DNA from: Insolitispirillum peregrinum
Lineage (GTDB): Bacteria; Pseudomonadota; Alphaproteobacteria; Rhodospirillales; Rhodospirillaceae
Direction of reading: 5' to 3'
DNA: 64,000 bases
Assembly (NCBI RefSeq): GCF_900156605.1
Contig: NZ_FTOA01000001.1
Coordinates: 496,001-560,000, forward strand
The notes beneath the pieces are model-generated. The model ran no database searches and was not told the DNA's origin. It was given only the letters and a program-made list of their open reading frames with translations. A program made the translations under genes and the position numbers. Numbering within the stretch: position 1 is the first letter of the stretch; the number at the start of each line of letters is the position of its first letter. Of this stretch, positions 1 to 64,000 are shown one piece after another.

Positions 1-252
1 TTCCGGGCGGCACGGGCTGATGTGCGCGTGTGGTCGGCGGCGGCGGCGGGCATCGAAGACATGACCCGTTGCGGCCTGCGCGGCTCGCCGACGGTGGTGA
101 AGAAGGTCTTTGCCCCCAAGGCGCGCGCCCAGAAGGCCAGGCCGGTGGACGGCGAAGGGGCCGAGGCGCTGGCTGCTGCGGCCATCGAAGCGATCTTCGC
201 CAGCCAGCCCAAGCTGGAAAGCGATCTTCTGAAGCAGTCTGCCGGGTACTGA
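1..252 (+). CDS. fixA: FixA, electron transfer flavoprotein beta subunit (3' end only)
   Basis: This is the C-terminal part of the electron transfer flavoprotein beta subunit; the 5' end lies outside the window. FixA pairs with FixB to form an ETF heterodimer that passes electrons from the NADH pool through FixC towards ferredoxin/flavodoxin and nitrogenase. The visible residues include GSPTVVKKVFAP and an alanine-rich C-terminal helix typical of the family. It ends with TGA at 250-252, 46 bp before fixB. The assignment rests mainly on its position directly ahead of unmistakable fixB, fixC and fixX. Confidence 0.88.
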   Translation, partial: FRAARADVRVWSAAAAGIEDMTRCGLRGSPTVVKKVFAPKARAQKARPVDGEGAEALAAAAIEAIFASQPKLESDLLKQSAGY

Positions 253-298
253 TCGCGCGGCGCAATCAGCAACAGGTCTTTGAAGAGGGGTTCCGAAC

Positions 299-1390
299 AT
301 GAGCGCAGACAACAAGCCCGCAAGCAGCCGCGCCGGAATGAAGAAGCAGCTTCCCGAAAAGTTCATCAACTACAAGCACGTTTGGGTGTTTGTCGAACTG
401 GAACGCGGGGAAGTCCACCCGGTGTCGTGGGAACTGCTGGGGGAAGGCCGCAAGCTGGCCGACAAGCTGGGCGTGCAACTGGCCGGGGTGGTGATGGGTC
501 CGCCTGCCGCGACCACCCGCGCGGCGGTCGAGGGCTCTTATCGCTATGGCGCCGATACGGTCTATCTGATGGAAGACCCGTTGCTGACCGATTACCGCAA
601 CGAGCCGTTCACCAAGGCGATGACCGATCTGGTCAACACCTATCAGCCGGAAATCCTGTTGCTGGGGGCCACCACCCTGGGCCGCGATCTGGCGGGCTCG
701 GTGGCGACCACGCTGGCGACCGGCCTGACTGCCGACTGCACCGAGCTGGCGATTGACGATGAAGGCTCGCTGGCGGCAACCCGCCCGACCTTTGGCGGCT
801 CGCTGCTGTGTACCATTCACACGCTGAACTTCCGCCCGCAGATGGCCACCATCCGCCCGCGCGTGATGGCGATGCCCGAAGCGAAAGACGGCGAGGTGAG
901 TGGCGGGCTGATCGAAGTGCCGCTGAACATGAAAGAAGACGATGTGATCACCAAGATCCTCGACTTCATCGCCGACAACACCACCAACAAGGCGCAGTTG
1001 GCCTATGCCGATGTGGTGGTTGCCGGTGGCATGGGGCTGGGCAAGCCGGAAAACTTCAAGCTGGTCAAGGATCTGGCGGAAGTGCTGGGGGCCGAATACG
1101 GCGGCTCGCGTCCGCTGGTGCAAAAGGGCTGGATCGACTCGGACCGCCAGATTGGCCAGACCGGCAAGACCATCCGTCCGAAGCTGTACATTGCCGCCGG
1201 GATTTCCGGGGCCATCCAGCATCGCGTGGGGGTGGAAGGTGCCGACCTGATCCTGGCAATCAACACTGATCCCAACGCCCCGATCATGGACTTCGCCCAT
1301 CTCGCCATCATTGGCGATGCGATGACCATTCTGCCCGCCCTGACCGAAGCGTTCCGCAAGCGCCTGTCGGTCAACCGGATGGCCGGTTAA
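299..1390 (+). CDS. fixB: FixB, electron transfer flavoprotein alpha subunit
   Basis: This is a 363-residue ETF alpha subunit, the usual FixB length. It has an N-terminal ETF alpha/beta domain (about residues 20-210, with [20 protein letters not shown]) and a C-terminal FAD-binding domain. The FAD domain carries the conserved [11 protein letters not shown] and the [20 protein letters not shown] segment, followed by [20 protein letters not shown]. The ATG is preceded by a GAAGAGGGG ribosome site. The gene is followed 22 bp later by fixC on the same strand. Together with FixA, FixC and FixX it forms the membrane-associated bifurcating complex that makes low-potential electrons for nitrogen fixation; some members serve other low-potential reactions. 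Confidence 0.96.
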
Positions 1391-1412
1391 CCCCAGTACG
1401 GAGATCACCACA

Positions 1413-2714
1413 ATGACCGAGAAATTTGATGCGATCGTGGTTGGTGCCGGTCCTTCGGGGAACGCCGCCGCCTATACCATGGCCAAGGCCGGCCTGAAGG
1501 TTTTGCAGATCGAACGGGGGGAGTATCCCGGTTCAAAGAACGTGCAGGGCGCCATCCTGTACGCCGACGCGCTGGAAAAAATCATCCCCGACTTCCGCGA
1601 AGATGCGCCGCTGGAACGCCACATCATCGAACAGCGTCTGTGGATGCTGGATGATCAGTCGTACATGGGCACCCACTATCGTTCGGACAAGTTCAACGAA
1701 GAACGCCCGAACCGCTACACCATCATCCGCGCCCAGATCGACAAGTGGTTCTCGAAAAAGGTCAAGGAAGCCGGGGCGCTGGTGATCTGTGAAACCACGG
1801 TGACCGATCTGCTGAAAGACGCGGCGGGCAAGGTGATCGGGGTGCGTACCGACCGTGAAAACGGTGACATTTTCGCCGACGTGGTGGTTCTGTGCGACGG
1901 CGTGAACTCGCTGCTGGCCCAGCGCGCCGGGTTCCGCGCCGAGCTGAAGCCCGAGCATGTGGCGCTGGCGGTGAAGGAAATGCATTTCCTGCCGCGTGAC
2001 GTGATTGACGAACGTTTTAACGTCAAGGGTGAAGAAGGTGTGGTGATCGAAATCGCCGGCACCGTGACCAGTGGCATGGTCGGGACCGCTTTCATCTACA
2101 CCAACGGGGAAAGCCTGGCGGTCGGGATTGGCTGTCTGGTGTCGGATTTCAAGAAAACCGGTGAGACCCCCTATGCCCTGCTGGAGCGGTTCAAGAACCA
2201 TCCGTCGATTGCGCCGCTGCTGAAGGGCTCGGAAGTCAAGGAATATGCTGCTCACCTGATCCCGGAAGGCGGTTATAAGGCCATTCCCAAGGTCTATGGC
2301 GACGGCTGGATGATCTGCGGCGATGCCGGGCAGTTCGTCAACGCCCTGCACCGCGAAGGCTCCAACATGGCGATGACCACTGGCCGTCTGGCGGCGGAAA
2401 CGGTGATGGCGCTGAAGGAGGCGGGCAAGCCGATGACCGACGCCAATCTGGCGGCCTACCGGCGCTCGCTGGAAGAAAGCTTCGTGATCAAGGACCTGAA
2501 GAAATACAAGGACCTGCCGGAGTTCCTGCACAAGAACACCCAGTTCTTCAGCGATTATCCGAACCTGCTGTCCAAGGCAGCCGAAACCTGGTTCCGCGTG
2601 GACGGGATCGACAAGAAGACCAAGGAAGGCCAGATGGTTCGTGGCTTTGTCAAGGCGCGCGGCTGGAGGGGCCTGCTTGGCGATGCTGTCAAGCTTGCCC
2701 GAGCCTGGCGCTAA
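1413..2714 (+). CDS. fixC: FixC, ETF-quinone oxidoreductase-like flavoprotein
   Basis: This is a 433-residue FAD-dependent dehydrogenase of the ETF:ubiquinone oxidoreductase family, the quinone-reacting partner in FixABCX. The N-terminus has the dinucleotide-binding motif [19 protein letters not shown] (about residues 9-27), followed by [14 protein letters not shown] second FAD contact is [21 protein letters not shown] near residue 300. A good GGAGAT ribosome site lies 7-12 bp before the ATG. The TAA stop (2712-2714) is one base away from a palindromic repeat (2716 onward) that separates fixC from fixX, so the downstream ferredoxin gene sits behind two hairpins. Confidence 0.96.
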
Positions 2715-2715
2715 A

Positions 2716-2820
2716 GCAAATCCCGAGCAGATGGCTCCATCTGCGACGACGTATTTGCTGAAAATACAATGCGTTAGAGCATTTGGAGTGATCCAGGGAG
2801 AACGGAAAATGCTCTAACGC
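2716..2820. repeat. Two-hairpin intergenic repeat (family 1, long form) between fixC and fixX
   Basis: The first hairpin (2716-2758) begins GCAAATCCCGAGCAGATGG and closes with CCATCTGCGACGACGTATTTGC-type sequence. The second has perfect 14-bp arms, GCGTTAGAGCATTT at 2771-2784 and AAATGCTCTAACGC at 2807-2820. The same two-part unit recurs at 49581-49681, and the first hairpin alone occurs three times at 18110-18258. It sits inside the fixC-fixX transcript, so it could stabilise or attenuate the RNA. That role is inference. Confidence 0.85.
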
Positions 2821-2850
2821 AAACTCGCTGTTCTTATCGGAGGCTCGGCC

Positions 2851-3141
2851 ATGACCGTCCAGATCAAAGTTGAAGACAAGCTCTATCAGAACCGTTACCG
2901 CGTCGATGAAGGACGCCCGCACATCGCCATCAAGGATGCCGCCAAGTGCCAGAGCTGCACCGACAAGGCCTGCACCACCGCGTGCCCGGCGGCGTGTTAT
3001 GCGGCGGAAGACGGCGGGGTGACGGCGACGTTTGATGGTTGTCTGGAATGTGGAACCTGTCGTGTGATCTGTCAGGAAAACAGCAATATCGACTGGTTCT
3101 ATCCCCGTGGAGGGTACGGAATTCTCTACAAGTTCGGCTGA
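2851..3141 (+). CDS. fixX: FixX, ferredoxin-like protein
   Basis: This 96-residue ferredoxin-like protein is the last component of FixABCX. Cysteines fall in the pattern CQSC, then CTTACP, then CLECGTC and IC, enough to hold at least one [4Fe-4S] cluster; FixX proteins usually have a degenerate second site. A GGAGGC ribosome site precedes the ATG by 7 bp. FixX mediates electron transfer with FixC. A terminator hairpin follows at 3191, which closes the operon. Confidence 0.95.
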   Translation: MTVQIKVEDKLYQNRYRVDEGRPHIAIKDAAKCQSCTDKACTTACPAACYAAEDGGVTATFDGCLECGTCRVICQENSNIDWFYPRGGYGILYKFG

Positions 3142-3190
3142 TCTCCGGCGCTCTGTCGTGCGTCGGTGATGGGTGAACTTTTAGAGTGTG

Positions 3191-3230
3191 GCGTGGCGGT
3201 TGGTCTTGGGGGAGCGGCCGCCACGCTTCT
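3191..3230 (+). terminator. Rho-independent terminator after fixX
   Basis: The arms GCGTGGCGG (3191-3199) and CCGCCACGC (3218-3226) are exact reverse complements around an 18-nt loop, followed by TTCTTT. The position 50 bp after the fixX stop fits the end of the fix operon. Confidence 0.7.
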
Positions 3231-3345
3231 TTGCGTGTTGTATGTCTTAAGATGTAGGGAACAGTTTCATTTGTATATTTTAATTGTTGTGAATTATGGC
3301 GAATGCTAGGATGCCCTATCATACTCTATAGAAGAGGCTGCTGTT

Positions 3346-5298
3346 ATGGGCGCCGGTTTTTTTAAGGGACAAACATTTCGTATTCACTTGTTGACAATAT
3401 TTTTGTCAATTCTCTTTATTATTTGTGGCGCGCTGGTAACAATTAATGTCTATATGGGGCGCGATGCAGCCATCACGGTGGCGGAGCGCCACATGGGAAC
3501 GGCCATTGAAAGTATCTCTGAGAGAACCCAGGGCCTTTTTCGCGAAATACAGACATTCGTAAGGACAGCATCCGCCATGCGGGCACTCAGCATGCCGCCG
3601 GGAGTGGATGGGCATGTGATGTTGCCAATGCTTCTGGAGGCCATTCACAGTCTGAATGATGTCGATGGAATGTTTATTGGCTATGCGGATGGCAGCTTTT
3701 TGCATTTGGTTGACCTTGCCGATGCACCGGCGTGGCGCGAGCGCCTGCAGGCACCAGCCGAGGCTTCGCTGGCGGTGAGGACAATCCTTACCGATGAAAA
3801 TGGCAAACGCATTTCCCGCTGGACGTTCTTTAATGCCGATGAACGTTTTGTCGCGGATGGGCCGACGGAAGAGGCCTCTTATGATCCACGGGGACGGCCA
3901 TGGTACAAGGCTGCTTTGGATGTTGATGGTTTGGCATGGTCTGCGCCTTATGTGTTCGCCACCACCGGGCAAGTGGGGTTGACCGTATCCCGTCTGGTCG
4001 AAGGTGGTGGGGCGGTGATCGGTGTCGATATTACCCTTGATCAACTGTCGCAGTTCCTGGGGCAGCAAAAGATTTCCCGCTCCTCTGTTGCCGCAATCTT
4101 TAACCGCAGCGGCAACCTGTTGGTCCATCCTCAGCTCAAGGACTTTACCTTTAGTAATATTCAGACGCCCTATGGACAAAGTACGGCGATCATTATTGCA
4201 GATAATGATGATCATCTGATGAAGTCTGTCTATGATCTGAACCGGGAGAATGGGTGGATCAAGTCTCCCAGCTATGCCTTCAGCGTGGATGGGGAAAATT
4301 ATATCGGGTCTTCGCTGCCGCTGCCGTCAGAAATTGGCAACGGGATGGTGCTGACCATCTCGGCGCCGATCAGCGAAATCACTGCCAATGTCGATAAAAT
4401 TACGCGGGTGACGCTGTTCTTTTCCTTGTTGATCGTTCTGGTGTCGATCCCCCTGGTGGCGTATGTGGCGCGCAGTGTCAGTCAGTCCCTGACCGCTCTG
4501 GCGGCCGAGGCCGAACGTTTGCCACTGATGGACAATTCGGCACCGGCGCGCGTTTCCTCCAGAATTCGGGAGATCGGCAAGCTGGCCGAGGCACTGGCAA
4601 CCTCAAAGGCCGCCTTGAATACGTTTGGGCGTTATGTTCCAAAATCACTGGTACGCAAGATTGTCCAGTCGGGGGAAGAGCCGGTACTGGGAGGAGAACG
4701 CCGGATGGCGACCTTCCTGTTCACTGACATCGAGGGATTTACCACCATTTCCGAAGAAATCCGGCCAGAGGAACTGATCGAGAGGCTATCCCGCTATTTC
4801 AGCCATATTTCACATGTGATCCACGATAATGGCGGGACCATCAACAAGTACATCGGCGATGCGGTGATGGCGATGTGGAATGCGCCCGAGCTGTGTGATA
4901 ACCATGCCGCAGCAGCCTGTCGGGCTGCCTTGCAGGCCCGCGACATTGTTGAGCGGTTCAACCACGACCTGATTGCTGCCGGAGAACCACCGTTCCGGAC
5001 CCGCTTTGGAGTGCATTGCGGGGATGTGGTTGTTGGTCACATCGGCGATAATGACCATATCGAATACACGGCGCTGGGAGATGCGGTGAACGTTTCGGCT
5101 CGCCTGGAGGGGCTGAACAAGACCTATGGCACGACCATTCTGGTCAGCGAAGCGGTTGTGGCCGAGCTGGGGGATGAGTTCGAGACCCGTTTCGTTGCTG
5201 CCGTTGCACCCAAAGGGCGCGCTGCCGAGGTCCGTGTCTATGAGCTGGTTTCCGCGCGATCGGTGGTGGCCTCTGTGTCGATGGGGGCGGCCGTCTGA
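3346..5298 (+). CDS. Cache-domain class III adenylate/guanylate cyclase
   Basis: This is a 650-residue membrane sensor that should make cAMP or cGMP. One transmembrane helix (about 11-33) leads into a periplasmic double-Cache-type sensor region with RGRPWYKAAL and DITLDQLSQFL. A second membrane helix (about 350-372) is followed by a HAMP-like linker and a class III cyclase domain from about residue 450. The two metal-binding aspartates are visible in FTDIEGFT and in YIGDAVMAMW. NKYIGD supplies the lysine and EYTALGDAVN the threonine at the purine-selecting positions, a pattern more typical of adenylate than guanylate cyclases. The ligand is unknown. The gene stands alone, and a MerR gene converges on its 3' end. 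Confidence 0.93.
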   Translation: MGAGFFKGQTFRIHLLTIFLSILFIICGALVTINVYMGRDAAITVAERHMGTAIESISERTQGLFREIQTFVRTASAMRALSMPPGVDGHVMLPMLLEAIHSLNDVDGMFIGYADGSFLHLVDLADAPAWRERLQAPAEASLAVRTILTDENGKRISRWTFFNADERFVADGPTEEASYDPRGRPWYKAALDVDGLAWSAPYVFATTGQVGLTVSRLVEGGGAVIGVDITLDQLSQFLGQQKISRSSVAAIFNRSGNLLVHPQLKDFTFSNIQTPYGQSTAIIIADNDDHLMKSVYDLNRENGWIKSPSYAFSVDGENYIGSSLPLPSEIGNGMVLTISAPISEITANVDKITRVTLFFSLLIVLVSIPLVAYVARSVSQSLTALAAEAERLPLMDNSAPARVSSRIREIGKLAEALATSKAALNTFGRYVPKSLVRKIVQSGEEPVLGGERRMATFLFTDIEGFTTISEEIRPEELIERLSRYFSHISHVIHDNGGTINKYIGDAVMAMWNAPELCDNHAAAACRAALQARDIVERFNHDLIAAGEPPFRTRFGVHCGDVVVGHIGDNDHIEYTALGDAVNVSARLEGLNKTYGTTILVSEAVVAELGDEFETRFVAAVAPKGRAAEVRVYELVSARSVVASVSMGAAV

Positions 5299-5332
5299 CG
5301 AGGACGCAGTATATCAGCCTGTGGTGGGTTGG

Positions 5333-5782
5333 TCAGGATGATGGAAGGTTGCCTTTCGCCTTTGCTTTCCCTGCCTGTCCACGTTTTTTGCTTCGTTTGC
5401 CCGCCACCTCCACCAGCCGCCGGAATGTCGGGCATTCCATGTGCGTCGGTGCGCGACAGTCTGCAACATGGCGGAGAGTGTCGCGCAATGCGGTCAGCTC
5501 GTGGATGTGCTGGTCGATTTCATCGGCCTTCTGGTGAAGAATGTCGCGCGGCAGGTTCGGCATGCCGTTCCGACCGAACATTCCGGCGATTTCGTCCAGC
5601 GAAAATCCGGCCGATTTCCCCATCGAAATCAATTTGAGCTGCAACAGGACCTCGGGCGGGAACTGTCGGCGCAAGCCATGCCGTGAGACCGAGGTAATCA
5701 GCCCGGCCTCCTCATAATAGCGCAGCGCCGAGGGCTTGAGTCCGCTTTGTGCCGCGACCTCTCCGATATCCAGAAATTTCAT
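5333..5782 (-). CDS. MerR-family transcriptional regulator
   Basis: This is a 149-residue MerR regulator. The N-terminal winged helix-turn-helix reads FLDIGEVAAQSGLKPSALRYYEEAGLI; the dimerisation helix follows, with two cysteines in DCRAPTHMECPTF. It lacks the CxxCxCx5C cluster of true SoxR, so redox sensing by [2Fe-2S] is not supported. I chose the ATG at 5782; a TTG four codons upstream would run into the operator. The gene is divergent from the MFS exporter at 5849 with only 66 bp between the start codons, which implies control of the exporter and of itself. Confidence 0.88.
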   Translation of the reverse strand: MKFLDIGEVAAQSGLKPSALRYYEEAGLITSVSRHGLRRQFPPEVLLQLKLISMGKSAGFSLDEIAGMFGRNGMPNLPRDILHQKADEIDQHIHELTALRDTLRHVADCRAPTHMECPTFRRLVEVAGKRSKKRGQAGKAKAKGNLPSS

Positions 5783-5788
5783 GCTTGA

Positions 5789-5806
5789 CCTCAACTTGGC
5801 TTGAAG
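5789..5806 (+). promoter_or_regulatory. Candidate MerR operator with sox-box-like dyad
   Basis: The sequence CCTCAACTTGGCTTGAAG is an imperfect dyad (CCTCAA...TTGAaG), very like the SoxR box of established MerR systems. A TTGACC -35-like element (5785-5790) overlaps its left side, as expected for MerR activators that act from within a long spacer. The -10 element is not convincing, so the exact promoter is uncertain. Confidence 0.5.
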
Positions 5807-5848
5807 TGGCAGCCTGCTTCAGAACCATACTTCAGGCAAGAGGACAAA

Positions 5849-7183
5849 ATGATGGAGCAGGCTGAACAACAGCGGGCGATGGGAGCGCAAACGGGGATCA
5901 TGGTGGCTTTGGCCTTGGCGATGCTGCTGGCCTCGCTCGGTACCAGTATCGCCAATATCGCATTGCCGACGCTGATCGAGGCATTTTCGGCACCGTTCGC
6001 GCAGGTGCAGAGTGTCGTGATTTCCTATCTTGCGGCCTTGACCGTCTCGACGGTCATCGCCGGGCGCCTTGGTGACACCTATGGGCTGAAACGCACGCTG
6101 GTCGGGGGGCTGATCGTTTTTGCAACCGCGTCCATTCTGTGCGCGGTTGCGCAGAATTTATGGTTCCTGAGTGCTGCCCGGGCCTTGCAAGGCGTCGGAG
6201 CGGCCTTTCTCATGACCCTTGCCATGGCATTAATGCGCCAGACAGCGAGCGAAACGCGCGTTGGTCGGGCAATGGGGCTGCTGGGTACCGTCTCGGCATT
6301 GGGAACGGCGCTTGGTCCTTCGCTGGGTGGCTTGCTGATTCCGGTGACGGGATGGCCGGGCATCTTTTGGGTGCAGGTTCCGTTGGCAATGCTTGCCCTG
6401 ATCCTTGCCCTCATCACCCTGCCGGGTGGGTTTGTCGGACGGGAAACAAAGGAAAAGGCGCGATCCACCCTCCGGTGGTTCATGGTGGATGGGGGCCTTG
6501 TGCGCAATCTTGCCATCAACATTCTGGTGGCTGCCGTCATGATGACGACGCTGGTGGTCGGCCCGTTCTATCTCGTCCTTGCCCTTGGGCTGGAGGCGAG
6601 GCAAACCGGGCTGATCATGGCGGTTGGCCCCGTTATTTCCATTGTCAGCGGGATTCCTGCCGGTCGGCTGGTTGATGTCTGGGGACGTGATCCCGTGTTG
6701 GCCCTCGGGTTGATCCTGCTGATGGTGGGGGCGTTGTTGCTGGCTTTTGTGCCGAATATGATGGGGGCCATCGGCTATCTGTTGTCCATCAGCGTGCTGA
6801 CGCCGGGCTATCAGCTTTTTCAGGCGGCCAACAATACGGCCGCGTTGGCCGATGTGCCGAAAGATCAGCGCGGTACTGTTTCCGGCCTGCTCACCCTGTC
6901 GCGCAATGTCGGCCTGATAGCGGGAGCATCGTTGATGGGCGCTGTTTTTACCTTTGGCGTTGGAAGCGGGCCGCTTACTGCTGCAACGGCTCCGGATGTC
7001 GCTGCCGGAATGCGGCTGACGTTTCTTTTGGCTGGCGCCATGATGATAGCCGCAATCGGGATTGCCTTTGGTCCTTCTTTCGGCACAGATCGGCGCAATG
7101 CTGTGGTCAGCCATCGACAGGATGTTGTGGGCCCTCGAGCAACAGTTGATAAAACGCCAGATCCAGCCAGCGACCAAACTTGA
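5849..7183 (+). CDS. MFS drug/solute exporter (EmrB/QacA-like)
   Basis: This 444-residue major facilitator protein is rich in hydrophobic helices. It shows the motif A region GRLGDTYGLKRTLVGG after helix 2, the ALQGVGAAFLMTLAMAL segment, and motif C GTVSALGTALGPSLGGLLI, which is typical of antiporters that export drugs. A second motif A-like GRLVDVWGRDPVLALG starts the second half. The first ATG at 5849 follows an AAGAGG ribosome site; an upstream in-frame ATG at 5801 would lie in the operator. The divergent MerR gene probably controls it. Its 3' end overlaps the convergent acetyltransferase gene by 77 bp. Confidence 0.9.
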   Translation: MMEQAEQQRAMGAQTGIMVALALAMLLASLGTSIANIALPTLIEAFSAPFAQVQSVVISYLAALTVSTVIAGRLGDTYGLKRTLVGGLIVFATASILCAVAQNLWFLSAARALQGVGAAFLMTLAMALMRQTASETRVGRAMGLLGTVSALGTALGPSLGGLLIPVTGWPGIFWVQVPLAMLALILALITLPGGFVGRETKEKARSTLRWFMVDGGLVRNLAINILVAAVMMTTLVVGPFYLVLALGLEARQTGLIMAVGPVISIVSGIPAGRLVDVWGRDPVLALGLILLMVGALLLAFVPNMMGAIGYLLSISVLTPGYQLFQAANNTAALADVPKDQRGTVSGLLTLSRNVGLIAGASLMGAVFTFGVGSGPLTAATAPDVAAGMRLTFLLAGAMMIAAIGIAFGPSFGTDRRNAVVSHRQDVVGPRATVDKTPDPASDQT

Positions 7184-7637
7184 AGCCGACCTGAGGCATG
7201 GTGCCAACGTGCTGAAAGCCGAGGCTTTGGTGCAAGGCGACGCTGCCGCTATTGGCAGCGTCAATGGCACCGACCACCGCATGAAAGCCCTGTGAATGGG
7301 CGGCACCGATGATTTCGCGCATCAAAATACGCCCCACTCCGTGGCCCCGGTGGTCTTTGTGGACATAGACCGAGTGTTCGACGGTGTATTTGTAGGCCGG
7401 AAATGCCCGGAATGCACCATAACTGCCAAAGCCAATCAGCGCACCGTCGTCATTCTCAATGCCAATGACGGGAAAATGCCCGGCGGTCTTGGCGGCGAAC
7501 CAGCTCCGCATGGTGTCCATGGTTCGTGGTTGATAGTCGTAGAGGGCGGTCGAGGTGAGAATGGCGTCGTTAAAGATATCCAGAATTTGGCTGGCGTGGC
7601 GGTCAAAGGTGCAGGCCACAATGGTCTGATTGCTCAT
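7107..7637 (-). CDS. GNAT-family N-acetyltransferase (phosphinothricin/methionine sulfoximine type)
   Basis: This 176-residue GNAT enzyme resembles the Pat/MnaT group that acetylates the amino group of phosphinothricin, methionine sulfoximine or related amino acids. The acetyl-CoA loop is HRGHGVGRILMREII, preceded by VYVHKD; the C-terminal NSGSVALHQSLGFQHVGTMPQVGFKFGRWLD is characteristic of this group. The ATG at 7637 has AGGAAAG upstream. It converges on the MFS gene, and the last 77 bp are coding on both strands. The substrate is inferred from the family. Confidence 0.88.
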   Translation of the reverse strand: MSNQTIVACTFDRHASQILDIFNDAILTSTALYDYQPRTMDTMRSWFAAKTAGHFPVIGIENDDGALIGFGSYGAFRAFPAYKYTVEHSVYVHKDHRGHGVGRILMREIIGAAHSQGFHAVVGAIDAANSGSVALHQSLGFQHVGTMPQVGFKFGRWLDLAFYQLLLEGPQHPVDG

Positions 7638-7702
7638 GGTGACTTTCCTGAAGTGGGCGTGTGCCGCAGCGGGTCTGGAGCATTGTGCGTTAAATGTGGC
7701 GC

Positions 7703-7876
7703 CACAGTACACGACAGTTGGTAAGTAAAGTGCAGGCTGCCGCCTGAAACCACTTGGGGCCTGAGGCCCCAAACCCCCATTTTTTCTTTCAATATCAATT
7801 CAATGGGGCCCGGGGCCTCAAGGCCCCGGCGAGGTGTGGAGCAGCGCTCCACGTCCTTGTTATTCAACTGTCGTGT
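7703..7876 (+). repeat. MITE-like element, copy 1 (family 2)
   Basis: This copy of about 174 bp starts CACAGTACACGACAG; its terminal inverted repeats are ACACGACAGTTG (7709-7720) and CAACTGTCGTGT (7865-7876). Internally it has GC-rich palindromes, including GGGGCCTGAGGCCCC, GGGGCCTCAAGGCCCC and GTGGAGCAGCGCTCCAC. There is no coding capacity. Other copies are at 23870-24048 (inverted), 25182-25270 (truncated) and 34912-35070. Confidence 0.8.
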
Positions 7877-7969
7877 TAGACCAGCGTACGTTAAATCTGA
7901 CGCAGGCACGCTGGGCCACATTGTTGTTGCGAAAACCGTTCCCCACTTTTCGTACAATACTCTCTAGAG
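7877..7969. repeat. Family 3 double-hairpin repeat at the 3' end of the histidine kinase gene
   Basis: The sequence contains GACGCAGGCACGCTG and TTGTTGTTGCGAAAACC, ending ACAATACTCTCTAGA. It matches the better preserved copy at 56858-56989. Read on the minus strand, its terminal TAG is the stop codon (7964-7966) of the adjacent kinase. It directly abuts MITE copy 1. Confidence 0.7.
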
Positions 7970-10963
7970 ATGGCTGGCTGTGGCAGAGTCAACCATCGGC
8001 AGGGTAAAGAAAAAGGTGCATCCTTCTCCTTCTCCATGCGACTCAACGCCAATCTGGCCATTGTGGTGGTCAACGATCTTTTTGCAAATCGCCAACCCCA
8101 CACCGCTGCCTTCGTATTTGTCTTTGGATTGCAGGCGCTGGAATACCTTGAATAGTCGGGATGTTTGTTCCGGGGCGATACCGATGCCGTTATCCTGAAC
8201 GCGGAACAGCCAGTGATCTTCTTCCGGCTGAACCGACAGGGTAACCTCGGGAACCCGATCCTCAAGGCGATATTTCAGGGCGTTGCCGACAAGGTTCTGG
8301 AACAGGCGGGTCAGTTCGTCCCGGCTGGCCTGAACGGTTGGCCAGTCACCTGAAATTGTAATCCGGGCGTTGGCTTCGCCAATGGCAGGCTGCAGGAACC
8401 GCAGCGCTTCGTTCAGGGCATCGGTGCTGTCCATAATGGCCATCGGCTCCCCACTGCGACCAACCCGCGAGTATTCCAGCAGGGAAACCAGCATGGTTTC
8501 CATACGGATGGCGCCTTCCCGGGCGTAGCCCATCATGCCGCGTGTATCGTCGTTCAGGATGTCCTGCAAGCGTCTTTCCAGCAGTTGAATATAGCTGTGT
8601 ACCATGCGCAAAGGCTGGCGCAGATCATGCGAGACAGCATAGGCAAACTGTTCCAGTTCGTTGTTCGACCGGCTCAGTTCTTCGCGTTGCTGGGTCAGGA
8701 TTGCTTCGGCCTGTTTGCGGCTGGTGATGTCCAGATGCGTTCCGGCCATGGTCAGGGGAACCCCTTGCTTGTCGCGGGTGATCACCTTGCCACGGTCCAG
8801 GATCCAGATCCATCGCCCGCTTTTGTGCCGCAGGCGGACTTCGCATTCGTAATAGTTGGTTTCCCCAAGGAAATGCTGTTTCAGAAGCTTTTCGGACCGG
8901 CTTCCGTCCTCTGGGTGAACCAGCCTGTTCCACGTTTCAATGGAAATCTCGCCCAGTTCGGCACGGGTATAGCCCGCAATGGTGGCCCAGCGTTCGTTGA
9001 TGCGCAGGGCTCCGGTGTGCATATCCCATTCCCATGTCCCGACATCGGTCGCCCACAGGATGTTCAGCAGGCTTTGCCGTTCAAAGGTCAATGCCTCTTC
9101 GATCTGTCGGCGCAGCGATATGTCGGACTGGATGCCACTCCACACCGTGTCCCCGTTTTCGAGGATCTGCGGGGTTGCTTCGACTTCCAGCCAGCGATGA
9201 GTCGGGGGGGCAACCATTTGACCCTGCCAGTGAAAATGCTCTTTCTGACGGCGGAAGGTCCAGAAGCTGGTGACATCCTCGCTCGAAAAGGCGCGCAATG
9301 CCGAGGCCGGGTCCGCCATCACGCTTTGGCGGGTGACGCCGAGTTGCTCGCACCAAAGGTCGCTGACGTAATCAAAGCGTTCCCTGCCGTCAGTGCAGAT
9401 GCGATAGCGGAAAATACCGACCGGCAGACTGCGGATCACCTGAGCGTATTCAGCTGACAGGGCACTCAGCTCGGCCTCGATCTGTTTGCGGTTGGTGATG
9501 TCGTAGAACGTGCTGACATAGAGGTTTTCCAGACCGGCCAGATACGCGGCTTCGGCCAGCACTGTTTTGACCGTGCCATCCTTGCAGCGAACATGCACTT
9601 CCAGTGGCTGGAACGGGGCATTTTCCTGTTCCAGCAATCGCAGGCGTCGTGTCCATTCTTCCTCCACGCTCTGGCCGTAGGAGGCATCCGGGTAGGCGTT
9701 GCTGCGCCAGGCGGTCAGGGTCGGCACGTCGCTGTGCTGATAGCCAAAGGTCTGTTCAAACGCCAGATTGATGTACGCAACCATGCCGTTGCGGTCAAGC
9801 AGGGCGACTGGAACCGGCGAGTTGTCCATGACGGCCCGAAAGCGGAGTTCACTGTGTGCGAGCTGCTCTTGTGAATGGCGCAATTCGCGCTCCGAGGCAA
9901 TCAGCTTGCGCAGCAGCTCGGCTTGTTCCCGCTGATCATCGAGGGCAACCTCCAGCCCCTGGCGGCGGCGGGTGCTGCGGTAATTGGTGTAGAGCAGCGC
10001 GGCAAGGATCAGGATGACGGCAATCACGCACAGGGCGAGCAGCATGTTTTCCCACTGTAACGCACGCAGTTCATTCTGGGGGGATTTGACCAGAATGAAC
10101 CATTGGCTGTTCTCCAGGGGGTGGCTGTAGGCAAAGACGGGGTCCCCGCGATAATCGATCCCTGTGATGCTGCCCCAGTGACCGGCTGCGGACTGGGCCG
10201 CAGGCAAGGTGACTTGCGAGAGTGGGCGTCTGAGCAATTGGAAGGACGCATTTTTATCCTGACTGGGCGCAATGATCAGAACATGATCATCCTGTTTGCG
10301 GCCGATCAGAATTTCTTCTTTGTTCTGAAGGGTTTCGTTGAAAGAAATGATTTTGCGCAAGAAAGAGGCCGGGTCAACGTGCAGGGCCAGGACGGCAACT
10401 GGTGTCGTGCCGTCCGGCCCAAAGACCGGAGCCGCCAGATCGAGCGAGAGCGTAAGGCCACCATTCCTGCCTTCGACGACGTAAAGATCCGAAGGCAAGC
10501 TGCTGGTCCCGAGCAATGCGCGCTGAACCAGCTGTTCATTTTCCGTCAGTCCGTCACCGACGTCAGTCGAAACCTTGAGCAATGTCTTGCCAACAGGGGA
10601 AAGCAGACTGATCTGGTGATAGGAATAGGTGCTGATCAACCCCTGAAACCGGTCAGTCAGGTTATTTTCGAGAGTCGTGTTGTCCGGGCTGCGGGCATAC
10701 TCAAGAATGGCTTTATTCAGGAACGGGTCTCTTTGCAGTACGGTGGCATCGCCCAGTCGCTCGTTCAACCACAAACCGAACAGGTCGGCTCGTTCGGCAG
10801 ACATATTTGCCAGATGCTGAGACACTTTGCTGTGAAGTGACGCATTCAGCGACATGGTGATCGTGCTGATGATGAGCAGCAGGGCAACCATGGCTCCGAT
10901 GCCTGCCGCGAGGAAGAGCCAGCGCGATTGCCGCGCTGGGGGCATGCGAAAGAAAGGGGCCAT
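7964..10963 (-). CDS. Membrane sensor histidine kinase with Cache and three PAS domains
   Basis: This is a 999-residue kinase. A first membrane helix (about 14-36) precedes a periplasmic Cache-like sensor (about 40-290). A second helix (LCVIAVILILAALLYTNY) is followed by three PAS domains beginning near FRAVMDNSPVPVALLD, YAQVIRSLPVGIF and ILWATDVGTWEWD. The HisKA domain has the phospho-accepting His in AYAVSHDLRQPLRM (about residue 778). The ATPase has NLVGNALKYR, VQDNGIGIAPE and GSGVGLAICKKIV. The phytochrome-kinase-like H-box and the adjacent single-domain response regulator fit a Cph1/Rcp1-style pair. I chose the ATG at 10963 because the family N-terminus (short basic stretch, then a helix) begins there. 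The stop codon lies in a repeat. Confidence 0.92.
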   Translation of the reverse strand: MAPFFRMPPARQSRWLFLAAGIGAMVALLLIISTITMSLNASLHSKVSQHLANMSAERADLFGLWLNERLGDATVLQRDPFLNKAILEYARSPDNTTLENNLTDRFQGLISTYSYHQISLLSPVGKTLLKVSTDVGDGLTENEQLVQRALLGTSSLPSDLYVVEGRNGGLTLSLDLAAPVFGPDGTTPVAVLALHVDPASFLRKIISFNETLQNKEEILIGRKQDDHVLIIAPSQDKNASFQLLRRPLSQVTLPAAQSAAGHWGSITGIDYRGDPVFAYSHPLENSQWFILVKSPQNELRALQWENMLLALCVIAVILILAALLYTNYRSTRRRQGLEVALDDQREQAELLRKLIASERELRHSQEQLAHSELRFRAVMDNSPVPVALLDRNGMVAYINLAFEQTFGYQHSDVPTLTAWRSNAYPDASYGQSVEEEWTRRLRLLEQENAPFQPLEVHVRCKDGTVKTVLAEAAYLAGLENLYVSTFYDITNRKQIEAELSALSAEYAQVIRSLPVGIFRYRICTDGRERFDYVSDLWCEQLGVTRQSVMADPASALRAFSSEDVTSFWTFRRQKEHFHWQGQMVAPPTHRWLEVEATPQILENGDTVWSGIQSDISLRRQIEEALTFERQSLLNILWATDVGTWEWDMHTGALRINERWATIAGYTRAELGEISIETWNRLVHPEDGSRSEKLLKQHFLGETNYYECEVRLRHKSGRWIWILDRGKVITRDKQGVPLTMAGTHLDITSRKQAEAILTQQREELSRSNNELEQFAYAVSHDLRQPLRMVHSYIQLLERRLQDILNDDTRGMMGYAREGAIRMETMLVSLLEYSRVGRSGEPMAIMDSTDALNEALRFLQPAIGEANARITISGDWPTVQASRDELTRLFQNLVGNALKYRLEDRVPEVTLSVQPEEDHWLFRVQDNGIGIAPEQTSRLFKVFQRLQSKDKYEGSGVGLAICKKIVDHHNGQIGVESHGEGEGCTFFFTLPMVDSATASHL

Positions 10964-11080
10964 GGGACATGATTCCGGTAACTGAACAAAGGCGCTAGCG
11001 AAGATACTGGACGGCAGCGGTGAGGAGAAGGCTTGTTCCCCGGAAGAGGTATACCCGGAACAGGGGGGGTGTTTCTTCCA

Positions 11081-11186
11081 GAGCAGTGGGCGTGAAAACA
11101 GGAACCGGTTTTGCGCACCATCACTGCGGCAACGAAGAAGGTTAGACCTGTGTGCCTGCGTCAAATTGAACGCACACTGGTCTAAA
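11081..11186. repeat. Family 3 double-hairpin repeat between response regulator and kinase genes
   Basis: From GAGCAGTGGGCGTGAAAACAG through AACCGGTTTTGCGCACCATCACTGCGG to CCTGCGTCAAATTGAACGCAC and TGGTCTA, this is an imperfect copy of the 56858-56989 element. Read on the minus strand it starts TAGACCAGTGTGCG, and that TAG is the stop codon of the response regulator (11182-11184). It fills about half of the gap between the regulator and kinase genes. Confidence 0.65.
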
Positions 11187-11622
11187 AAACATACTCCTGG
11201 TGTTCAGCGGTTTTTTGCAGACATTCATCAGGCAGAGGGGCCAGACTTTCGACAAGCTGGTTAAAATCGCCGGATTTCTCGATGACCCGGCTTGCGCCAT
11301 GATTCATGAAGGCGGCCTTCAGCGCGGGACTGCTGGAGCCTGTCAGCATCACCACCGGCAGCCTCTCCAGGCGAGGGATGCTTCTGATGGCTTTCAGGAT
11401 ATCCAGCCCGCTGCAATCAGACAGGGAGCCGTCCAGCAGGACCAGATCAACCGGATGCCCGCAGGGAGAGCAGGGAGGCGCTGTGGTGAGAAAATCCAAA
11501 GCCTCGCGCCCGGTTGTTCTGGTCGTCAGGGACGAGGCGTAAGCCTGCTCTTCGAGGGCCATCCGGGCCAGCAGGGCATCGCCACTGTCGTCTTCAACCA
11601 ATAAAACGGAAAGTGTGGCCAT
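11182..11622 (-). CDS. Single-domain response regulator (Rcp1-like)
   Basis: This is a 146-residue receiver with no output domain. It has the acidic pair in VLLVEDDSGDALLA, the phospho-acceptor Asp in DLVLLDGSLSDCSG, a Thr in VVMLTGSS and the Lys in VIEKSGD. The region after the phospho-Asp is unusual: GSLSD replaces the common LNLPxxDG. It lies directly upstream of the PAS kinase gene on the same strand and should be its partner. The ATG at 11622 was chosen because MATLSVLLVEDD aligns with receiver starts; the ribosome site is weak. Confidence 0.87.
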   Translation of the reverse strand: MATLSVLLVEDDSGDALLARMALEEQAYASSLTTRTTGREALDFLTTAPPCSPCGHPVDLVLLDGSLSDCSGLDILKAIRSIPRLERLPVVMLTGSSSPALKAAFMNHGASRVIEKSGDFNQLVESLAPLPDECLQKTAEHQEYVF

Positions 11623-12411
11623 GATGATTGCGAGTCCAGGGAATGAAAAGTTGCAGAAGGTCATGTAATCCATTTGGAGTATGACCTTTTGGTGGTCTGG
11701 TATGGCAGGCATCGTCAAATATTAACTTAACATATCATTCTGAAATATCCAAGAGCTGCTCTTGTTATGCACCTTCTGGTGATATGGTTCAAAAGTATCG
11801 TTTCCGGGGTGCCGGATTTGAGGGGATGGCCCTATCTCTATGATAGCAGGTTGTTTTTATCCTGGACTGTCGGTATTCTTTTGTATATGTGCCGTGCACC
11901 CGGAGTGATCTTTCGCAAGAAATTTGTGATCAAAGGTTGTTGTTCTATTGAGGGTTTCCACCTTTCATTATCTGTCCCGATTGACGAGGTAATCCTGTGC
12001 TGGGGGTCTTCCGGATTCTCTTTAAGGTTGTTAGGATCTTTTGTTGCAGGCGCTGTGGGGTTTTCCTTGGTCAATACTCAGGGAAACTGGCCTGTCGCAG
12101 AGGGGGCTGAAAAAAAAGTAACCCCGTGTCGAAGAGCGGAGTAAAGTGGTCGGGCAGGGTGGTGGCTGGTGCTTGTGAACGCAGAATTTGTTGATGTTGT
12201 ACGTGTATGGTGTGCTGTGCCATGGCACTGTTGGCTGGCTCGAGCTGCCTGTTGCGGATGGGCACCAGACATTCCCTCTCCAGACTGTAATAAGACGCGC
12301 ATTGACAGAACGCCCCGGTTCGGCACTAGCTAGCACCGCCGTATGCAGGTCTCATCCAGAAAAGATGTCGAGGCCCTGCAAGGCGCTCGGGGATAAACGG
12401 AATTTAGCGTG
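11623..12411. other. Long intergenic region without a supported gene
   Basis: This stretch of nearly 0.8 kb is clearly more AT-rich than its surroundings up to about 12.1 kb. One open frame (11767-12144, plus strand) has no ribosome site, an unusual Cys/Trp-rich composition and no family features, so I do not call it. A TTGACA at 12302-12307 could be the -35 of an mprF promoter, but no good -10 follows. Nothing else stands out. Confidence 0.5.
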
Positions 12412-15000
12412 ATGCAACCTACTTCCAATGATGATGGTGTCCAGCGTACGTGGTTGCGTGGGGTGGCAGCTTTGCGGCCTGTTCTGATGATCGCGGTTGT
12501 CCTCGCCGTGGTTGCCCTGGCCTGGTTTGCTGCACGCCGCCTGACGGGCGAAGTGTCGTATCAGGATTTGATGGCGGCTTTGTCGCAGATGCCATGGTGG
12601 GCAATCCTTGCAGCGATTGCGTTGACCGGGATCAGTTTTGCGGCTCTGACGGTTTATGATTTTCAGGCACTGGATTTCGTTGAGCGGACTGTCCCGCGCG
12701 GAATGGTGGCTCTGGCGTCTTTTTCGGCTTATGCCGTCGGGAATACGGCTGGCTTTGGCCCGCTGACAGCCGGGGCGGTCCGGTATCGTTTTTATTCCCC
12801 CTATGGTGTCGAGCCGGATGTCATCGCCCGGATCGTTGTTTTCGCCAGTGCGGCCTTTGGCATTGGCCTGACCGGTGTTATCGGGCTTGGCTTTCTGGTC
12901 GCGGGCGATGATTTCGACAGCCTGTCGATTGCTCCTGTCGGTTTGCAGATTCTCGGCGGAGTCATTACGGCTGCCCTGATTGGTCTGTGGCTGGGGGCAG
13001 GAAAAGGACGGTCTGTCACCCTGTTTGGCTATCAGGTCGCCCTGCCGGGGCGCGGGCTGTTGATCCGCCAGTTTCTGGCCACATCGGTGGATGTTGCCGC
13101 ATCGGCTGCGGTGCTGTGGGTTTTGCTGCCGCCCGGTGCGATCGGGTTGCCGACCTTTATCATCATCTATTCCGTCGCCATCGGTCTGGGGGTTCTGAGC
13201 CATGTTCCCGCCGGTCTGGGGGTGTTCGAGACTGTCATTATTGCGGCTCTCGGGCCTCGCGTGGACGTGGATCAGGTGCTGGGCGCGCTGGTGCTGTACC
13301 GGGTGATCTATCATCTGGTGCCATTGGCGCTGGCCGCCCTGATCCTGAGCGCGCTGGAGGTTCGTCGTGCGGCGGCGGCCCCGATGATGGCGGCGGCGTT
13401 GCGCGGCAGTACCCGTCTGGCTCCGGCTGTTCTGGGTGCGCTGGCTTTTGCCATTGCCGCGATCGAGATTTTCTCCGGAGTAACCCCACTGAGCGAACGT
13501 TCAGTGGCGTGGTTGACCGATCGGGTGCCATTGTCTCTGGTCGAGGCGGCAACCTTTTTTGACAGCATTCTGTCGGTCCTGTTGCTGGTGGTTGCCCGGG
13601 GTCTGGTCTATCGCCTGGACGGAGCATGGTGGGCGGCGCTGATCATTGTTCCCCTGTCGATCGTTTTGTCGCTGGTCAAATCGGTGGCGCTGGTCGAAGT
13701 GGCCTTGTTGTCGCTGTTGTTCGTGGCGCTGTTGCTGTCCCGGCGGCATTTCTCGCGTCATGCCTCGCTGTTGCATCAGGCCTTGACGCCCAACTGGGTG
13801 CTGGCTGTTGCGACCCTGCTGATTACGGCTTTTGCCCTGTTGTTTTATGCCTATCAGGACGTGGAATACGCCAACGACCTGTGGTGGCAGTTCGAATTTG
13901 ACCAGAACGCATCGCGCAGTCTGCGTGCCATGCTGGGGGTGATGATGACGGCGACGGTGGTGGCCGCCCTGTCGTTGCTGCGTCCGGTGCGGGAGCGTCT
14001 GGCCCCGCCGTCCGAAGAAGACATCAAGAAGGCGCTGGAAATCGGTCGCCAGCAGCCACGGATCGAGAGCGCCTTTGTGGCCATGGGCGACAAGTCGGTG
14101 CTGTTTTCCGAGGATGGGAAGGCCTTCATCATGTATGGCCGTCAGGGCCGTTCGTGGGTTGCCCTGTCTGATCCGATTGGTCCGCGTGAAGCCTGGCCGA
14201 GCCTGATCTGGCGCTTTGTCGAAATGGCCCGTGCGGTTGGTGGACGGGCGGTGTTTTATCAGGCTGGCCCTGACGCGCTTTCCCTTTATGCCGATGCCGG
14301 TCTGAGCGCTTTCAAGCTGGGGGAAGAAGCCCGGGTCTATCTGCCGGAATTTACCCTGCAAGGTTCCAAGCGGGCCAATCTGCGCAATTGCATGAACCGC
14401 TCAACCCGTGACGGATTGACCTTTTCGATCCTGTCAACCGCCGAAATTCCGGCCCATCTGGACGAATTGCGCGCGGTTTCCGATGCCTGGATGACCTATC
14501 ACAACGTTCGTGAAAAGCGCTTTTCGCTGGGGGCATTCGATCCCGATTACCTGTACCAGACGCCGATCGGCATTCTGTGCCAGGAGGGCAGGATTGTTGC
14601 CTTCGCCTCGCTGTTGTTGACCGATCACAAGGTTGAAGCATCAGTTGACCTGATGCGCTTCCTGCCCGGGTCAGTCCATGGGGTGATGGAAACCTTGCTG
14701 GTCCACGTCATCCTGCATTTCCAGTCGCAGGGCTATGAGTGGTTCCGGATGGGGATGGCTCCATTGTCGGGCTTGTCTGACAGCGCCGCCGCCCCAATAT
14801 GGCATCGTGTCGGACGCATGGTATTCGACCATGGGGAATGGTTTTACAACTTCAGTGGGTTGCGGACCTTCAAGGCGAAATTCTATCCCCAGTGGCAGCC
14901 GCGGTATCTGGTGGTCAGCGGCGGGATCAGCCCGATGCTGGCGCTGGCCGATATTACCGTTCTGATCAGTGGTGGCCTTAAGGGTGTGATTGGGAAGTGA
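12412..15000 (+). CDS. mprF: MprF/LpiA, lysylphosphatidylglycerol synthase (flippase-synthase)
   Basis: This 862-residue protein has an N-terminal flippase-like region of about a dozen membrane helices (residues 20 to about 520). The C-terminal cytosolic DUF2156/GNAT-fold synthase domain contains MYGRQGRSWVALSDPIGPRE, FYQAGPDALSLYADAGLSAFKLGEEARV and LRNCMNRSTRDGL. It transfers lysine from Lys-tRNA to phosphatidylglycerol, adding positive charge to the membrane and giving acid and cationic-peptide tolerance. A GTG codon directly before the ATG is an alternative start. Its TGA overlaps the ATG of acvB (TGATG), so the two genes are translationally coupled. This is the lpiA-acvB pair known from Rhizobium and Agrobacterium. 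Confidence 0.95.
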   Translation: MQPTSNDDGVQRTWLRGVAALRPVLMIAVVLAVVALAWFAARRLTGEVSYQDLMAALSQMPWWAILAAIALTGISFAALTVYDFQALDFVERTVPRGMVALASFSAYAVGNTAGFGPLTAGAVRYRFYSPYGVEPDVIARIVVFASAAFGIGLTGVIGLGFLVAGDDFDSLSIAPVGLQILGGVITAALIGLWLGAGKGRSVTLFGYQVALPGRGLLIRQFLATSVDVAASAAVLWVLLPPGAIGLPTFIIIYSVAIGLGVLSHVPAGLGVFETVIIAALGPRVDVDQVLGALVLYRVIYHLVPLALAALILSALEVRRAAAAPMMAAALRGSTRLAPAVLGALAFAIAAIEIFSGVTPLSERSVAWLTDRVPLSLVEAATFFDSILSVLLLVVARGLVYRLDGAWWAALIIVPLSIVLSLVKSVALVEVALLSLLFVALLLSRRHFSRHASLLHQALTPNWVLAVATLLITAFALLFYAYQDVEYANDLWWQFEFDQNASRSLRAMLGVMMTATVVAALSLLRPVRERLAPPSEEDIKKALEIGRQQPRIESAFVAMGDKSVLFSEDGKAFIMYGRQGRSWVALSDPIGPREAWPSLIWRFVEMARAVGGRAVFYQAGPDALSLYADAGLSAFKLGEEARVYLPEFTLQGSKRANLRNCMNRSTRDGLTFSILSTAEIPAHLDELRAVSDAWMTYHNVREKRFSLGAFDPDYLYQTPIGILCQEGRIVAFASLLLTDHKVEASVDLMRFLPGSVHGVMETLLVHVILHFQSQGYEWFRMGMAPLSGLSDSAAAPIWHRVGRMVFDHGEWFYNFSGLRTFKAKFYPQWQPRYLVVSGGISPMLALADITVLISGGLKGVIGK

Positions 15001-16481
15001 TGAGCAGGATGACCGGTTTGGGTGTGAGCGGTATGCTGAAGGCAATGGTGGTGGGTGCCGGGATTCTCGGTGGCACCCTTGGGGTGATGTGCCACGGGGC
15101 ATTGGCCCAAACGGCAGCGCAGCCGGAAGAAACCAAGGATGCCTTCACCGACGTCATGCCTGTCATGGGGTTGCCGATCTATTCCTATCCGGAGAAAGAC
15201 CTGCCCACCAGTGCGGTGGTGCTGTTTTCCGGTGAGCATGGTTGGGGCGATGCTGAAAAAACCATGGCGAAGGCGCTGGTGCAGCAAGGGGCGCTGGTGA
15301 TCGGGATCGACACCCCGGCCACCCTCAAGCGGCTGGACGAGCAGGATGATGCGTGCGTCGAGATCGTCGGCGAAATCGAAAATGTCAGCCACAACACCCA
15401 GTATCAGATGGATACGCCGCGCTACCATTTCCCGGTGGTGGGCGGCATCGGTCTGGGGGGGGCTTTGGCGATGGCTGTTGCGGCGCAGACCGAGACGGCG
15501 ACAATTGACCGTTTTGCGGTGGTTGATCCCTGGTCGTTCGTTCCGTCGCGCAAGCCGCTGTGTACGCTGGGTGATCCGCAGCCGAAAAAGACCGCTGACG
15601 GCAAGGGCTATCGCTATGACCTGCCCGGTGGCCCGAAATCCTTCTCGCTGAGTGCCACCCTGACGACACAGGCCGATCCCCAGGGCAAGGCTTATGTGGC
15701 GGACTGGGTGCAGGCCAATCCGAAAAGTGTCTCCAGCCAGTCCAGCCCCCAGAGCCAGAGTGATGCCTTGCTGGCGGCGGTCCGCAGCAAGGCTGCCAGT
15801 ACGGTGGCGGGCCGGTCTGCCGGCGGGGAAGACGTGAGCGACCTGCCGCTGGAAGAAATTCCGGTGTCAACGCCGTCGGACACCTTCGCCATTTTCTATT
15901 CCGGCGATGGTGGATGGCGCGATCTGGACAAGGACGTCGCGGCCGTTCTGGAGCAGGATGGTCTGCCCGTGGTGGGCGTCGATGTGCTGCGCTATTTCTG
16001 GACCGAGCAGACGCCCCAGCAAAGCGCCAAGGATCTGGCCCGCATCATCCGCAGCTATCGCCAGAAGTGGCATGCCAAAAAGGTGGTCCTGATCGGCTTC
16101 TCGTTCGGGGCTGACCTGCTGCCAATCATGTACAACCAGCTGCCGAAAGAAGAACGGGCGAGTGTGGCGCAGATTACCCTGCTGGGGCTGTCAAAGGCGG
16201 CGGTGTTCGAAGTCAGCATGGAAAGCTGGCTGAACCACAAGCCGTCGGATGCACCGCAGACCCTGCCGCAGCTGGCAAAAATTCCCTCTTCGCTGGTGCA
16301 GTGTTTCTATGGTGAAGACGATACCCATAACGTCTGTCCGGAACTGGCCGGGACCGGGGTGGAACTGATCAAGACCAAGGGGGGCCATCACTTCAACAAC
16401 GAATACGACATGCTGGCCCGTCGCATTCTGGATGGCCTGAAGGCGCGCGCCCAACAGCCTGCCAAGGCTGCCGGGCAATAA
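15000..16481 (+). CDS. acvB: AcvB/VirJ-family periplasmic lysyl-PG hydrolase
   Basis: This 493-residue exported protein has a signal peptide with a basic start, a hydrophobic core to about residue 35 and an ALA-QT cleavage site. It contains two related alpha/beta-hydrolase-like halves: VVLFSGEHGWGDAEKTMAKAL in the first, and FAIFYSGDGGWRDLDKDVAAVL in the second. The second half keeps a nucleophile elbow GFSFGAD, an Asp in FYGEDDTHN and a His in KGGHHFNNEYD. In Agrobacterium AcvB hydrolyses lysyl-phosphatidylglycerol in the periplasm and is needed for virulence; here it should balance MprF. It starts one base inside the mprF stop. Confidence 0.93.
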   Translation: MSRMTGLGVSGMLKAMVVGAGILGGTLGVMCHGALAQTAAQPEETKDAFTDVMPVMGLPIYSYPEKDLPTSAVVLFSGEHGWGDAEKTMAKALVQQGALVIGIDTPATLKRLDEQDDACVEIVGEIENVSHNTQYQMDTPRYHFPVVGGIGLGGALAMAVAAQTETATIDRFAVVDPWSFVPSRKPLCTLGDPQPKKTADGKGYRYDLPGGPKSFSLSATLTTQADPQGKAYVADWVQANPKSVSSQSSPQSQSDALLAAVRSKAASTVAGRSAGGEDVSDLPLEEIPVSTPSDTFAIFYSGDGGWRDLDKDVAAVLEQDGLPVVGVDVLRYFWTEQTPQQSAKDLARIIRSYRQKWHAKKVVLIGFSFGADLLPIMYNQLPKEERASVAQITLLGLSKAAVFEVSMESWLNHKPSDAPQTLPQLAKIPSSLVQCFYGEDDTHNVCPELAGTGVELIKTKGGHHFNNEYDMLARRILDGLKARAQQPAKAAGQ

Positions 16482-16505
16482 TCGCCAGCCTGTGCGGCAG
16501 GGGCG

Positions 16506-17504
16506 TCATGCTGACAGGAACGCCTCTGCCAGCTCGGCGGTGCCGCTGGTGTAGTCACTTCCCAGTTCCTGCGCGAGAGGGATTTCGCTGTGGGAGGCCA
16601 GCCAGGCGGTCAGCAGCAAGCGGCGGGCCATCTTGAGCGCAGGAAGGACGGCGAGGTCTTGCGGGCTGAGGCGGCGGAGCTGCTGGTAACTGTCCAGCCA
16701 GGCGGCTTCCCAGAGGTGAACGTCCGGGTGCTGTTCGTGAAAGCTGATGGCGGCAGCAAAGTCGTACAGGAACCAGCTCAGGCCGCTGTCGTCAAAGTCG
16801 ATCACCCGCAGAGCGTCGCCATCAACCAGCAGGTTGCTGAGGCGCAGGTCGGCATGAATCAGGCCGAAGCGGTCGCTGGCGGTGCCATAGGCGGCCATCG
16901 TGGTGTGGATGCGATCAGTGGCCCGCTGAAAAATCCGCCGCCCCTCTGCCGACAGACCCAGCGACGCCTGCCATGGTCCCCAATAGGAAACCTCCCCGAT
17001 CATGGCCGAAACGTCCCACCGCTTGCGGACAAAGCCGTTTGGCAAGGGCCAGCTTTGTGTGTGATCATGCAAGCGGGCGGTCAGGGCGCCCAGGGTGGAA
17101 AACCAGTGGCTCAGGTCGTGATCGTCGGGGGTCGGCATGTCGCCGGGAACAAAGTCAAAGGCAACGGCCCGGCGGGGGGCAAGCCCGGCCGGTGACGGCA
17201 GAACGTGCAGGATGTCCCCATCGCGGCCCGGCAGCGCGGCAGGGGTGTCGATGATTTTTTTCTGGCGAAGGGCGTTGATCCACATCAGTTCCGAACGGAT
17301 TTCCTCAGTCCGGTGATAGCCCTGACGGTGCAGGCGCAAGCTCAGCCGCCGCCCGCTGTCCGGGTCGTCCAATCGAAAGGTGGCGTTCTCCGACAGCGAC
17401 ATCAGGGTGGCGGTGGTCTTTGGCGACAGACCCCACAGGGGCGCGGCAGCGGTTGCCATGCTGCTCAGGTCAGCAACAACAGCGGGGCTGTATTCTCCGG
17501 TCAT
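16506..17504 (-). CDS. APH/ChoK-family phosphotransferase (homoserine-kinase/SrkA-like)
   Basis: This 332-residue protein has a bacterial aminoglycoside/choline kinase fold. Catalytic elements are GLIHADLRLSNLLVDGD (catalytic Asp and Asn) and VIDFDDSGLSWFLYDFAAAI (metal-binding Asp). The long C-terminal helical region and WFLYD pattern are like the stress kinase SrkA and homoserine-kinase-like proteins; the substrate cannot be told from sequence. The ATG at 17504 has AAGGA upstream. It is divergent from dksA and its 3' end faces the end of acvB at 25 bp. Confidence 0.85.
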   Translation of the reverse strand: MTGEYSPAVVADLSSMATAAAPLWGLSPKTTATLMSLSENATFRLDDPDSGRRLSLRLHRQGYHRTEEIRSELMWINALRQKKIIDTPAALPGRDGDILHVLPSPAGLAPRRAVAFDFVPGDMPTPDDHDLSHWFSTLGALTARLHDHTQSWPLPNGFVRKRWDVSAMIGEVSYWGPWQASLGLSAEGRRIFQRATDRIHTTMAAYGTASDRFGLIHADLRLSNLLVDGDALRVIDFDDSGLSWFLYDFAAAISFHEQHPDVHLWEAAWLDSYQQLRRLSPQDLAVLPALKMARRLLLTAWLASHSEIPLAQELGSDYTSGTAELAEAFLSA

Positions 17505-17625
17505 GAGGATATCCTTGTGGCAGAAGACTGCGCTTGATACCGCACTCTGTCCCGGATGGGGATTGCTGTTTTTGCTGTCAGGGCGAAAAATTGCCCATAC
17601 CATGAACAGCAGCGCGAAAGGTTGC

Positions 17626-17654
17626 TTGCGATATCAGCCAGAGCCGCCTATAGT
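17626..17654 (+). promoter_or_regulatory. Candidate sigma-70-type promoter for dksA
   Basis: A TTGCGA -35 (17626-17631), a 17-nt spacer and TATAGT at 17649-17654 lie about 40 bp ahead of the dksA start. The following CCCGCCC is GC-rich, as at stringently controlled promoters, but no start site is known. Confidence 0.4.
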
Positions 17655-17692
17655 CCCGCCCAATTTGGGAGGCTCAGGGATAGTAGCATACC

Positions 17693-18109
17693 ATGACCAT
17701 TACCCTTCCGCCGGACTACCGCCCGTCTGATGACGAGCCGTTCATGAATGAAGTGCAGCGTGAATACTTCCGCCAGAAGCTGTTACAGTGGCGTTCGGAG
17801 TTGCTGCGTGAATCCGAAGAGACCCTCGAGCACCTGCAAGAAGGCGGCCTGCAGGAGCCGGATCTGGCTGATCGTGCGTCGGCTGAAATGGATCGGTCTC
17901 TGGAATTGCGGACCCGCGACCGGGCTCGCAAGTTGATTTCCAAGATTGATGCGGCACTGGAACGTGTCGAAAACCGTACGTACGGGTATTGCGAAGAAAC
18001 CGGGGAGCCGATCGCGCTGCGTCGCCTCGAGGCCCGCCCGATCGCAACCCTGTCCATCGAGGCGCAGGAGCGCCACGAGCGGATGGAGCGTACCCATCGG
18101 AGTGATTAA
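17693..18109 (+). CDS. dksA: DksA-family RNA polymerase-binding protein, Cys-poor variant
   Basis: This is a 138-residue DksA homologue, a coiled-coil factor that enters the RNA polymerase secondary channel and works with ppGpp. A coiled coil is formed by residues of about 30-105 (YFRQKLLQWRSELLRESEETL ... RARKLISKIDAALERVE). The zinc-finger region keeps only the first of four cysteines: GYCEETGEPIALRRLEARPIATLSIEAQERHE, where Thr, Ser and Ala stand in the other three positions. Rhodobacter sphaeroides is known to use a similar low-Cys DksA. The stop TAA is followed without gap by three tandem hairpin repeats and a terminator. Confidence 0.93.
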   Translation: MTITLPPDYRPSDDEPFMNEVQREYFRQKLLQWRSELLRESEETLEHLQEGGLQEPDLADRASAEMDRSLELRTRDRARKLISKIDAALERVENRTYGYCEETGEPIALRRLEARPIATLSIEAQERHERMERTHRSD

Positions 18110-18258
18110 GCAAATCCCGAGCAGATGGTACATCTGCGACGACGCATTTGCGTGAACAACGGTGCAAATCCCGAGCAGATGGACCATCTGCGACGACGCA
18201 TTTGCTTTTTAAGATGGCAAATCCCGAGCAGATGGACCATCTGCGACGACGTATTTGC
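18110..18258. repeat. Three tandem family 1 hairpin repeats after dksA
   Basis: Units lie at 18110-18151, 18164-18205 and 18217-18258, each starting GCAAATCCCGAGCAGATGG and ending with CG(C/T)ATTTGC. They differ only in the loop (TA or AC before CATCTGC) and at one base of the right arm. Spacers are 12 and 11 nt, dissimilar in sequence. The first unit touches the dksA stop codon. Single long-form copies are at 2716 and 49581. Confidence 0.88.
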
Positions 18259-18275
18259 TCATCTCCTGACCTGAC

Positions 18276-18312
18276 AACGCCGGGCCATCGTGATTGATGG
18301 CCCGGCGTTTTC
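18276..18312 (+). terminator. Rho-independent terminator after dksA and its repeats
   Basis: Perfect 14-bp arms AACGCCGGGCCATC (18276-18289) and GATGGCCCGGCGTT (18296-18309) enclose a 6-nt loop and are followed by TTCTTG. Confidence 0.85.
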
Positions 18313-18464
18313 TTGTCTTGCGGTTGCCCCTGCCCACCGTCATCCTGTCCGGGACCCGGCCCGTCACTGACGCCTGTTCATATGGACAGGCGATACCTGC
18401 TTTTTGCCGTCTTTTTGTGATTTATTCTGAACTGCCAGGGCGTTAAAAGAAGGGAATCCTGAGA

Positions 18465-19574
18465 ATGGATGATTGCTTGCAGGGAATTCGCGTCCTCGAT
18501 CTCAGTCAATATATTCCGGGGCCATATGCCGGGCGACTGCTGGCCGACTTTGGAGCCGAGGTGCTGAAGATCGAACCTCCGCACGGAGACCCGATGCGCT
18601 CGTTCGGGCTGGTGGATCGTGACGGTGTGTCACCATTCTACAAGAGCCTCAACCGGGGGAAGACCGTCTCTCATCTTGATCTGAAAAGCGCCGAAGGACA
18701 GCAGACGTTCCGTGGTCTGGTGGCGGTGGCAGATGTGTTGATCGAAAGCTTTCGGCCTGGGGTGTTCGACCGGCTGGGCTTTGGGGCTGATGCGCTGGCG
18801 GCGATCAATCCGGGGCTGGTGCACTGCGCGCTGTCAGGCTTTGGTCAGACGGGGCCATACCGGCTGAGGGCCGGGCATGACTTGACCTATATGGCGGTGG
18901 TTGGCGGATTGGCGGCGACCGGGACGCGGGAACGGCCGGTGATGATTGCGCCGCCCATGGCTGACAATGCCGGGGCCATGCATGCGGTGATGGCGATTAC
19001 GGCGGCTTTGGTGCGCAAGCAGCGCACTGGCAAGGGAGCCCGGCTGGATTTGTCTTTGGCTGAATCCGCATTGGCGCTGTGCTCGATGGGGATGACCGTT
19101 GCCTTGCGGGACGGTATGGCGCGGGAAGACGACTTGCTGAATGGCGGGGCGGCCTATTACCAGATTTATCGCTGTGCCGATGACCGTTTTCTGGCGTTTG
19201 CCCCGATCGAGGAAAAGTTCTGGCAGGGCTTTTGCGCAGCGGTGAACCGGCCTGACCTGTTGCCCCGTCAGGTGGAGCCTTTGCCGCAAACGGCCCTGAT
19301 TGCCGATTTGGCGGCGCTGTTTGCCAGTCAACCGCTGTCTTGGTGGGAAGATGTTTTGCACCCGGTGGATTGCTGCTTTGAACCCTTGACAGCTTTGCAG
19401 GATGTGCCTGCGCATCCTCAGGTGCAGGCGCGGCAGATGGTACAGGTGACGGGCCCCGCCGATGAGCCGATCGCCGAGGTGCCTTTCCCGTGCTGGACTG
19501 ACGGGCAGGCGCCGCGGCTGGGAGCGCCGTTGCAGGTGGAAGATGCTGCGGTGATGCTGGCCCGCTGGAGTTGA
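18465..19574 (+). CDS. CaiB/BaiF family (class III) CoA-transferase
   Basis: This 369-residue protein belongs to the family III CoA-transferase/alpha-methylacyl-CoA racemase group. The N-terminus GIRVLDLSQYIPGPYAGRLLADFGAEVLKIE is diagnostic; the catalytic Asp is in LRAGHDLTYMAVVGGLAATG, and ALSGFGQTGPYR lies just before it. The family moves CoA between carboxylic acids through aspartyl-CoA thioester intermediates or racemises 2-methylacyl-CoA; the substrate is unknown. It has its own transcription unit: the dksA terminator lies upstream and an imperfect 11-bp hairpin (19604-19644) without a T-tract lies downstream. Confidence 0.92.
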   Translation: MDDCLQGIRVLDLSQYIPGPYAGRLLADFGAEVLKIEPPHGDPMRSFGLVDRDGVSPFYKSLNRGKTVSHLDLKSAEGQQTFRGLVAVADVLIESFRPGVFDRLGFGADALAAINPGLVHCALSGFGQTGPYRLRAGHDLTYMAVVGGLAATGTRERPVMIAPPMADNAGAMHAVMAITAALVRKQRTGKGARLDLSLAESALALCSMGMTVALRDGMAREDDLLNGGAAYYQIYRCADDRFLAFAPIEEKFWQGFCAAVNRPDLLPRQVEPLPQTALIADLAALFASQPLSWWEDVLHPVDCCFEPLTALQDVPAHPQVQARQMVQVTGPADEPIAEVPFPCWTDGQAPRLGAPLQVEDAAVMLARWS

Positions 19575-19772
19575 CCTGAGGGAGAGCTGAGCCGCGTTCT
19601 GGCGACGGGTAGGCATTTTCTGCCTCTGGTAGAGCCTGCCCGTCGGTGCTATGGTTGAAGAGTGTAATTGGACCGTCTCGGCTCTGGAGAACCAGCTCCC
19701 GTCGGGGTGGTGTGTGGCTGTTCAGGCCCACAAGATACCGGGTATGGAGAGAATGCCTGGCCGGTGTCTTGG

Positions 19773-19827
19773 GAACGAGGTAAGCCTCGTTCATTCCGAT
19801 CCTGTTGACAGATGGCAGAACGCCATC
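19773..19827 (+). promoter_or_regulatory. Two hairpins in the leader of the 19841 gene
   Basis: GAACGAGG (19773-19780) pairs with CCTCGTTC (19785-19792) around TAAG; GATGGC (19811-19816) pairs with GCCATC (19822-19827) around AGAAC. The second hairpin directly abuts the AGGAG ribosome site (19828-19832). A role in translation control is plausible by analogy with flagellin leader RNAs in Caulobacter, but is inference. Confidence 0.45.
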
Positions 19828-19840
19828 AGGAGAGTGAAAG

Positions 19841-20956
19841 ATGGTTACCGTCCTGACTGCGAGCTCAAGCTCCCTTTTTGGTGATACGTCACTCAACAGT
19901 CTGCTCGCGCCCCAGACGCAGGCGCTGACGCGGGTAACAAACGAGATTACCGCCAAGCAGGAAGATGCGAATGCGCGTCTGGAAGAGAGACAGGCCGTGC
20001 TGTCGGCAGAGTCCGACCGGCTGGTCAACGTCAAAAGCAGCGCGCTCAACGCGCAGTATGCTTTCCAGAACGCTTCCGAGGCGATGACGAATGTCAAGCA
20101 GAGCCTGCTTGATATCGGGAATGCAATTGCCGGATCTGCGCAGGATTTGACCTATTACAGGGATCAGTTCAACTCTCAATGGGGCGAGATCAACAGCTCG
20201 GTTGATGGCTATAGCCCGGAATACAACCCGATCGGGAACGTCGATCGGGACAGCTGGACGCCCAACACGGTCGAGTACAAGCAGGACACTTCCGCCAATA
20301 TGGTGCGGATCGGTGGGACCTATGCTGGCAACGATTTCAAGATCACCCTGTCGGACGGATCGGTCTGGCGGCCGGATAGCGGTACGTCAATGATGCAGCG
20401 TTACAATGCCGATGGCACCAAGGATACCGCCGGGCTGGCCGTGGCCAGTGCGGTTGAACTGTCATCCTATGATGCGTCCACCGGGCAGATTAGCCTGAAG
20501 GTGACGATTGATGCAACTGCCGGGCCGCAAACGGTCAGCGGAACCCTGGACAAGGCTGGTCTCGGGCTGATGCCGGCATGGTTCTATCGCTCGCAGTCGA
20601 GCATTGACGCCGGGCTGCCTGCCTTGTCGACCGATGCCGACCGGGCGATGGCTTACAGCGACCTGAATGAGGCGTCGTCGATGGCTGATGTGGCTGATGC
20701 AACGGTTCAGGCCGGGCTGGCGCGCGTGAATGGGTCGATTGCCAAAATTGACGGTCAGGTCTCGGAAAATATCGCCGCGCAAAAGGATGCGATGGTCGAC
20801 AACATGAACGAGCTGGTGGACATTCAGAACAACCTTCAGCGTCAGTACCAGATCATGGCGATGAACCTGTCGCGTGCAACGTCGACACAACAGCAGTACG
20901 CCAACGTTTTCGCCAGTACGGCGGCGAAGAACCCGTTTTTTGATGAATTGACCTGA
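19841..20956 (+). CDS. Unidentified helix-beta-helix protein, possibly a flagellar filament or surface protein
   Basis: I do not recognise this 371-residue protein. There is no signal peptide. Residues of about 18-105 are helical and polar with heptad-like spacing; residues of about 110-250 are rich in beta-prone Gly/Thr/Ser/Asp segments; residues of about 265-360 are helical again, ending ATSTQQQYANVFASTAAKNPFFDEL. Helical ends around a beta domain, without Cys, resemble flagellin and hook-associated proteins, and the gene is close to a flagellin and a chemoreceptor. It lacks recognisable flagellin D0 motifs. AGGAG lies 9 bp before the ATG. It may instead be a secreted or surface structural protein. 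Confidence 0.75.
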   Translation: MVTVLTASSSSLFGDTSLNSLLAPQTQALTRVTNEITAKQEDANARLEERQAVLSAESDRLVNVKSSALNAQYAFQNASEAMTNVKQSLLDIGNAIAGSAQDLTYYRDQFNSQWGEINSSVDGYSPEYNPIGNVDRDSWTPNTVEYKQDTSANMVRIGGTYAGNDFKITLSDGSVWRPDSGTSMMQRYNADGTKDTAGLAVASAVELSSYDASTGQISLKVTIDATAGPQTVSGTLDKAGLGLMPAWFYRSQSSIDAGLPALSTDADRAMAYSDLNEASSMADVADATVQAGLARVNGSIAKIDGQVSENIAAQKDAMVDNMNELVDIQNNLQRQYQIMAMNLSRATSTQQQYANVFASTAAKNPFFDELT

Positions 20957-21062
20957 AGAGACGGGCACACAAGAGGACAGGGTCTGCGAGCACCGCTTCG
21001 AGGGAATGTGTTCCTGCGGTAATTTGTCGCGGGAATGGCCTCTGTTCATGATAGTTGTCTGT

Positions 21063-21109
21063 ATATGACAAGGGCCTGCACAAGTTGTTTGCGCAGGCCC
21101 TTGTCATAT
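21063..21109. terminator. Strong symmetric hairpin, probable terminator
   Basis: Perfect 17-bp arms (21063-21079 and 21093-21109, with core AAGGGCCTGC) surround a 13-nt loop, about 110 bp after the stop at 20956. There is no T-tract, so it may end transcription weakly or protect the 3' end. Confidence 0.6.
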
Positions 21110-21218
21110 GTACAATCATGCCGTGTCTGTAACTCGCCCCCCCCCTCTTTTTGTTCCGAACGGGAGTAGGGTAAGGTATATTTCTTGTGTTTTTTATATG
21201 GCTAAACAGGAGATGGCT

Positions 21219-23714
21219 ATGATCGCTCTGGAATGGCGTGATGAGCTCAGTGTGGGCATTTCTGCCTTGGATGAGGATCATAAACATCTGTTGTCCTTGA
21301 TTAATGAGTTGGGGCAGGCAGTTTCTGCCCGTCGCGGCGGCGACTGTGTTGCTGATATTACGGCGCGTTTGTTGCAGCATGTGGCAGAGCACTTTGAGCG
21401 CGAAGAGGCAATTCTGCGCACGGCAGGCTATCCGGGAGCCCGTCATCACACCGAAGAACATCAAAGAACGACAGCGAAACTCAAAGACCTGAGTGTGCTG
21501 GCGCAGCAGAAAAATGATGTCGCTGCCAAGACGGTGCTGGATTTCATGTCGGCCTGGTTTTTGAACCATGTCGTTGCCAGTGACCTGAAAATGCGTGACT
21601 TTCTGCGTGCCAAGGGTGTTGCCGACACAGATAACCGGCCGCGGCCCGGGGTCATGGAGCGTATTGCAGCCAAAACGGATGTGCTGACAATTAAAACGCG
21701 CATTATCATGCTGACGATTCTGCCAATCATCGTAATTGTGGCCTTGGTGGCATTTGATCTCATTCAGTCCCTCGGAAAGATCGACCGCCAGAAAGACCTC
21801 TTGCAACTGACCGAATTCAGTGCGACCAGCAGCGCCCTGATCCACTCCCTGCAAAAGGAACGAGGGGCTTCTTCCTTGTTCCTGGGCAGTAAGGGAACCA
21901 GGTTTGCGGCCGAGGTCGCGGCCCAGCGGAAAGAAACTGATCAGGCCTTGTCTGCTTTCCAGGCCGGAGCGCAGGTTCTGGTTGCCTCGCTGGGACAGGA
22001 GGATGCGACCCGGATCACCATGACGCTGGGCGAGCTGAAAAAGCTGGACGAGACCCGCAAGGGGGTTGACGCCCAGAGCCTGCCGGTTCCTCAGGTCATT
22101 GCCTATTATACCGGAACCATTGCCAAGGGCATCGGCATCGTTGAGGGCATGGCTCATCTGGCCAACGATCCTGAAATGTCGCTGAACCTGCTCGCTTATA
22201 CCTCGATCCTGAATGCCAAGGAGCGGGCGGGTCAGGAGCGGGCCGTGGGGTCGGCAGGCTTTGCCGCCGGACAGTTCTCTCCGCAGCTTCACCGGCGTCT
22301 GATCGAGCTGATGGCCGAACAGACCGCATTCCTGCATGCCTTCAGTCGGACCGCAGCCCCCGAAGCGCAAAAGAGGCTGGCAGAGGCCCAGGCCGATCCT
22401 TCCCATGCCACGGTGGTGGAATGGCGCACGATTGCCATGGACAGCCCCTTTACCGGAACGCTGAAAGACATTCAGGCCCCGGATTGGTTCAAGATGGAAA
22501 CCCAGCGCATTGATCAACTGAAGGGGGTCGAAAACGTAACCGCCGGTGTGCTTCTGCAGCAGGTCAGGGACACCCTGAGCCGGATGCAACGGCAAGGGGC
22601 CTGGATGCTGGTGGGACTGGGGTCGCTGGTCGTTGTTGTCGGGCTGTTTGGGGCGGTGATCGTCATTGGTGTGATACCGCCCCTGCTGGCGTCGGTGGCC
22701 GCCACCAAACAATTGGCGGCAGGGGATCGTTGCGCTGAAATCCCGGACCAATATCTGCGGGATGAGCTGGGGCAACTGGCCCGCGCCACGCAATTTTTCA
22801 AGGAACGATTGATTCAGGCCGAGTTCGAAACGGCAATCAACGGCATGGATCATGAATTGCGCATCGAGGCGATGACCAAAAAGGAAAAGATCGTTGCGGA
22901 TTTTGATGTGCGGATGGCGCAGTTTGTCGAAGAGGTGGGAGAGTATGCCCAATCCCTGATGGGGTCTGCCGGAACGATGACCGATGTGGCAAAGGAAACC
23001 ACCGCCCGGAGTGATATGGTTTCCCATGCTGCTGACGAAACATCGCAGCGGGTCCAGTCAACTGCTGCAGCGACCGAGCAGCTGGCGGCCTCAATCCGGG
23101 AAATTGCCCGTCAGGTACAGGCGCAGGCCGGTGCCACTCAGGAGGCTGCCGAGCAGGCGAGGGCGACCAATGATCAGGTGGAAAGCCTGATGCATTCAGC
23201 GGCCCGGATTGGCGAGGTGGTGCAGTTGATCCAGAATGTTGCCAGCCAAACGAATCTGTTGGCGCTGAATGCGACCATCGAAGCTGCGCGGGCGGGGGAT
23301 GCCGGTAAAGGCTTTGCTGTTGTGGCCAACGAAGTCAAATCACTGGCCAGTCAGACCGGGAAGGCAACCGAGGAAATCATCCAGCACGTTGGGGAAATTC
23401 AGTCGGCAACGCATGAGGCCGTGGAAGCCATTCGCGACATTACCCGGCAGATTACCGAAATTAACGGCATTTCGACCGCGGTTGCCGCCGCTGTTGAAGA
23501 ACAGGAAGCTGCTACCGCTGAAATCAGTCGGAATGTGCAGGAAACATCGGTGTCGACGGATCAGGTGAGCGACAACATCCGGGATGTCCTGCATGCAACG
23601 CAGCAGGCTGAGGATGCGGCGGTTGTGGTTTCGGATGCGGCGCAAATTCTGGGAAGCCACACCGAAGCCTTGCGGGCCGAAGTCCGACGATTCCTTGAGG
23701 ACGTCCAGTCGTAA
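21219..23714 (+). CDS. Hemerythrin-NIT methyl-accepting chemotaxis protein
   Basis: This 831-residue chemoreceptor has an unusual domain order. A cytosolic N-terminal bacteriohemerythrin domain (residues 1-130) carries ligands in [23 protein letters not shown] and [10 protein letters not shown] membrane helix (about 160-185) is followed by a periplasmic nitrate/nitrite-sensing (NIT) region with [14 protein letters not shown], a second helix ([23 protein letters not shown]) and HAMP. The signalling domain has the hairpin tip [30 protein letters not shown]. The di-iron domain should bind O2 or NO, and NIT nitrate/nitrite. I chose the ATG at 21219, 5 bp after AGGAGA; nearby upstream ATGs (21198, 21213) are possible. 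Confidence 0.93.
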
Positions 23715-23869
23715 TAAGGCAGTCGTAACAGGTATGACCCGGCAGGGGCTTTTGTGCCTCCTCCTTTGTCTTGCGATTCCCTGCATTTGAGGCGGGGGAT
23801 TCGATCTGCCTTGAAAGCAGTCTTGCCACGCAAGCTTGATGGGCTTTCCTGTTTTCTGTGGTCACATTT

Positions 23870-24048
23870 CACAGTACACGACAGTCAGAAAACAAGGACG
23901 TGGAGCGCTGCTCCACACCTCGCTGGGGCCTTGATGCCCCAGACCCCATTGATTTGATTTTTAAAGAAAAAATGGGTGCTCGGGGCGTCAGGCCCCGAGC
24001 AGTTCAGGCGGCAGCCTGCACTTTCTTGCCAAACTGTCGTGTACCGTG
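23870..24048 (-). repeat. MITE-like element, copy 2 (family 2, inverted)
   Basis: This complete copy of 179 bp has both ends intact: CACAGTACACGACAG (23870-23884) and CTGTCGTGTACCGTG (24034-24048). The internal order is reversed relative to copy 1 (GTGGAGCGCTGCTCCAC first, GGCGGCAGCCTGCAC last). The left flank is CACATTT; the right flank is a family 3 fragment. Confidence 0.82.
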
Positions 24049-24136
24049 ATCTGACGCAGGCATGCTGGTCTAATCGTTTGACATGTCGCAGTGATTTCGC
24101 GCAAAGCCGCAACCATTTTTACGCTCACAGTCCTAT
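24049..24136. repeat. Degraded family 3 repeat next to MITE copy 2
   Basis: CTGACGCAGGCATGCTGGTCTAA, GTCGCAGTGATTTCGCGCAAAGCC and a final CTCACAGTCCTA follow the order of the 56858-56989 element but are diverged. The left arm of its first hairpin is missing where the MITE sits. Confidence 0.5.
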
Positions 24137-24335
24137 GGTGCTAGGCCGTATGGGTGGGTAGTTAAGATTTTGTTAGCGGCCATGAGAATAAAGTACCATG
24201 GTTCCGGCGCTCATTTATTGCGCTCAGGTTGATTATCATATAGCATCCCCTTCCATGGGATGATTTTTCATCCTTTTGGCTTAAGCCTCGGCAGAACCGC
24301 CTGAGGTTCGTCCTGGAATGGGGGACTGACGTATT

Positions 24336-25181
24336 ATGGTTGATGGAATTACTCTCTCCAGTGCAACGCGCGGCAACCTGCTGTCGTTGCAAAAGACTAC
24401 CGGACTGATTGACCGGACGCAGGAACGCCTGTCGACGGGTAAAAAGGTCAATAGCGCACTGGATGATGCGCTGTCTTTTTTCAAGGCGCGCAGCCTCAAT
24501 GACCGGGCCGCTGACCTGTCGACGGTCAAGGATGGTATCAGCGAAGGCATCAATGTCATCAAGGCCGCGGTTGGCGGGCTGGAAAGTATTGAAAGCACGC
24601 TGAAGCAGATGAAGGCGATTGCTGCGACTGCCAAGTCTGCAACGGACAGTGCGACGCGCGGCAAGCTGGCTTCGCAGTACAACGAATTGCGTAGTCAGGT
24701 CGATAACCTGACCGAAGATTCGTCCTATAATGGCGTGAATCTGATCAAAAGCAGTGCGGATACGCTGACGGTCAAGTTCAACGAACAGACCGGGGCGACA
24801 CAAAAGAACGAGCTGGTGATTGCCGGCGTTGCGTCAGACATTTCAACGCTGCAGGTGACGGCGGCATCGGTCTCTGCCTGGATGGCGACTTCGGGTTATG
24901 CCGCGACCATGGACGCGGAAATCACCAAGATCGACAACGCGCTGACTACCGTGCGCAATTCGGCCCAGACGCTGGGGACCAATTCGTCGATGCTGTCCAT
25001 TCGACAGGACTTCACCGACAGCCTGATCAATACCCTGAAGGGTGGGGCCGGGGATCTGGTCAATGCGGACCTCAACGAAGAGTCTGCGAACATGCTGGCG
25101 CTGCAGACACGCCAGTCGCTGGGCACGATTTCGTTGTCGATCGCGCAGCAGTCCGAGCAGTCGGTCCTGCGCCTGTTCTAG
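24336..25181 (+). CDS. Flagellin
   Basis: This 281-residue flagellin is similar in size to the small alphaproteobacterial flagellins. The N-terminal D0/D1 helices read SSATRGNLLSLQKTTGLIDRTQ and RLSTGKKVNSALDDALSFFKARSL. The D1 core holds ISEGINVIKAAVGGLESIESTLKQMK, and the C-terminal helix is MLALQTRQSLGTISLSIAQQSEQSVLRLF. The variable D2/D3 region is nearly absent. It is exported by the FlhA/FliH system encoded further on. Its leader has small hairpins (GGATGA/TCATCC at 24258-24273) that may matter for translation. The TAG stop (25179-25181) begins the sequence TAGAGCAGTG, shared with repeat ends elsewhere. Confidence 0.95.
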   Translation: MVDGITLSSATRGNLLSLQKTTGLIDRTQERLSTGKKVNSALDDALSFFKARSLNDRAADLSTVKDGISEGINVIKAAVGGLESIESTLKQMKAIAATAKSATDSATRGKLASQYNELRSQVDNLTEDSSYNGVNLIKSSADTLTVKFNEQTGATQKNELVIAGVASDISTLQVTAASVSAWMATSGYAATMDAEITKIDNALTTVRNSAQTLGTNSSMLSIRQDFTDSLINTLKGGAGDLVNADLNEESANMLALQTRQSLGTISLSIAQQSEQSVLRLF

Positions 25182-25270
25182 AGCAGTGCAGGCTGCTGCC
25201 TGCACTGCTCGGGGCTTAAAGGCCTCAGCGAGGTGTGGAGCAGCGCTCCACGTTACTGTCGTCTACTGTG
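25182..25270 (+). repeat. Truncated MITE-like element, copy 3
   Basis: It holds GTGCAGGCTGCTGCCTGCAC, the GTGGAGCAGCGCTCCAC palindrome and a right end CTGTCGTCTACTGTG, one base from the intact terminal repeat. The left terminal repeat and the central part are missing. It joins directly to the flagellin stop codon. Confidence 0.65.
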
Positions 25271-25342
25271 TGACATCATCGGCCAGATATGTTGCTCTGA
25301 AACGGGGCTATCCCTATGGCGGGATGGCTCCGTTTTCGTTTG

Positions 25343-25786
25343 TTATAGCCGTCCCGGATGATCGGCCATGGCAGGACGGCTTGCCAGATAGCATTCCATC
25401 ATCGGGCGATAATCCATGTCATCCTTCAGGATGTGGTTGATCAGCCAGCGCTGCAGGAACGCGAGCAAGGCTTTGGCATCAAGGTTGTCCGGGCTGGAGC
25501 GGTGGAGATTTTCAAAATCCTCCAGCGTCTGTTCGATTCGGCGATGCGAGACGCTGTGAGTGGTGCAATGGTGATAGCCTGCGGCCTCCAGCAACCGTTC
25601 TTCGCGGGCAAAGTGGCTTTCCACGTAATGACGCAACGCGCTCAGGATGGCAGATATTTCTGTATCGCCATGCTGAAAGTGTACGGCGTCATCCAGCCTG
25701 TTGATGATCTGCCCCAGACGCTGATGATCATAATCAAGCGTCGGGTGACCAACGGTGTATGAGTCTTGCCATACGAAATAAGGCAT
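25343..25786 (-). CDS. Bacteriohemerythrin
   Basis: This 147-residue single-domain hemerythrin is an O2-binding or O2-sensing di-iron four-helix bundle. All expected ligand positions are present: TLDYDHQRL, HFAREERLLEAAGYHHCTTHSVSH, and NHILKDDMDY. The ATG at 25786 was preferred; an in-frame ATG five codons upstream is possible. It faces the flagellin gene and lies less than 2 kb from the hemerythrin-type chemoreceptor, so a common link to oxygen and motility is likely (inference). Confidence 0.93.
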   Translation of the reverse strand: MPYFVWQDSYTVGHPTLDYDHQRLGQIINRLDDAVHFQHGDTEISAILSALRHYVESHFAREERLLEAAGYHHCTTHSVSHRRIEQTLEDFENLHRSSPDNLDAKALLAFLQRWLINHILKDDMDYRPMMECYLASRPAMADHPGRL

Positions 25787-26114
25787 GGGACAGGATTCCA
25801 TCGTGCGGGGGTGGTCGCGTGGGATACAGGTTTCTTCCCGGCTATTTTACGGGAAAACATTCTTCAATGCATCAGGCCAAAGGATGGGCCCTTGCAGGAA
25901 AAATGTACAGGTTGTGATACAAAAGGTCCGTTTGCCCCAATCTTGTCCAAAGGGATGGTTTCTGAATAGTCTCCAGGATCAAATGAGCGTCTACATCCTA
26001 TAATGCATGCCGTCGTGATGGTCTGTGGAAGCTATTGTTGCATGCTTGACAGTGGACTGCAGAATTCTTGATGGTTCGTGATACCATTATTTCGGGTGCC
26101 TGAATCGGCAATGG
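25787..26114. other. Intergenic region, nothing identified
   Basis: About 330 bp lie between the hemerythrin start and the end of the ABC transporter gene. Base composition is less GC-rich than in the genes. Short open frames lack ribosome sites. The hemerythrin promoter should be here, but no clear -35/-10 pair was seen. Confidence 0.5.
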
Positions 26115-27983
26115 CTATTGAAATTCGACAACAGCAAAGCCATTCACCCGATTCAGCAGGATATGGCGCTGATGAAATGCCTTCAGGCCATCGTGGTTGC
26201 CAATGGTGATGATGGTGGCTTGCGGGAATTCCTCCAGCAAAAGTTCCATCATGCGAATTTCACTTTGCTGGGACAGGGAGTCGGTTGCTTCCTGAATGAA
26301 GATCCACTGCGGGCGATGCAGTAAAAGCCGCGCAAAACCAAGGCGTTGTTGTTCTCCACTGGCAAGAACCTGTTCCCAGTTTTCTGTCTCGTCCAGGCGT
26401 TTCCCGAGGGCGCCGAGGCCGACGCGTTGCAAAATGGCCTGCAAGTACTGATCATTGACCGGAGTGGGCAACCCCGGATAACAAACCGTATCGCGCAGGC
26501 TGCCAAGCGGCAAATAGGGGCGCTGGGTCATGAAAAAGATGCTGCCATCGACCGGCAGGGCGACGCTGCCGTTCCCCCATGGCCATAGTCCGGCAACGAC
26601 CTTGAACAGCTTGACCGCCGCACCGGAATCCCCGGTGATCAGCACGCGGTCGCCATAGTTGATATCGCAGTCAAAGGGCAGCAGGACAGGGCTGCCGTCC
26701 GGGTTGTTGACCGCAAGGGCGCGAAATGACAGGTGCGGCGTGTCATTGCGAGTGGTTGCGATCATGGGCGGTTCACCCTCGCTGCTGGCCTGACCCCGCT
26801 TGCGGGCGACGGCATCCAGAGCCTCGTGGAGCCCTTGCACACGCTCAACCGATGCTCGCCATTCTGCCACTTTGGCCAGGTTGTCGATGGGCCAGGAAAG
26901 GGCGGCAGCCATTTGCTGGAATGCCTGTGCCGTCTGCATCAGGCCTCCCAGCGAGATGGCCCCGGCGATGTAGCGAGGGGCTGCGATCAGGATCGGGAAA
27001 ACCTGCGACAGAACGGCCCAGCTGGAGACGAACAGAAAGATGTTGGACAGCGCGATGGTCTGGCGATCCCAGGCGCCTTTTGCTCCCCGGAACAATTCGA
27101 CAAAATGACGGCGTTCTCCGGCCTCGCCCCGCAGCAGGGCGATGGCCAACGAGTTTTCGCGGGCATGAACCAGACCAAAGCGGAAATCGGCTTCGGCGGT
27201 CTGGCGTCTGTTGACAGCGCGGACCAGTGGGCGGCCCAGCAGGACGGCGACGGTGGTGCCCAGTGCGGCATAGACCATTGCCACCCAGACCAGATGTCCG
27301 GGCAAATACAGTTCATGGCCGTTCAGATGGACTTCCGGCGGGCCGGACAGGGTCCACAGAATGTGGGTAAAGCTGACCAGCAACATGGCTGAATAGAGCA
27401 GGGAATGGGCCAGATCAATGGCGTATTCGGTGGTGATGCGAATGTCCTCGGCAATGCGTCCGTCGGGGTTGTCATGCTCGCCGGGGATTTGGGTCACCTG
27501 ATAATGCCGCCCGGATGCCATCCACTCATTGATCATCCGGCGGGTCAGCCAGCGCCGCCAACTGACCTGCAGGCGCCGTTTGACGCGTAAATGGGTGGTG
27601 ACGATGGTAACGTTGGCAACAACAATGATCGCAAGGACGCCGATCAGGGTCAGGAACTCCCCGAACATCCGCTGTTCCAGTGCGTCAAACAGGCGTTCAT
27701 TCCACAGGTTCAGGGCCACGGGCACCCCCACCTGTGCCCCGGTCAGGGTGATCAGCGCGGCGGTCATGCCCCAGGCATGCCATTTTTCGCGGGAATTCCA
27801 GTATGGGCCTGCCAGGGTGACGAACTGGCGAAAAAACACCCGCCAGCTTTGCATGGGATGACCTGCGCTGCTGTTGCCTGTCGGTGCGGGGTCGTGGTCG
27901 GCGTCCCCCCAGTGTGATGCCTCATCGGCGGGATGCGGAGGGGGCTCCGGGGTGGTGGTATGGGATGGCGGGTCGCGATCCAT
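26115..27983 (-). CDS. ABC transporter fusion (YddA/SbmA-BacA-related) with degenerate ATPase
   Basis: This protein of about 622 residues has an N-terminal membrane domain of the ABC_membrane_2/SbmA-BacA type, with NPDGRIAEDIRITTEYAIDL and the LVHARENSLAIALLRGE segment. A C-terminal nucleotide-binding domain follows. The ATPase is damaged at key sites. Walker A reads ITGDSGAAVKLFKVV (nt about 26595-26639) instead of GxxGxGKS/T. Walker B reads WIFIQEATDSLS, with Gln for the Mg-binding Asp (nt 26292-26294). The switch His is shifted (TIGNHDG). The signature ASGEQQRLGFARLLL is intact. It may be a non-hydrolysing or proton-driven variant, or a decaying gene; the frame is open throughout. ATG 27983 has AGGA at good spacing; ATG 27989 is an alternative. 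Confidence 0.88.
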   Translation of the reverse strand: MDRDPPSHTTTPEPPPHPADEASHWGDADHDPAPTGNSSAGHPMQSWRVFFRQFVTLAGPYWNSREKWHAWGMTAALITLTGAQVGVPVALNLWNERLFDALEQRMFGEFLTLIGVLAIIVVANVTIVTTHLRVKRRLQVSWRRWLTRRMINEWMASGRHYQVTQIPGEHDNPDGRIAEDIRITTEYAIDLAHSLLYSAMLLVSFTHILWTLSGPPEVHLNGHELYLPGHLVWVAMVYAALGTTVAVLLGRPLVRAVNRRQTAEADFRFGLVHARENSLAIALLRGEAGERRHFVELFRGAKGAWDRQTIALSNIFLFVSSWAVLSQVFPILIAAPRYIAGAISLGGLMQTAQAFQQMAAALSWPIDNLAKVAEWRASVERVQGLHEALDAVARKRGQASSEGEPPMIATTRNDTPHLSFRALAVNNPDGSPVLLPFDCDINYGDRVLITGDSGAAVKLFKVVAGLWPWGNGSVALPVDGSIFFMTQRPYLPLGSLRDTVCYPGLPTPVNDQYLQAILQRVGLGALGKRLDETENWEQVLASGEQQRLGFARLLLHRPQWIFIQEATDSLSQQSEIRMMELLLEEFPQATIITIGNHDGLKAFHQRHILLNRVNGFAVVEFQ

Positions 27984-28051
27984 GGACATTTCCTAACGCC
28001 CCTGATGGTTCGAGCCAACTTGCGAGGGGGGCTTGTGGCAGGCAAACTCCA

Positions 28052-28152
28052 GACCAGTGCGCCCTGAACATGCGTCAGGGATGATGGTCTGACTTTTTGA
28101 CCGGCTTCATCGTTGGTGCGAAAACTGAGGCTCGCCTGTTGCACGATACTCC
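28052..28152. repeat. Degraded family 3 repeat upstream of arfB
   Basis: GACCAGTGCGCCCTG, GCGTCAGG, TGGTCTGA, GTTGGTGCGAAAACTGAGG and TTGCACGATACTCC follow the order of family 3 copies but with many changes. It lies between the divergent ABC transporter and arfB genes. Confidence 0.4.
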
Positions 28153-28256
28153 GGGCATTACCCTTTTAAAGTATGGAAAAGATGGTTTTTTTTCCAGCCA
28201 TTTCCATTCGTGCTGTAAGATCTTCTGATGGCACCCGCAAGAAAGGAGAGACGGTG

Positions 28257-28688
28257 GTGGCGATTTATGTGACGCCGCGCATCATGCTGGATGAAAACGA
28301 GCTGGAAGAAACCTTCATTCGGGCCTCCGGGCCGGGTGGGCAGAATGTCAACAAGGTCTCTTCGGCGGTGCAGTTGCGTTTTGATGTTCGTCATTCCCCA
28401 TCCCTGCCGGACGCGGTGCGGCAGAGGCTGCTGGTGCTGGCAGGCAAACGGTTAACCCGGGATGGCGTTCTGGTCTTGTGTGCGCAAACGCATCGCAGTC
28501 AGGACCTGAACCGGCAGGAAGCCCTTGAACGATTGATCGCCCTGATCCGGCAGGCCTGTATCGTGCCGGTATCCCGGCACCCGACCAAGCCGACATTTGC
28601 ATCCCGCCAGCGGCGTCTGTCCGCCAAAGGACAGCGCTCTGTCACAAAAGGATTGCGCGGGCGGCCCGGTGTAGGGGGCGATGACTGA
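28257..28688 (+). CDS. arfB: ArfB (YaeJ), peptidyl-tRNA hydrolase for ribosome rescue
   Basis: This is a protein of about 143 residues that releases peptides from stalled non-stop ribosomes. The catalytic GGQ is in IRASGPGGQNVNKVSSAVQLRFD, followed by LVLCAQTHRSQDLNRQEAL. The basic C-terminal tail (TKPTFASRQRRLSAKGQRSVTKGLRGR) should enter the mRNA channel. I chose GTG at 28257, 7 bp after AGGAGA, because the length then matches ArfB (about 140 residues); the preceding GTG and upstream ATGs would add residues not found in the family. Confidence 0.92.
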   Translation: MAIYVTPRIMLDENELEETFIRASGPGGQNVNKVSSAVQLRFDVRHSPSLPDAVRQRLLVLAGKRLTRDGVLVLCAQTHRSQDLNRQEALERLIALIRQACIVPVSRHPTKPTFASRQRRLSAKGQRSVTKGLRGRPGVGGDD

Positions 28689-28909
28689 AGGGAAAATCAA
28701 TCATGGCATGCCCGGTGCCGAGGCATTTGCGCTCGCACCAGAAACGTCCCATGACCGGATAGCGGGAAATACTTATGGATATCTTGCCGTGTGATGGGGT
28801 GTGCCTCTGCCGGGACATATTTTTACCGGTTATCTGATATGCTCTTTTGTCTGCTCCTCTGTCTGCGTATAGTCCGATTGGATTACGGGGGCCGGTGAGG
28901 GTGAGCAAC

Positions 28910-30796
28910 GTGAACGGGGTTGGCAGACTGTTTCCCACGAAAGACCGAGGGCTTGCACCAGAACACCCGGACCATGCAGGGTGTGTGCAGGGGGCTCTCC
29001 CGGTCGAGTTGGGAAGTCGGTTGAATCATGCTTATCTGGGCGGGGGGCGCTGGCTGATCGCCGGGGCAACCGTCATCGCCACCGTTCTTGTGGCCTTGTC
29101 GATGGGAAGCCGGGTGGCGTGGTCATCGCTTGCCGTGTGGGCCGGCGCCTCTTTACTGCTGACCCTGGCGTTGGGGGTGGCCGTGACGGCTTTTGGGTCG
29201 TCTGGTGATCGTGATGTGAACCCGCGCATCTGGCGGTGGTGCTTTGTGGCTTTGTCAGCCCTGCAAGGCGTGGTGTGGGGGGGAGGGACCTGGTTTTCTT
29301 ATGTCGTGCCGGTCGATCAGGGGGCGATTGTCTATCTGGTCGCCCTGCTTGGCCTGATGGCGGTGGCTGCCGCCAGTCAGGCGGCGATCATTGTGGCGGC
29401 GTGGGCATTCGTGGTGCCTGCCGGGGGGCTGTTGGCCACGCGTGTCCTGTTGCAAGGGGGGGCATATGCGCCAGAGATCGCCGGGGCAGTGATTGGCGTC
29501 ACACTGCTGCTGTCCTGTATGGCGTGCCGTCTGTATCGCGCCTTGCGCACGGCGTTGATGCAGGATGAGCAAAACCGGCGGCTGGTGGTCGATCTCAGTC
29601 AGCGTGAACAGCATTTCCAGAACCTGATCGATAACGTTTCCGACCTGATTGCCGTCGTTGACCGGCGAGGCCAGATTTCCTTCCACAGCCCGTCTACCGA
29701 GCGTTTGCTGGGCGTTCGGCGGGATGCCCTGATCGGTCGCAATATCAGCGATATTGTGCACCCGGACGATCTGGTCGGGTTGATGGCTGATTTTGCCGCC
29801 TTGCTGCAGGATAACCAACGGGTTGCCAGTCGGGATGTCCAGCTTCGCCATATCAGTGGTGAATGGCGGGCGATGCATATTCACGGGCGTGCGCTGGTCT
29901 CGGAGATCGGTGCTGAAAGCATTGTCTTGTCCGCGCAGGATGCCACCGAGCAGATGAAGGTGCGCGAGACACTCCGCATCGCCAAAGAGCAGGCCGAAGC
30001 GATGGGGCGGGCAAAGACGGACTTTCTGGCGGTGATGAGCCATGAAATCCGCACGCCGATGAGTGGTATTATCGGCTTGATCGACCTGCTGAAAACGACC
30101 GGCCTGACCGAAAAGCAACGCGAGTACGTCGGGGCGCTGGATCGTGCAGGCGAGCATTTGTCTGACCTGTTGAACGATATTCTGGATTTCTCCAAGATCG
30201 AAGCCAACAAGCTGGAAAGCGAGCGGATTGTTTTCGACCTGCGCAAAATGCTGGGCGGGGTGATGGATATTTTCCGCGCCCGGGCCGAGGCGCAGGGGGT
30301 CAGGCTGGTTGCCCGGGTGTCGGACAGTCTGCCGCGATTGTGGACTGGCGATGTGCGGCATACCCGTCAGGTTCTGGCCAATTTGCTGGGGAATGCGGTC
30401 AAGTTTACCGAAACAGGCTATGTGGAAGTCTGCATTGATCGGGACGGAACGGCCGCGGATGGGCGGACGCTGTTAAAGATTGCCGTCGAAGATACCGGCA
30501 TTGGCATTGCCGACGACAAGCTGTCACATATTTTCGAGCCGTTCGCGCAGGCGGATGCATCACCGTCGCGGCGGCATGGTGGAACCGGGCTGGGGCTGGC
30601 CATCAGCCAGCGGCTGGTCGGATTTGATGCAGGGCCGGATCTGGGTGGTGAGCCGTCTGGGCCGCGGCAGTACGTTCTTTGTGGTATTACCTCTGGAAGA
30701 GGGGGTGTCTTCGGGGGCTGCCGAGCATGCTCCACCGGCAACCCGTCGTCCGCACGAAGGCTATCGCTTCGCCGACAGCGAAGTGCTGGTGGTTGA
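28910..30796 (+). CDS. Hybrid histidine kinase, N-terminal part (frame broken near 30623)
   Basis: This is the first part of a hybrid kinase. Membrane helices fill about residues 30-210 (5-6 segments such as WLIAGATVIATVLVALSM). A PAS domain follows (FQNLIDNVSDLIAVVDRRGQISFHSPSTERLLG), then HisKA with AVMSHEIRTPMSGIIGL and the ATPase with LLGNAVKFTETG, EDTGIGIADDKLSHIFEPF and GGTGLGLAISQRLVG. After 30622 this frame becomes a nonsense tail (FDAGPDLGGEPSGPRQ...). The expected LMQGRIWVVSRLGRGSTF continues in another frame, so removing one T from TTT at 30623-30625 restores it. GTG 28910 has GAGGG upstream; the exact start is uncertain. Confidence 0.8.
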   Translation: MNGVGRLFPTKDRGLAPEHPDHAGCVQGALPVELGSRLNHAYLGGGRWLIAGATVIATVLVALSMGSRVAWSSLAVWAGASLLLTLALGVAVTAFGSSGDRDVNPRIWRWCFVALSALQGVVWGGGTWFSYVVPVDQGAIVYLVALLGLMAVAAASQAAIIVAAWAFVVPAGGLLATRVLLQGGAYAPEIAGAVIGVTLLLSCMACRLYRALRTALMQDEQNRRLVVDLSQREQHFQNLIDNVSDLIAVVDRRGQISFHSPSTERLLGVRRDALIGRNISDIVHPDDLVGLMADFAALLQDNQRVASRDVQLRHISGEWRAMHIHGRALVSEIGAESIVLSAQDATEQMKVRETLRIAKEQAEAMGRAKTDFLAVMSHEIRTPMSGIIGLIDLLKTTGLTEKQREYVGALDRAGEHLSDLLNDILDFSKIEANKLESERIVFDLRKMLGGVMDIFRARAEAQGVRLVARVSDSLPRLWTGDVRHTRQVLANLLGNAVKFTETGYVEVCIDRDGTAADGRTLLKIAVEDTGIGIADDKLSHIFEPFAQADASPSRRHGGTGLGLAISQRLVGFDAGPDLGGEPSGPRQYVLCGITSGRGGVFGGCRACSTGNPSSARRLSLRRQRSAGG

Positions 30797-31571
30797 TGAC
30801 AGTGACCTGAACCGGCTGGTGATCGGGGACATGCTGCACAGTCTGGGTCTGCGGGTGAATACGGCGGCCAATGGTGCCGAAGCGGTTGAGAAGTTTGCTG
30901 ATGGGGCCTATGCACTGGTTTTCCTGGATATCCAGATGCCGGTGATGGACGGCTTTGCCGCCGCCGAGGCGATGCGGGAATGCGAAGAGTTCGCCAGGCG
31001 CCCCCATTGTCCGATCATCGCCCTGTCGGCAACGGCTTTGAAAGATGATCAGGAGAGGGCGCTGGAGGCTGGCTGTGATGACTATCTGGTCAAGCCGATG
31101 CGCAAGGAGTCTCTGATTGCCTTGCTGAAAACCTATCTGCCGATGCTGGAAAACACCCCGGATGCCGGCGCAGCGTCTGCGGTGCAGGCGTTGTTTAACG
31201 AAGATATCCCGGTTCCGGTGCTGGAGCCGGAGCTGTTACCGCTGTTGCCGTCCTTTTTTGCCCATCTGGACAATGAAACGGCTCAGTTGGTGGAGGCGCT
31301 GGAGAAGAATGATATTCTGGCGCTGGAAAGGGTTGCCCATCAGGCAAAGGGCAATGCGATGCTGTTTGGCTTTCAGGCGCTGGTTGACATTCTGCGCGGC
31401 CTAGAATTCGCGGCGCGGGCAGAACGGGAAGGCGATGCCTTGCGGGATGAACTGTCGCTGGAAGAGCGTCTGGCAACCATTCTGCGCGAAGTCGAGCAAC
31501 TGCGGAAAAGTTGCATGAATCAAGGCTTTCTTGGCTCGACAGACAAAACTGTGCCGGTGCGTGCGGAATAA
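30627..31571 (+). CDS. Hybrid histidine kinase, C-terminal part: receiver and HPt domains
   Basis: This is the continuation of the preceding kinase after a one-base frameshift. It begins with the end of the ATPase (MQGRIWVVSRLGRGSTFFVVLPLEEG). It then has a receiver with VLVVDDSDLNRLVIGDML, phospho-Asp in VFLDIQMPVMDG and Lys in DDYLVKPMRKESL. An HPt domain follows with its His in VAHQAKGNAMLFGF. The start given is only the first ATG in this frame after the break. The intact product would be HK-REC-HPt, a phosphorelay kinase. Whether the break is a sequence error, a recent mutation or recoding cannot be told from one sequence. Confidence 0.78.
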   Translation: MQGRIWVVSRLGRGSTFFVVLPLEEGVSSGAAEHAPPATRRPHEGYRFADSEVLVVDDSDLNRLVIGDMLHSLGLRVNTAANGAEAVEKFADGAYALVFLDIQMPVMDGFAAAEAMRECEEFARRPHCPIIALSATALKDDQERALEAGCDDYLVKPMRKESLIALLKTYLPMLENTPDAGAASAVQALFNEDIPVPVLEPELLPLLPSFFAHLDNETAQLVEALEKNDILALERVAHQAKGNAMLFGFQALVDILRGLEFAARAEREGDALRDELSLEERLATILREVEQLRKSCMNQGFLGSTDKTVPVRAE

Positions 31572-31644
31572 TTCGTAACAGTTCGCTAGGATGGCTTGTG
31601 CCTCCCCTTGTGCTTCCAGTCCTGTGTGACGAGGGCGAGGTTCC

Positions 31645-34164
31645 GTGGATTGTTGCCGCAAGACACGGGTCGCAAGACATGGAGAGTACCGTTCAACAAT
31701 GATGCGCCCGCCATTTTCCGATCTTCCGGTTTCTTCTGCTCTGCCGCGGGCCACTGGCCCGCAGCCGCAAGAGCACGCACCGTGCCGGATTTTGGTCGTC
31801 GATGATAATGCCGGTGATGCCCGACTGGCGCAGGTTGCATTGGCGAGTGCCCCCACCTCTTTGCCCTATCAGGTTACGATTGTCGAAACGCTGGCCGAGG
31901 CTTTGCTGGTTCTGGGTCGGCAGGTGTTCGATGCTGCATTGTTGGACATGGGGTTACCCGATTGCCGGGGGATCGAAACGGTGCAGCGGTTTGTCGCTGC
32001 AGCACCGCGATTGCCGGTGGTGGTGCTGACCGGGATTGATGACGATGAAACTGGCTTGGCGGCGGTGTCTGTCGGTGCTCAGGACTACCTGATCAAAGGC
32101 AGTCTGGCTGGCGCTCAGCTCCACCGGGCTTTGTCCCATGCCATCAGCCGCAAGCAGATTGAGGCCCGGTTGCGGGCCAATGAAGATCAGCAGCGCGCGA
32201 TCCTGGCTGCCAGTCCGATGGGGGTGGCGGTGGTCAGCCCGGACGGGACATTCCTGTTCACGAATGCCCGGTTGCGGAGCATCCTCGGGATGGCGACCAG
32301 TGAGGGGGGCCTGCTGAGTCACTTTTATCGTGATCCGGATCAATATCAGGCGCAGGCCGCAGGGGTGATCCGGGGTGAGGGAGCAGACGGTCAGTCGGTT
32401 GAGCTGATACGATCCGACGGGGTTGGCATTCGGGTGGTGCAAACCTGTAATCTCACAAGATGGAATGATCAGTCAGCCCTGCTGTTCTGGATACAGGAAG
32501 ATGAGACGGTCGCCGCCCCGGCAGCCATCCCTGCGCCGCTGTCCATCCCGGCGACCAGACCCCCCGAAGGGCCGCAAGCGTTGGCGCAGGCGAAAAGCGA
32601 GCTTTTGGCCATGCTGAGTCACGAAATCCGCACGCCGATGGTGGGGATTCTGGGCATGGTCCGTCTTTTGCTGGACTCTGCTCTGGATGCTCGCCAGCAG
32701 GACTGGGCCGAGACGATTGCTTACTCTGGCGAAGCGCTGGTGGCCATTCTGGATGATATCTTTGATTTGTCCAAGCTGGAGGCCGGTCAGGTCAAGCTCG
32801 AGCAGCAACCCTTTGACGTCCGTCGCACCATCGAAGGGGTCATTGGCCTGATGTCGTCGCGGGCACAGGAAAAGGGGCTGCGCGTTAGTTTGCGTCTGTC
32901 CAAGGCCCTGCCCAGAACCGTGACGGGCGATGCCCGTCGTCTGCGGCAGGTGTTGCTGAACCTGTTGTCCAATGCCATCAAGTTCAGTCATCAGGGCAAC
33001 ATCTTGCTCAGCGTCGATGATGCCGGGTGGGATACGGTCGGGAATGCGCAGGTCCGCTTTACGGTGACAGACTCTGGTCCGGGAATTGCCCCGGCCATTC
33101 TGTCCCGGCTTTTTGCCGATGCTCCGCCGGTGACAATGGGCGATGGTGAACGGATTTATGGTGGTCGTGGACTGGGGCTGACGATCTGCCGCCGTCTGGT
33201 CAGCTTGATGAAGGGCGAGATTGGCGTTGACAGTGTGGTCGGGCGGGGGAGTGCATTCTGGTTCTGTGTGCCGTTGGGGGTGTCGCACGAAACCATTCGG
33301 CTGCCGTCGGTGGCGGTGCCGTCGCAACCGCCCCTGTCGGTGGCCCCGCCTGCTTCGCGGGCCTCCGGCCCTCTGACCATCCTGCTGGTCGAAGATAATC
33401 CGGTGAACCAAAAGGTGGTTTGCAGCTTTTTGCTCAAGCGCGACTATCAGGTCGTTTTGGCCCATGACGGATATGAAGGCGTTGAACGGGCCAGCCGTCA
33501 GCGCTTTGATGTCATCCTGATGGATGTTCAGATGCCCCGCATGGATGGCTTGCAGGCAACGTCTGCGATCCGGGCTTTGGGAGGCGAGCTGGGGCGCGTG
33601 CCGATCATTGCCCTGACCGCCAACGTGATGATGGAGGACGCCAGGGTTTGCCTTGATGCCGGTATGGATGCCTTTCTGGCCAAACCGCTGACCATGCAGG
33701 CGCTGTATGGCACCATTGATCAGGTCCTCAGCGCCCGGCATCCTGCGAAGAGTGACGTGGGTTTGCCTGCCCCACGGGCTGATGTCCAGCTGGCCGAGAT
33801 ATTGAAAATACAAAAAGAAACATTAAACAGGTTGCAGCGCGATCTGGGGCAGGATTTTCTTTCTTCCCTTCTCGGTGATTTCGTGGCTCAGGGCCGGGAG
33901 CACTTTGCTCTGATGGGCTCTCTGTTTGATCGACGTGATACAAATTTCTCCGAGACGGAAATCATTCTGGCACAGCAGGCCGCTCATCAGATTGGCACCA
34001 TGGCCAAAAGCTTTGGCTTGGGGCAACTGTTGGTCGATGCCGAGGAAGTCGAGGACTATCTGTCCCGTCATGATGTCGTTTCCAGCGGTGAAGTCTATTC
34101 CCGGTGTCAGAAGTCTTTTGAGCAGAGCGTTCAGGTTTTAAGGGAGTTGTTTCCTGTTTCATGA
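31645..34164 (+). CDS. Soluble hybrid histidine kinase, REC-PAS-HK-REC-HPt
   Basis: This 839-residue cytosolic kinase has no membrane helices. It has an N-terminal receiver (ILVVDDNAGDARLAQ, phospho-Asp in ALLDMGLPDCRG), then PAS (QQRAILAASPMGVAVVSPDG) and HisKA (AMLSHEIRTPMVGILGM). The ATPase has NLLSNAIKFSHQG, TDSGPGIAPA and GGRGLGLTICRRLV. A second receiver ([38 protein letters not shown]) follows, and an HPt-like tail with AAHQIGTMAKSFGL, where Gly-Thr replaces the usual Lys-Gly after the His. GTG 31645 has GCGAGG upstream; ATG 31699 is an alternative. It lies 73 bp after the split kinase and ahead of a response regulator, forming a signalling cluster. Confidence 0.92.
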   Translation: MDCCRKTRVARHGEYRSTMMRPPFSDLPVSSALPRATGPQPQEHAPCRILVVDDNAGDARLAQVALASAPTSLPYQVTIVETLAEALLVLGRQVFDAALLDMGLPDCRGIETVQRFVAAAPRLPVVVLTGIDDDETGLAAVSVGAQDYLIKGSLAGAQLHRALSHAISRKQIEARLRANEDQQRAILAASPMGVAVVSPDGTFLFTNARLRSILGMATSEGGLLSHFYRDPDQYQAQAAGVIRGEGADGQSVELIRSDGVGIRVVQTCNLTRWNDQSALLFWIQEDETVAAPAAIPAPLSIPATRPPEGPQALAQAKSELLAMLSHEIRTPMVGILGMVRLLLDSALDARQQDWAETIAYSGEALVAILDDIFDLSKLEAGQVKLEQQPFDVRRTIEGVIGLMSSRAQEKGLRVSLRLSKALPRTVTGDARRLRQVLLNLLSNAIKFSHQGNILLSVDDAGWDTVGNAQVRFTVTDSGPGIAPAILSRLFADAPPVTMGDGERIYGGRGLGLTICRRLVSLMKGEIGVDSVVGRGSAFWFCVPLGVSHETIRLPSVAVPSQPPLSVAPPASRASGPLTILLVEDNPVNQKVVCSFLLKRDYQVVLAHDGYEGVERASRQRFDVILMDVQMPRMDGLQATSAIRALGGELGRVPIIALTANVMMEDARVCLDAGMDAFLAKPLTMQALYGTIDQVLSARHPAKSDVGLPAPRADVQLAEILKIQKETLNRLQRDLGQDFLSSLLGDFVAQGREHFALMGSLFDRRDTNFSETEIILAQQAAHQIGTMAKSFGLGQLLVDAEEVEDYLSRHDVVSSGEVYSRCQKSFEQSVQVLRELFPVS

Positions 34165-34404
34165 GTGGCGCAAAATATATGTTTAAACAAGATGTCGTTT
34201 GTGTGCTTTTCAATGCGCCGGGCGTTTGGGTCTGGTGCATTGGGACCATGGCCTGTGATCTGCCCGACGGGAAATATTCGTCTGGATGCTCATAAATCAT
34301 TGTCTTCTCTTGCGCTTTGCGTTGTGTCTGTGGCAATTATGGTCATAATGGCTTGTCTGGGCAGTTGGCGCTCCGGCATGATTAGGATAGGGCCTCGTGT
34401 GGTT

Positions 34405-34827
34405 ATGGATATCCTGCTCGTAGAAGATAATCCTGGGGATGCCCGCCTGGCTGCCGAAGCTTTCAAGGAAGGTTCGGTGCCGACACGCTTGCATGTCGTA
34501 CAGGATGGTATCGAGGCCCTGTCGTTTTTACGTCGGCAGGGCGCTTACGAAGCCGTGCCGCGTCCCCATCTGGTGCTGCTGGACCTGAATCTCCCCCGCA
34601 AAGACGGGCGCGAGGTGTTGGCCGAGATCAAGGACGATCCTGCCCTGTGCCGTATTCCGGTGATTGTGCTGACCACCTCGCAGGCAGAAAGCGATATCAA
34701 CCGCTCTTATGAACTTCATGCCAATTGCTACATCGTCAAGCCGGTTGATTTTGACCGCTTCATTGACGTGGTGAAGGGAATTGAAGATTTCTGGTGCTCG
34801 CTGGTCAAGCTGCCGCCGCTGAATTAG
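34405..34827 (+). CDS. Single-domain response regulator (Rcp1-like)
   Basis: This is a 140-residue receiver: [14 protein letters not shown], phospho-Asp in [17 protein letters not shown], Thr in [12 protein letters not shown] and Lys in [16 protein letters not shown]. The long insert around [13 protein letters not shown] is typical of Rcp1-type regulators that serve phytochrome-like kinases. The ATG at 34405 starts exactly at the receiver strand; the longer upstream frame looks non-coding. The stop TAG (34825-34827) is the first triplet of a family 3 repeat. Confidence 0.9.
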
Positions 34828-34911
34828 GGCATCGTGCGCCAGCGCGGTTCCGATTTTGCGCAAAATTACTGCGATAAATCAAGAAATTAGAGCTGTGAGT
34901 GTGCCTCACGT
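34825..34911. repeat. Family 3 repeat at the 3' end of the response regulator gene
   Basis: TAGGGCATCGTGCGCC, GCGGTTCCGATTTTGCGCAAAATTACTGCG and TTAGAGCTGTGAGTGTGCC parallel the reverse complement of the 56858-56989 element. It is immediately followed by MITE copy 4. Confidence 0.55.
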
Positions 34912-35070
34912 CACAGTACACGACAGCTGGTGAAATCAGTGCAGGCTGCCGCCTGAACCGCTCGGGCCTCAGGCCCCGAACCCCTATTTCAATATCAAAT
35001 CAATGGGGTCTGGGGCCTCAAGGCCCCAGCGAGGTTTGGAGCAGCGCTCCATGATCTTTTTGTTCTACAC
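34912..35070 (+). repeat. MITE-like element, copy 4 (family 2)
   Basis: It starts CACAGTACACGACAG and contains GTGCAGGCTGCCGCCTGA, a CAATATCAAATCAATGGGG centre, GGGGCCTCAAGGCCCC and TGGAGCAGCGCTCCA, in the same orientation as copy 1. The right terminal repeat is decayed (TTGTTCTACAC). Confidence 0.75.
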
Positions 35071-35080
35071 GCGGAAGCTC

Positions 35081-36976
35081 TCAGGCTGTCAGGCCGCCTG
35101 AGGGCAGAGCCGAGACGGTTGCGGTTTCCAACTCATTGGCTGCACGGGTTCCCATCCCCCCCTGTGCGACCTCGCCCGCGGTCGGGCCGGCGAAGTCGCT
35201 GGTCACCCGAAATGATACGCCGCCACTCAAACGCAGAGCCTGGGATGACTGGGCGAACAAGGTCTGAATGGTCTGACGGATGGGTGCGGGCAGGGTGTCG
35301 CGCGTGCGGATGATCAGATCAAACTGGCGACTTTTCCCCTTGTACAGACCATCGAACTGCAAGTCCCCAAGGCGGGATAACGACAGGTCGAGCAGGAAAC
35401 GCTGCCCCTGATCCTGCCGTTCCCGGTCACTGTCCTTATCTGGCAGGTCTTCGGCCGTCTGTGGCCGACGGGTGACGATGGTAATCTGGGCGATGGTGTT
35501 GCCATCCATGAACGGCATCGGCAAGGCTCGCCATTCCCCACCATTCCCCGCCGGGCGTTTTGCCCGCTCGGCCAACGATCCCATATCCTCGGCCAGTTGT
35601 GCGGCTAGCTGGCGCCCGCGCTCGCCGGCCTTGTCCAGTGCGGACAGAACCCGCTCTCCGGGCCATTTATCGGGGTTACCCGTCCGGCTGGCCTGGGTGA
35701 AACTGATGGCATTGGAAAGCAGGGCGCTATTCGTGCCGGGAATGCTGTTCAACAGCTGACGGGCGGCATCCGGGTCGCTCTGTTGCAGCAGGGAAACCGC
35801 ATCGCTGAGGGTTGGCCATGCCGAAGGACTGGTTGTGCCGCCAAACAACGGCACACTCAAGGGGGGCAGGGCCTGGGCGGCGGCTTGTGTGGCTGTTGCG
35901 GGGGTGTAGGAAACGACATCAACGGTGACGGCACTACCGGCAGGCAGGGACAGGCGGGCATGCAGGGCAATCTGGCCTGCTTCCGTGTTTAGAACCGTGC
36001 GCCCCCCTGCTGTTTGCTGGGCCACCGTGCCAACCAGCGTCAGTCCAGCCGGGGATGAGCGGTCGGGGATCGGCACAGTAGAGGTCGTTCCGGCAGGCGG
36101 GGAGGCTGCCGCTGTGCTGGCTGTCGGAGTGTTCTCTGCCCCGGCAGTAGTGGCTCCGACGGCGGCCTTCAACGAGGCCGAGGCGTTCTGAAACAGACTG
36201 GACAGGGCTTGTTTGCCACTATTGAGCAGGGAATTCCCCATGGGGGTGGGGGATGAGGACAGAAGCGGAGCAGAGCTGCCACCGGGCGGGCCGTTCATTG
36301 CCGGAGATGTTCCGGGACCATCACTGGCTCCACCGGGCAGGGGGCTGGCTGCTGATCCACCATTGCCGCCCAAAGGGGCTGTCAACAGCGCTCCCGACGG
36401 GAGTGTGGCAGGCAGGCCGCCGGTCACACGGATGGTCATCTGGCTCCCGGCAGGCAGAACCATGGCACCGCCCCCGGCAGGCAAGGGGCCGCTGAGAACG
36501 ATTGCCTGCGTTGTGAGGCCGTTGGTCAGAGGGGCAAGGGCGCTGACCGTGCCGCTTGTTGTGCTGCTGGCAGCAGGCAGGGCCGCTGAAAGTGCATCCT
36601 GCAACCCGCGCAGAATGGGCTTGCCATCCAGCGCCACCATCCGCAACTGGGCGGCGTCACCTTTGGTTCCGCTCATTTGCAGGGTGAGCTGTGCCCCTTC
36701 GGGCAAGGGATGGGCGGTTTTGAGGGTCAACAAGCCATAGGGCGTACTGACGCTGACGGTCTGCCCGCTGGTGCTGCTGCCCGAGGGCAGTGTTGATGGC
36801 GGGGCGGCCTGTTGATCCGGCGGCGGGGGAGTGACGACCGTAGCCTCAACGGTGCTGCCTGCAGGAAGGGACAGCACCGGTTGTGGCGCGTTCGGAACCG
36901 AGACCATCACCGAGCGTGGCCCTGCAGAGGACGGGGCAGGAAGCGGCACCGTCGAAGGAGCGATGGTGTTGCTCAT
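35081..36976 (-). CDS. FliK-like flagellar hook-length control protein
   Basis: This 631-residue protein is rich in Pro, Ala, Ser, Gly and Thr up to about residue 470. A compact C-terminal domain follows (about 490-610: WRALPMPFMDGNTIAQITIV, FLLDLSLSRLGDLQFDGLYKG, FDLIIRTRD), which is like the Flg_hook domain of FliK. Such proteins measure hook length and switch export specificity at FlhB. It is the last gene of the flagellar series, 48 bp after flhG. The low-complexity region makes homology weak, so the name is inference from the C-terminus and position. Confidence 0.72.
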   Translation of the reverse strand: MSNTIAPSTVPLPAPSSAGPRSVMVSVPNAPQPVLSLPAGSTVEATVVTPPPPDQQAAPPSTLPSGSSTSGQTVSVSTPYGLLTLKTAHPLPEGAQLTLQMSGTKGDAAQLRMVALDGKPILRGLQDALSAALPAASSTTSGTVSALAPLTNGLTTQAIVLSGPLPAGGGAMVLPAGSQMTIRVTGGLPATLPSGALLTAPLGGNGGSAASPLPGGASDGPGTSPAMNGPPGGSSAPLLSSSPTPMGNSLLNSGKQALSSLFQNASASLKAAVGATTAGAENTPTASTAAASPPAGTTSTVPIPDRSSPAGLTLVGTVAQQTAGGRTVLNTEAGQIALHARLSLPAGSAVTVDVVSYTPATATQAAAQALPPLSVPLFGGTTSPSAWPTLSDAVSLLQQSDPDAARQLLNSIPGTNSALLSNAISFTQASRTGNPDKWPGERVLSALDKAGERGRQLAAQLAEDMGSLAERAKRPAGNGGEWRALPMPFMDGNTIAQITIVTRRPQTAEDLPDKDSDRERQDQGQRFLLDLSLSRLGDLQFDGLYKGKSRQFDLIIRTRDTLPAPIRQTIQTLFAQSSQALRLSGGVSFRVTSDFAGPTAGEVAQGGMGTRAANELETATVSALPSGGLTA

Positions 36977-37024
36977 GGTCTGGTGGTCCTTTACTCGGCC
37001 TGCCTTCCGCTCTCCTGTGTTGCC

Positions 37025-37831
37025 TTAGTCGGCAAGCAGGCGTTCAGCGATCGCTTCCACATCCATTGCAGCTTCGGAGTTCGGCGAGCGGACAAGGATG
37101 GGGGTCTGGTTCCGGATGGCTTCGCGGACACGCATGTCGCGTCGAACAATCCCGGCCAGCGGCGGGCTGATCTTCAAAAAGCCCTCACAGGCCTTGCGCA
37201 GGGTGTTATAGGTCCGTTCCCCTTCGCGGGTGGTGTTGGCTGCATTGACCACCACCCGGATGTCGCACCCCGGCCGTTCCAGTGCAGTCACCTTGATGAA
37301 AGCATAGGCGTCGGTCAGCGAGGTCGGCTCGTCTGAAGTGACCACCAGAATGGTATTGGCGACCCGCGACAACTGACGGACCGACTTTTCAACGCCAGCG
37401 CCCAGATCGAGGATCACCTTGTTGTAGCCGGTGGCGGCAATGACCAGATCCTCGCCCAGCAATTGCAGGCGCGACAGCGGGACGTTCGCCAGCGATCCCG
37501 AGCCAGAGCGGCCAGCCAGAACGTCAAAGTTACCGGCTTCATAGTGGGAGAACGCCTGATTAAGGGTGATCTTGCCCGAAATCACCGACCCCAGATCATG
37601 ACGGGGCATCAACCCCAGCTGAATGTCAACGTTGGCCAGGCCCAGGTCGCCATCAAACAGCAGGGTCTTTTGCCCACGCAGAGACAAAGCGTGAGACAGG
37701 GTGATTGAAAACCACGTCTTGCCAACGCCCCCTTTGCCAGAGGCGACGGCGATGATGTTTTTCCCCCGGTGGCGCACCCCGGCACTCGGGGCCAGGGCGG
37801 GTTTCCCCCCTGCGGGTGCGTGATTGTTCAT
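37025..37831 (-). CDS. flhG: FlhG (FleN/YlxH), MinD-like flagellar number ATPase
   Basis: This is a 268-residue ParA/MinD-type ATPase. It has the deviant Walker A in VASGKGGVGKTWFSITLS, LLFDGDLGLANVDIQLGL (Walker A' and switch I) and VILDLGAGVEKSV (Walker B). FlhG controls the number of polar flagella and acts on FlhF. Its start overlaps the flhF stop by 4 bp (ATGA), so the two are translationally coupled. Confidence 0.93.
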   Translation of the reverse strand: MNNHAPAGGKPALAPSAGVRHRGKNIIAVASGKGGVGKTWFSITLSHALSLRGQKTLLFDGDLGLANVDIQLGLMPRHDLGSVISGKITLNQAFSHYEAGNFDVLAGRSGSGSLANVPLSRLQLLGEDLVIAATGYNKVILDLGAGVEKSVRQLSRVANTILVVTSDEPTSLTDAYAFIKVTALERPGCDIRVVVNAANTTREGERTYNTLRKACEGFLKISPPLAGIVRRDMRVREAIRNQTPILVRSPNSEAAMDVEAIAERLLAD

Positions 37832-39063
37832 CGGCGAACCTCGTTTCTCTGGTCATGACGATCTACGGCTTCTCCGTCATCGTCGAACTCATCATAATAG
37901 GTAAAGGCGGGGCGCTGTTCTGCATGTTGGGTAAAGGACTTCATGGTTGACAAGAATTCTTCCTGCTCGCCATGGCCGTAGGCTGTGTCATCCAGATGGT
38001 CGAAGTCTACTTCAGGTTCGTGTCCGGATGGAAACGTTTCTGTACCATAGCCTGAATCACCATCGGAAGGCCATTCTTCGATGATGGTCTCCCGTCCCGG
38101 GGGCGGTGTAAACCTCTCATCCGGGGGGATGAGCAGGCGGGCCATCGAGACCGGGTTGATCTGGCAGAGGCCATTTGCAATGTGTGGGTTAATGCTGACT
38201 TCACTGAACATGAACTGGGCGGCATCGGCCGCAGCCAGAATGGCCCCCAGCCGACGGGTCATGTCAAGGCGGGTGGCCAGCAGACGGGTTGCGCCGACCT
38301 GAGCAAAGGCTTCGGCCATTTCGGCGGCTTCGACCGGGTCGCCCCCGGCGGCCATCACCAGCACCGGCTCGACATCAACCTCGGCGATCAGGTTGGCGAG
38401 ATACTCGATATCGCCCGGCAGGAAGGGATTCAGGCCCGGCGTGTCGATAAAGACAAGATCGTGGCGGTTGATGTCTTCGTACAGCAACTGGGCCAGCGCA
38501 TGGGCTCCGCGCGCCTTGCGCAGATCGACGTTCAGGATGTTGGTAAAGGCGGAAAGCTGTTCCAATGCTCCGGCGCGGACGGTATCGGCACTGATTACCC
38601 CGACAGAACGACCGTTCAACCGCCCGCGGGCGGCCAGCTTGGCGACGGCGATGGTTTTCCCTGAACCCGGTGGTCCGACCATCATGAACGGGCGCGGTGC
38701 CTGACGTTCGGGCAGCGGGGCAAAGGCAAACAGTTCATCCAGCGCACCGGCGCAGGCCATGGTCGGGTCTTCGGTGCCGACCCGACGGGCGGCATTGACC
38801 AGCCGTTCAATCAGACGGGGCGGCAGGCCGTGATAGATCAGTTGCTCCCGGATGTGATCGAGCACCGGTGACGGAACACCGCCGGACAGGGCAATGTGGA
38901 CCTCGTCGTCGCTGGCGGTTTCCTCCAGCGCGGCAGTGATGCGGACCCCTTGCCCACCGACGGCCCGCTGGGTCGAAACGATGATGGCATCCTCGCCCAG
39001 CTCGCGCCGGACGTCGGCCATGGCTTCGGCCATGCTGGGGGCAGAGTAACACTTCAGCCGCAT
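37828..39063 (-). CDS. flhF: FlhF, SRP-type GTPase for flagellar placement
   Basis: This is a 411-residue FlhF. The N-terminal MRLKCYSAPSMAEAMADVRRELGEDAIIVSTQRA is diagnostic. The NG GTPase domain has G1 MVGPPGSGKTIAVAKLA, VISADTVRAGALEQL and FIDTPGLNPF. The acidic, His-rich tail (from about residue 320) is variable in the family. FlhF recruits the first flagellar proteins, such as FliF, to the pole. It lies between flhA (88 bp upstream) and flhG. Confidence 0.94.
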   Translation of the reverse strand: MRLKCYSAPSMAEAMADVRRELGEDAIIVSTQRAVGGQGVRITAALEETASDDEVHIALSGGVPSPVLDHIREQLIYHGLPPRLIERLVNAARRVGTEDPTMACAGALDELFAFAPLPERQAPRPFMMVGPPGSGKTIAVAKLAARGRLNGRSVGVISADTVRAGALEQLSAFTNILNVDLRKARGAHALAQLLYEDINRHDLVFIDTPGLNPFLPGDIEYLANLIAEVDVEPVLVMAAGGDPVEAAEMAEAFAQVGATRLLATRLDMTRRLGAILAAADAAQFMFSEVSINPHIANGLCQINPVSMARLLIPPDERFTPPPGRETIIEEWPSDGDSGYGTETFPSGHEPEVDFDHLDDTAYGHGEQEEFLSTMKSFTQHAEQRPAFTYYDEFDDDGEAVDRHDQRNEVRR

Positions 39064-39151
39064 GCTGCTTCTCGCCTCCTGTGCCAGATGCTGCCGACAA
39101 GCGTATGCCGTGGCAGCAGGAACACGTCATTCAGGGCGAGCCGCCGCGACA

Positions 39152-41302
39152 TCAGATTTGCCCCAATGTCTTGATGCGAGCCTTGGGGTGGATGTCGTTC
39201 TGGCTCATGACCACGGTCATCGGACGGAAACGCTCGACAATCGACCGAACATAGGGGCGAACGCCGGGACTGGTCAGCAGAACCGGGATTTCCCCCTGCA
39301 TGGCAAACCGTTCAAAGGTCTGGCGAACAGTGGTGATGAACTCCTGAAGCTGGCTGGGGGCCATGGCGAGCTGTTTCTCTTCGCCATTGCCGATCAGGGC
39401 TTCACCAAAAGCCCGCTCCCACAATGGTGACAGGGTGACCAGCGGAATGACACCATTATCATCGGCGTTGGCGTCGCAGATCTGGCGGGCCAGTCGCGTG
39501 CGGACGTGTTCGGTGATCATCATGATGTTGCGGGTCAAGCCGCAGGCTTCCGAGATACCTTCCAGAATGGTTGGCAAATCGCGGATGGAAACGCGCTCGG
39601 CCAGCAGGTTCTGCAACACGCGCTGCAAGCCATTGAGGGTAATCTGGGACGGCACAAGGTCGGCGATCAGCTTTTGCTGTTCCTTGTCCAGCTCGTCGAG
39701 CAGCTTTTGCGTTTCGGCATAGGATAGCAGTTCAGCGGTGTTGTCGCGCACCACTTCGGTCAGGTGGGTGGTGACAACGGTCGGCGGGTCCACCACCGTA
39801 TAGCCCCGGAACAAGGCTTCTTCGCGGTTCGAGGCGTCGATCCACAAGGCGGGCAGGCCAAAGGTCGGCTCGCGGGTTTTTTCACCGGGCAGGGTAATGT
39901 CTTCGCCGCGCGGGTCCATCACCAGCAACTGGTTGGGGCGCAGGTCGCCGCGTCCGGCTTCGACTTCCTTGACATAGATGGCATAGGAGTTCGCCGGAAG
40001 CTGCATGTTGTCCTGAATGCGCACGCTGGGCATCACAAAGCCCAGTTCCGAGGCCAGAGCCCGGCGCAGGGCCTTGATCTGGTCGGTCAGGCGCTGGTTA
40101 CCGTTCGACGAAATCATCGACAGCAGGCCGTAACCCAGTTCCAGGCGCACCATGTCGATGCGCAGGGCAGTCGAAATCGGTTCTTCCGGTGCAGGCGGGC
40201 TTTCCTGCTGCATCTGCTCGGCCATCACCGCTTCGTTCTGCTTTTGCTTTTTCTGCTGGGTGTCCAGATACCAGGCGATGGTCCCACAGAGGACCGCCAG
40301 CAGCATGAAGGGCAGGAACGGCGTGCCGGGCAACAGGGCGAGGGCGAGGGAGACCAGACCGGACATCCCCAACGCCTTGGGATAGCGGCCGAATTGGTGC
40401 GCCAGCGCCATTTCGGTGCTTTCGGTCAGACCGGCTTTCGACACCATCAGACCGGCGGAGATCGACACGATCAGCGCCGGGATCTGGCTGATCAGGCCGT
40501 CGCCGACCGTCAGGCGGGTATAGCTGTCTGCCGCGTCGGCAAAGCGCATGCCGTTCTGGGCCATCCCGATGATCATGCCGCCAATCACGTTGACCGCGGT
40601 GATGATCAGGCCGGCAACGGCTTCCCCGCGGACGAACTTGGACGCACCGTCCATCGCCCCGAAGAAGTCGGCTTCCTTTTGCAGGTCACGGCGGCGTTCA
40701 ATGGCTTGGCGTTCGTCAATCACCCCGGCGGACAAGTCGGCGTCAATCGCCATCTGCTTGCCGGGCATGGCGTCAAGGGTAAAGCGGGCGGTCACTTCGG
40801 CGATACGGCCGGAACCCTTGGTGATGACCATGAAGTTCACCAGAATCAGGATGGCGAACACGATCACCCCGATCACGAAGTTCCCGCCCATCACAAAGCC
40901 GCCAAAGGCCTGAATCACCGCCCCGGCCGCGTCGGGGCCTTCGTGGCCATGGGCAAGAATCAGGCGGGTCGAGGCCAGGTTGAGGGCCAGGCGGAACAGG
41001 GTGGCAATCAGCAGGATCACCGGGAACGAGTTCAGTTCCATGGCCTTTTCAATAAAGATCACGGTCATGAGAACCAGAACGGCAAAGGTCAGCGACAGGG
41101 CCAGCATGATATCCAGAAGCCATGTCGGCATCGGGATGATCAGCATCACCAGAATGGAGGCAACACCAAGGGCAAAGGCAAGGTCGCCGCGCTTGAGCGA
41201 ACCCACCAGCAGGTCTTTGAAATAGGCCAGCTGTCCGCCAAGGGCACCGCCGCCCTTGCCGTTGTCAGGACCGTTCAACTGTTGTGGTGACGGTTCAGCC
41301 AT
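39152..41302 (-). CDS. flhA: FlhA, flagellar type III export gate protein
   Basis: This 716-residue FlhA is of normal length. Eight membrane helices occupy about residues 35-320, with the conserved cytosolic loop containing TKGSGRIAEVTARFTLDAMPGKQMAIDADL. The large C-terminal domain carries PALWIDASNREEALFRGYTVVDPPTVVTTHLTEVV. It forms the nonameric export gate that couples proton flow to secretion of flagellin and hook proteins. The ATG follows AAGGAA. It lies between flbD and flhF. Confidence 0.97.
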   Translation of the reverse strand: MAEPSPQQLNGPDNGKGGGALGGQLAYFKDLLVGSLKRGDLAFALGVASILVMLIIPMPTWLLDIMLALSLTFAVLVLMTVIFIEKAMELNSFPVILLIATLFRLALNLASTRLILAHGHEGPDAAGAVIQAFGGFVMGGNFVIGVIVFAILILVNFMVITKGSGRIAEVTARFTLDAMPGKQMAIDADLSAGVIDERQAIERRRDLQKEADFFGAMDGASKFVRGEAVAGLIITAVNVIGGMIIGMAQNGMRFADAADSYTRLTVGDGLISQIPALIVSISAGLMVSKAGLTESTEMALAHQFGRYPKALGMSGLVSLALALLPGTPFLPFMLLAVLCGTIAWYLDTQQKKQKQNEAVMAEQMQQESPPAPEEPISTALRIDMVRLELGYGLLSMISSNGNQRLTDQIKALRRALASELGFVMPSVRIQDNMQLPANSYAIYVKEVEAGRGDLRPNQLLVMDPRGEDITLPGEKTREPTFGLPALWIDASNREEALFRGYTVVDPPTVVTTHLTEVVRDNTAELLSYAETQKLLDELDKEQQKLIADLVPSQITLNGLQRVLQNLLAERVSIRDLPTILEGISEACGLTRNIMMITEHVRTRLARQICDANADDNGVIPLVTLSPLWERAFGEALIGNGEEKQLAMAPSQLQEFITTVRQTFERFAMQGEIPVLLTSPGVRPYVRSIVERFRPMTVVMSQNDIHPKARIKTLGQI

Positions 41303-41356
41303 TGCTATTCCTTAGTTACCGTGCATATACCGGAGCATGTCCCGGGGAAAGATGGA

Positions 41357-42760
41357 TCAGGCGGTACTGTCCGCTTCCCCCGGGGGAGGAACACTGAATC
41401 CCTGTTCAGAGTACAGCTTTAATTTGTTGCGCAGCGTGCGGATCGAAATTCCCAGAATATTTGCCGCATGGGTCCGGTTGCCGATCGTATGGCGCAGGGT
41501 GTCGATGATCAGGTCGCGTTCGACATCGGCCACCGTGCGGCCGACCAGTGAACCGGTCGCGCTTTCCCCGGCGATCTGGACCGTGCCAAAGGCGTGATCA
41601 ATCAGCGGGGAATGGGACATCGGGACGGCGGCAAAGGCTCCGGGCATGATCGGATTGCCCTGATCATCGGTCAGCAGGATGGCTTCGGGGCCAATGTCCG
41701 GCCCTGAAGCGAGCAGGGTTGCCCGGTGGATGGTGTTTTCCAGCTCGCGCACGTTGCCGCGCCAGGTATGACGTTGCAGCAGACGTAGGGCTTCGGGGGA
41801 AATCTTGCGCAACGGCAGCCCGTTCAGTTCGGCGTATTTGGCGGCAAAGTGTTCGGCCAGCACCGCTACATCCTGTGGGCGATCGCGCAGGGGAGGCAGG
41901 GTGATGGTGACCACGTTCAGGCGGAAATACAGGTCTTCGCGGAACGTGCCCTTGCGGGATTCTTCCTGCAGATTGCGGTTGGATGTCGCCAGAATGCGGA
42001 CGTTGACCTTCACCGGCTGGTTACCGCCGACGCGGGTGATCTCCTTTTCCTGAATGGCGCGCAGCAATTTGGCCTGCAGGCGCACATCCATTTCCGAGAT
42101 TTCATCCAGCAGCAGGGTGCCGCCGTCGGCTTCTTCAAAACGGCCAATCCGGCGGGCGACGGCCCCGGTGAAAGCGCCTTTTTCGTGGCCAAACAGCTCG
42201 GATTCCAGCAGGTTCTCGGGGATGGCGGCGCAATTGACCGCCACGAAGACCTTCTCTGCCCGCTTGGATCGCTGGTGGATGTGGCGGGCCATCAGTTCCT
42301 TGCCGGTCCCGGACTCTCCGATAATCAGGATGCCAGCCTCGGACGGGGCCACCTGATCGGCGATTTGCAGCACGCGATCCATGGCGGAATCGCGGAAAAT
42401 GATGTCCAGATCCTGTCGCGCCACCGCTTCCAGCACTGCGGCGATCAGATCGGGGTCCGGGGGCAGGGGGACGTATTCCTTGGCACCGGCACGGATTGCG
42501 GCCACGGCGGCGCGGGTATCGGTGCTGACGCCACAGGCAACGACGGGCACGGCAATACGTTCAGCGTCGAGGCTGGAGATGAAGGCATGGACGTCCAGCG
42601 TCACATCGATCATCACCAGATCGGCGCCAGCCCCCGAGCGCAACAAAGACAGCGCGCCGTCCACATCGTCGGCTTGCGTGACTTTTGCGCCCCGGCGCAT
42701 GGCAATCTGACTGGCTGCGCCAATCTGACCACCGAGGCTGCCGATGATTAACAAACGCAT
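41357..42760 (-). CDS. flbD: FlbD, sigma-54-dependent flagellar activator
   Basis: This 467-residue NtrC-family regulator is of the FlbD type. The N-terminal receiver-like domain (MRLLIIGSLGGQIG, LVMIDVTLDV) lacks the usual acidic pocket pair, as in Caulobacter FlbD. The AAA+ domain has Walker A GESGTGKELMAR, the sigma-54 loop GAFTGA, Walker B GGTLLLDEISEM and RGNVRELENTIHRA. A Fis-type helix-turn-helix ends it (RTHAANILGISIRTLRNKL). ATG 42760 has GGGAGAG upstream. In Caulobacter, FlbD activates class III/IV flagellar genes and represses fliF. Confidence 0.94.
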   Translation of the reverse strand: MRLLIIGSLGGQIGAASQIAMRRGAKVTQADDVDGALSLLRSGAGADLVMIDVTLDVHAFISSLDAERIAVPVVACGVSTDTRAAVAAIRAGAKEYVPLPPDPDLIAAVLEAVARQDLDIIFRDSAMDRVLQIADQVAPSEAGILIIGESGTGKELMARHIHQRSKRAEKVFVAVNCAAIPENLLESELFGHEKGAFTGAVARRIGRFEEADGGTLLLDEISEMDVRLQAKLLRAIQEKEITRVGGNQPVKVNVRILATSNRNLQEESRKGTFREDLYFRLNVVTITLPPLRDRPQDVAVLAEHFAAKYAELNGLPLRKISPEALRLLQRHTWRGNVRELENTIHRATLLASGPDIGPEAILLTDDQGNPIMPGAFAAVPMSHSPLIDHAFGTVQIAGESATGSLVGRTVADVERDLIIDTLRHTIGNRTHAANILGISIRTLRNKLKLYSEQGFSVPPPGEADSTA

Positions 42761-42870
42761 CCCGTATCTCTCCCACCACACCATGGGACCGACAGCGGGT
42801 GATCATTTTCCCCTGCTGCGCCGATCCCTTTTGAACTGTTGTACAGGGGCAGAGGTAAATCTGCCGTAAA

Positions 42871-43818
42871 TCAATCGTAAAAATGAACGCGCTGTGTGGG
42901 GGGCAGGATGCTGTTGAGCTGCATTTCAAGGCGGCGGGGGTTGTCTTTCCGCCCGACCGAGGTAACCCCCAGGATGTAAACCTCGTCCAGCAGGGACTCT
43001 TCGGCGGAATTCCGTTCCAGTTTCGCTGCCAGAGGTGACAGCACCAGATGGGCGAGACAGGCCCCGTACAGGGTGGTCAACAGGGCAACGGCCATTCCCG
43101 GACCGATCGAAGTCGGATCATCAAGCGCCCCCAGCATCTGCACCAGACCGACCAGTGTCCCGATCAACCCCATGGCCGGTGCGACATCCGCCGCCCGGCG
43201 CAGCATGCTGGTGGCCCGACCATGGCGATAGGCGCGGGCGGCACTGTGGGTGCGCAGGACCTGTTCGACTTCCTGCACCGGCATGGCATCAATCACATGC
43301 TGCAAACCATTAAACAGCAACGGCTCGCCATTGGCGCTGTGGTGCACGGTGCCCTGCAGGCGCAACAGGCCGTAATGGCGGGCGTAGTCGGCGATTTCCA
43401 GCACATGCATGGCCGCTTCGTGCGGATCGCGGCGGCGATAGGTGACGGCGCAGCGGATGGCGGGCCAGCTGCCCTTGATGTCCGACCATGAAAAGCTGGA
43501 GACGGTCACCGCAGCGACGCCACCAAAAACGATCAGGATCGACGGGATGTTCAGGAACGCCAGCGGCGATCCGCCGAGCAGGATCGCCAGCAACAACAGT
43601 ACGCCACCTGCTGCCATGCCGATGGGGGTGGCCCGGTCAACCACTGTCTGGCTTCCCCCCAGATCCCACGGATTCCGGGGGGGGATGCCGTGGGGGGCTC
43701 CCGGTGGCACGCCGCCCTCCGGCCTGCCCTTTCCTGACGCCGACGGTCGGGACGAGCTTTCCGAGGGGCGGGAGCCTGAGGTCAGGCCAATATCGAAATC
43801 CGAGCCGTTATCCATCAT
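42871..43818 (-). CDS. MotA/TolQ/ExbB-type proton channel (flagellar stator A-like)
   Basis: This is a 315-residue MotA/PomA-like protein. A Gly/Pro/Ser-rich cytosolic N-terminus of about 65 residues precedes four membrane helices, the first pair near IGMAAGGVLLLLAILLGG and LNIPSILIVFGGVAAV. The second pair includes MGLIGTLVGLVQMLGAL and MAVALLTTLYGACLAHLVLSP, with the conserved Pro residues. This pattern fits stator A subunits. No motB lies next to it in the window. The position between fliN and flbD suggests a flagellar rather than Tol/Exb role. Confidence 0.85.
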   Translation of the reverse strand: MMDNGSDFDIGLTSGSRPSESSSRPSASGKGRPEGGVPPGAPHGIPPRNPWDLGGSQTVVDRATPIGMAAGGVLLLLAILLGGSPLAFLNIPSILIVFGGVAAVTVSSFSWSDIKGSWPAIRCAVTYRRRDPHEAAMHVLEIADYARHYGLLRLQGTVHHSANGEPLLFNGLQHVIDAMPVQEVEQVLRTHSAARAYRHGRATSMLRRAADVAPAMGLIGTLVGLVQMLGALDDPTSIGPGMAVALLTTLYGACLAHLVLSPLAAKLERNSAEESLLDEVYILGVTSVGRKDNPRRLEMQLNSILPPTQRVHFYD

Positions 43819-43836
43819 GGTACTCTTGGCTGGCGG

Positions 43837-44190
43837 TTATGACCGCTCCGTCTTGATGATTTCCGTCATGGTGATGCCAAGGCGGTCTTCGACAACCACC
43901 ACTTCACCACGGGCGACCAGACGGTTGTTGACGTAAATGTCAATCGCCTCGCCCACCTTGCGGTCGAGTTCGACCACCGCGCCACGGCCCAGCTTCAGCA
44001 GCTGGTTAACCTGCATGTGCGACTTGCCCAGCACCGCAGACACCTGCACCGGAATGTCGTACACAGCTTCGAGGTCGGCTGCCGAGCGGGGTTTGTCAGG
44101 AACCGCATCCGGATTCAGGGGCTCGTAATGGTCATCGGACTTGCCGCCCCCGGCATTCAGATCGTTCAGATTAAAATCCTTGTCGGCCAT
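43837..44190 (-). CDS. fliN: FliN, flagellar motor switch protein
   Basis: This is a 117-residue FliN. The C-terminal SpoA domain has VYDIPVQVSAVLGKSHMQVNQLLKLGRGAVVELDRKVGEAIDIYVNNRLVARGEVVVVEDRLGITMTEII, a nearly canonical FliN core. The N-terminal 40 residues are acidic and variable. It forms the C-ring with FliG and FliM and binds FliH. The ATG at 44190 follows AAAGGAG. No fliM is in the window, although fliN is within the fliFGH series. Confidence 0.96.
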   Translation of the reverse strand: MADKDFNLNDLNAGGGKSDDHYEPLNPDAVPDKPRSAADLEAVYDIPVQVSAVLGKSHMQVNQLLKLGRGAVVELDRKVGEAIDIYVNNRLVARGEVVVVEDRLGITMTEIIKTERS

Positions 44191-44263
44191 TGTGTACTCC
44201 TTTGCGGGACCGGGACGAGGTGGCCCGGCTGGCATGTGTCATGGGGAAGCGAAACTGCAAACC

Positions 44264-45361
44264 TCAGGACTGCTCACCGTCGATGGCGGCAGTCTTTTCA
44301 TCGGTCAGGCTGGCGTCCAGCGCGGCCAGTTCGGCTTCCTGTTCGGGTGTAAGGGCGAGGTCACCGTCCAGATCGGGGAACCCGTCGTTGAAATCTTCGC
44401 TTTCGTCGGCGGGGCCGAAGCCGAGGTTGGCCAGAATTGCCTCGCTGAAATCATCTTCGCTGAAGGTGTCGTTGCCGGATGCAGCCTGCTCTGCCGGAGA
44501 CGAATGGAAGGCTGGCAGGGGGGCAATCTGCAAGTCATCGTGCGGGCTGGGGGGAGACCAGAGGGCCTGGTCGTCCATGCCCGGCCATGGCGACGGCTCA
44601 TCACGCAGGGATGATGCCTTGTTCTGACCATCATCGGGCAGCTCCAGCGCTTCGTCCCGGGTGAAGTGCGGGATATTGCGCTCGATCAGTTCGTCGATTT
44701 CACCCCACAGGCGGGTGGTGTTGCGTTCGGCACCGCCGTCTGGCCATTCGACGCGAGCGTCGGACAGCGCCATGTTCTCGCCTTCCAGAATCACCACCTT
44801 GCCCTCAAAGCCGGAGCGCAGGGCGATGTTGTCCAGCGGTTCGCGCAGGCCGTTGATCAGGTCCGGGTGGACGCGGACCAACAGGCGCGGTTGACCGATC
44901 AGGTTCGGCATCAGGCTGCGAACCAGAGCGCAGATTTCCTGGATGGCGTATTTTTCGCTGGTATGGGGCAACAGCTTGCGACAGATTTCCGCCGCAACCT
45001 GCGAGGCCAGTTCGGCCAGCTGATCCGTACTGGCGGTGATGCCGGGCATCAGTCCGCCGAGGGAATCCCGGCAGGCCATCATGGCGCTGGCCATCGCCTG
45101 TTCGGTTGCGGCCTGGGCTTCCTCGAGGGCGCGCATGTGACCGGCGACATAGGCCTCCTCGCGGGCGACTTCCATGTCTTCTTCGCTATAGATCAGCGGC
45201 GGGCCAGCGGGCTCCACCGGTTCCGGCTCGGGCGGCGGCGGAGGCGGTGGGGGCGGCGGCGGGGCCGCAATCGTGCGCTCCGGCCGCCGTGCGGCTGGCG
45301 CTCCGTTGCCGTCGTCTTCGTCAAAGCGCAGATCGAAGGTGAATTTGCGAACGCTTGCCAT
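44264..45361 (-). CDS. fliH: FliH, flagellar export ATPase regulator
   Basis: This is a 365-residue FliH-type protein (FlbE in Caulobacter). The N-terminus MASVRKFTFDLRFDEDD precedes an uninterrupted run of eleven prolines and then PEPEP. A helical middle (AREEAYVAGHMRALEEAQAATEQAM) is the FliH coiled coil, followed by the domain with PHTSEKYAIQEICALVRSLMPN and RLLVRVHPDL. The C-terminal 100 residues are acidic. FliH escorts the ATPase FliI to the C-ring. Position between fliG and fliN supports the call. Confidence 0.9.
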   Translation of the reverse strand: MASVRKFTFDLRFDEDDGNGAPAARRPERTIAAPPPPPPPPPPPEPEPVEPAGPPLIYSEEDMEVAREEAYVAGHMRALEEAQAATEQAMASAMMACRDSLGGLMPGITASTDQLAELASQVAAEICRKLLPHTSEKYAIQEICALVRSLMPNLIGQPRLLVRVHPDLINGLREPLDNIALRSGFEGKVVILEGENMALSDARVEWPDGGAERNTTRLWGEIDELIERNIPHFTRDEALELPDDGQNKASSLRDEPSPWPGMDDQALWSPPSPHDDLQIAPLPAFHSSPAEQAASGNDTFSEDDFSEAILANLGFGPADESEDFNDGFPDLDGDLALTPEQEAELAALDASLTDEKTAAIDGEQS

Positions 45362-45510
45362 GGTCCCTCACATGCTGAAGGCTATGCCAGGGGAGCGGCA
45401 GGCCCGTGATAAGTGCAGCGCCAGAACAGAAAACAGGGGCTGTTTCCCGCTCTGACGCTGATCGCGGGGGTGCCATTCCGACCACCCGAAAATGCCTGAT
45501 GACGCGAACC

Positions 45511-46536
45511 TTAATAAACGAGCTCGTCGTCGTCCTTGCCTTCGGAGATAACAATCTGCCCGGAGTTTGCCAGTTCCTTGGCCAACACCACAATGACGTT
45601 TTGCGCTTCGTCGACTTCGCGCAGACGCACCGGGCCCATTGCTTCCATGTCTTCGCGCAGCATTTTGCCGGCGCGTTCGGACATGTTCTTGAAGAACATG
45701 TCCTTGAGGGTGTCCGAGGCCCCCTTCAGGGCCATGCCCAGCTTGTCCTTTTCGACATGCCGCAGCAGTGTCTGTACACCCTGCGAGTCCAGGCGGCTGA
45801 GATCCTCGAAGGTGAACATGAGCTGTTTGATCTTTTCCGCGCTTTCGCGGTTGCGCTCTTCGAGGGCACCCATGAAGCGGGCTTCGGTGTTGCGATCAAG
45901 GTTGTTGAAGATGTCGGCCATCATCTCGTGCGCATCGCGGCGGGCGGTACGGGCGAGGTTCGACATGAATTCGGTGCGCAGGGTCTTTTCGACGCCATCG
46001 AGCACTTCCTTCTGCACGGCTTCCATGTGCAGCATGCGCATGATGACTTCCATCGCAAAGCCTTCGGGCAACAGCGACAGGACGCGGGCACCGTGATCAC
46101 CCTTGATCTTGGACAGCACCACCGCAACGGTCTGCGGGTATTCGTTTTTCAGGTAGTTGGCCAGCACCTGTTCGTTGACGTTCCCCAGCTTGTCCCACAT
46201 GGTGCGGCCAGCCGGACCACGGATTTCTTCCATGATGCTTTCCACCCGGTCTTTGGGCAGGGATCGCATCAGGAGACGTTCGGTGGTGTCGTACGAACCG
46301 ACCAGCGAGCCGGTATTGGAGATGGCGTCAGCGAATTCAACGAACAGTCGTTCAACAATCGCAGAGCTAACCGTGCCAAGATTTGCCATGATCTGGGAGA
46401 TCTCCTTGATCTCCTCGTCTTCCATCATGGAAAAGATTTTGACCGAATGCTCTTCGCCCAGTGACAGCATCATGATGGCGGCTTTTTGCGGGCCAGTCAG
46501 GCTGCGGTAGTCTTCCTTAATGCGGCCCATGGGCAT
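45511..46536 (-). CDS. fliG: FliG, flagellar motor switch protein
   Basis: This 341-residue FliG has the normal family length. The N-terminal domain has [26 protein letters not shown], the middle domain [14 protein letters not shown] with EHPQ-like variation, and the C-terminal torque domain [35 protein letters not shown] with charged residues for stator contact. It ends with [20 protein letters not shown]. It joins FliF to the C-ring. It lies 90 bp after fliF. Confidence 0.97.
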
Positions 46537-46626
46537 GGCCTCCTTGGTCTGTCGTCATCGGCGGACGGGGCACGGTCTGCGGAAAGCTCCAAAGGGGGCC
46601 GCTGGGGCCCCCGATCGAGACGGTGA

Positions 46627-48249
46627 TTACGTTTCCTGGTATAGCCAATTGCGGATGATCGACAAAGCCTCTTCCGGATGCTTTTCGACGATTTCGCCGA
46701 TCTTGCGCAGGGACGACGCCTTGACGCGGCCTTCGACCTTGTCGATGTCGATCAGTTCGTCGGACAGGTCTTCTTCCTCGGGGATCGGTGCCGGAACGCC
46801 ACCGGGGCCGGTCAGCTGCGGGGTCAGGGTGCCATCGGGGCCCATCAGCTTGGCGTCGGCAGAGTTGGCACCGTCAAAGGCACGCGACACCAGCGGGCGC
46901 ACCACCAGCAGGATGACCAGCACCGCGACGATCGCCACGCCCAGGCCTTCGGCCATGCGCATGACTTCTTCCTTGGTGAAGCCCATGAACATCCACGGCT
47001 CGGGGACTTCGATGTCGCCCAGAGCGTTGAACTGCATGTTCACCAGCTCGACCTGATCGCCACGGTTGGCATCATAGCCGATTGCCGAACGGACGAGGGC
47101 CGACAGCTTGTCCATTTCCGCTTCGGGACGCGGGCCGTAAACCTTGTTGCCCTGCGCATCGGTCTGATAGACACCGTCGACCAGAACCGCCACCGACAGG
47201 CGGTTGATGGTCGGGGCCTCGTTGACCTTGTTGATGACCTTGCGCGAGATTTCGAAGTTGGTGGTTTCTTCGGTGCCGTTCTCGCGGCTGGTGGCCTGCG
47301 AGCCGGTGTTGTTGACCTGCGCGTTCGGCAGGTTCTGGGACACGCTGACCGCGTCGGGCTGGTTTTCCGAGGTCTGCGAGCCGTTTTCCCGCGTCACGGT
47401 CGAACGGGCAACCTGACCATCGGGGTCGTAGATTTCCTGATTGGTGACGGTCTTGTCAAAGGCCATGTCGGCGCGGACCTCGGCACGAACCTTCCCCGGC
47501 CCGAGCACGCTTTCCAGCAGCTGTTCGACCGCACGGGACAGGCGCATTTCTTCGTGCAGGCGCATTTCTTCCTGCGTCGCCAGCGTGGCCGAGGCGTCAT
47601 CGCCAACGCCCGAGGACAGCAGGGTCCCGCGTTCATCAACAATCGAAATCTTCGACGGCTTCAGCTTGGGGACCGAGGCGGCAATCAGGTTTTGAACCGC
47701 CAGCACCTGTTCCTTGCTCAGGCGGCCACGGTCCATCTTGATGTAAACCGCCGCCGACGGTTCCTGGGTTTCGCGGGTGAACATTTCACGCTTGGGCATC
47801 ACCAGATGCACGCGGGCCGCCTTGACGCCGTCGATGGACCGGATGGTCCGGGCCAGCTCGCCTTCGGTGGCGCGGATCAGGTTGATGTTCTGCATGAAGT
47901 TGGTGGCCGACAGGCTATCCATCTTGTCAAAGACTTCGTAGCCAACGGTCCCGCTCATCGGCAGGGCCTTTTCTGCCATCTGGACGCGCAGTTTCTGCAC
48001 CTGATCGCCGGGAACAAAAATCTGGGCACCGTTCGACTTGATTTCGTAGGGGATCTTGCGCGAATCAAGCTCGCTGATGATCGCCTTGGAATCGCTGGTT
48101 TGCAGATCGCCGTACAGCAGCTCCATCGGCGGCGATGAAAAGCGGGTGGCGAAGTAAATGATGAACGCCAGCAGGCCGACGCCAACACCACCAAGAGCGG
48201 CGAGACGGGACGGCCCCAGATTGCGAAGCTGCTGAACGAACGAATTCAC
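46627..48249 (-). CDS. fliF: FliF, flagellar MS-ring protein
   Basis: This is a 540-residue MS-ring protein. The first membrane helix is near residues 15-33 (AALGGVGVGLLAFIIYFA). The ring-building motif regions PMELLYGDLQTSDSKAII and TEGELARTIRSIDGVKAARVHLVMPKR are clear. A second helix (GLGVAIVAVLVILLVVRPLV) lies near residue 450, and the C-terminal FliG-binding segment ends VEKHPEEALSIIRNWLYQET. It is the first gene of the minus-strand flagellar series and the base of assembly. Confidence 0.97.
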   Translation of the reverse strand: MNSFVQQLRNLGPSRLAALGGVGVGLLAFIIYFATRFSSPPMELLYGDLQTSDSKAIISELDSRKIPYEIKSNGAQIFVPGDQVQKLRVQMAEKALPMSGTVGYEVFDKMDSLSATNFMQNINLIRATEGELARTIRSIDGVKAARVHLVMPKREMFTRETQEPSAAVYIKMDRGRLSKEQVLAVQNLIAASVPKLKPSKISIVDERGTLLSSGVGDDASATLATQEEMRLHEEMRLSRAVEQLLESVLGPGKVRAEVRADMAFDKTVTNQEIYDPDGQVARSTVTRENGSQTSENQPDAVSVSQNLPNAQVNNTGSQATSRENGTEETTNFEISRKVINKVNEAPTINRLSVAVLVDGVYQTDAQGNKVYGPRPEAEMDKLSALVRSAIGYDANRGDQVELVNMQFNALGDIEVPEPWMFMGFTKEEVMRMAEGLGVAIVAVLVILLVVRPLVSRAFDGANSADAKLMGPDGTLTPQLTGPGGVPAPIPEEEDLSDELIDIDKVEGRVKASSLRKIGEIVEKHPEEALSIIRNWLYQET

Positions 48250-48608
48250 GGACTGTCACCCCGCCAAACACCGTTCCTGACCTGCGGGCAGTCCGCAAAA
48301 GCCACGAAGGGCATGAAACCATTACAGTACCGGAAGCTAACGCTACCGAATGAAGAAGACGTTAACGGTGGGCAAAAATTGCCGACATTTTCAACCGTTT
48401 CCCTCAGGCGCTCTGCCGGGATCGAACTGGATACCCTATACATTTCGCAGGTGCAACCCTAACAGGCGGTTTCTTTTGAGGGAAGATCTCTCTGTGCTGT
48501 TTTGCCTGAGGTTCCATTATAAAGTCGAGGGCAAAGGGACTGCTTTTTAACCTTTCTTGATCAGACTATGCCGGGTGATCACGGAACTGGTGATGGAACA
48601 AGCAAGAA
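48250..48608. other. Divergent regulatory region between fliF and the dehydrogenase gene
   Basis: This stretch of 359 bp should hold promoters in both directions. I looked for sigma-54 (GG-N10-GC) elements on the minus strand and found no convincing match. Less GC-rich patches (48430-48550) lie nearer the plus-strand gene. No repeat or RNA gene was seen. Confidence 0.5.
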
Positions 48609-49559
48609 ATGCGCGTAAAGGTGACAACAAAGTCTTTCTCCCGAACCCCGGAGTTGGTTGCAGCCCTGCGGGCGGCCTTTCCGGACTGTGACTTTCGTCA
48701 GGCGGAAATGGGCGAGCTGGACCCGGCCGGAGTGGTGGACTTTCTGGCGGACGCCGATGCGGCGATCGTCGGGCTTGATCCTGTTTCCGACTGGGTTCTC
48801 GAACGGCTGCCCCGCTTGCGGGCCGTTTGTAAATATGGGGTGGGGCTGGACAATGTTGATGTGCCGGCCGCCCGGCGACGCGGGGTTTATGTCGGCTGGA
48901 CGCCCGGCGTGAATCGTCGGTCCGTCGCCGAGCTGGTGCTGGGGATGATGCTGGGGCTGACCCGCAACATGACCCGCACCTCCCGCCTGCTGGCAGAGGG
49001 ACAATGGCTCAAGCAGGGGGGTGTCCAGCTGTCGGGCAGTACCGTCGGCATCATTGGTCTTGGGCACATTGGCAAGGATGTGGCGGCGCTGCTGGCTCCG
49101 TTCGGCTGCCGGATTCTGGTCAATGACATTGTCGATCAGCAGGATTATTGCCGCGATCACGGGCTGGAACAGGTGGCGCTGGAAACCATCTGGCGTGACG
49201 CCGATGTCATGACCGTGCACACGCCGCTGACGCCGTTGACCCATCATCTGGTCAACGGACAGACCTTGGCGGCGATGAAGCCGGGGGCTATCCTGATCAA
49301 TACCGCCCGAGGCCCGATTGTCGAGCAGGCGGCGCTGAAGGCGGCGCTGATCAGCGGCCATCTGGGAGGGGCGGCTCTGGATGTTTATGATCCTGAACCG
49401 CCACAGGATCTGGACTTTCTGGCTTTGCCAAACCTGATCTGCACCCCCCATATCGGCGGAAATGCCCATCAGGCGGTGCTGGCGATGGGGTATAGTGCCA
49501 TTGACCACCTGAAGGCGTTTGCCTCGGGGGCGCCGCAGCCTCCGCTGCCGGGGATGTGA
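48609..49559 (+). CDS. D-2-hydroxyacid dehydrogenase (phosphoglycerate dehydrogenase-like)
   Basis: This 316-residue NAD-dependent dehydrogenase has GSTVGIIGLGHIGKDVAALL as its Rossmann motif. The catalytic Arg is in LINTARGPIVEQ, the Glu in DVYDPEPPQD and the His in CTPHIGGNAHQ. It resembles the short phosphoglycerate dehydrogenase-like enzymes often found with surface-sugar genes. The next gene on this strand is a CMP-sugar cytidylyltransferase, separated by a repeat, so a role in making a glycosyl precursor is possible. The substrate is unknown. Confidence 0.9.
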   Translation: MRVKVTTKSFSRTPELVAALRAAFPDCDFRQAEMGELDPAGVVDFLADADAAIVGLDPVSDWVLERLPRLRAVCKYGVGLDNVDVPAARRRGVYVGWTPGVNRRSVAELVLGMMLGLTRNMTRTSRLLAEGQWLKQGGVQLSGSTVGIIGLGHIGKDVAALLAPFGCRILVNDIVDQQDYCRDHGLEQVALETIWRDADVMTVHTPLTPLTHHLVNGQTLAAMKPGAILINTARGPIVEQAALKAALISGHLGGAALDVYDPEPPQDLDFLALPNLICTPHIGGNAHQAVLAMGYSAIDHLKAFASGAPQPPLPGM

Positions 49560-49580
49560 GCGGCTGTGAACGACACTAGA

Positions 49581-49681
49581 GCAAATCCCGAGCAGATGGC
49601 TCCATCTGCGACGACGTATTTGCTGAAAATACAAAATATTAGAGCATTTGAAGTGATCTGGAGAGAACGGAAAATGCTCTA
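49581..49681. repeat. Two-hairpin family 1 repeat, long form
   Basis: The first hairpin (49581-49623) is identical to that at 2716-2758. The second has arms TAGAGCATTT (49640-49649) and AAATGCTCTA (49672-49681), shorter than at 2771-2820. It sits between the dehydrogenase and cytidylyltransferase genes, just as the other long copy separates fixC from fixX. Confidence 0.85.
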
Positions 49682-49703
49682 GGAACGGTGAGGAGTATCA
49701 GTC

Positions 49704-50453
49704 ATGAACTTCAGCGGAACCATCGCCCATATTCCGGCACGGGGGGGCAGCAAGCGGGTTCCCAAAAAGAACCTGCGTTTGATGGCCGGGCAGCCGATGA
49801 TGTCCTATGCCGTGCGGGAAGCCTTGCTGGCGAGCGGGCTGGATGCGGTTTACGTCAATACCGATGATGCCGATATGGCGGCCTTGGGGGAGGCTCTGGG
49901 GGCAAAGGTGCATCACCGCCCGCCGCATCTGGCGGTGGACGAGGCCGGGAGTGATGATTTCAACGCCGAAATCATCAGCACGCTTCAGCCCCAGACGCTG
50001 GTGATGATCAATCCGGTCTGTCCGCTGATTACCGCGCAGGATATCGAACAGGCTTTGCAGGCCTATCGGCAGGCGCGCGAGGCTGATGGTGTTGATACCC
50101 TGATTGCGGCGTCGATGACCCACATGCAGACCTTTTGCGAAGGCAAGCCGGTCAATGTGTCGGTTGAGGAGGGCTTGCGGCCCAGTCAGGAAAACCCCGA
50201 AGTGGCAGTGCTGAACTGGGCGGTCAGCATCTGGGATGCTCCCGCATTTCTGGACCGCTATCAGCGTTTCGGCTTCGGGGTGTGGGGCTCGCGTCGTTTG
50301 CTGTACCGGTTGCCGGTGTTGCAGGCGGCAAAGGTCAGCGATGAAGGCGATTTCCTGCTGTGCGAGGCCCTGCTGCTGGCCCGTCGGCAGCAACAGGAAC
50401 ATGGTGCCAAAGCGCCAGTCTTCTGGGCGCCGGGCCAGCCTGTTGATGCCTGA
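49704..50453 (+). CDS. Acylneuraminate/nonulosonate cytidylyltransferase (NeuA-like)
   Basis: This is a 249-residue CMP-sugar synthetase. The N-terminal nucleotide-binding motif IPARGGSKRVPKKNLR is diagnostic; VYVNTDDADMAALGE and VMINPVCPLITAQDIEQAL follow. Such enzymes activate sialic, pseudaminic or legionaminic acid with CTP for surface glycans or flagellin glycosylation. The other nonulosonate genes are not in the window. The sugar is therefore unknown; its closeness to the flagellar cluster makes flagellin glycosylation one option. Confidence 0.88.
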   Translation: MNFSGTIAHIPARGGSKRVPKKNLRLMAGQPMMSYAVREALLASGLDAVYVNTDDADMAALGEALGAKVHHRPPHLAVDEAGSDDFNAEIISTLQPQTLVMINPVCPLITAQDIEQALQAYRQAREADGVDTLIAASMTHMQTFCEGKPVNVSVEEGLRPSQENPEVAVLNWAVSIWDAPAFLDRYQRFGFGVWGSRRLLYRLPVLQAAKVSDEGDFLLCEALLLARRQQQEHGAKAPVFWAPGQPVDA

Positions 50454-50463
50454 TGGTAAGGGG

Positions 50464-50487
50464 AGGGGCGGGAGAGTTTCCGCCCCT
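50464..50487. terminator. Bidirectional terminator between convergent genes
   Basis: AGGGGCGG (50464-50471) pairs with CCGCCCCT (50480-50487) around an 8-nt loop, exactly in the 39-bp gap between two converging stop codons. Confidence 0.65.
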
Positions 50488-50492
50488 TCGGC

Positions 50493-51011
50493 TTATTTGC
50501 GGGTGACGCCCTTGCCGCCGGTGTTTTCGTTGCTGAAACGACCAACGTTACCCAGCAGCTGTTCCATCAGGGTCAGCTCGTTGCCCGCAGTTGGGGTCTT
50601 GCGCTCGACCAGGGTCATTTCGCTGCCGTCATCCTTGTTCAGGGCCTTGACCTGAGAAACCACGCCGTTCTGATCGAACGAAACGGCGAGGATGTGGCGT
50701 TCCAGTTCTTCGGTCGCGTGATAGGCGTACTGCTGGGTATAGGCCCCCATGTAGAACCACGTTTCGCCATTGTCGAACAGCGAGGTGGTTGACGGGGTGC
50801 CCAGCAGGCTTTCGACCTGCGGACGGGTGGTGCTGCCCGGTTCGATCTCGGCGATCTTTTTGGCGGTCGGAATGTTGCCGCGTGTCTGGACCTCGGGGGC
50901 GGAACAGGCGGTGACGCCAACGGCAAGGGTCGCAGCGACCAGAACGCGGGCGCACAGGGTCATAAGACCAGAACGGCGCGAAGGGCGGGCATCGCAAGCA
51001 CGGTTCGTCAT
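50493..51011 (-). CDS. bamE: BamE/SmpA-OmlA family outer membrane lipoprotein
   Basis: This is a 172-residue lipoprotein. The N-terminal signal LCARVLVAATLAVGVTACSAPE has a lipobox (VTAC), so the mature protein starts at that Cys. The SmpA/OmlA domain has IAEIEPGSTTRPQVESLLGTPSTTSLFDNGETWFYMGAY and ILAVSFDQNGVVSQVKAL. BamE is an accessory part of the beta-barrel assembly machine. It is divergent from the UQCC-like gene. The ATG at 51011 has AAGAGA upstream. Confidence 0.88.
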   Translation of the reverse strand: MTNRACDARPSRRSGLMTLCARVLVAATLAVGVTACSAPEVQTRGNIPTAKKIAEIEPGSTTRPQVESLLGTPSTTSLFDNGETWFYMGAYTQQYAYHATEELERHILAVSFDQNGVVSQVKALNKDDGSEMTLVERKTPTAGNELTLMEQLLGNVGRFSNENTGGKGVTRK

Positions 51012-51246
51012 CGCAGTCTCTTGTGTCCTTACCAGAAGGGCGGGCCGGGGCCGTTGCCGGTGGCCCGAATGAACATCTGTCGTGTTATATAGCCTGCTTG
51101 CCGGGTAAAGGGAAGTATGGTGGCAAAAGGGTGATTGCCCCTGCTGGCGGAAAAGCATACATCATAGCCAACAGCGACAGAATGAACCGGCAAGGGGATC
51201 GGGCGCATGCCCGTGGTGCCCCCGTGGTTCCGGTGAAAGGATACGC

Positions 51247-51825
51247 GTGGTTTTTGGTTTTTTTAAACGCCGTCAGCGCGAGCAGGCTGCCTATGCCCTG
51301 TACGGGGCGCTGGTTGCCCAGTCGCGCCAGCCGGAGTTTTACCTCCATCTGGGGATCGCCGATACCGTGGATGGCCGTTTTGACATGATTGCCCTGCATG
51401 CGGCGCTGGTGATCCGGCGCGTTCAGGGGCAGCCGGATGACGGTCCGCCGACGGCGCAGTTCCTGTTTGACATCATGTTCGCCGACATGGACCGGAACCT
51501 GCGCGAAATGGGCGTGGGGGATCTGAGCGTCGGCAAGCATGTCAAGCGGATGGCAAAGGCCTATTACGGGCGTGCTGCTGCCTACGAAGAGGGGTTGCAG
51601 GGCGATGAGGAAACCCTGATCGCTGCCCTGACCCGCAATCTGTATCGCAAAAGCGAGCCCGAGCCGTGGCAGGTGGCTGCCATTGCGGCCTATGTGCGTC
51701 GCTCTGCCGAGCTGCTGGCGCAGCAGGACTATCAGGCTTTGGGGCAGGGAACGATGACCTTTGCCCCGCTGGCCGGTTTCCTGGCCCCGCCCGCCGCTGG
51801 GCGTCCCTCTGACCCGCAGGAGTAA
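51247..51825 (+). CDS. Ubiquinol-cytochrome c chaperone (UQCC/CBP3) family protein
   Basis: This 192-residue protein is of the CBP3/UQCC1 family, which in mitochondria helps make cytochrome b. It shows AAYALYGALVAQSRQPEFYLHLGIADTVDGRFDMIALHAALVIRRV and FDIMFADMDRNLREMGVGDLSVGKHVKRMAKAYYGR, close to the family signature. The start is GTG with AAGGA 5 bp upstream. It is followed 5 bp later by yceD, an order common in alphaproteobacteria. Confidence 0.9.
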   Translation: MVFGFFKRRQREQAAYALYGALVAQSRQPEFYLHLGIADTVDGRFDMIALHAALVIRRVQGQPDDGPPTAQFLFDIMFADMDRNLREMGVGDLSVGKHVKRMAKAYYGRAAAYEEGLQGDEETLIAALTRNLYRKSEPEPWQVAAIAAYVRRSAELLAQQDYQALGQGTMTFAPLAGFLAPPAAGRPSDPQE

Positions 51826-51830
51826 CGGGG

Positions 51831-52406
51831 ATGACTGATCCCGACCTGACCGGAGCCCCCGAGGCTCCGCTGCCCTTTACCCACCCCTATCCGGTCGAGC
51901 GTCTGCCGGGCGAAGGGCGCGTGGTGAAACTTGCCCTGTCAACGGATGAATGTGCCGCCGTTGCCCGGTACCTTTCGCTCGACGGATTGACCCGGTTAAG
52001 CGCAAAGCTTACTGTCAAGCCGTTCGCCGGTGGAGAGCTGGTCCGGGTCACCGGAACGGTGGACGCGCACGTGACGCAGACCTGCGGAGTGACTCTGGTT
52101 CCGGTGGAATCGGATATAAATGAAGAGGTCGAGCGTGTTTTCTCTTTCAATTCGGTCGCCGAAGAGGTAAGTCCCGGTGCCGAGTTGGAGTTGGAGCCCG
52201 ATGGGGCCGAACCTCCCGAGCCGATCATTGACGGTCACGTCGATCTCGGCGCGGTGGTGGTCGAGCAACTGGCGCTGGGGATCGACCCTTTCCCTCGCGC
52301 TCCGGGGGCGGAGTTTACTCTGCCTGCGGCGGTGTCTGATCCGGCTCAAACGAGTCCTTTTGCCGTTTTGTCGTCTTTGCGCACAGGAAAGATGCCAAAA
52401 TCGTAA
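51831..52406 (+). CDS. yceD: YceD/DUF177 family protein
   Basis: This 191-residue DUF177 protein shows the family pattern VRVTGTVDAHVTQTCGVTLVPVESDINEEVERVF and the acidic DGHVDLGAVVVEQLALGIDPFPRAPGAEF. The gene nearly always precedes rpmF, as here. In plants and bacteria the family is linked to 23S rRNA processing; the precise action is not settled. Spacing of 5 bp from the upstream gene suggests one transcript. Confidence 0.92.
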   Translation: MTDPDLTGAPEAPLPFTHPYPVERLPGEGRVVKLALSTDECAAVARYLSLDGLTRLSAKLTVKPFAGGELVRVTGTVDAHVTQTCGVTLVPVESDINEEVERVFSFNSVAEEVSPGAELELEPDGAEPPEPIIDGHVDLGAVVVEQLALGIDPFPRAPGAEFTLPAAVSDPAQTSPFAVLSSLRTGKMPKS

Positions 52407-52484
52407 GGCAATGGTTGCGCACCGAAGGGTTTTTGTTTAATAAGGCTGCCTTTCCGGTCACGCCAGAACTGAGAGTAGTGGAAA

Positions 52485-52667
52485 ATGGCTGTTCCCAAGA
52501 AGAAAGTTTCCAAGTCCCGTCGCGACATGCGTCGTTCGCACCACGCCGTTTCGGCTGGCGCTCACGCTGAGTGCAAGAACTGCGGCGAGCTGAAGCGTCC
52601 GCACCATGTGTGCCCGTCCTGCGGTCACTACGATGGTCGTGAAGTGGTGGCAGCGGAAGCCGTCTAA
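52485..52667 (+). CDS. rpmF: 50S ribosomal protein L32
   Basis: This 60-residue protein starts [21 protein letters not shown], which is diagnostic for L32. It has two Cys pairs (CKNC and CPSC) for zinc. It lies between yceD and plsX in the conserved order. Confidence 0.97.
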
Positions 52668-52712
52668 TTGACGGTTTCCGCTTCGGTCGCGTTCTACTGA
52701 GGGGAAAGTGCT

Positions 52713-53873
52713 TTGAGCGCTCCGCTCGTTCTCGCGCTCGATGCCATGGGGGGCGATGCCGCCCCCAAAATGGTGCTCAAGGGTGTCAAGATTGCGCGGA
52801 AACGCCATCCGAACGTGCATTTCCTGCTGTTCGGTGACGAAGCGCGTCTTGCTCCCCTGTTGAAGAAAAAGCTTCGCAAGGTTTGCACCATCCGGCATGC
52901 GCCGGATGTGGTAACCGGCGATGCCAAGCCTTCACAGGCGGTTCGTCAGGGCCGCCAATCGAGCATGTGGCTTGCGATCAAGGCAGTTAAAGACGGTGAA
53001 GCCGCAGGCATCGTGTCTGCTGGCAACACCGGTGCCTTGATGGCCATGGCAAAATTGAGCCTCCGTACGTTGCCAGGCATTGATCGGCCTGCCATCGCAA
53101 CATTGCTTCCGACCATCCGGGGGGAAAGCGTCATGCTTGACCTGGGTGCAAATACGGAATGCGCTGCCAACAATCTGGTCGAATTCGCAGTGATGGGCGA
53201 AGTCTTTTCGCGCACCCTGTTGGGTATTGACCGGCCGTCTGTGGGTTTGCTGAACATCGGCTCCGAAGATTTGAAGGGGACTGACTCTCTGCGTCAGGCC
53301 GCGACGATCCTGCGCGAGCAAAAACTCGGCACCATGGATTATTACGGATTCGTCGAAGGGGACGATATCGGCAAGGGTACGGTTGACGTTGTGGTCACCG
53401 ATGGCTTTACCGGAAACGTGGCCCTGAAAACCGCCGAGGGAACGGCGAAGCTGTATTCGCAATTCCTGAAGGATGCCTTCAAGGCCAGTCTGGTTGCCAA
53501 AATCGGCTATCTTCTGGCCCGGCGGGCGCTGGAAAGTGTGCGCAAACGTACCGATCCGCGCCGCTATAATGGCGCAATGTTCATTGGATTGAATGGCGTT
53601 TGCGTCAAAAGTCATGGTGGTACGGATGCGCTGGGGTTTGCCAATGCCATTGGTGTGGCGGTAAACCTGATTTCCAATGATCTGAACAGCAAGATCAAGG
53701 AAGAGTGTCAGCGTTTGTATTCCCATGGCCGTGCCGAAGACGCCCCGGACACACCTGCTTCCCGTGCCGACGGGGAGGATGGTGGGGGCCTCGCGGCAGA
53801 ACAAGACTTAACGGCGACAGCTCCGGGCGGTAACGGAGAGTCGCAGTCCGGGAAACCGGCCCAGGCGTCGTAA
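52713..53873 (+). CDS. plsX: PlsX, phosphate acyltransferase
   Basis: This is a 386-residue PlsX, which makes acyl-phosphate from acyl-ACP for phospholipid synthesis. Conserved segments are [67 protein letters not shown] and [17 protein letters not shown]. The start is TTG at 52713 with GAGGGGA 7 bp upstream; no in-frame ATG precedes the conserved start. The last 45 residues are an unconserved Gly/Ala/Glu-rich tail. fabH follows after 4 bp. Confidence 0.96.
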
Positions 53874-53877
53874 GGTC

Positions 53878-54852
53878 ATGATCACGCGCTCGCTTATTGT
53901 TGGTACTGGCTCCTATCTTCCGGAGCGGGTGGTAACAAACGCCGAACTGGCGGCCAAGGTTGATACTTCCGATGAGTGGATCATCGAAAGAACCGGCATC
54001 CGTCAGCGCCATATGGCAGCAGAGGGGGAGTGGACCTCTGATCTGGCGACCAAGGCGGCGCAAAAGGCTCTGGATGCTGCCGGGATTGCCGGGACCGACG
54101 TCGATCTGATCGTGTTGGCGACGGCAACCCCGGACCGGACCTTCCCGTCTACCGCCGCCACCGTGCAGGCCAATCTGGGATGCTTCGGCGGCCCGGCCTT
54201 TGACGTGCAGGCAGTGTGCTCGGGCTTTGTCTATGCCCTGTCGGTGGCGGATAATTTCATCAAGGCCGGGCAGGCCAAAACGGCGCTGGTGATCGGTGCC
54301 GAGACGTTTTCCCGCATTCTCGACTGGGAAGACCGGGGAACCTGTGTCCTGTTCGGTGACGGGGCCGGGGCTGTGGTCCTTCAGGCCGCGCCGGGTGATG
54401 GTTCGTCGGCCGATAGCGGTATCCTGACCACCCACCTGCATGCCGACGGCCGTCACCGCGAGCTGCTGTATGTCGATGGGGGGCCGTCATCGACCCAGAC
54501 CACCGGCCTGTTGCGGATGCATGGCCGTGAAGTGTTCCGCCATGCGGTGGTCAATCTGGCTTCGGTGGTTGAAGAGGCCCTTGAGGCGACCGGATTGCAG
54601 CCGGGCGATATCGACTGGCTGGTGCCGCATCAGGCCAATCGCCGCATTATCGAAGGCACCGCCCGCAAACTGGGTATGGCGCTGGAGAAAGTGGTGATGA
54701 CGGTTGACCGGCACGCCAACACCTCGGCGGCATCGATTCCGCTGGCCCTGGCCGAAGCGGTCAGCGATGGCCGGGTGCAAAAAGGGCAGCTGGTGCTGCT
54801 GGAGGCGATGGGGGGCGGTTTTACCTGGGGTTCTGCTCTGGTCCGCATGTAA
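53878..54852 (+). CDS. fabH: FabH, 3-oxoacyl-ACP synthase III
   Basis: This 324-residue KAS III starts fatty-acid synthesis by condensing acetyl-CoA with malonyl-ACP. The catalytic triad is Cys114 ([12 protein letters not shown]), His251 ([11 protein letters not shown]) and Asn281 ([14 protein letters not shown]). [15 protein letters not shown] near the N-terminus is diagnostic. A clear terminator follows at 54890. Confidence 0.97.
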
Positions 54853-54889
54853 ACGCCACAGGCGATTTTTTCCGACAAAGCTGAAAACA

Positions 54890-54917
54890 GGGGCCAAAAG
54901 CGTATTTTGGCCCCTTT
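54890..54917 (+). terminator. Rho-independent terminator after fabH
   Basis: Perfect 10-bp arms GGGGCCAAAA (54890-54899) and TTTTGGCCCC (54905-54914) with a 5-nt loop and TTT following end the rpmF-plsX-fabH transcript. Confidence 0.85.
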
Positions 54918-54944
54918 CGCTGACTCTTTGGCAACTAACTGATA

Positions 54945-54973
54945 TTGACGGATTTCTGTCATGGCGTTACCGT
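54945..54973 (+). promoter_or_regulatory. Possible ihfA promoter
   Basis: TTGACG at 54945-54950 is a good -35; 17 nt further, TACCGT (54968-54973) is a poor -10. It lies just after the fabH terminator and 35 bp before the ihfA start. Confidence 0.3.
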
Positions 54974-55007
54974 GATTCTAGGATTTTCTCCTGAAAGCGA
55001 GAGCGAC

Positions 55008-55316
55008 ATGTCTGAACAAACCATTACCCGTGCTCAGTTGAGTGAAGCGGTCTATCAGGAAGTTGGGCTGTCGCGGAACGAGTCGGCAGAACTTCTGGAA
55101 ATGGTGCTGGAAGAAATTTCCAACGCTCTGGCCGCTGGTGAAAGCGTCAAGATCTCTTCGTTCGGCAGTTTTTCTGTCCGCCAGAAGGGGCAGCGCGTTG
55201 GTCGTAATCCCAAAACCGGTGAAGAGGTGCCGATTTGCCCCCGCCGCGTGCTGGTGTTTCGTCCGTCGCAGTTGCTCAAAGGGCAGATCAATGCGGGACA
55301 AGAGGCTAAGGCTTAA
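55008..55316 (+). CDS. ihfA: Integration host factor alpha subunit
   Basis: This 102-residue HU/IHF protein has the DNA-intercalating arm [12 protein letters not shown] and the preceding [19 protein letters not shown]. It bends DNA at promoters, including sigma-54 ones, which is relevant to the flagellar and fix genes. The ATG at 55008 begins [20 protein letters not shown]. The stop TAA overlaps the ATG of the following MerR gene by one base; this ihfA-merR pair is widespread in proteobacteria. Confidence 0.94.
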
Positions 55317-55798
55317 TGGAAAGGGCAATGTCACAAACCATTGATCCCCGGCGGCCTGCAAAATCGGAGTCCGCGTTCCGCACCATCAGCGAGGTTGCCG
55401 AGGACCTGGATGTTCCTCAGCATGTCCTGCGCTTTTGGGAAACCAAGTTCACCCAGATCCGCCCGATGAAACGAGGCGGTGGGCGTCGCTATTATCGCCC
55501 GGAAGACGTGGCTTTGCTGCGGCGTATTCGCAGCCTGTTGTATGATGACGGTTTCACCATCAAGGGTGTGCAGAAACTGCTGCGTGAAGGTGGCCTGAAG
55601 CCGCTCGACCCGATCGATGCCGACGATGAGATGGAAGAACAGGGGGCTGCTCCGGCTCCGGCTGATGTCATCTCTGTGCTGGAGCAGCGATCAGAAGCCG
55701 CCGCCCTGCCGGAACAGGTCAAGGGTGTGGTGCAGTCGGTGATTGCCGAATTGTCGATCGTCAGCACACTGCTGCGCGAGGCGAGTAAGGTGCATTGA
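55316..55798 (+). CDS. MerR-family regulator paired with ihfA
   Basis: This 160-residue MerR-like protein has a winged helix [51 protein letters not shown]. It belongs to the type that follows ihfA in many proteobacteria, with no known ligand. The C-terminal half is helical and lacks effector cysteines. ATG 55316 overlaps ihfA; ATG 55328 is an alternative. Confidence 0.9.
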
Positions 55799-55994
55799 CC
55801 GCCGTCTGCCTGAAAGGCTCGAAATCGGTGCCGCACTTCTTTGCGGGCGTGTTACGGCTGAGGCTGTTATGAAAAGGGTCGCGTTGGCGGCCCTTTTTTT
55901 TGAAAAAAAGTTTGAGAAACATGCATTTCGTTGTTGCCAGAGGGCGAGGCGCTGGATATATTGCGCGCCTGCCCGGGAAACTGGGGAGCACGGT

Positions 55995-56071
<77 letters not shown>

Positions 56072-56100
56072 CTAAATTCCGTTCCCCCAACGGAAACCGC

Positions 56101-56146
56101 AAAACGAAAACGGCACCTCAGTTCTTGAGGGCGCCGTTTTCGTTTT
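56101..56146 (+). terminator. Rho-independent terminator after tRNA-Pro
   Basis: Perfect 14-bp arms AAAACGAAAACGGC (56101-56114) and GCCGTTTTCGTTTT (56133-56146) include their own T-tract and A-tract, so it should work in both directions. Confidence 0.85.
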
Positions 56147-56275
56147 ATGTCATTTTTGCCCAAGACCAATGCCCGGATTGATGTTAGTGTGCCAGACGCA
56201 CGGGGTACCAGGATGGTGGTAATCGCTCTAGGCGGGTTTCCGCATTGAGCCGTACAGCAGAAGGTTGGACGGGTC

Positions 56276-56860
56276 ATGGAACAGATTACATCCGACATCA
56301 TGAATCGCCAGCCTCTGGCGACGTATAACATTGCCGCAGTCGCACCGGTTCGACCGGTGCAGATAACACAGACCGGTACGACCGACAGCGGAAAAGATTC
56401 GCAAGGGAACCCGTCGCAAGGACGGGGTCGTGATGAGGCCGAAGCCTATCGGCCAATGACGTTCCAGGCGGTTTTGCTGTCGTCGACAACCCTTTCCAGC
56501 CTGCAGGACGTGCTGTCGCGCCTGTCCGGTGGTGGGGGGTTTTCGGTTGTCGATCGGGCCTCGTCGGCCTATCGGGATGCGGTGAGCAAGCTTGGGGATA
56601 GCACCAGCGAAGCCGGGGCCAGTTCGGAAGACGCTGGCACGGAAGAGCAGGGAGTATCCTCTGCTGCGGAAACAGTCAGCCCGACATCCTCTTCCGCTAG
56701 TCAAGGTGTGGGGTATTACGGGTATGACTGGATTGGGAGTGGTCAATTGCTGCAGGCGGCCCGTCAGGCGACGGCGGCCTACATGCAAAGTATGACAGCG
56801 GTCCAGACCGGGGATACGCCCTATGCTCAGAAAGCTGAGGTTCTGAACCTGGTGGCGTAG
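56276..56860 (+). CDS. Hypothetical protein with low-complexity centre
   Basis: I do not recognise this 194-residue protein. It has no signal peptide and no membrane helix. Residues of about 55-105 contain MTFQAVLLSSTTLSSLQDVLSRLSGG; residues of about 105-145 are Ser/Glu/Ala-rich; the end has YYGYDWIGSGQLLQAARQATAAYMQSM, which looks helical. The frame is open with good codon bias. The TAG stop (56858-56860) is the first triplet of a repeat. Confidence 0.65.
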   Translation: MEQITSDIMNRQPLATYNIAAVAPVRPVQITQTGTTDSGKDSQGNPSQGRGRDEAEAYRPMTFQAVLLSSTTLSSLQDVLSRLSGGGGFSVVDRASSAYRDAVSKLGDSTSEAGASSEDAGTEEQGVSSAAETVSPTSSSASQGVGYYGYDWIGSGQLLQAARQATAAYMQSMTAVQTGDTPYAQKAEVLNLVA

Positions 56861-56989
56861 AGCAGTGTTAACGCACACTGATCTAGAGCAGCGTGCGTTA
56901 AACCGGACGCAGGCACGCTGCTCTAACCTTTTGTTCTGTCGCATTGTTGTTGCGAAAACCGGTTCCCACTTTTCGCACAATGCTCTAAA
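56858..56989. repeat. Family 3 double-hairpin repeat, best preserved copy
   Basis: It begins TAGAGCAGTG. The central hairpin has 12-bp arms AGAGCAGCGTGC (56885-56896) and GCACGCTGCTCT (56913-56924). A second imperfect hairpin spans GCATTGTTGTTGCG to CGCACAATGC and encloses AACCGGTTCCCAC. It ends TGCTCTAAA. Similar GCGAAAACCGGTTCCCACTT sequences are common between genes in alphaproteobacteria (general knowledge). Confidence 0.8.
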
Positions 56990-56990
56990 A

Positions 56991-57025
56991 CGGGCAGCCG
57001 GATATCTCGGGCTGCCCGCTTTTCT
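56991..57025. terminator. Bidirectional terminator
   Basis: CGGGCAGCC (56991-56999) pairs with GGCTGCCCG (57010-57018), flanked by AAAA on the left and CTTTTCTTTT on the right. It serves the converging genes on both sides. Confidence 0.75.
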
Positions 57026-57033
57026 TTTACGTC

Positions 57034-57219
57034 CTATGCCATCGAGCCTTCGTCAACGGCCATCGACGGGTCCTGTTGCAGCATGGTGGCAACATTGTCA
57101 TAGGCTGCGGCATTCTGGTCCATCTGATCGCTGAGGGCGGGGTTTTCCTGCCCGACGGCGCGAAAGAAATTGGCGGCTGCGCGCAGCATGTCGGCTCCGA
57201 CATCGGCGATGGTGGTCAT
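57034..57219 (-). CDS. Small hypothetical protein, 61 residues
   Basis: This is a short acidic helical protein (MTTIADVGADMLRAAANFF ... ENPALSDQMDQNAAAYDNVATMLQQDP). It has a GGGAGC ribosome site upstream, a terminator after the stop and normal codon bias, which support a real gene. No function is recognisable. Confidence 0.65.
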   Translation of the reverse strand: MTTIADVGADMLRAAANFFRAVGQENPALSDQMDQNAAAYDNVATMLQQDPSMAVDEGSMA

Positions 57220-57381
57220 GGCAGGCTCCCTGTGTTTGTTGTTGCGTGGTCAGAGCCTTCCGTGAGCAAAGCGGGTCGGCGGCTGAAAAAACGCGGATGT
57301 GTCTCTGTTGCCCTGACGAGTGATCGCCAGCAGCCCATGCACCGTATCCATTTCGATCCTTGTCGTCAAATGGCCCCGCTG

Positions 57382-57738
57382 TCAAATGGGGGGAAGGATT
57401 TCGGTCAAATCCGGCGTAGAGGGGGTAATTCCCTGTGCGGCAAGAATGGCGATGATGTCGCTACAGATGTCATTCAGGCTGCCGAGGGTGACACCGTGGT
57501 AAAGCTGATGCCCAACCAAACGCATGTTCGGCCCGCGCGAGCAGTACCCCAGGCACGGGCCAACCTGCAATTCAACCCATGGGGCGAGATTGCGCAGGAT
57601 CAGTTCCTGCTGCAAGGCCTGCGTCATGTCTTCGGCCCCGCGCGGGGCACAGCTTTCCGTGGCGATGCCGATCCTGCGGGTTTGGCAGATCATCATGCGC
57701 AGGCGAAAACCGGACGACGACTGTTGCTCTGGGGTCAT
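57382..57738 (-). CDS. Thioredoxin-like [2Fe-2S] ferredoxin-type protein
   Basis: This 118-residue protein has four cysteines in the order expected for a thioredoxin-fold ferredoxin: MICQ and ESCAPRG (11 residues apart), then GPCLGYCSRGPNMRLVG. The first pair is normally fitted to a [2Fe-2S] cluster with similar spacing. It may be an electron carrier, but no partner enzyme is adjacent. ATG 57738 was preferred to a TTG three codons upstream. Confidence 0.8.
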   Translation of the reverse strand: MTPEQQSSSGFRLRMMICQTRRIGIATESCAPRGAEDMTQALQQELILRNLAPWVELQVGPCLGYCSRGPNMRLVGHQLYHGVTLGSLNDICSDIIAILAAQGITPSTPDLTEILPPI

Positions 57739-57832
57739 GTCTGTCAAATTTCCATGGAGTCAGAGGGGAGTGCTGCTACTCTGGGGCACAGGTGACAGGA
57801 GGGGCAGTCCTGACGTCTGGTGAGGGCATTCA

Positions 57833-58258
57833 ATGCCTGAAGAAAAGATATCGCGACTTTCTGATGGAGTGGCCAGTTTTATCCGTCTGGAAAAGCAGCA
57901 CCAGGAACTCCTCTGGCTTTCCGGGGAGGTTCGGCTGGCAGCGTGTGACGCCGAAGAGCATCGCTTTCAAACCCACATCCGCGATTTGCTTCGTGGGGTA
58001 AGGGCGCATTTTGCCGAAGAAGAGTATGTCCTGCGCCTGTGGCTCGATCTGGATTTGCTGAAAGGGCACGCGCAAGAGCATCGTGACCTGCTGACAATTT
58101 TACAGGACAGTATCGAAGCGGCCCAACGGACGGCACTGTCCTGGGGGGTGCGGGTGAAAGTCACGGAAGTGATCGAGCATCTGTTGTTGCGGGAAATCAC
58201 CGAAGATGATCCGCATATCCTTGATCTGGCCCGTAAAGTTGTCGATCTGGGCCGGTGA
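57833..58258 (+). CDS. Hemerythrin-like domain protein, with Glu in a ligand position
   Basis: This is a 141-residue four-helix protein. The ligand pattern of bacteriohemerythrins can be followed: LEKQHQELL, then HFAEEEYVL, then GHAQEHRDLL, then EHLLLREITEDD. In the last motif the residue five after His is Glu, where the other two hemerythrins in the window have Asp. The di-iron site is probably formed but may have changed O2 chemistry. It is followed by a lone cNMP-binding protein 103 bp away. Confidence 0.8.
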   Translation: MPEEKISRLSDGVASFIRLEKQHQELLWLSGEVRLAACDAEEHRFQTHIRDLLRGVRAHFAEEEYVLRLWLDLDLLKGHAQEHRDLLTILQDSIEAAQRTALSWGVRVKVTEVIEHLLLREITEDDPHILDLARKVVDLGR

Positions 58259-58361
58259 TGGGCTGTGCTGCGGGGATGTGATACAATCATGCTGCATGGT
58301 TTTCGGTTTTACGCAGTCTGATTTGACGGTACGGTTTACAGGGTAACAGGTCGGAGGGGAC

Positions 58362-58727
58362 ATGGCGGGTGAGACGCGTTTTGTAGACCGAAAGGTTTTT
58401 TTTCCGGGGCAATACATTTTCCGGATGGGGGATGTGGGGGATCGTGCCTATCTGGTACAGGACGGAAAAGTCCAGATCCAGCGGAGCAAGCCAGATGGCA
58501 GTACGGTTGTATTGGGGGAGCTGACCAAAGGGGGGATCTTTGGGGAGATGGCTCTGGTTGATGACCAGCCCCGCATGGCCTGCGCAGTGGCAACCGAACA
58601 GACAACTCTGGTTGTCGTCGGTCGCGACCAGTTTCAAAGCAAGCTGAACGCCGCCGATCCCTTTATCCGGGCTTTGCTGAAGATCTTTGTGCGCAATATC
58701 CGCGCAATCACGGATCGGCATATGTAA
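58362..58727 (+). CDS. Stand-alone cyclic nucleotide-binding domain protein
   Basis: This 121-residue protein consists of a single CRP-like cNMP-binding domain with no DNA-binding part. The phosphate-binding cassette GGIFGEMALVDDQPRMACAVA keeps Gly, Glu and Arg in place, so cAMP or cGMP binding is expected. The N-terminus FPGQYIFRMGDVGDRAYLVQDGKVQI is the usual beta start. The window also encodes a nucleotide cyclase (3346-5298), although far away. The partner is unknown. Confidence 0.88.
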   Translation: MAGETRFVDRKVFFPGQYIFRMGDVGDRAYLVQDGKVQIQRSKPDGSTVVLGELTKGGIFGEMALVDDQPRMACAVATEQTTLVVVGRDQFQSKLNAADPFIRALLKIFVRNIRAITDRHM

Positions 58728-58743
58728 AAAGCAGGAGTGCCTT

Positions 58744-59397
58744 TTGACCGTTGTACCACCCCCGGACACTCCGCGGCATGACCCGCCGCGCATAACCGTG
58801 ATGGGCCGCCTGCGGGCCTATCTGTTTGCCGGCATTCTGGTGACCGCCCCGGCGGCGATTACCTTCTATACCGCGTGGGCCCTGATTACCTGGGTGGATC
58901 AGGGTGTGCGCAGCCTGATTCCGGCACGGTACGATGTGTTCTTTCCCGGCTCCATTCCGGGGCTGGGGGTGATTGCCCTGCTGCTGGCCCTGATCCTGAT
59001 CGGTATGCTGACCGCGGGGTTCGTCGGGCGGTTTGTGGTGCGCAGCTGGGAGAGCCTGCTGGCCCGGATGCCGATCATCCGGTCGGTTTATGCCGCCATC
59101 AAGCAGATTTTTGAAACGGTCCTCGCCCAGCAATCGACGGCCTTCCGACAGGTGGTGCTGGTGGAATATCCCCGCAAAGGCCTGTGGGTTCTGGGCTTTG
59201 TCTCGGGGACAACCGGCGGCGAGGTTGAAGCAGTGCTGGGGGAGGACTGCGTGAACGTGTTCATTCCGACCACCCCCAATCCGACCTCGGGATTTTTGCT
59301 GTTTGTACCGCGCACCGCGCTGAAGCCCCTGACCATGTCGGTTGAAGACGGCATCAAGCTGGTGGTGTCCGGTGGCCTGATTACCCCGACCCCCTGA
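58744..59397 (+). CDS. DUF502 family membrane protein
   Basis: This 217-residue protein has two membrane helices (LFAGILVTAPAAITFYTAWALI and GVIALLLALILIGMLTAGFV). The DUF502 motifs PIIRSVYAAIKQIFETV, YPRKGLWVLGFVSG and FIPTTPNPTSGFLLFVP follow. The function is unknown. The start TTG at 58744 has AGGAG 6 bp upstream; ATG 58801 is an alternative. Its stop TGA is immediately before the converging recG stop. Confidence 0.9.
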   Translation: MTVVPPPDTPRHDPPRITVMGRLRAYLFAGILVTAPAAITFYTAWALITWVDQGVRSLIPARYDVFFPGSIPGLGVIALLLALILIGMLTAGFVGRFVVRSWESLLARMPIIRSVYAAIKQIFETVLAQQSTAFRQVVLVEYPRKGLWVLGFVSGTTGGEVEAVLGEDCVNVFIPTTPNPTSGFLLFVPRTALKPLTMSVEDGIKLVVSGGLITPTP

Positions 59398-59408
59398 TTA
59401 CCCCGACC
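59376..59408. repeat. Short tandem duplication across two stop codons
   Basis: CCTGATTACCCCGACC occurs at 59376-59391 and again at 59393-59408, one base apart. The second copy contains the TGA of the DUF502 gene (59395-59397) and the TAA of recG (59398-59400, minus strand). Confidence 0.8.
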
Positions 59409-61485
59409 GGAGGGTTTTGACCGCGCTGTCACGCTCGAACAGATACAGCAAGACACGCAGAGCCTGACCGCGCGGGCTTTCAAGATCGGGGTCCTGTTCG
59501 ACGATCAGCGCGGCGTCCTTGCGGGCAATCGCCAGCAGGTCGCCATGGACGGCCAGATCGGCCAGGCGGAATTCCGGCAAGCCCGACTGACGGGTGCCCA
59601 GAACCTCGCCGCCACCACGCAGGCGCAGGTCTTCTTCGGCGATCAGGAAACCGTCTTCGCTCTGGCGCATGATTTCCAGCCGGGCCTTGGCGGTTTCAGA
59701 CAGCGGATGCACATACAGCAGCAAACAGGTCGACGCCTTGTCGCCGCGCCCGATGCGTCCGCGCAACTGGTGCAACTGGGCGAGGCCAAAGCGTTCGGCG
59801 TGCTCGATCACCATCACCGTGGCGGCGGGGACGTTGACGCCGACTTCGATGACGGTGGTGGCAACCAGCATGTCGAGCTGATCGCCGACGAACCGCTCCA
59901 TCACCAGATCCTTGTCCTGCGCCGCCATCTTGCCATGGATCAGGCCAACCCGGTCACCGAACACCTGTTGCAGATACTGATAGCGTTCCTCGGCGGCGGC
60001 CAGATCAATCAGCTCGGATTCTTCGACCAGCGGGCAGACCCAATAGACCTTGCTGCCGCTGGCAACCGTCCGCGCCAGTCCGGCAACCACGTCGTCCATC
60101 CGGTTGTTGGGCAACACGCGCGTGTCCACCGGCTTGCGTCCGGGGGGCTTTTCATCCAGCTTGCTGGCGTCCATGTCGCCGTACTGGGTCAGGGCCAGCG
60201 TGCGCGGAATGGGGGTGGCGGTCATCACCAGCACATCGGTGTTCCGCCCCTTGGCGGCCAGTTCCAGCCGCTGAAAGACCCCGAAACGGTGCTGTTCATC
60301 AATCACCGCCAGCGCCAGATCATGGAACTGCACATCGGCCTGAAACAGGGCGTGGGTGCCAACCAGAATGTCAATCTCGCCTGCGGCCAGACGGTCGAGC
60401 AGAGCCTGCCGGGCCTTGCCCTTGTCGCGCCCGGTCAGCACCGCCAGCCGGAACCCGGCGGCTTCGGCCAGCGGAGCGAGGGTTTCGGCATGCTGGCGGG
60501 CCAGAATTTCAGTCGGAGCCATCAGCGCCGCCTGCGCGCCGCTTTCGACCGCCACCAGCATCGCCATCAGGGCAACCATCGTCTTGCCGCTGCCAACATC
60601 GCCTTGCACCAGCCGCAGCATGCGGTCCGGTTTGGCCATGTCGGCATAAATCTCTGCCAGCGCCCGTTGCTGGGCACCGGTCAACTGAAAGGGCAGGGCG
60701 GCGGCAACGGCGTCCCGCAGACGGCCGTCGCCTTCCAGAATCCGCCCGGCCTGATGGCGGTTGGATCGCCGCACCAGCAACAGCGCCAACTGATTGGCCA
60801 GCAATTCGTCATAGGCCAGCCGCTGACGGATCGGACTGAAGGCGGTCAGCTCGCCGTCATCGTGTGGCGCATGCAAGGCGGTAATGGCGCTGTGCCAGTC
60901 CGGCCAGTTGCGCTGGGCTTTCAGCGGGCCATCCAGCCATTCCGGCAGCTCGGGGGCCAGCGCCAGTGCGGCGCGGGCCAGTTTGGTGGCAACTTTCTGG
61001 GTGATGCCCGCCGTCAGCGGGTAAATCGGCTCGACGATTTCGACCTCGGCCCGCCGGGCCACCGGCACCACATGATCAGGGTGGGTCATCTGGCGTTCGC
61101 TGTTGAACACCTCTATCTTTCCTGACACGACCATCGTCTGACCAACGGGCAGCAAGGCTTCCAGATAGTCGCGGCGGCCATGGAAATAGGTCAGGGTCAA
61201 AAAGCCGCTGCGGTCCCGGCAGCGCACGCGGTATGGTCCCTTGCTGCTGGACGGCGGGAAATGGGCCTCGATCTCGACCGTTACCGTTGCCACCACGCCA
61301 TCGGGGGCGTTGGCAACCGACGGGCAGAACCGGCGGTCGATCACTCCGTTGGGCAAATGCCACAGCGCATCGACCACATGGCCGCTGCCGCCGACCAGTC
61401 GGGTGTACAGGGGACCAAGGCGCTTGCCCAGTCCGGGCAGGCTGTCGAGGCTGGTAAACAGCGGATTGAGAATATAAGGACGCAT
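59398..61485 (-). CDS. recG: RecG, ATP-dependent DNA helicase
   Basis: This 695-residue RecG has the usual length. The N-terminal wedge/OB domain (about 1-250) holds LPGLGKRLGPLYTRLVGG and the RCRDRSGFLTLTYFHG strand region. The helicase core has Walker A GDVGSGKTMVALMAM, DEQH box AVIDEQHRFGVFQRLEL and motif VI QLRGRIGRGDKASTCLLLY. RecG reverses stalled forks and processes branched DNA. I chose ATG 61485 because MRPYILNPLFTSL matches the family start. It is divergent from sdhE. Confidence 0.97.
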   Translation of the reverse strand: MRPYILNPLFTSLDSLPGLGKRLGPLYTRLVGGSGHVVDALWHLPNGVIDRRFCPSVANAPDGVVATVTVEIEAHFPPSSSKGPYRVRCRDRSGFLTLTYFHGRRDYLEALLPVGQTMVVSGKIEVFNSERQMTHPDHVVPVARRAEVEIVEPIYPLTAGITQKVATKLARAALALAPELPEWLDGPLKAQRNWPDWHSAITALHAPHDDGELTAFSPIRQRLAYDELLANQLALLLVRRSNRHQAGRILEGDGRLRDAVAAALPFQLTGAQQRALAEIYADMAKPDRMLRLVQGDVGSGKTMVALMAMLVAVESGAQAALMAPTEILARQHAETLAPLAEAAGFRLAVLTGRDKGKARQALLDRLAAGEIDILVGTHALFQADVQFHDLALAVIDEQHRFGVFQRLELAAKGRNTDVLVMTATPIPRTLALTQYGDMDASKLDEKPPGRKPVDTRVLPNNRMDDVVAGLARTVASGSKVYWVCPLVEESELIDLAAAEERYQYLQQVFGDRVGLIHGKMAAQDKDLVMERFVGDQLDMLVATTVIEVGVNVPAATVMVIEHAERFGLAQLHQLRGRIGRGDKASTCLLLYVHPLSETAKARLEIMRQSEDGFLIAEEDLRLRGGGEVLGTRQSGLPEFRLADLAVHGDLLAIARKDAALIVEQDPDLESPRGQALRVLLYLFERDSAVKTLRSG

Positions 61486-61594
61486 GAGGGGTGACAGGTT
61501 CTTTCCAATAACAGGCGAAGGCTTTATACCACCCACTGCACTATCAGAACACTCCCGGCGGCGGATGTCGCTGCTGGTAACGATGAGGGATGCG

Positions 61595-61858
61595 ATGACT
61601 GCTGTGCTTGATGAACGACGCAAGCGGATTTTGTATCGGGGCAACCACCGTGGCATGAAAGAAGCGGATGTCATGCTGGGCGGCTTTGTGACGGCGCATG
61701 TCGCAACCCTCAGTGACGAGCAGCTCGACCGGCTGGAGGCCCTGCTGGACGAGCTGGATGTTGATATCATGGACTGGGTGATCGGCAAAAAGCCGGTTCC
61801 GGCGGCCTATGATACCGACATCTTTGGCATGATCCTGGCCTACAAGCCCTACGAGTAA
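61595..61858 (+). CDS. sdhE: SdhE, FAD assembly factor for succinate dehydrogenase
   Basis: This 87-residue protein of the SdhE/YgfY (DUF339) family helps attach FAD to SdhA. The diagnostic RGNHRGMKEADVMLGGFV contains the RGxxE-type motif, and MDWVIGKKPVPAAYD the C-terminal signature. ATG 61595 has GAGGG 5 bp upstream. It lies between recG and mfd, a common alphaproteobacterial order. Confidence 0.95.
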   Translation: MTAVLDERRKRILYRGNHRGMKEADVMLGGFVTAHVATLSDEQLDRLEALLDELDVDIMDWVIGKKPVPAAYDTDIFGMILAYKPYE

Positions 61859-61864
61859 ACCAGC

Positions 61865-64000
61865 GTGAGCGACTTCAGCACCCTGTTTGCGGCGACAGGC
61901 CGCAGCACCCTCGCCAGTCTGCCCGAAGGCCTTGATGCCCTGCTGCTCAGTCAGTGGGCGATGGCCGGGCATCAGCGGGATATCCTGCACATCTGTCGTG
62001 ACGATGTGCGGATGGATCAACTGGCACAAGCGGTGCGCTTCTTTGCCCCGCAACTGGAGGTGCTGGAGTTTCCGGCGTGGGATTGTGTGCCCTATGACCG
62101 GGCCTCTCCCTCGACCCAGATCATCGCCCGGCGGGTGGATTGCCTGACGCAACTGGCGCTGCCGCGCGGTGACAAGGGACAGACCACCGGCCCGACCCGG
62201 CTGGTTTTGACCACGGTGGCGGCGGTGACCCAGCGCGTCCCGCGTCCGGTGGTGTTCCGGCGCAGCACCTTTCCGATTTTTGCCGGCAAGGATGCCAACG
62301 TTGATGCGCTGATGGGCTATCTGGTCCGCAACGGCTATCAGCGGGCGGAACAGGTGATGGAGCCGGGTGAATTTGCCGTGCGCGGTGGCATCATCGACCT
62401 GTTCGCCCCCGGCAGTGACGAGCCGTACCGGCTGGACTTCTTTGGTGATGAGGTCGATGCCATCCGCACCTTTGATCCGCTGACCCAGCGGACCAGCGGC
62501 ACGCTGAAGAGCATCACCCTGAAGCCGGTCAGCGAAGTGGTGCTGGACGAGGATTCGGTGTCGCGCTTCCGCACCCTGTACCGCGAGCTGTTCGGGACGG
62601 TCGGCAAGAACGACCTGCTGTACGAAGCGGTCAGCGAGCGCCGCAAGATGCAGGGGATGGAGCACTGGTTGCCGCTGTTCCATGACGGCCTTGATACGCT
62701 GTTCGCCTATCTGCCGTCGGCGGTGGTGACGCTGGATCATCAGGCCGATCAGGCATGGCAGGCCCGCATCGAGCTGATCCGCGAATACTTTGATGCCCGC
62801 CTGTCGCTGGAAGGGCAGGCGATCGAAGACGGTGGCATTGTGTATCACCCGTTGCCGCCCGAACGCCTGTACATGGAACCGGAAGAGTTCCCGCGCCTGC
62901 TGGCAGCGGTGCCGTCGCTGGCCTTCTCGCCCTTCGATCTGCCAGAGTTCACAGAACGGTCGTTCTCGGCAGAGGGGCGGTCAGGCCGCGACTTCGCTGA
63001 CGTGCGGGCGCGCCCCGGTGACAACGTTTATGATGCCGTGCGCCAGCATGTGATCGCCGAGCAGCAGCGCGGCCAGAAGGTCGTGCTGGCGGCCTATTCG
63101 CTGGGCTTGCGCGACCGCCTGATGGGGGTGCTGCGCGACCACGGCCTGCCGGGGCTGACCCCGGTCGAAAGCTGGCAGGAAGTCACCGACGCCGACGCCC
63201 GCACGGTGCCGGTGATCGTGCTGGGGGCCGAACATGGCTTTGAGGCACCGGGCCTGACGCTGATTGCCGAGCCGGACATTCTGGGCGACCGGCTGGCGCG
63301 CCCGGCAAAGAAAAAGCGCAAGGCCGACAAGTTCATTCAGGACGTTTCGGCGCTGGCCGAAGGCGATCTGGTGGTCCATGTCGAACACGGCATTGGCCGC
63401 TATGACGGTCTGGAAACGCTGTCGGTGGCCGATGCGCCGCATGATTGCCTGCGGCTGATTTATGACGGCGGCGACAAGCTGTATGTGCCGGTGGAAAACC
63501 TCGACGTGCTGTCGCGCTTTGGCTCGGAAACCGCCGGGGTGCATCTGGACCGTCTGGGCAGCCCGGCATGGCAGGCCCGCAAGGCCAAATTGAAAGAGCG
63601 CATCCGCGACATGGCCTCGCAACTGATTCAGGTGGCCGCCCTGCGGCACATGAAACAGGCCGAAGTCCTGCCGACCCCCGAGGGGGCCTATGACGAGTTC
63701 TGTGCCCGCTTCCCCTATGCCGAAACCGAAGACCAGTTAAAAGCGATCAGCGACACGCTGGACGACATGGCATCGGGCAAGCCGATGGATCGTCTGGTGT
63801 GCGGCGATGTCGGCTTTGGCAAGACCGAAGTGGCCCTGCGAGCGGCCTTTGTGGCGGCGATGAGCGGGCAACAGGTGGCGGTGGTGGTGCCGACCACCCT
63901 GCTGGCCCGCCAGCACTATCTGGCCTTTTGCCAGCGCTTTGCCGGTCTGCCGGTGCAGATTGCGCAACTGTCGCGTCTGGTGACCGCCCGCGATGCCACC
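61865..64000 (+). CDS. mfd: Mfd, transcription-repair coupling factor (5' part)
   Basis: This frame runs open to the window edge; about 712 residues are visible of the usual 1150. The UvrB-like N-terminal domains contain LEFPAWDCVPYDRASPS and RGGIIDLFAPGSDEPYRLDFFGDEVDAIR. The RNA polymerase-interacting domain has EGDLVVHVEHGIGRYDGLETL and YVPVENLDVLSRFG. The translocase Walker A is VCGDVGFGKTEVALRAAF. Mfd removes stalled RNA polymerase and recruits UvrA. The start is GTG 61865, 6 bp after sdhE. Confidence 0.96.
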   Translation, partial: MSDFSTLFAATGRSTLASLPEGLDALLLSQWAMAGHQRDILHICRDDVRMDQLAQAVRFFAPQLEVLEFPAWDCVPYDRASPSTQIIARRVDCLTQLALPRGDKGQTTGPTRLVLTTVAAVTQRVPRPVVFRRSTFPIFAGKDANVDALMGYLVRNGYQRAEQVMEPGEFAVRGGIIDLFAPGSDEPYRLDFFGDEVDAIRTFDPLTQRTSGTLKSITLKPVSEVVLDEDSVSRFRTLYRELFGTVGKNDLLYEAVSERRKMQGMEHWLPLFHDGLDTLFAYLPSAVVTLDHQADQAWQARIELIREYFDARLSLEGQAIEDGGIVYHPLPPERLYMEPEEFPRLLAAVPSLAFSPFDLPEFTERSFSAEGRSGRDFADVRARPGDNVYDAVRQHVIAEQQRGQKVVLAAYSLGLRDRLMGVLRDHGLPGLTPVESWQEVTDADARTVPVIVLGAEHGFEAPGLTLIAEPDILGDRLARPAKKKRKADKFIQDVSALAEGDLVVHVEHGIGRYDGLETLSVADAPHDCLRLIYDGGDKLYVPVENLDVLSRFGSETAGVHLDRLGSPAWQARKAKLKERIRDMASQLIQVAALRHMKQAEVLPTPEGAYDEFCARFPYAETEDQLKAISDTLDDMASGKPMDRLVCGDVGFGKTEVALRAAFVAAMSGQQVAVVVPTTLLARQHYLAFCQRFAGLPVQIAQLSRLVTARDAT

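Follow-up and report, generated by a model that had tools for sequence, protein, structure and literature searches.

The stretch of DNA that we analysed (the window, 64,000 nucleotides from Insolitispirillum peregrinum) contains, on the minus strand at 26115-27989, one open frame for an ABC half-transporter of 624 amino acids, in which the transmembrane domain (TMD) precedes the nucleotide-binding domain (NBD). The frame is open from end to end, as the first-pass annotation had stated. We refer to this protein as the query, and its features are as follows.

26115..27989, minus strand: ABC half-transporter (TMD-NBD) with a degenerate NBD, 624 aa (frame and profile matches)
26805..27842, minus strand: transmembrane domain, residues 50-395, ABC_membrane_2 / SbmA_BacA-like (profiles, AlphaFold2 helices)
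27573..27593, minus strand: HLRVKRR, which contains H133 (alignment)
26118..26768, minus strand: degenerate nucleotide-binding domain, residues 408-624 (profiles, AlphaFold2)
26601..26633, minus strand: degenerate Walker A GDSGAA-VKLFK, residues 453-463, with Lys deleted and Ser replaced (alignment)
26508..26528, minus strand: Q-loop region TQRPYLP, with Gln kept in the query (alignment)
26343..26366, minus strand: signature LASGEQQR, with Ser replaced by Ala (alignment)
26271..26306, minus strand: degenerate Walker B and D-loop WIFIQEATDSLS, residues 562-573, with Asp replaced by Gln (alignment)
26187..26207, minus strand: H-loop region TIGNHDG, residues 595-601, with His shifted by one (alignment)

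The membrane domain passes the cut-offs of both PF06472 (ABC_membrane_2; 122.1 bits, cut-off 24.4) and PF05992 (SbmA_BacA; 88.3 bits, cut-off 24). It is thus related to SbmA and BacA, as had been proposed, with the higher score for PF06472. In contrast, the NBD scores only 22.7 bits against PF00005, under the 25-bit cut-off. A profile search of the protein found no extra output domain, and a profile search of the genome found no other PF06472 protein. Relative to canonical relatives, the P-loop has one residue fewer, and the gap falls on the column of the Walker A lysine. This agrees with the first-pass annotation, which had read the P-loop (GDSGAAVKLFK) as one residue short and without GKS/T; its altered Walker B and displaced switch histidine also hold, as the Walker B Asp column has Gln and the H-loop His column has Asn. 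Its description of the signature as intact is correct for GEQQR but not for the Ser of LSxGEQQR, which is Ala.

The query gene lies between a downstream gene for a hemerythrin protein (25343-25801) and a divergent upstream gene for a protein with an RF-1 domain (28173-28688), with no glycosidase beside it. At 28847-31571, a sensor kinase ORF (PAS, HisKA, and a HATPase domain that is cut short) is overlapped by a second ORF that is apparently its continuation in another frame. This looks like a hybrid kinase that was split by a frameshift.

Distribution and origin of the lysine loss

The first-pass annotation had allowed that near relatives might be canonical and that this strain alone might differ. 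Instead, the near relatives share the loss. In a search of 41 genomes (the query's own and 40 relatives), the seven nearest orthologues (53-65% identity) all lack the lysine and have the identical one-residue gap, while three loci at 36-37% identity are canonical. We also scanned a GTDB-based genome collection and kept the best 80 of 545 relatives, which gave 79 loci from Magnetospirillum, Azospirillum, Telmatospirillum, Caenispirillum, Novispirillum, metagenome-assembled genomes (MAGs), and the gammaproteobacterium Plasticicumulans. The lysine is missing from 79/79 of these loci and none has GK[ST], in a scan that is tuned to the dead clade and is not an unbiased sample of the family, because the alignment behind both of its search patterns contained dead proteins only.

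Searches by family are less biased. PF06472 is present in 97/281 genomes of the window's order, and the 99 full-length matches that we read comprise 70 without GK[ST] and 29 with it. In the class, PF06472 is present in 124/387 genomes, part of which were read. Each protein (row) was labelled "canonical" if it has GK[ST] and "dead" if it does not, so the absence of the lysine from the dead set and its presence in the canonical set follow from the sorting itself. What the sorting does not impose is that the gap always falls at one column and that the dead proteins form a single clade by their membrane domains (39/39, see below). Leaving two exceptions aside (L256 and L259), there are 159 dead rows but only 108 distinct sequences, since many genomes had been drawn from two sources. 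The lysine column is gapped in 108/108 of these and has Lys in 82/82 canonical rows. Each of the 108 has at least 73% TMD identity to a main-clade row of our tree, and no row elsewhere in the tree is as similar. Most members are alphaproteobacterial (Rhodospirillaceae, Azospirillaceae, MAGs, and a few others). L067/L135 and L260 resemble clade members and were left out of the 108; L260 (genome G658), a likely member, has one in-frame TAG stop near its N-terminus, which could reflect decay, an error, or read-through.

The tree was built from membrane-domain columns only, for 99 representatives (a "quick" tree with SH-aLRT supports and no bootstrap). In it, 39 dead rows and no canonical rows form one clade (SH-aLRT 99), and a canonical row, L238, is sister to this clade (support 98). 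Judging from the tree and the shared gap, the deletion of the lysine is most simply explained by a single loss in the clade's ancestor. The two exceptions, L256 and L259, come from one genome (G643) and are placed outside the main clade (L259 on a long branch, so that its position is unsure). An AU test rejects a single clade of all 41 dead rows (p = 5e-105), so we take these two as separate losses, apparently independent of the main clade. Both are PF06472 ABC proteins with a degenerate Walker A, and their 4.4-4.5 kb loci contain no GH1 gene.

Some members have less altered motifs. Rhodospirillaceae bacterium R-7 (L099 and L255) has the Walker A sequence GETGAG-SS, in which the lysine alone is gone and the remainder looks ancestral. 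L099 is not a basal transitional form, as the tree places it within the clade, near the query. Outside the clade, L186 (genome G201), L233, L235, and L254 have an intact Walker A with a partly changed signature, Walker B, or H-loop, and these are possible ongoing losses in other lineages. We also considered whether changes in the membrane domain accompanied the loss of the ATPase. K137, R138, Q310, and T311 do not qualify, as the canonical sister rows L238 and L239 have them too; among the compared columns, those that differ from the sister are H133, Y199, P367, Q86, E105, and E382. As the canonical sister shares most of the special residues, the membrane domain had specialised by the time that the ATPase was lost.

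Erosion of the ATP site and retention of the domain

We compared 75 non-redundant dead-clade members with 71 canonical members at the other ATP-contacting motifs. The Walker B Asp is present in 2/75 dead versus 69/71 canonical members, the signature Ser in 20/75 versus 66/71, the H-loop His in 25/75 versus 64/71, the Q-loop Gln in 41/75 versus 68/71, and the catalytic Glu in 45/75 versus 66/71. The displaced histidine of the query is frequent among its relatives in the clade: 50/75 members have it one residue later. The erosion of Walker B, the signature, the H-loop, and the catalytic Glu goes beyond what sorting on GK[ST] imposed. It is also concentrated at the nucleotide: mean conservation falls from 0.84 in canonical to 0.66 in dead proteins across 15 nucleotide-contact columns, versus 0.91 to 0.87 across 40 other NBD columns that are conserved in canonical proteins. 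From these residues, the clade protein almost certainly neither hydrolyses ATP nor binds it tightly.

Nevertheless, the domain is kept. The NBD is complete in 106/108 distinct members, and the two incomplete ones (L056 and L153) are both cut by contig ends. Across 35 disjoint close pairs of distinct dead sequences, the median dN/dS is 0.130 for the NBD and 0.117 for the TMD, as compared to 0.177 and 0.145 in 12 canonical pairs. (With some genomes counted twice, the medians for dead pairs are 0.128 for the NBD and 0.130 for the TMD.) These ratios indicate that the NBD is under purifying selection. The constraint is somewhat weaker than in canonical proteins, as NBD identity is lower at equal TMD identity (dead versus canonical: 0.452 versus 0.510 in the lowest bin, 0.512 versus 0.524, and 0.612 versus 0.641).

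The NBD is also predicted with high confidence. An AlphaFold2 model of the query, with 45 clade members in the alignment, has a mean pLDDT of 85.5, and pLDDT is above 90 in all ten-residue blocks from residue 411 onward. In this model, an ABC fold is fused behind the TMD and aligns to the NBDs of MalK, CFTR, and MRP1 (VIA-align Z of about 21). The top Foldseek match is Rv1819c (6tqe), which is also the best match by sequence among solved structures (E = 2.6e-74) and aligns with a Z of 23.0 (rmsd 5.2 over 456 residues). ATP-bound ABCD1 (7vx8) aligns with a Z of 26.0 (rmsd 4.1 over 438 residues). Most inward-facing chains align slightly less well to the modelled protomer than ATP-bound ABCD1 does, but we do not use Z differences of 1-3 from one monomer model as evidence. 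Rv1819c and the BclA/YddA-type transporters have the same TMD-NBD layout as the query. However, the BclA/YddA type has canonical ATP motifs, as does the NBD of the sister lineage, while in the query's clade the ATP-contacting motifs are eroded. The ABCD family (ABCD1, ABCD3, and ABCD4) also shares the fold but is eukaryotic and ATP-driven.

Could another protein supply a working ATP site? A dead member is carried by 67 genomes of the order, and in 56 of these a canonical full-length PF06472 protein is lacking: 53 have the one dead protein alone, 2 have two dead copies, and 1 has in addition a shorter frame (membrane domain only, judging by its length). The other 11 also have a canonical member. 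(Genome G118, with a fragment at a contig end, was counted as a non-carrier.) The family profile search found no canonical PF06472 partner in the window's own genome.

Linkage to GH1 beta-glucosidases

Using a codon-usage gene caller and direct tblastn, we found a GH1 gene in the flanks of 58/84 clade loci but of 0/22 canonical loci. The flanks of the canonical loci (10.5-16 kb in all) were similar in size to those of the clade loci. The 84 loci comprise 54/79 collection loci with GH1, 4/4 further loci (16 kb), and the window, which has none; the 22 canonical loci were picked from the order and class lists, and 8 of them come from genomes that also have a dead member. At the 26/84 clade loci with no GH1 in the available flank, the window included, some flanks are shortened by contig ends and others are full. 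In 33 of the 54 collection loci, about 100 bp or less separate the transporter gene from the nearest GH1 (approximately, as distances were taken from match ends and open frames). Two layouts predominate among these 54 loci: the GH1 gene is downstream and convergent in 38 or upstream on the same strand in 15, while in 1 it is downstream on the same strand. For example, the annotated gene order in Azospirillum lipoferum 4B is alpha-galactosidase, GH1 beta-glucosidase, transporter, and Crp/Fnr regulator.

The association extends to whole genomes: GH1 is present in 65/67 carriers versus 29/214 non-carriers (Fisher p = 4e-38, with kinship ignored), and 22 of the 29 belong to one genus. In the window's genome, GH1 is absent from the 64 kb; the single GH1 gene is on another contig (C13), and its product is up to 76% identical to linked GH1s. 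The carriers without GH1 are G193 and G194. At six loci (L036, L039, L045, L049, L054, and L055), genes of one cluster lie upstream, at a distance of about 1-1.3 kb and on the opposite strand, and the member that we scanned, in L036, is a GH65. L039 (the same gene as L190) is the locus of the GH1-less carrier G193.

Two linked GH1s (at L110 and L109) were scanned with NCBIfam, and both exceed the cut-off of the beta-glucosidase equivalog TIGR03356. The N-terminal motif is present in 82/93 linked GH1 frames, and 0/82 have a hydrophobic run ahead of it, so the linked enzymes are probably cytoplasmic. The link to GH1 points to glycosides, rather than peptides or B12, as the substrate of the transporter. 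Alternatively, GH1 could be a marker of a locus for sugar use and have a substrate other than that of the transporter.

Energy coupling and proposed role

We considered several alternatives to an ATP-free carrier. Decay or sequencing error in an ordinary BclA/YddA-type transporter, to which the motif loss itself and the stop codon of L260 might point, is so improbable that we consider it refuted for the clade: the identical gap recurs in every distinct sequence, across many assemblies and genera, and the dN/dS of the NBD is about 0.13. The query could instead, as in exporters of the TAP or TmrAB type, be the degenerate half of a heterodimer in which ATP is hydrolysed by the canonical half. Degenerate sites are reported to be common among heterodimeric exporters, and the type represented by TAP, TmrAB, and TM287/288 keeps one degenerate site and one canonical site (PMC7756269). 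The query's clade resembles these exporters in that a degenerate nucleotide site was kept by evolution, and the 11 carriers with a canonical member would fit a heterodimer. As a general rule this fails, since the canonical partner is missing from the other carriers and from the query's own genome (within the PF06472 family, to which the search was limited). Also, the combined loss of the Walker A Lys and Ser and of the Walker B Asp exceeds the usual change at a degenerate site. A heterodimer seems very improbable. Another possibility is that transport has been lost and that the protein is a membrane receptor or regulator, whose TMD senses a glycoside and whose NBD relays the signal. A dead motor under selection is compatible with signalling, and some loci have a gene for a Crp/Fnr regulator or a chemoreceptor close by. 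However, the query has no further output domain that we could find, the TMD columns that are conserved in canonical transporters remain so (0.91 in both sets), and adjacency to GH1 is more natural for uptake. We view a receptor as improbable.

A proton gradient might also have replaced ATP, through titratable residues in the membrane domain. SbmA itself is described as proton-driven via a glutamate ladder (E193, E203, E269, E276, E287, and E378), and the SLiPT proteins have the full ladder, no NBD, and no coupling helices (PMC13316013). In the query's clade, the positions of E193 and E276 are Glu in 75/75 members and that of E378 in 58/75, and His133 is invariant and clade-specific (75/75 versus 0/71 canonical members, the sister included). 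But the alignment has Glu at the E203 or E269 position in 0/75 members, so that a full SLiPT-like ladder was not found, and the E287 position aligns only across a gap and is ambiguous. The ladder of YddA is reported to be incomplete as well (PMC13316013). Nor are the Glu at E193 and E276 a marker of proton coupling, because canonical relatives have them: E276 is Glu in 71/71, and the E193 position is Glu in 43/71 and Glu or Asp in 65/71. So, as far as sequence can tell, the specific sign of SbmA-type coupling is absent, though proton coupling could run through other residues; we consider a proton-driven transporter unlikely, if less so than the alternatives above. This bears on the proposal in the first-pass annotation that the query lost the use of ATP but kept the domain, as an intermediate towards SbmA and BacA. 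Loss of ATP use is very probable and the domain is under selection, but an intermediate is not supported. In the TMD tree, the clade is far from SbmA; the transporters around it are full-length, and its sister is canonical. SLiPT (SbmA and proteobacterial BacA) has a related membrane domain and works without an ATPase, but the query's clade has kept both the NBD and, in the sequence alignment, a 12-residue stretch that is lacking in SbmA, and it lacks the E203 and E269 equivalents.

In our view, the query belongs to a branch with a dead ATPase that has been conserved for long and is related to the BclA/YddA group, and it is most likely an ATP-independent carrier tied to glycoside metabolism. 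The sequences of the clade show the shared deletion of the Walker A lysine, most simply from one loss in the ancestor, and drift at the other ATP-contacting residues in an NBD that is otherwise intact and under purifying selection. We propose that the protein acts as a homodimer, with the NBDs serving as a structural or gating scaffold. The substrate, a beta-glucoside or similar glycoside, would move by alternating access without ATP, either down its gradient (facilitated) or together with ions, and its consumption by the cytoplasmic GH1 beta-glucosidase might sustain the inward flow. The parts of this proposal differ in strength. The dead ATPase is well supported. It is quite probable that the NBD is retained for a structural role, and we lean towards ATP-free transport, in which a carrier drawn by the hydrolysis of its substrate is plausible. 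That GH1 provides this pull, on a glycoside, is more tentative: the GH1 gene of the window's genome is unlinked and 26/84 loci have no flanking GH1, which counts against it. Taken as a whole, a "pseudo-ABC" glycoside transporter, long conserved since a founding loss, independent of ATP, and with its NBD kept as a scaffold, strikes us as an even call.

ATP hydrolysis is reported to be essential for BclA (PMC12003926). Two precedents speak for ATP-free transport in part and against it in part. The mycobacterial BacA is described as transporting cobalamin in both directions with ATP, which speaks for it, but its transport is described as strictly coupled to ATP hydrolysis, which speaks against it (PMC10960864). 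A D-loop mutant of TAP is reported to be a passive bidirectional facilitator, again in favour, but one that is still gated by nucleotide (PMC4242082), and the query protein could hardly be gated in that way. A limited literature search, of titles and the openings of abstracts, found no published description of the dead clade or of its link to GH1. Smith et al. classified BclA by profiles and trees, and the words motif, Azospirillum, and Magnetospirillum are absent from the main text (PMC12003926).

ABC transporters are defined by their use of ATP. A stronger form of our proposal, which we consider rather less likely than not, is that this is an ancient class with ABC architecture and with neither ATP site working in any member: an ATP-free glycoside carrier whose direction is set by a linked cytoplasmic beta-glucosidase and whose NBD dimer is purely a scaffold or gate. 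It would then be a second independent route, besides SbmA/BacA, from an ABC pump to a secondary or passive carrier, and one in which the NBD was not shed. Two further losses, in other parts of the family, suggest that the loss of the ATPase is not a unique transition. As a large clade that seemingly lost the use of ATP once, long ago, and that probably forms homodimers while retaining the whole NBD under selection, it would offer a direct test of the non-hydrolytic role of the NBD and a system in which to study the conversion of a primary pump into a secondary or passive carrier. The linked GH1 provides a concrete first guess at the substrate and at an assay.
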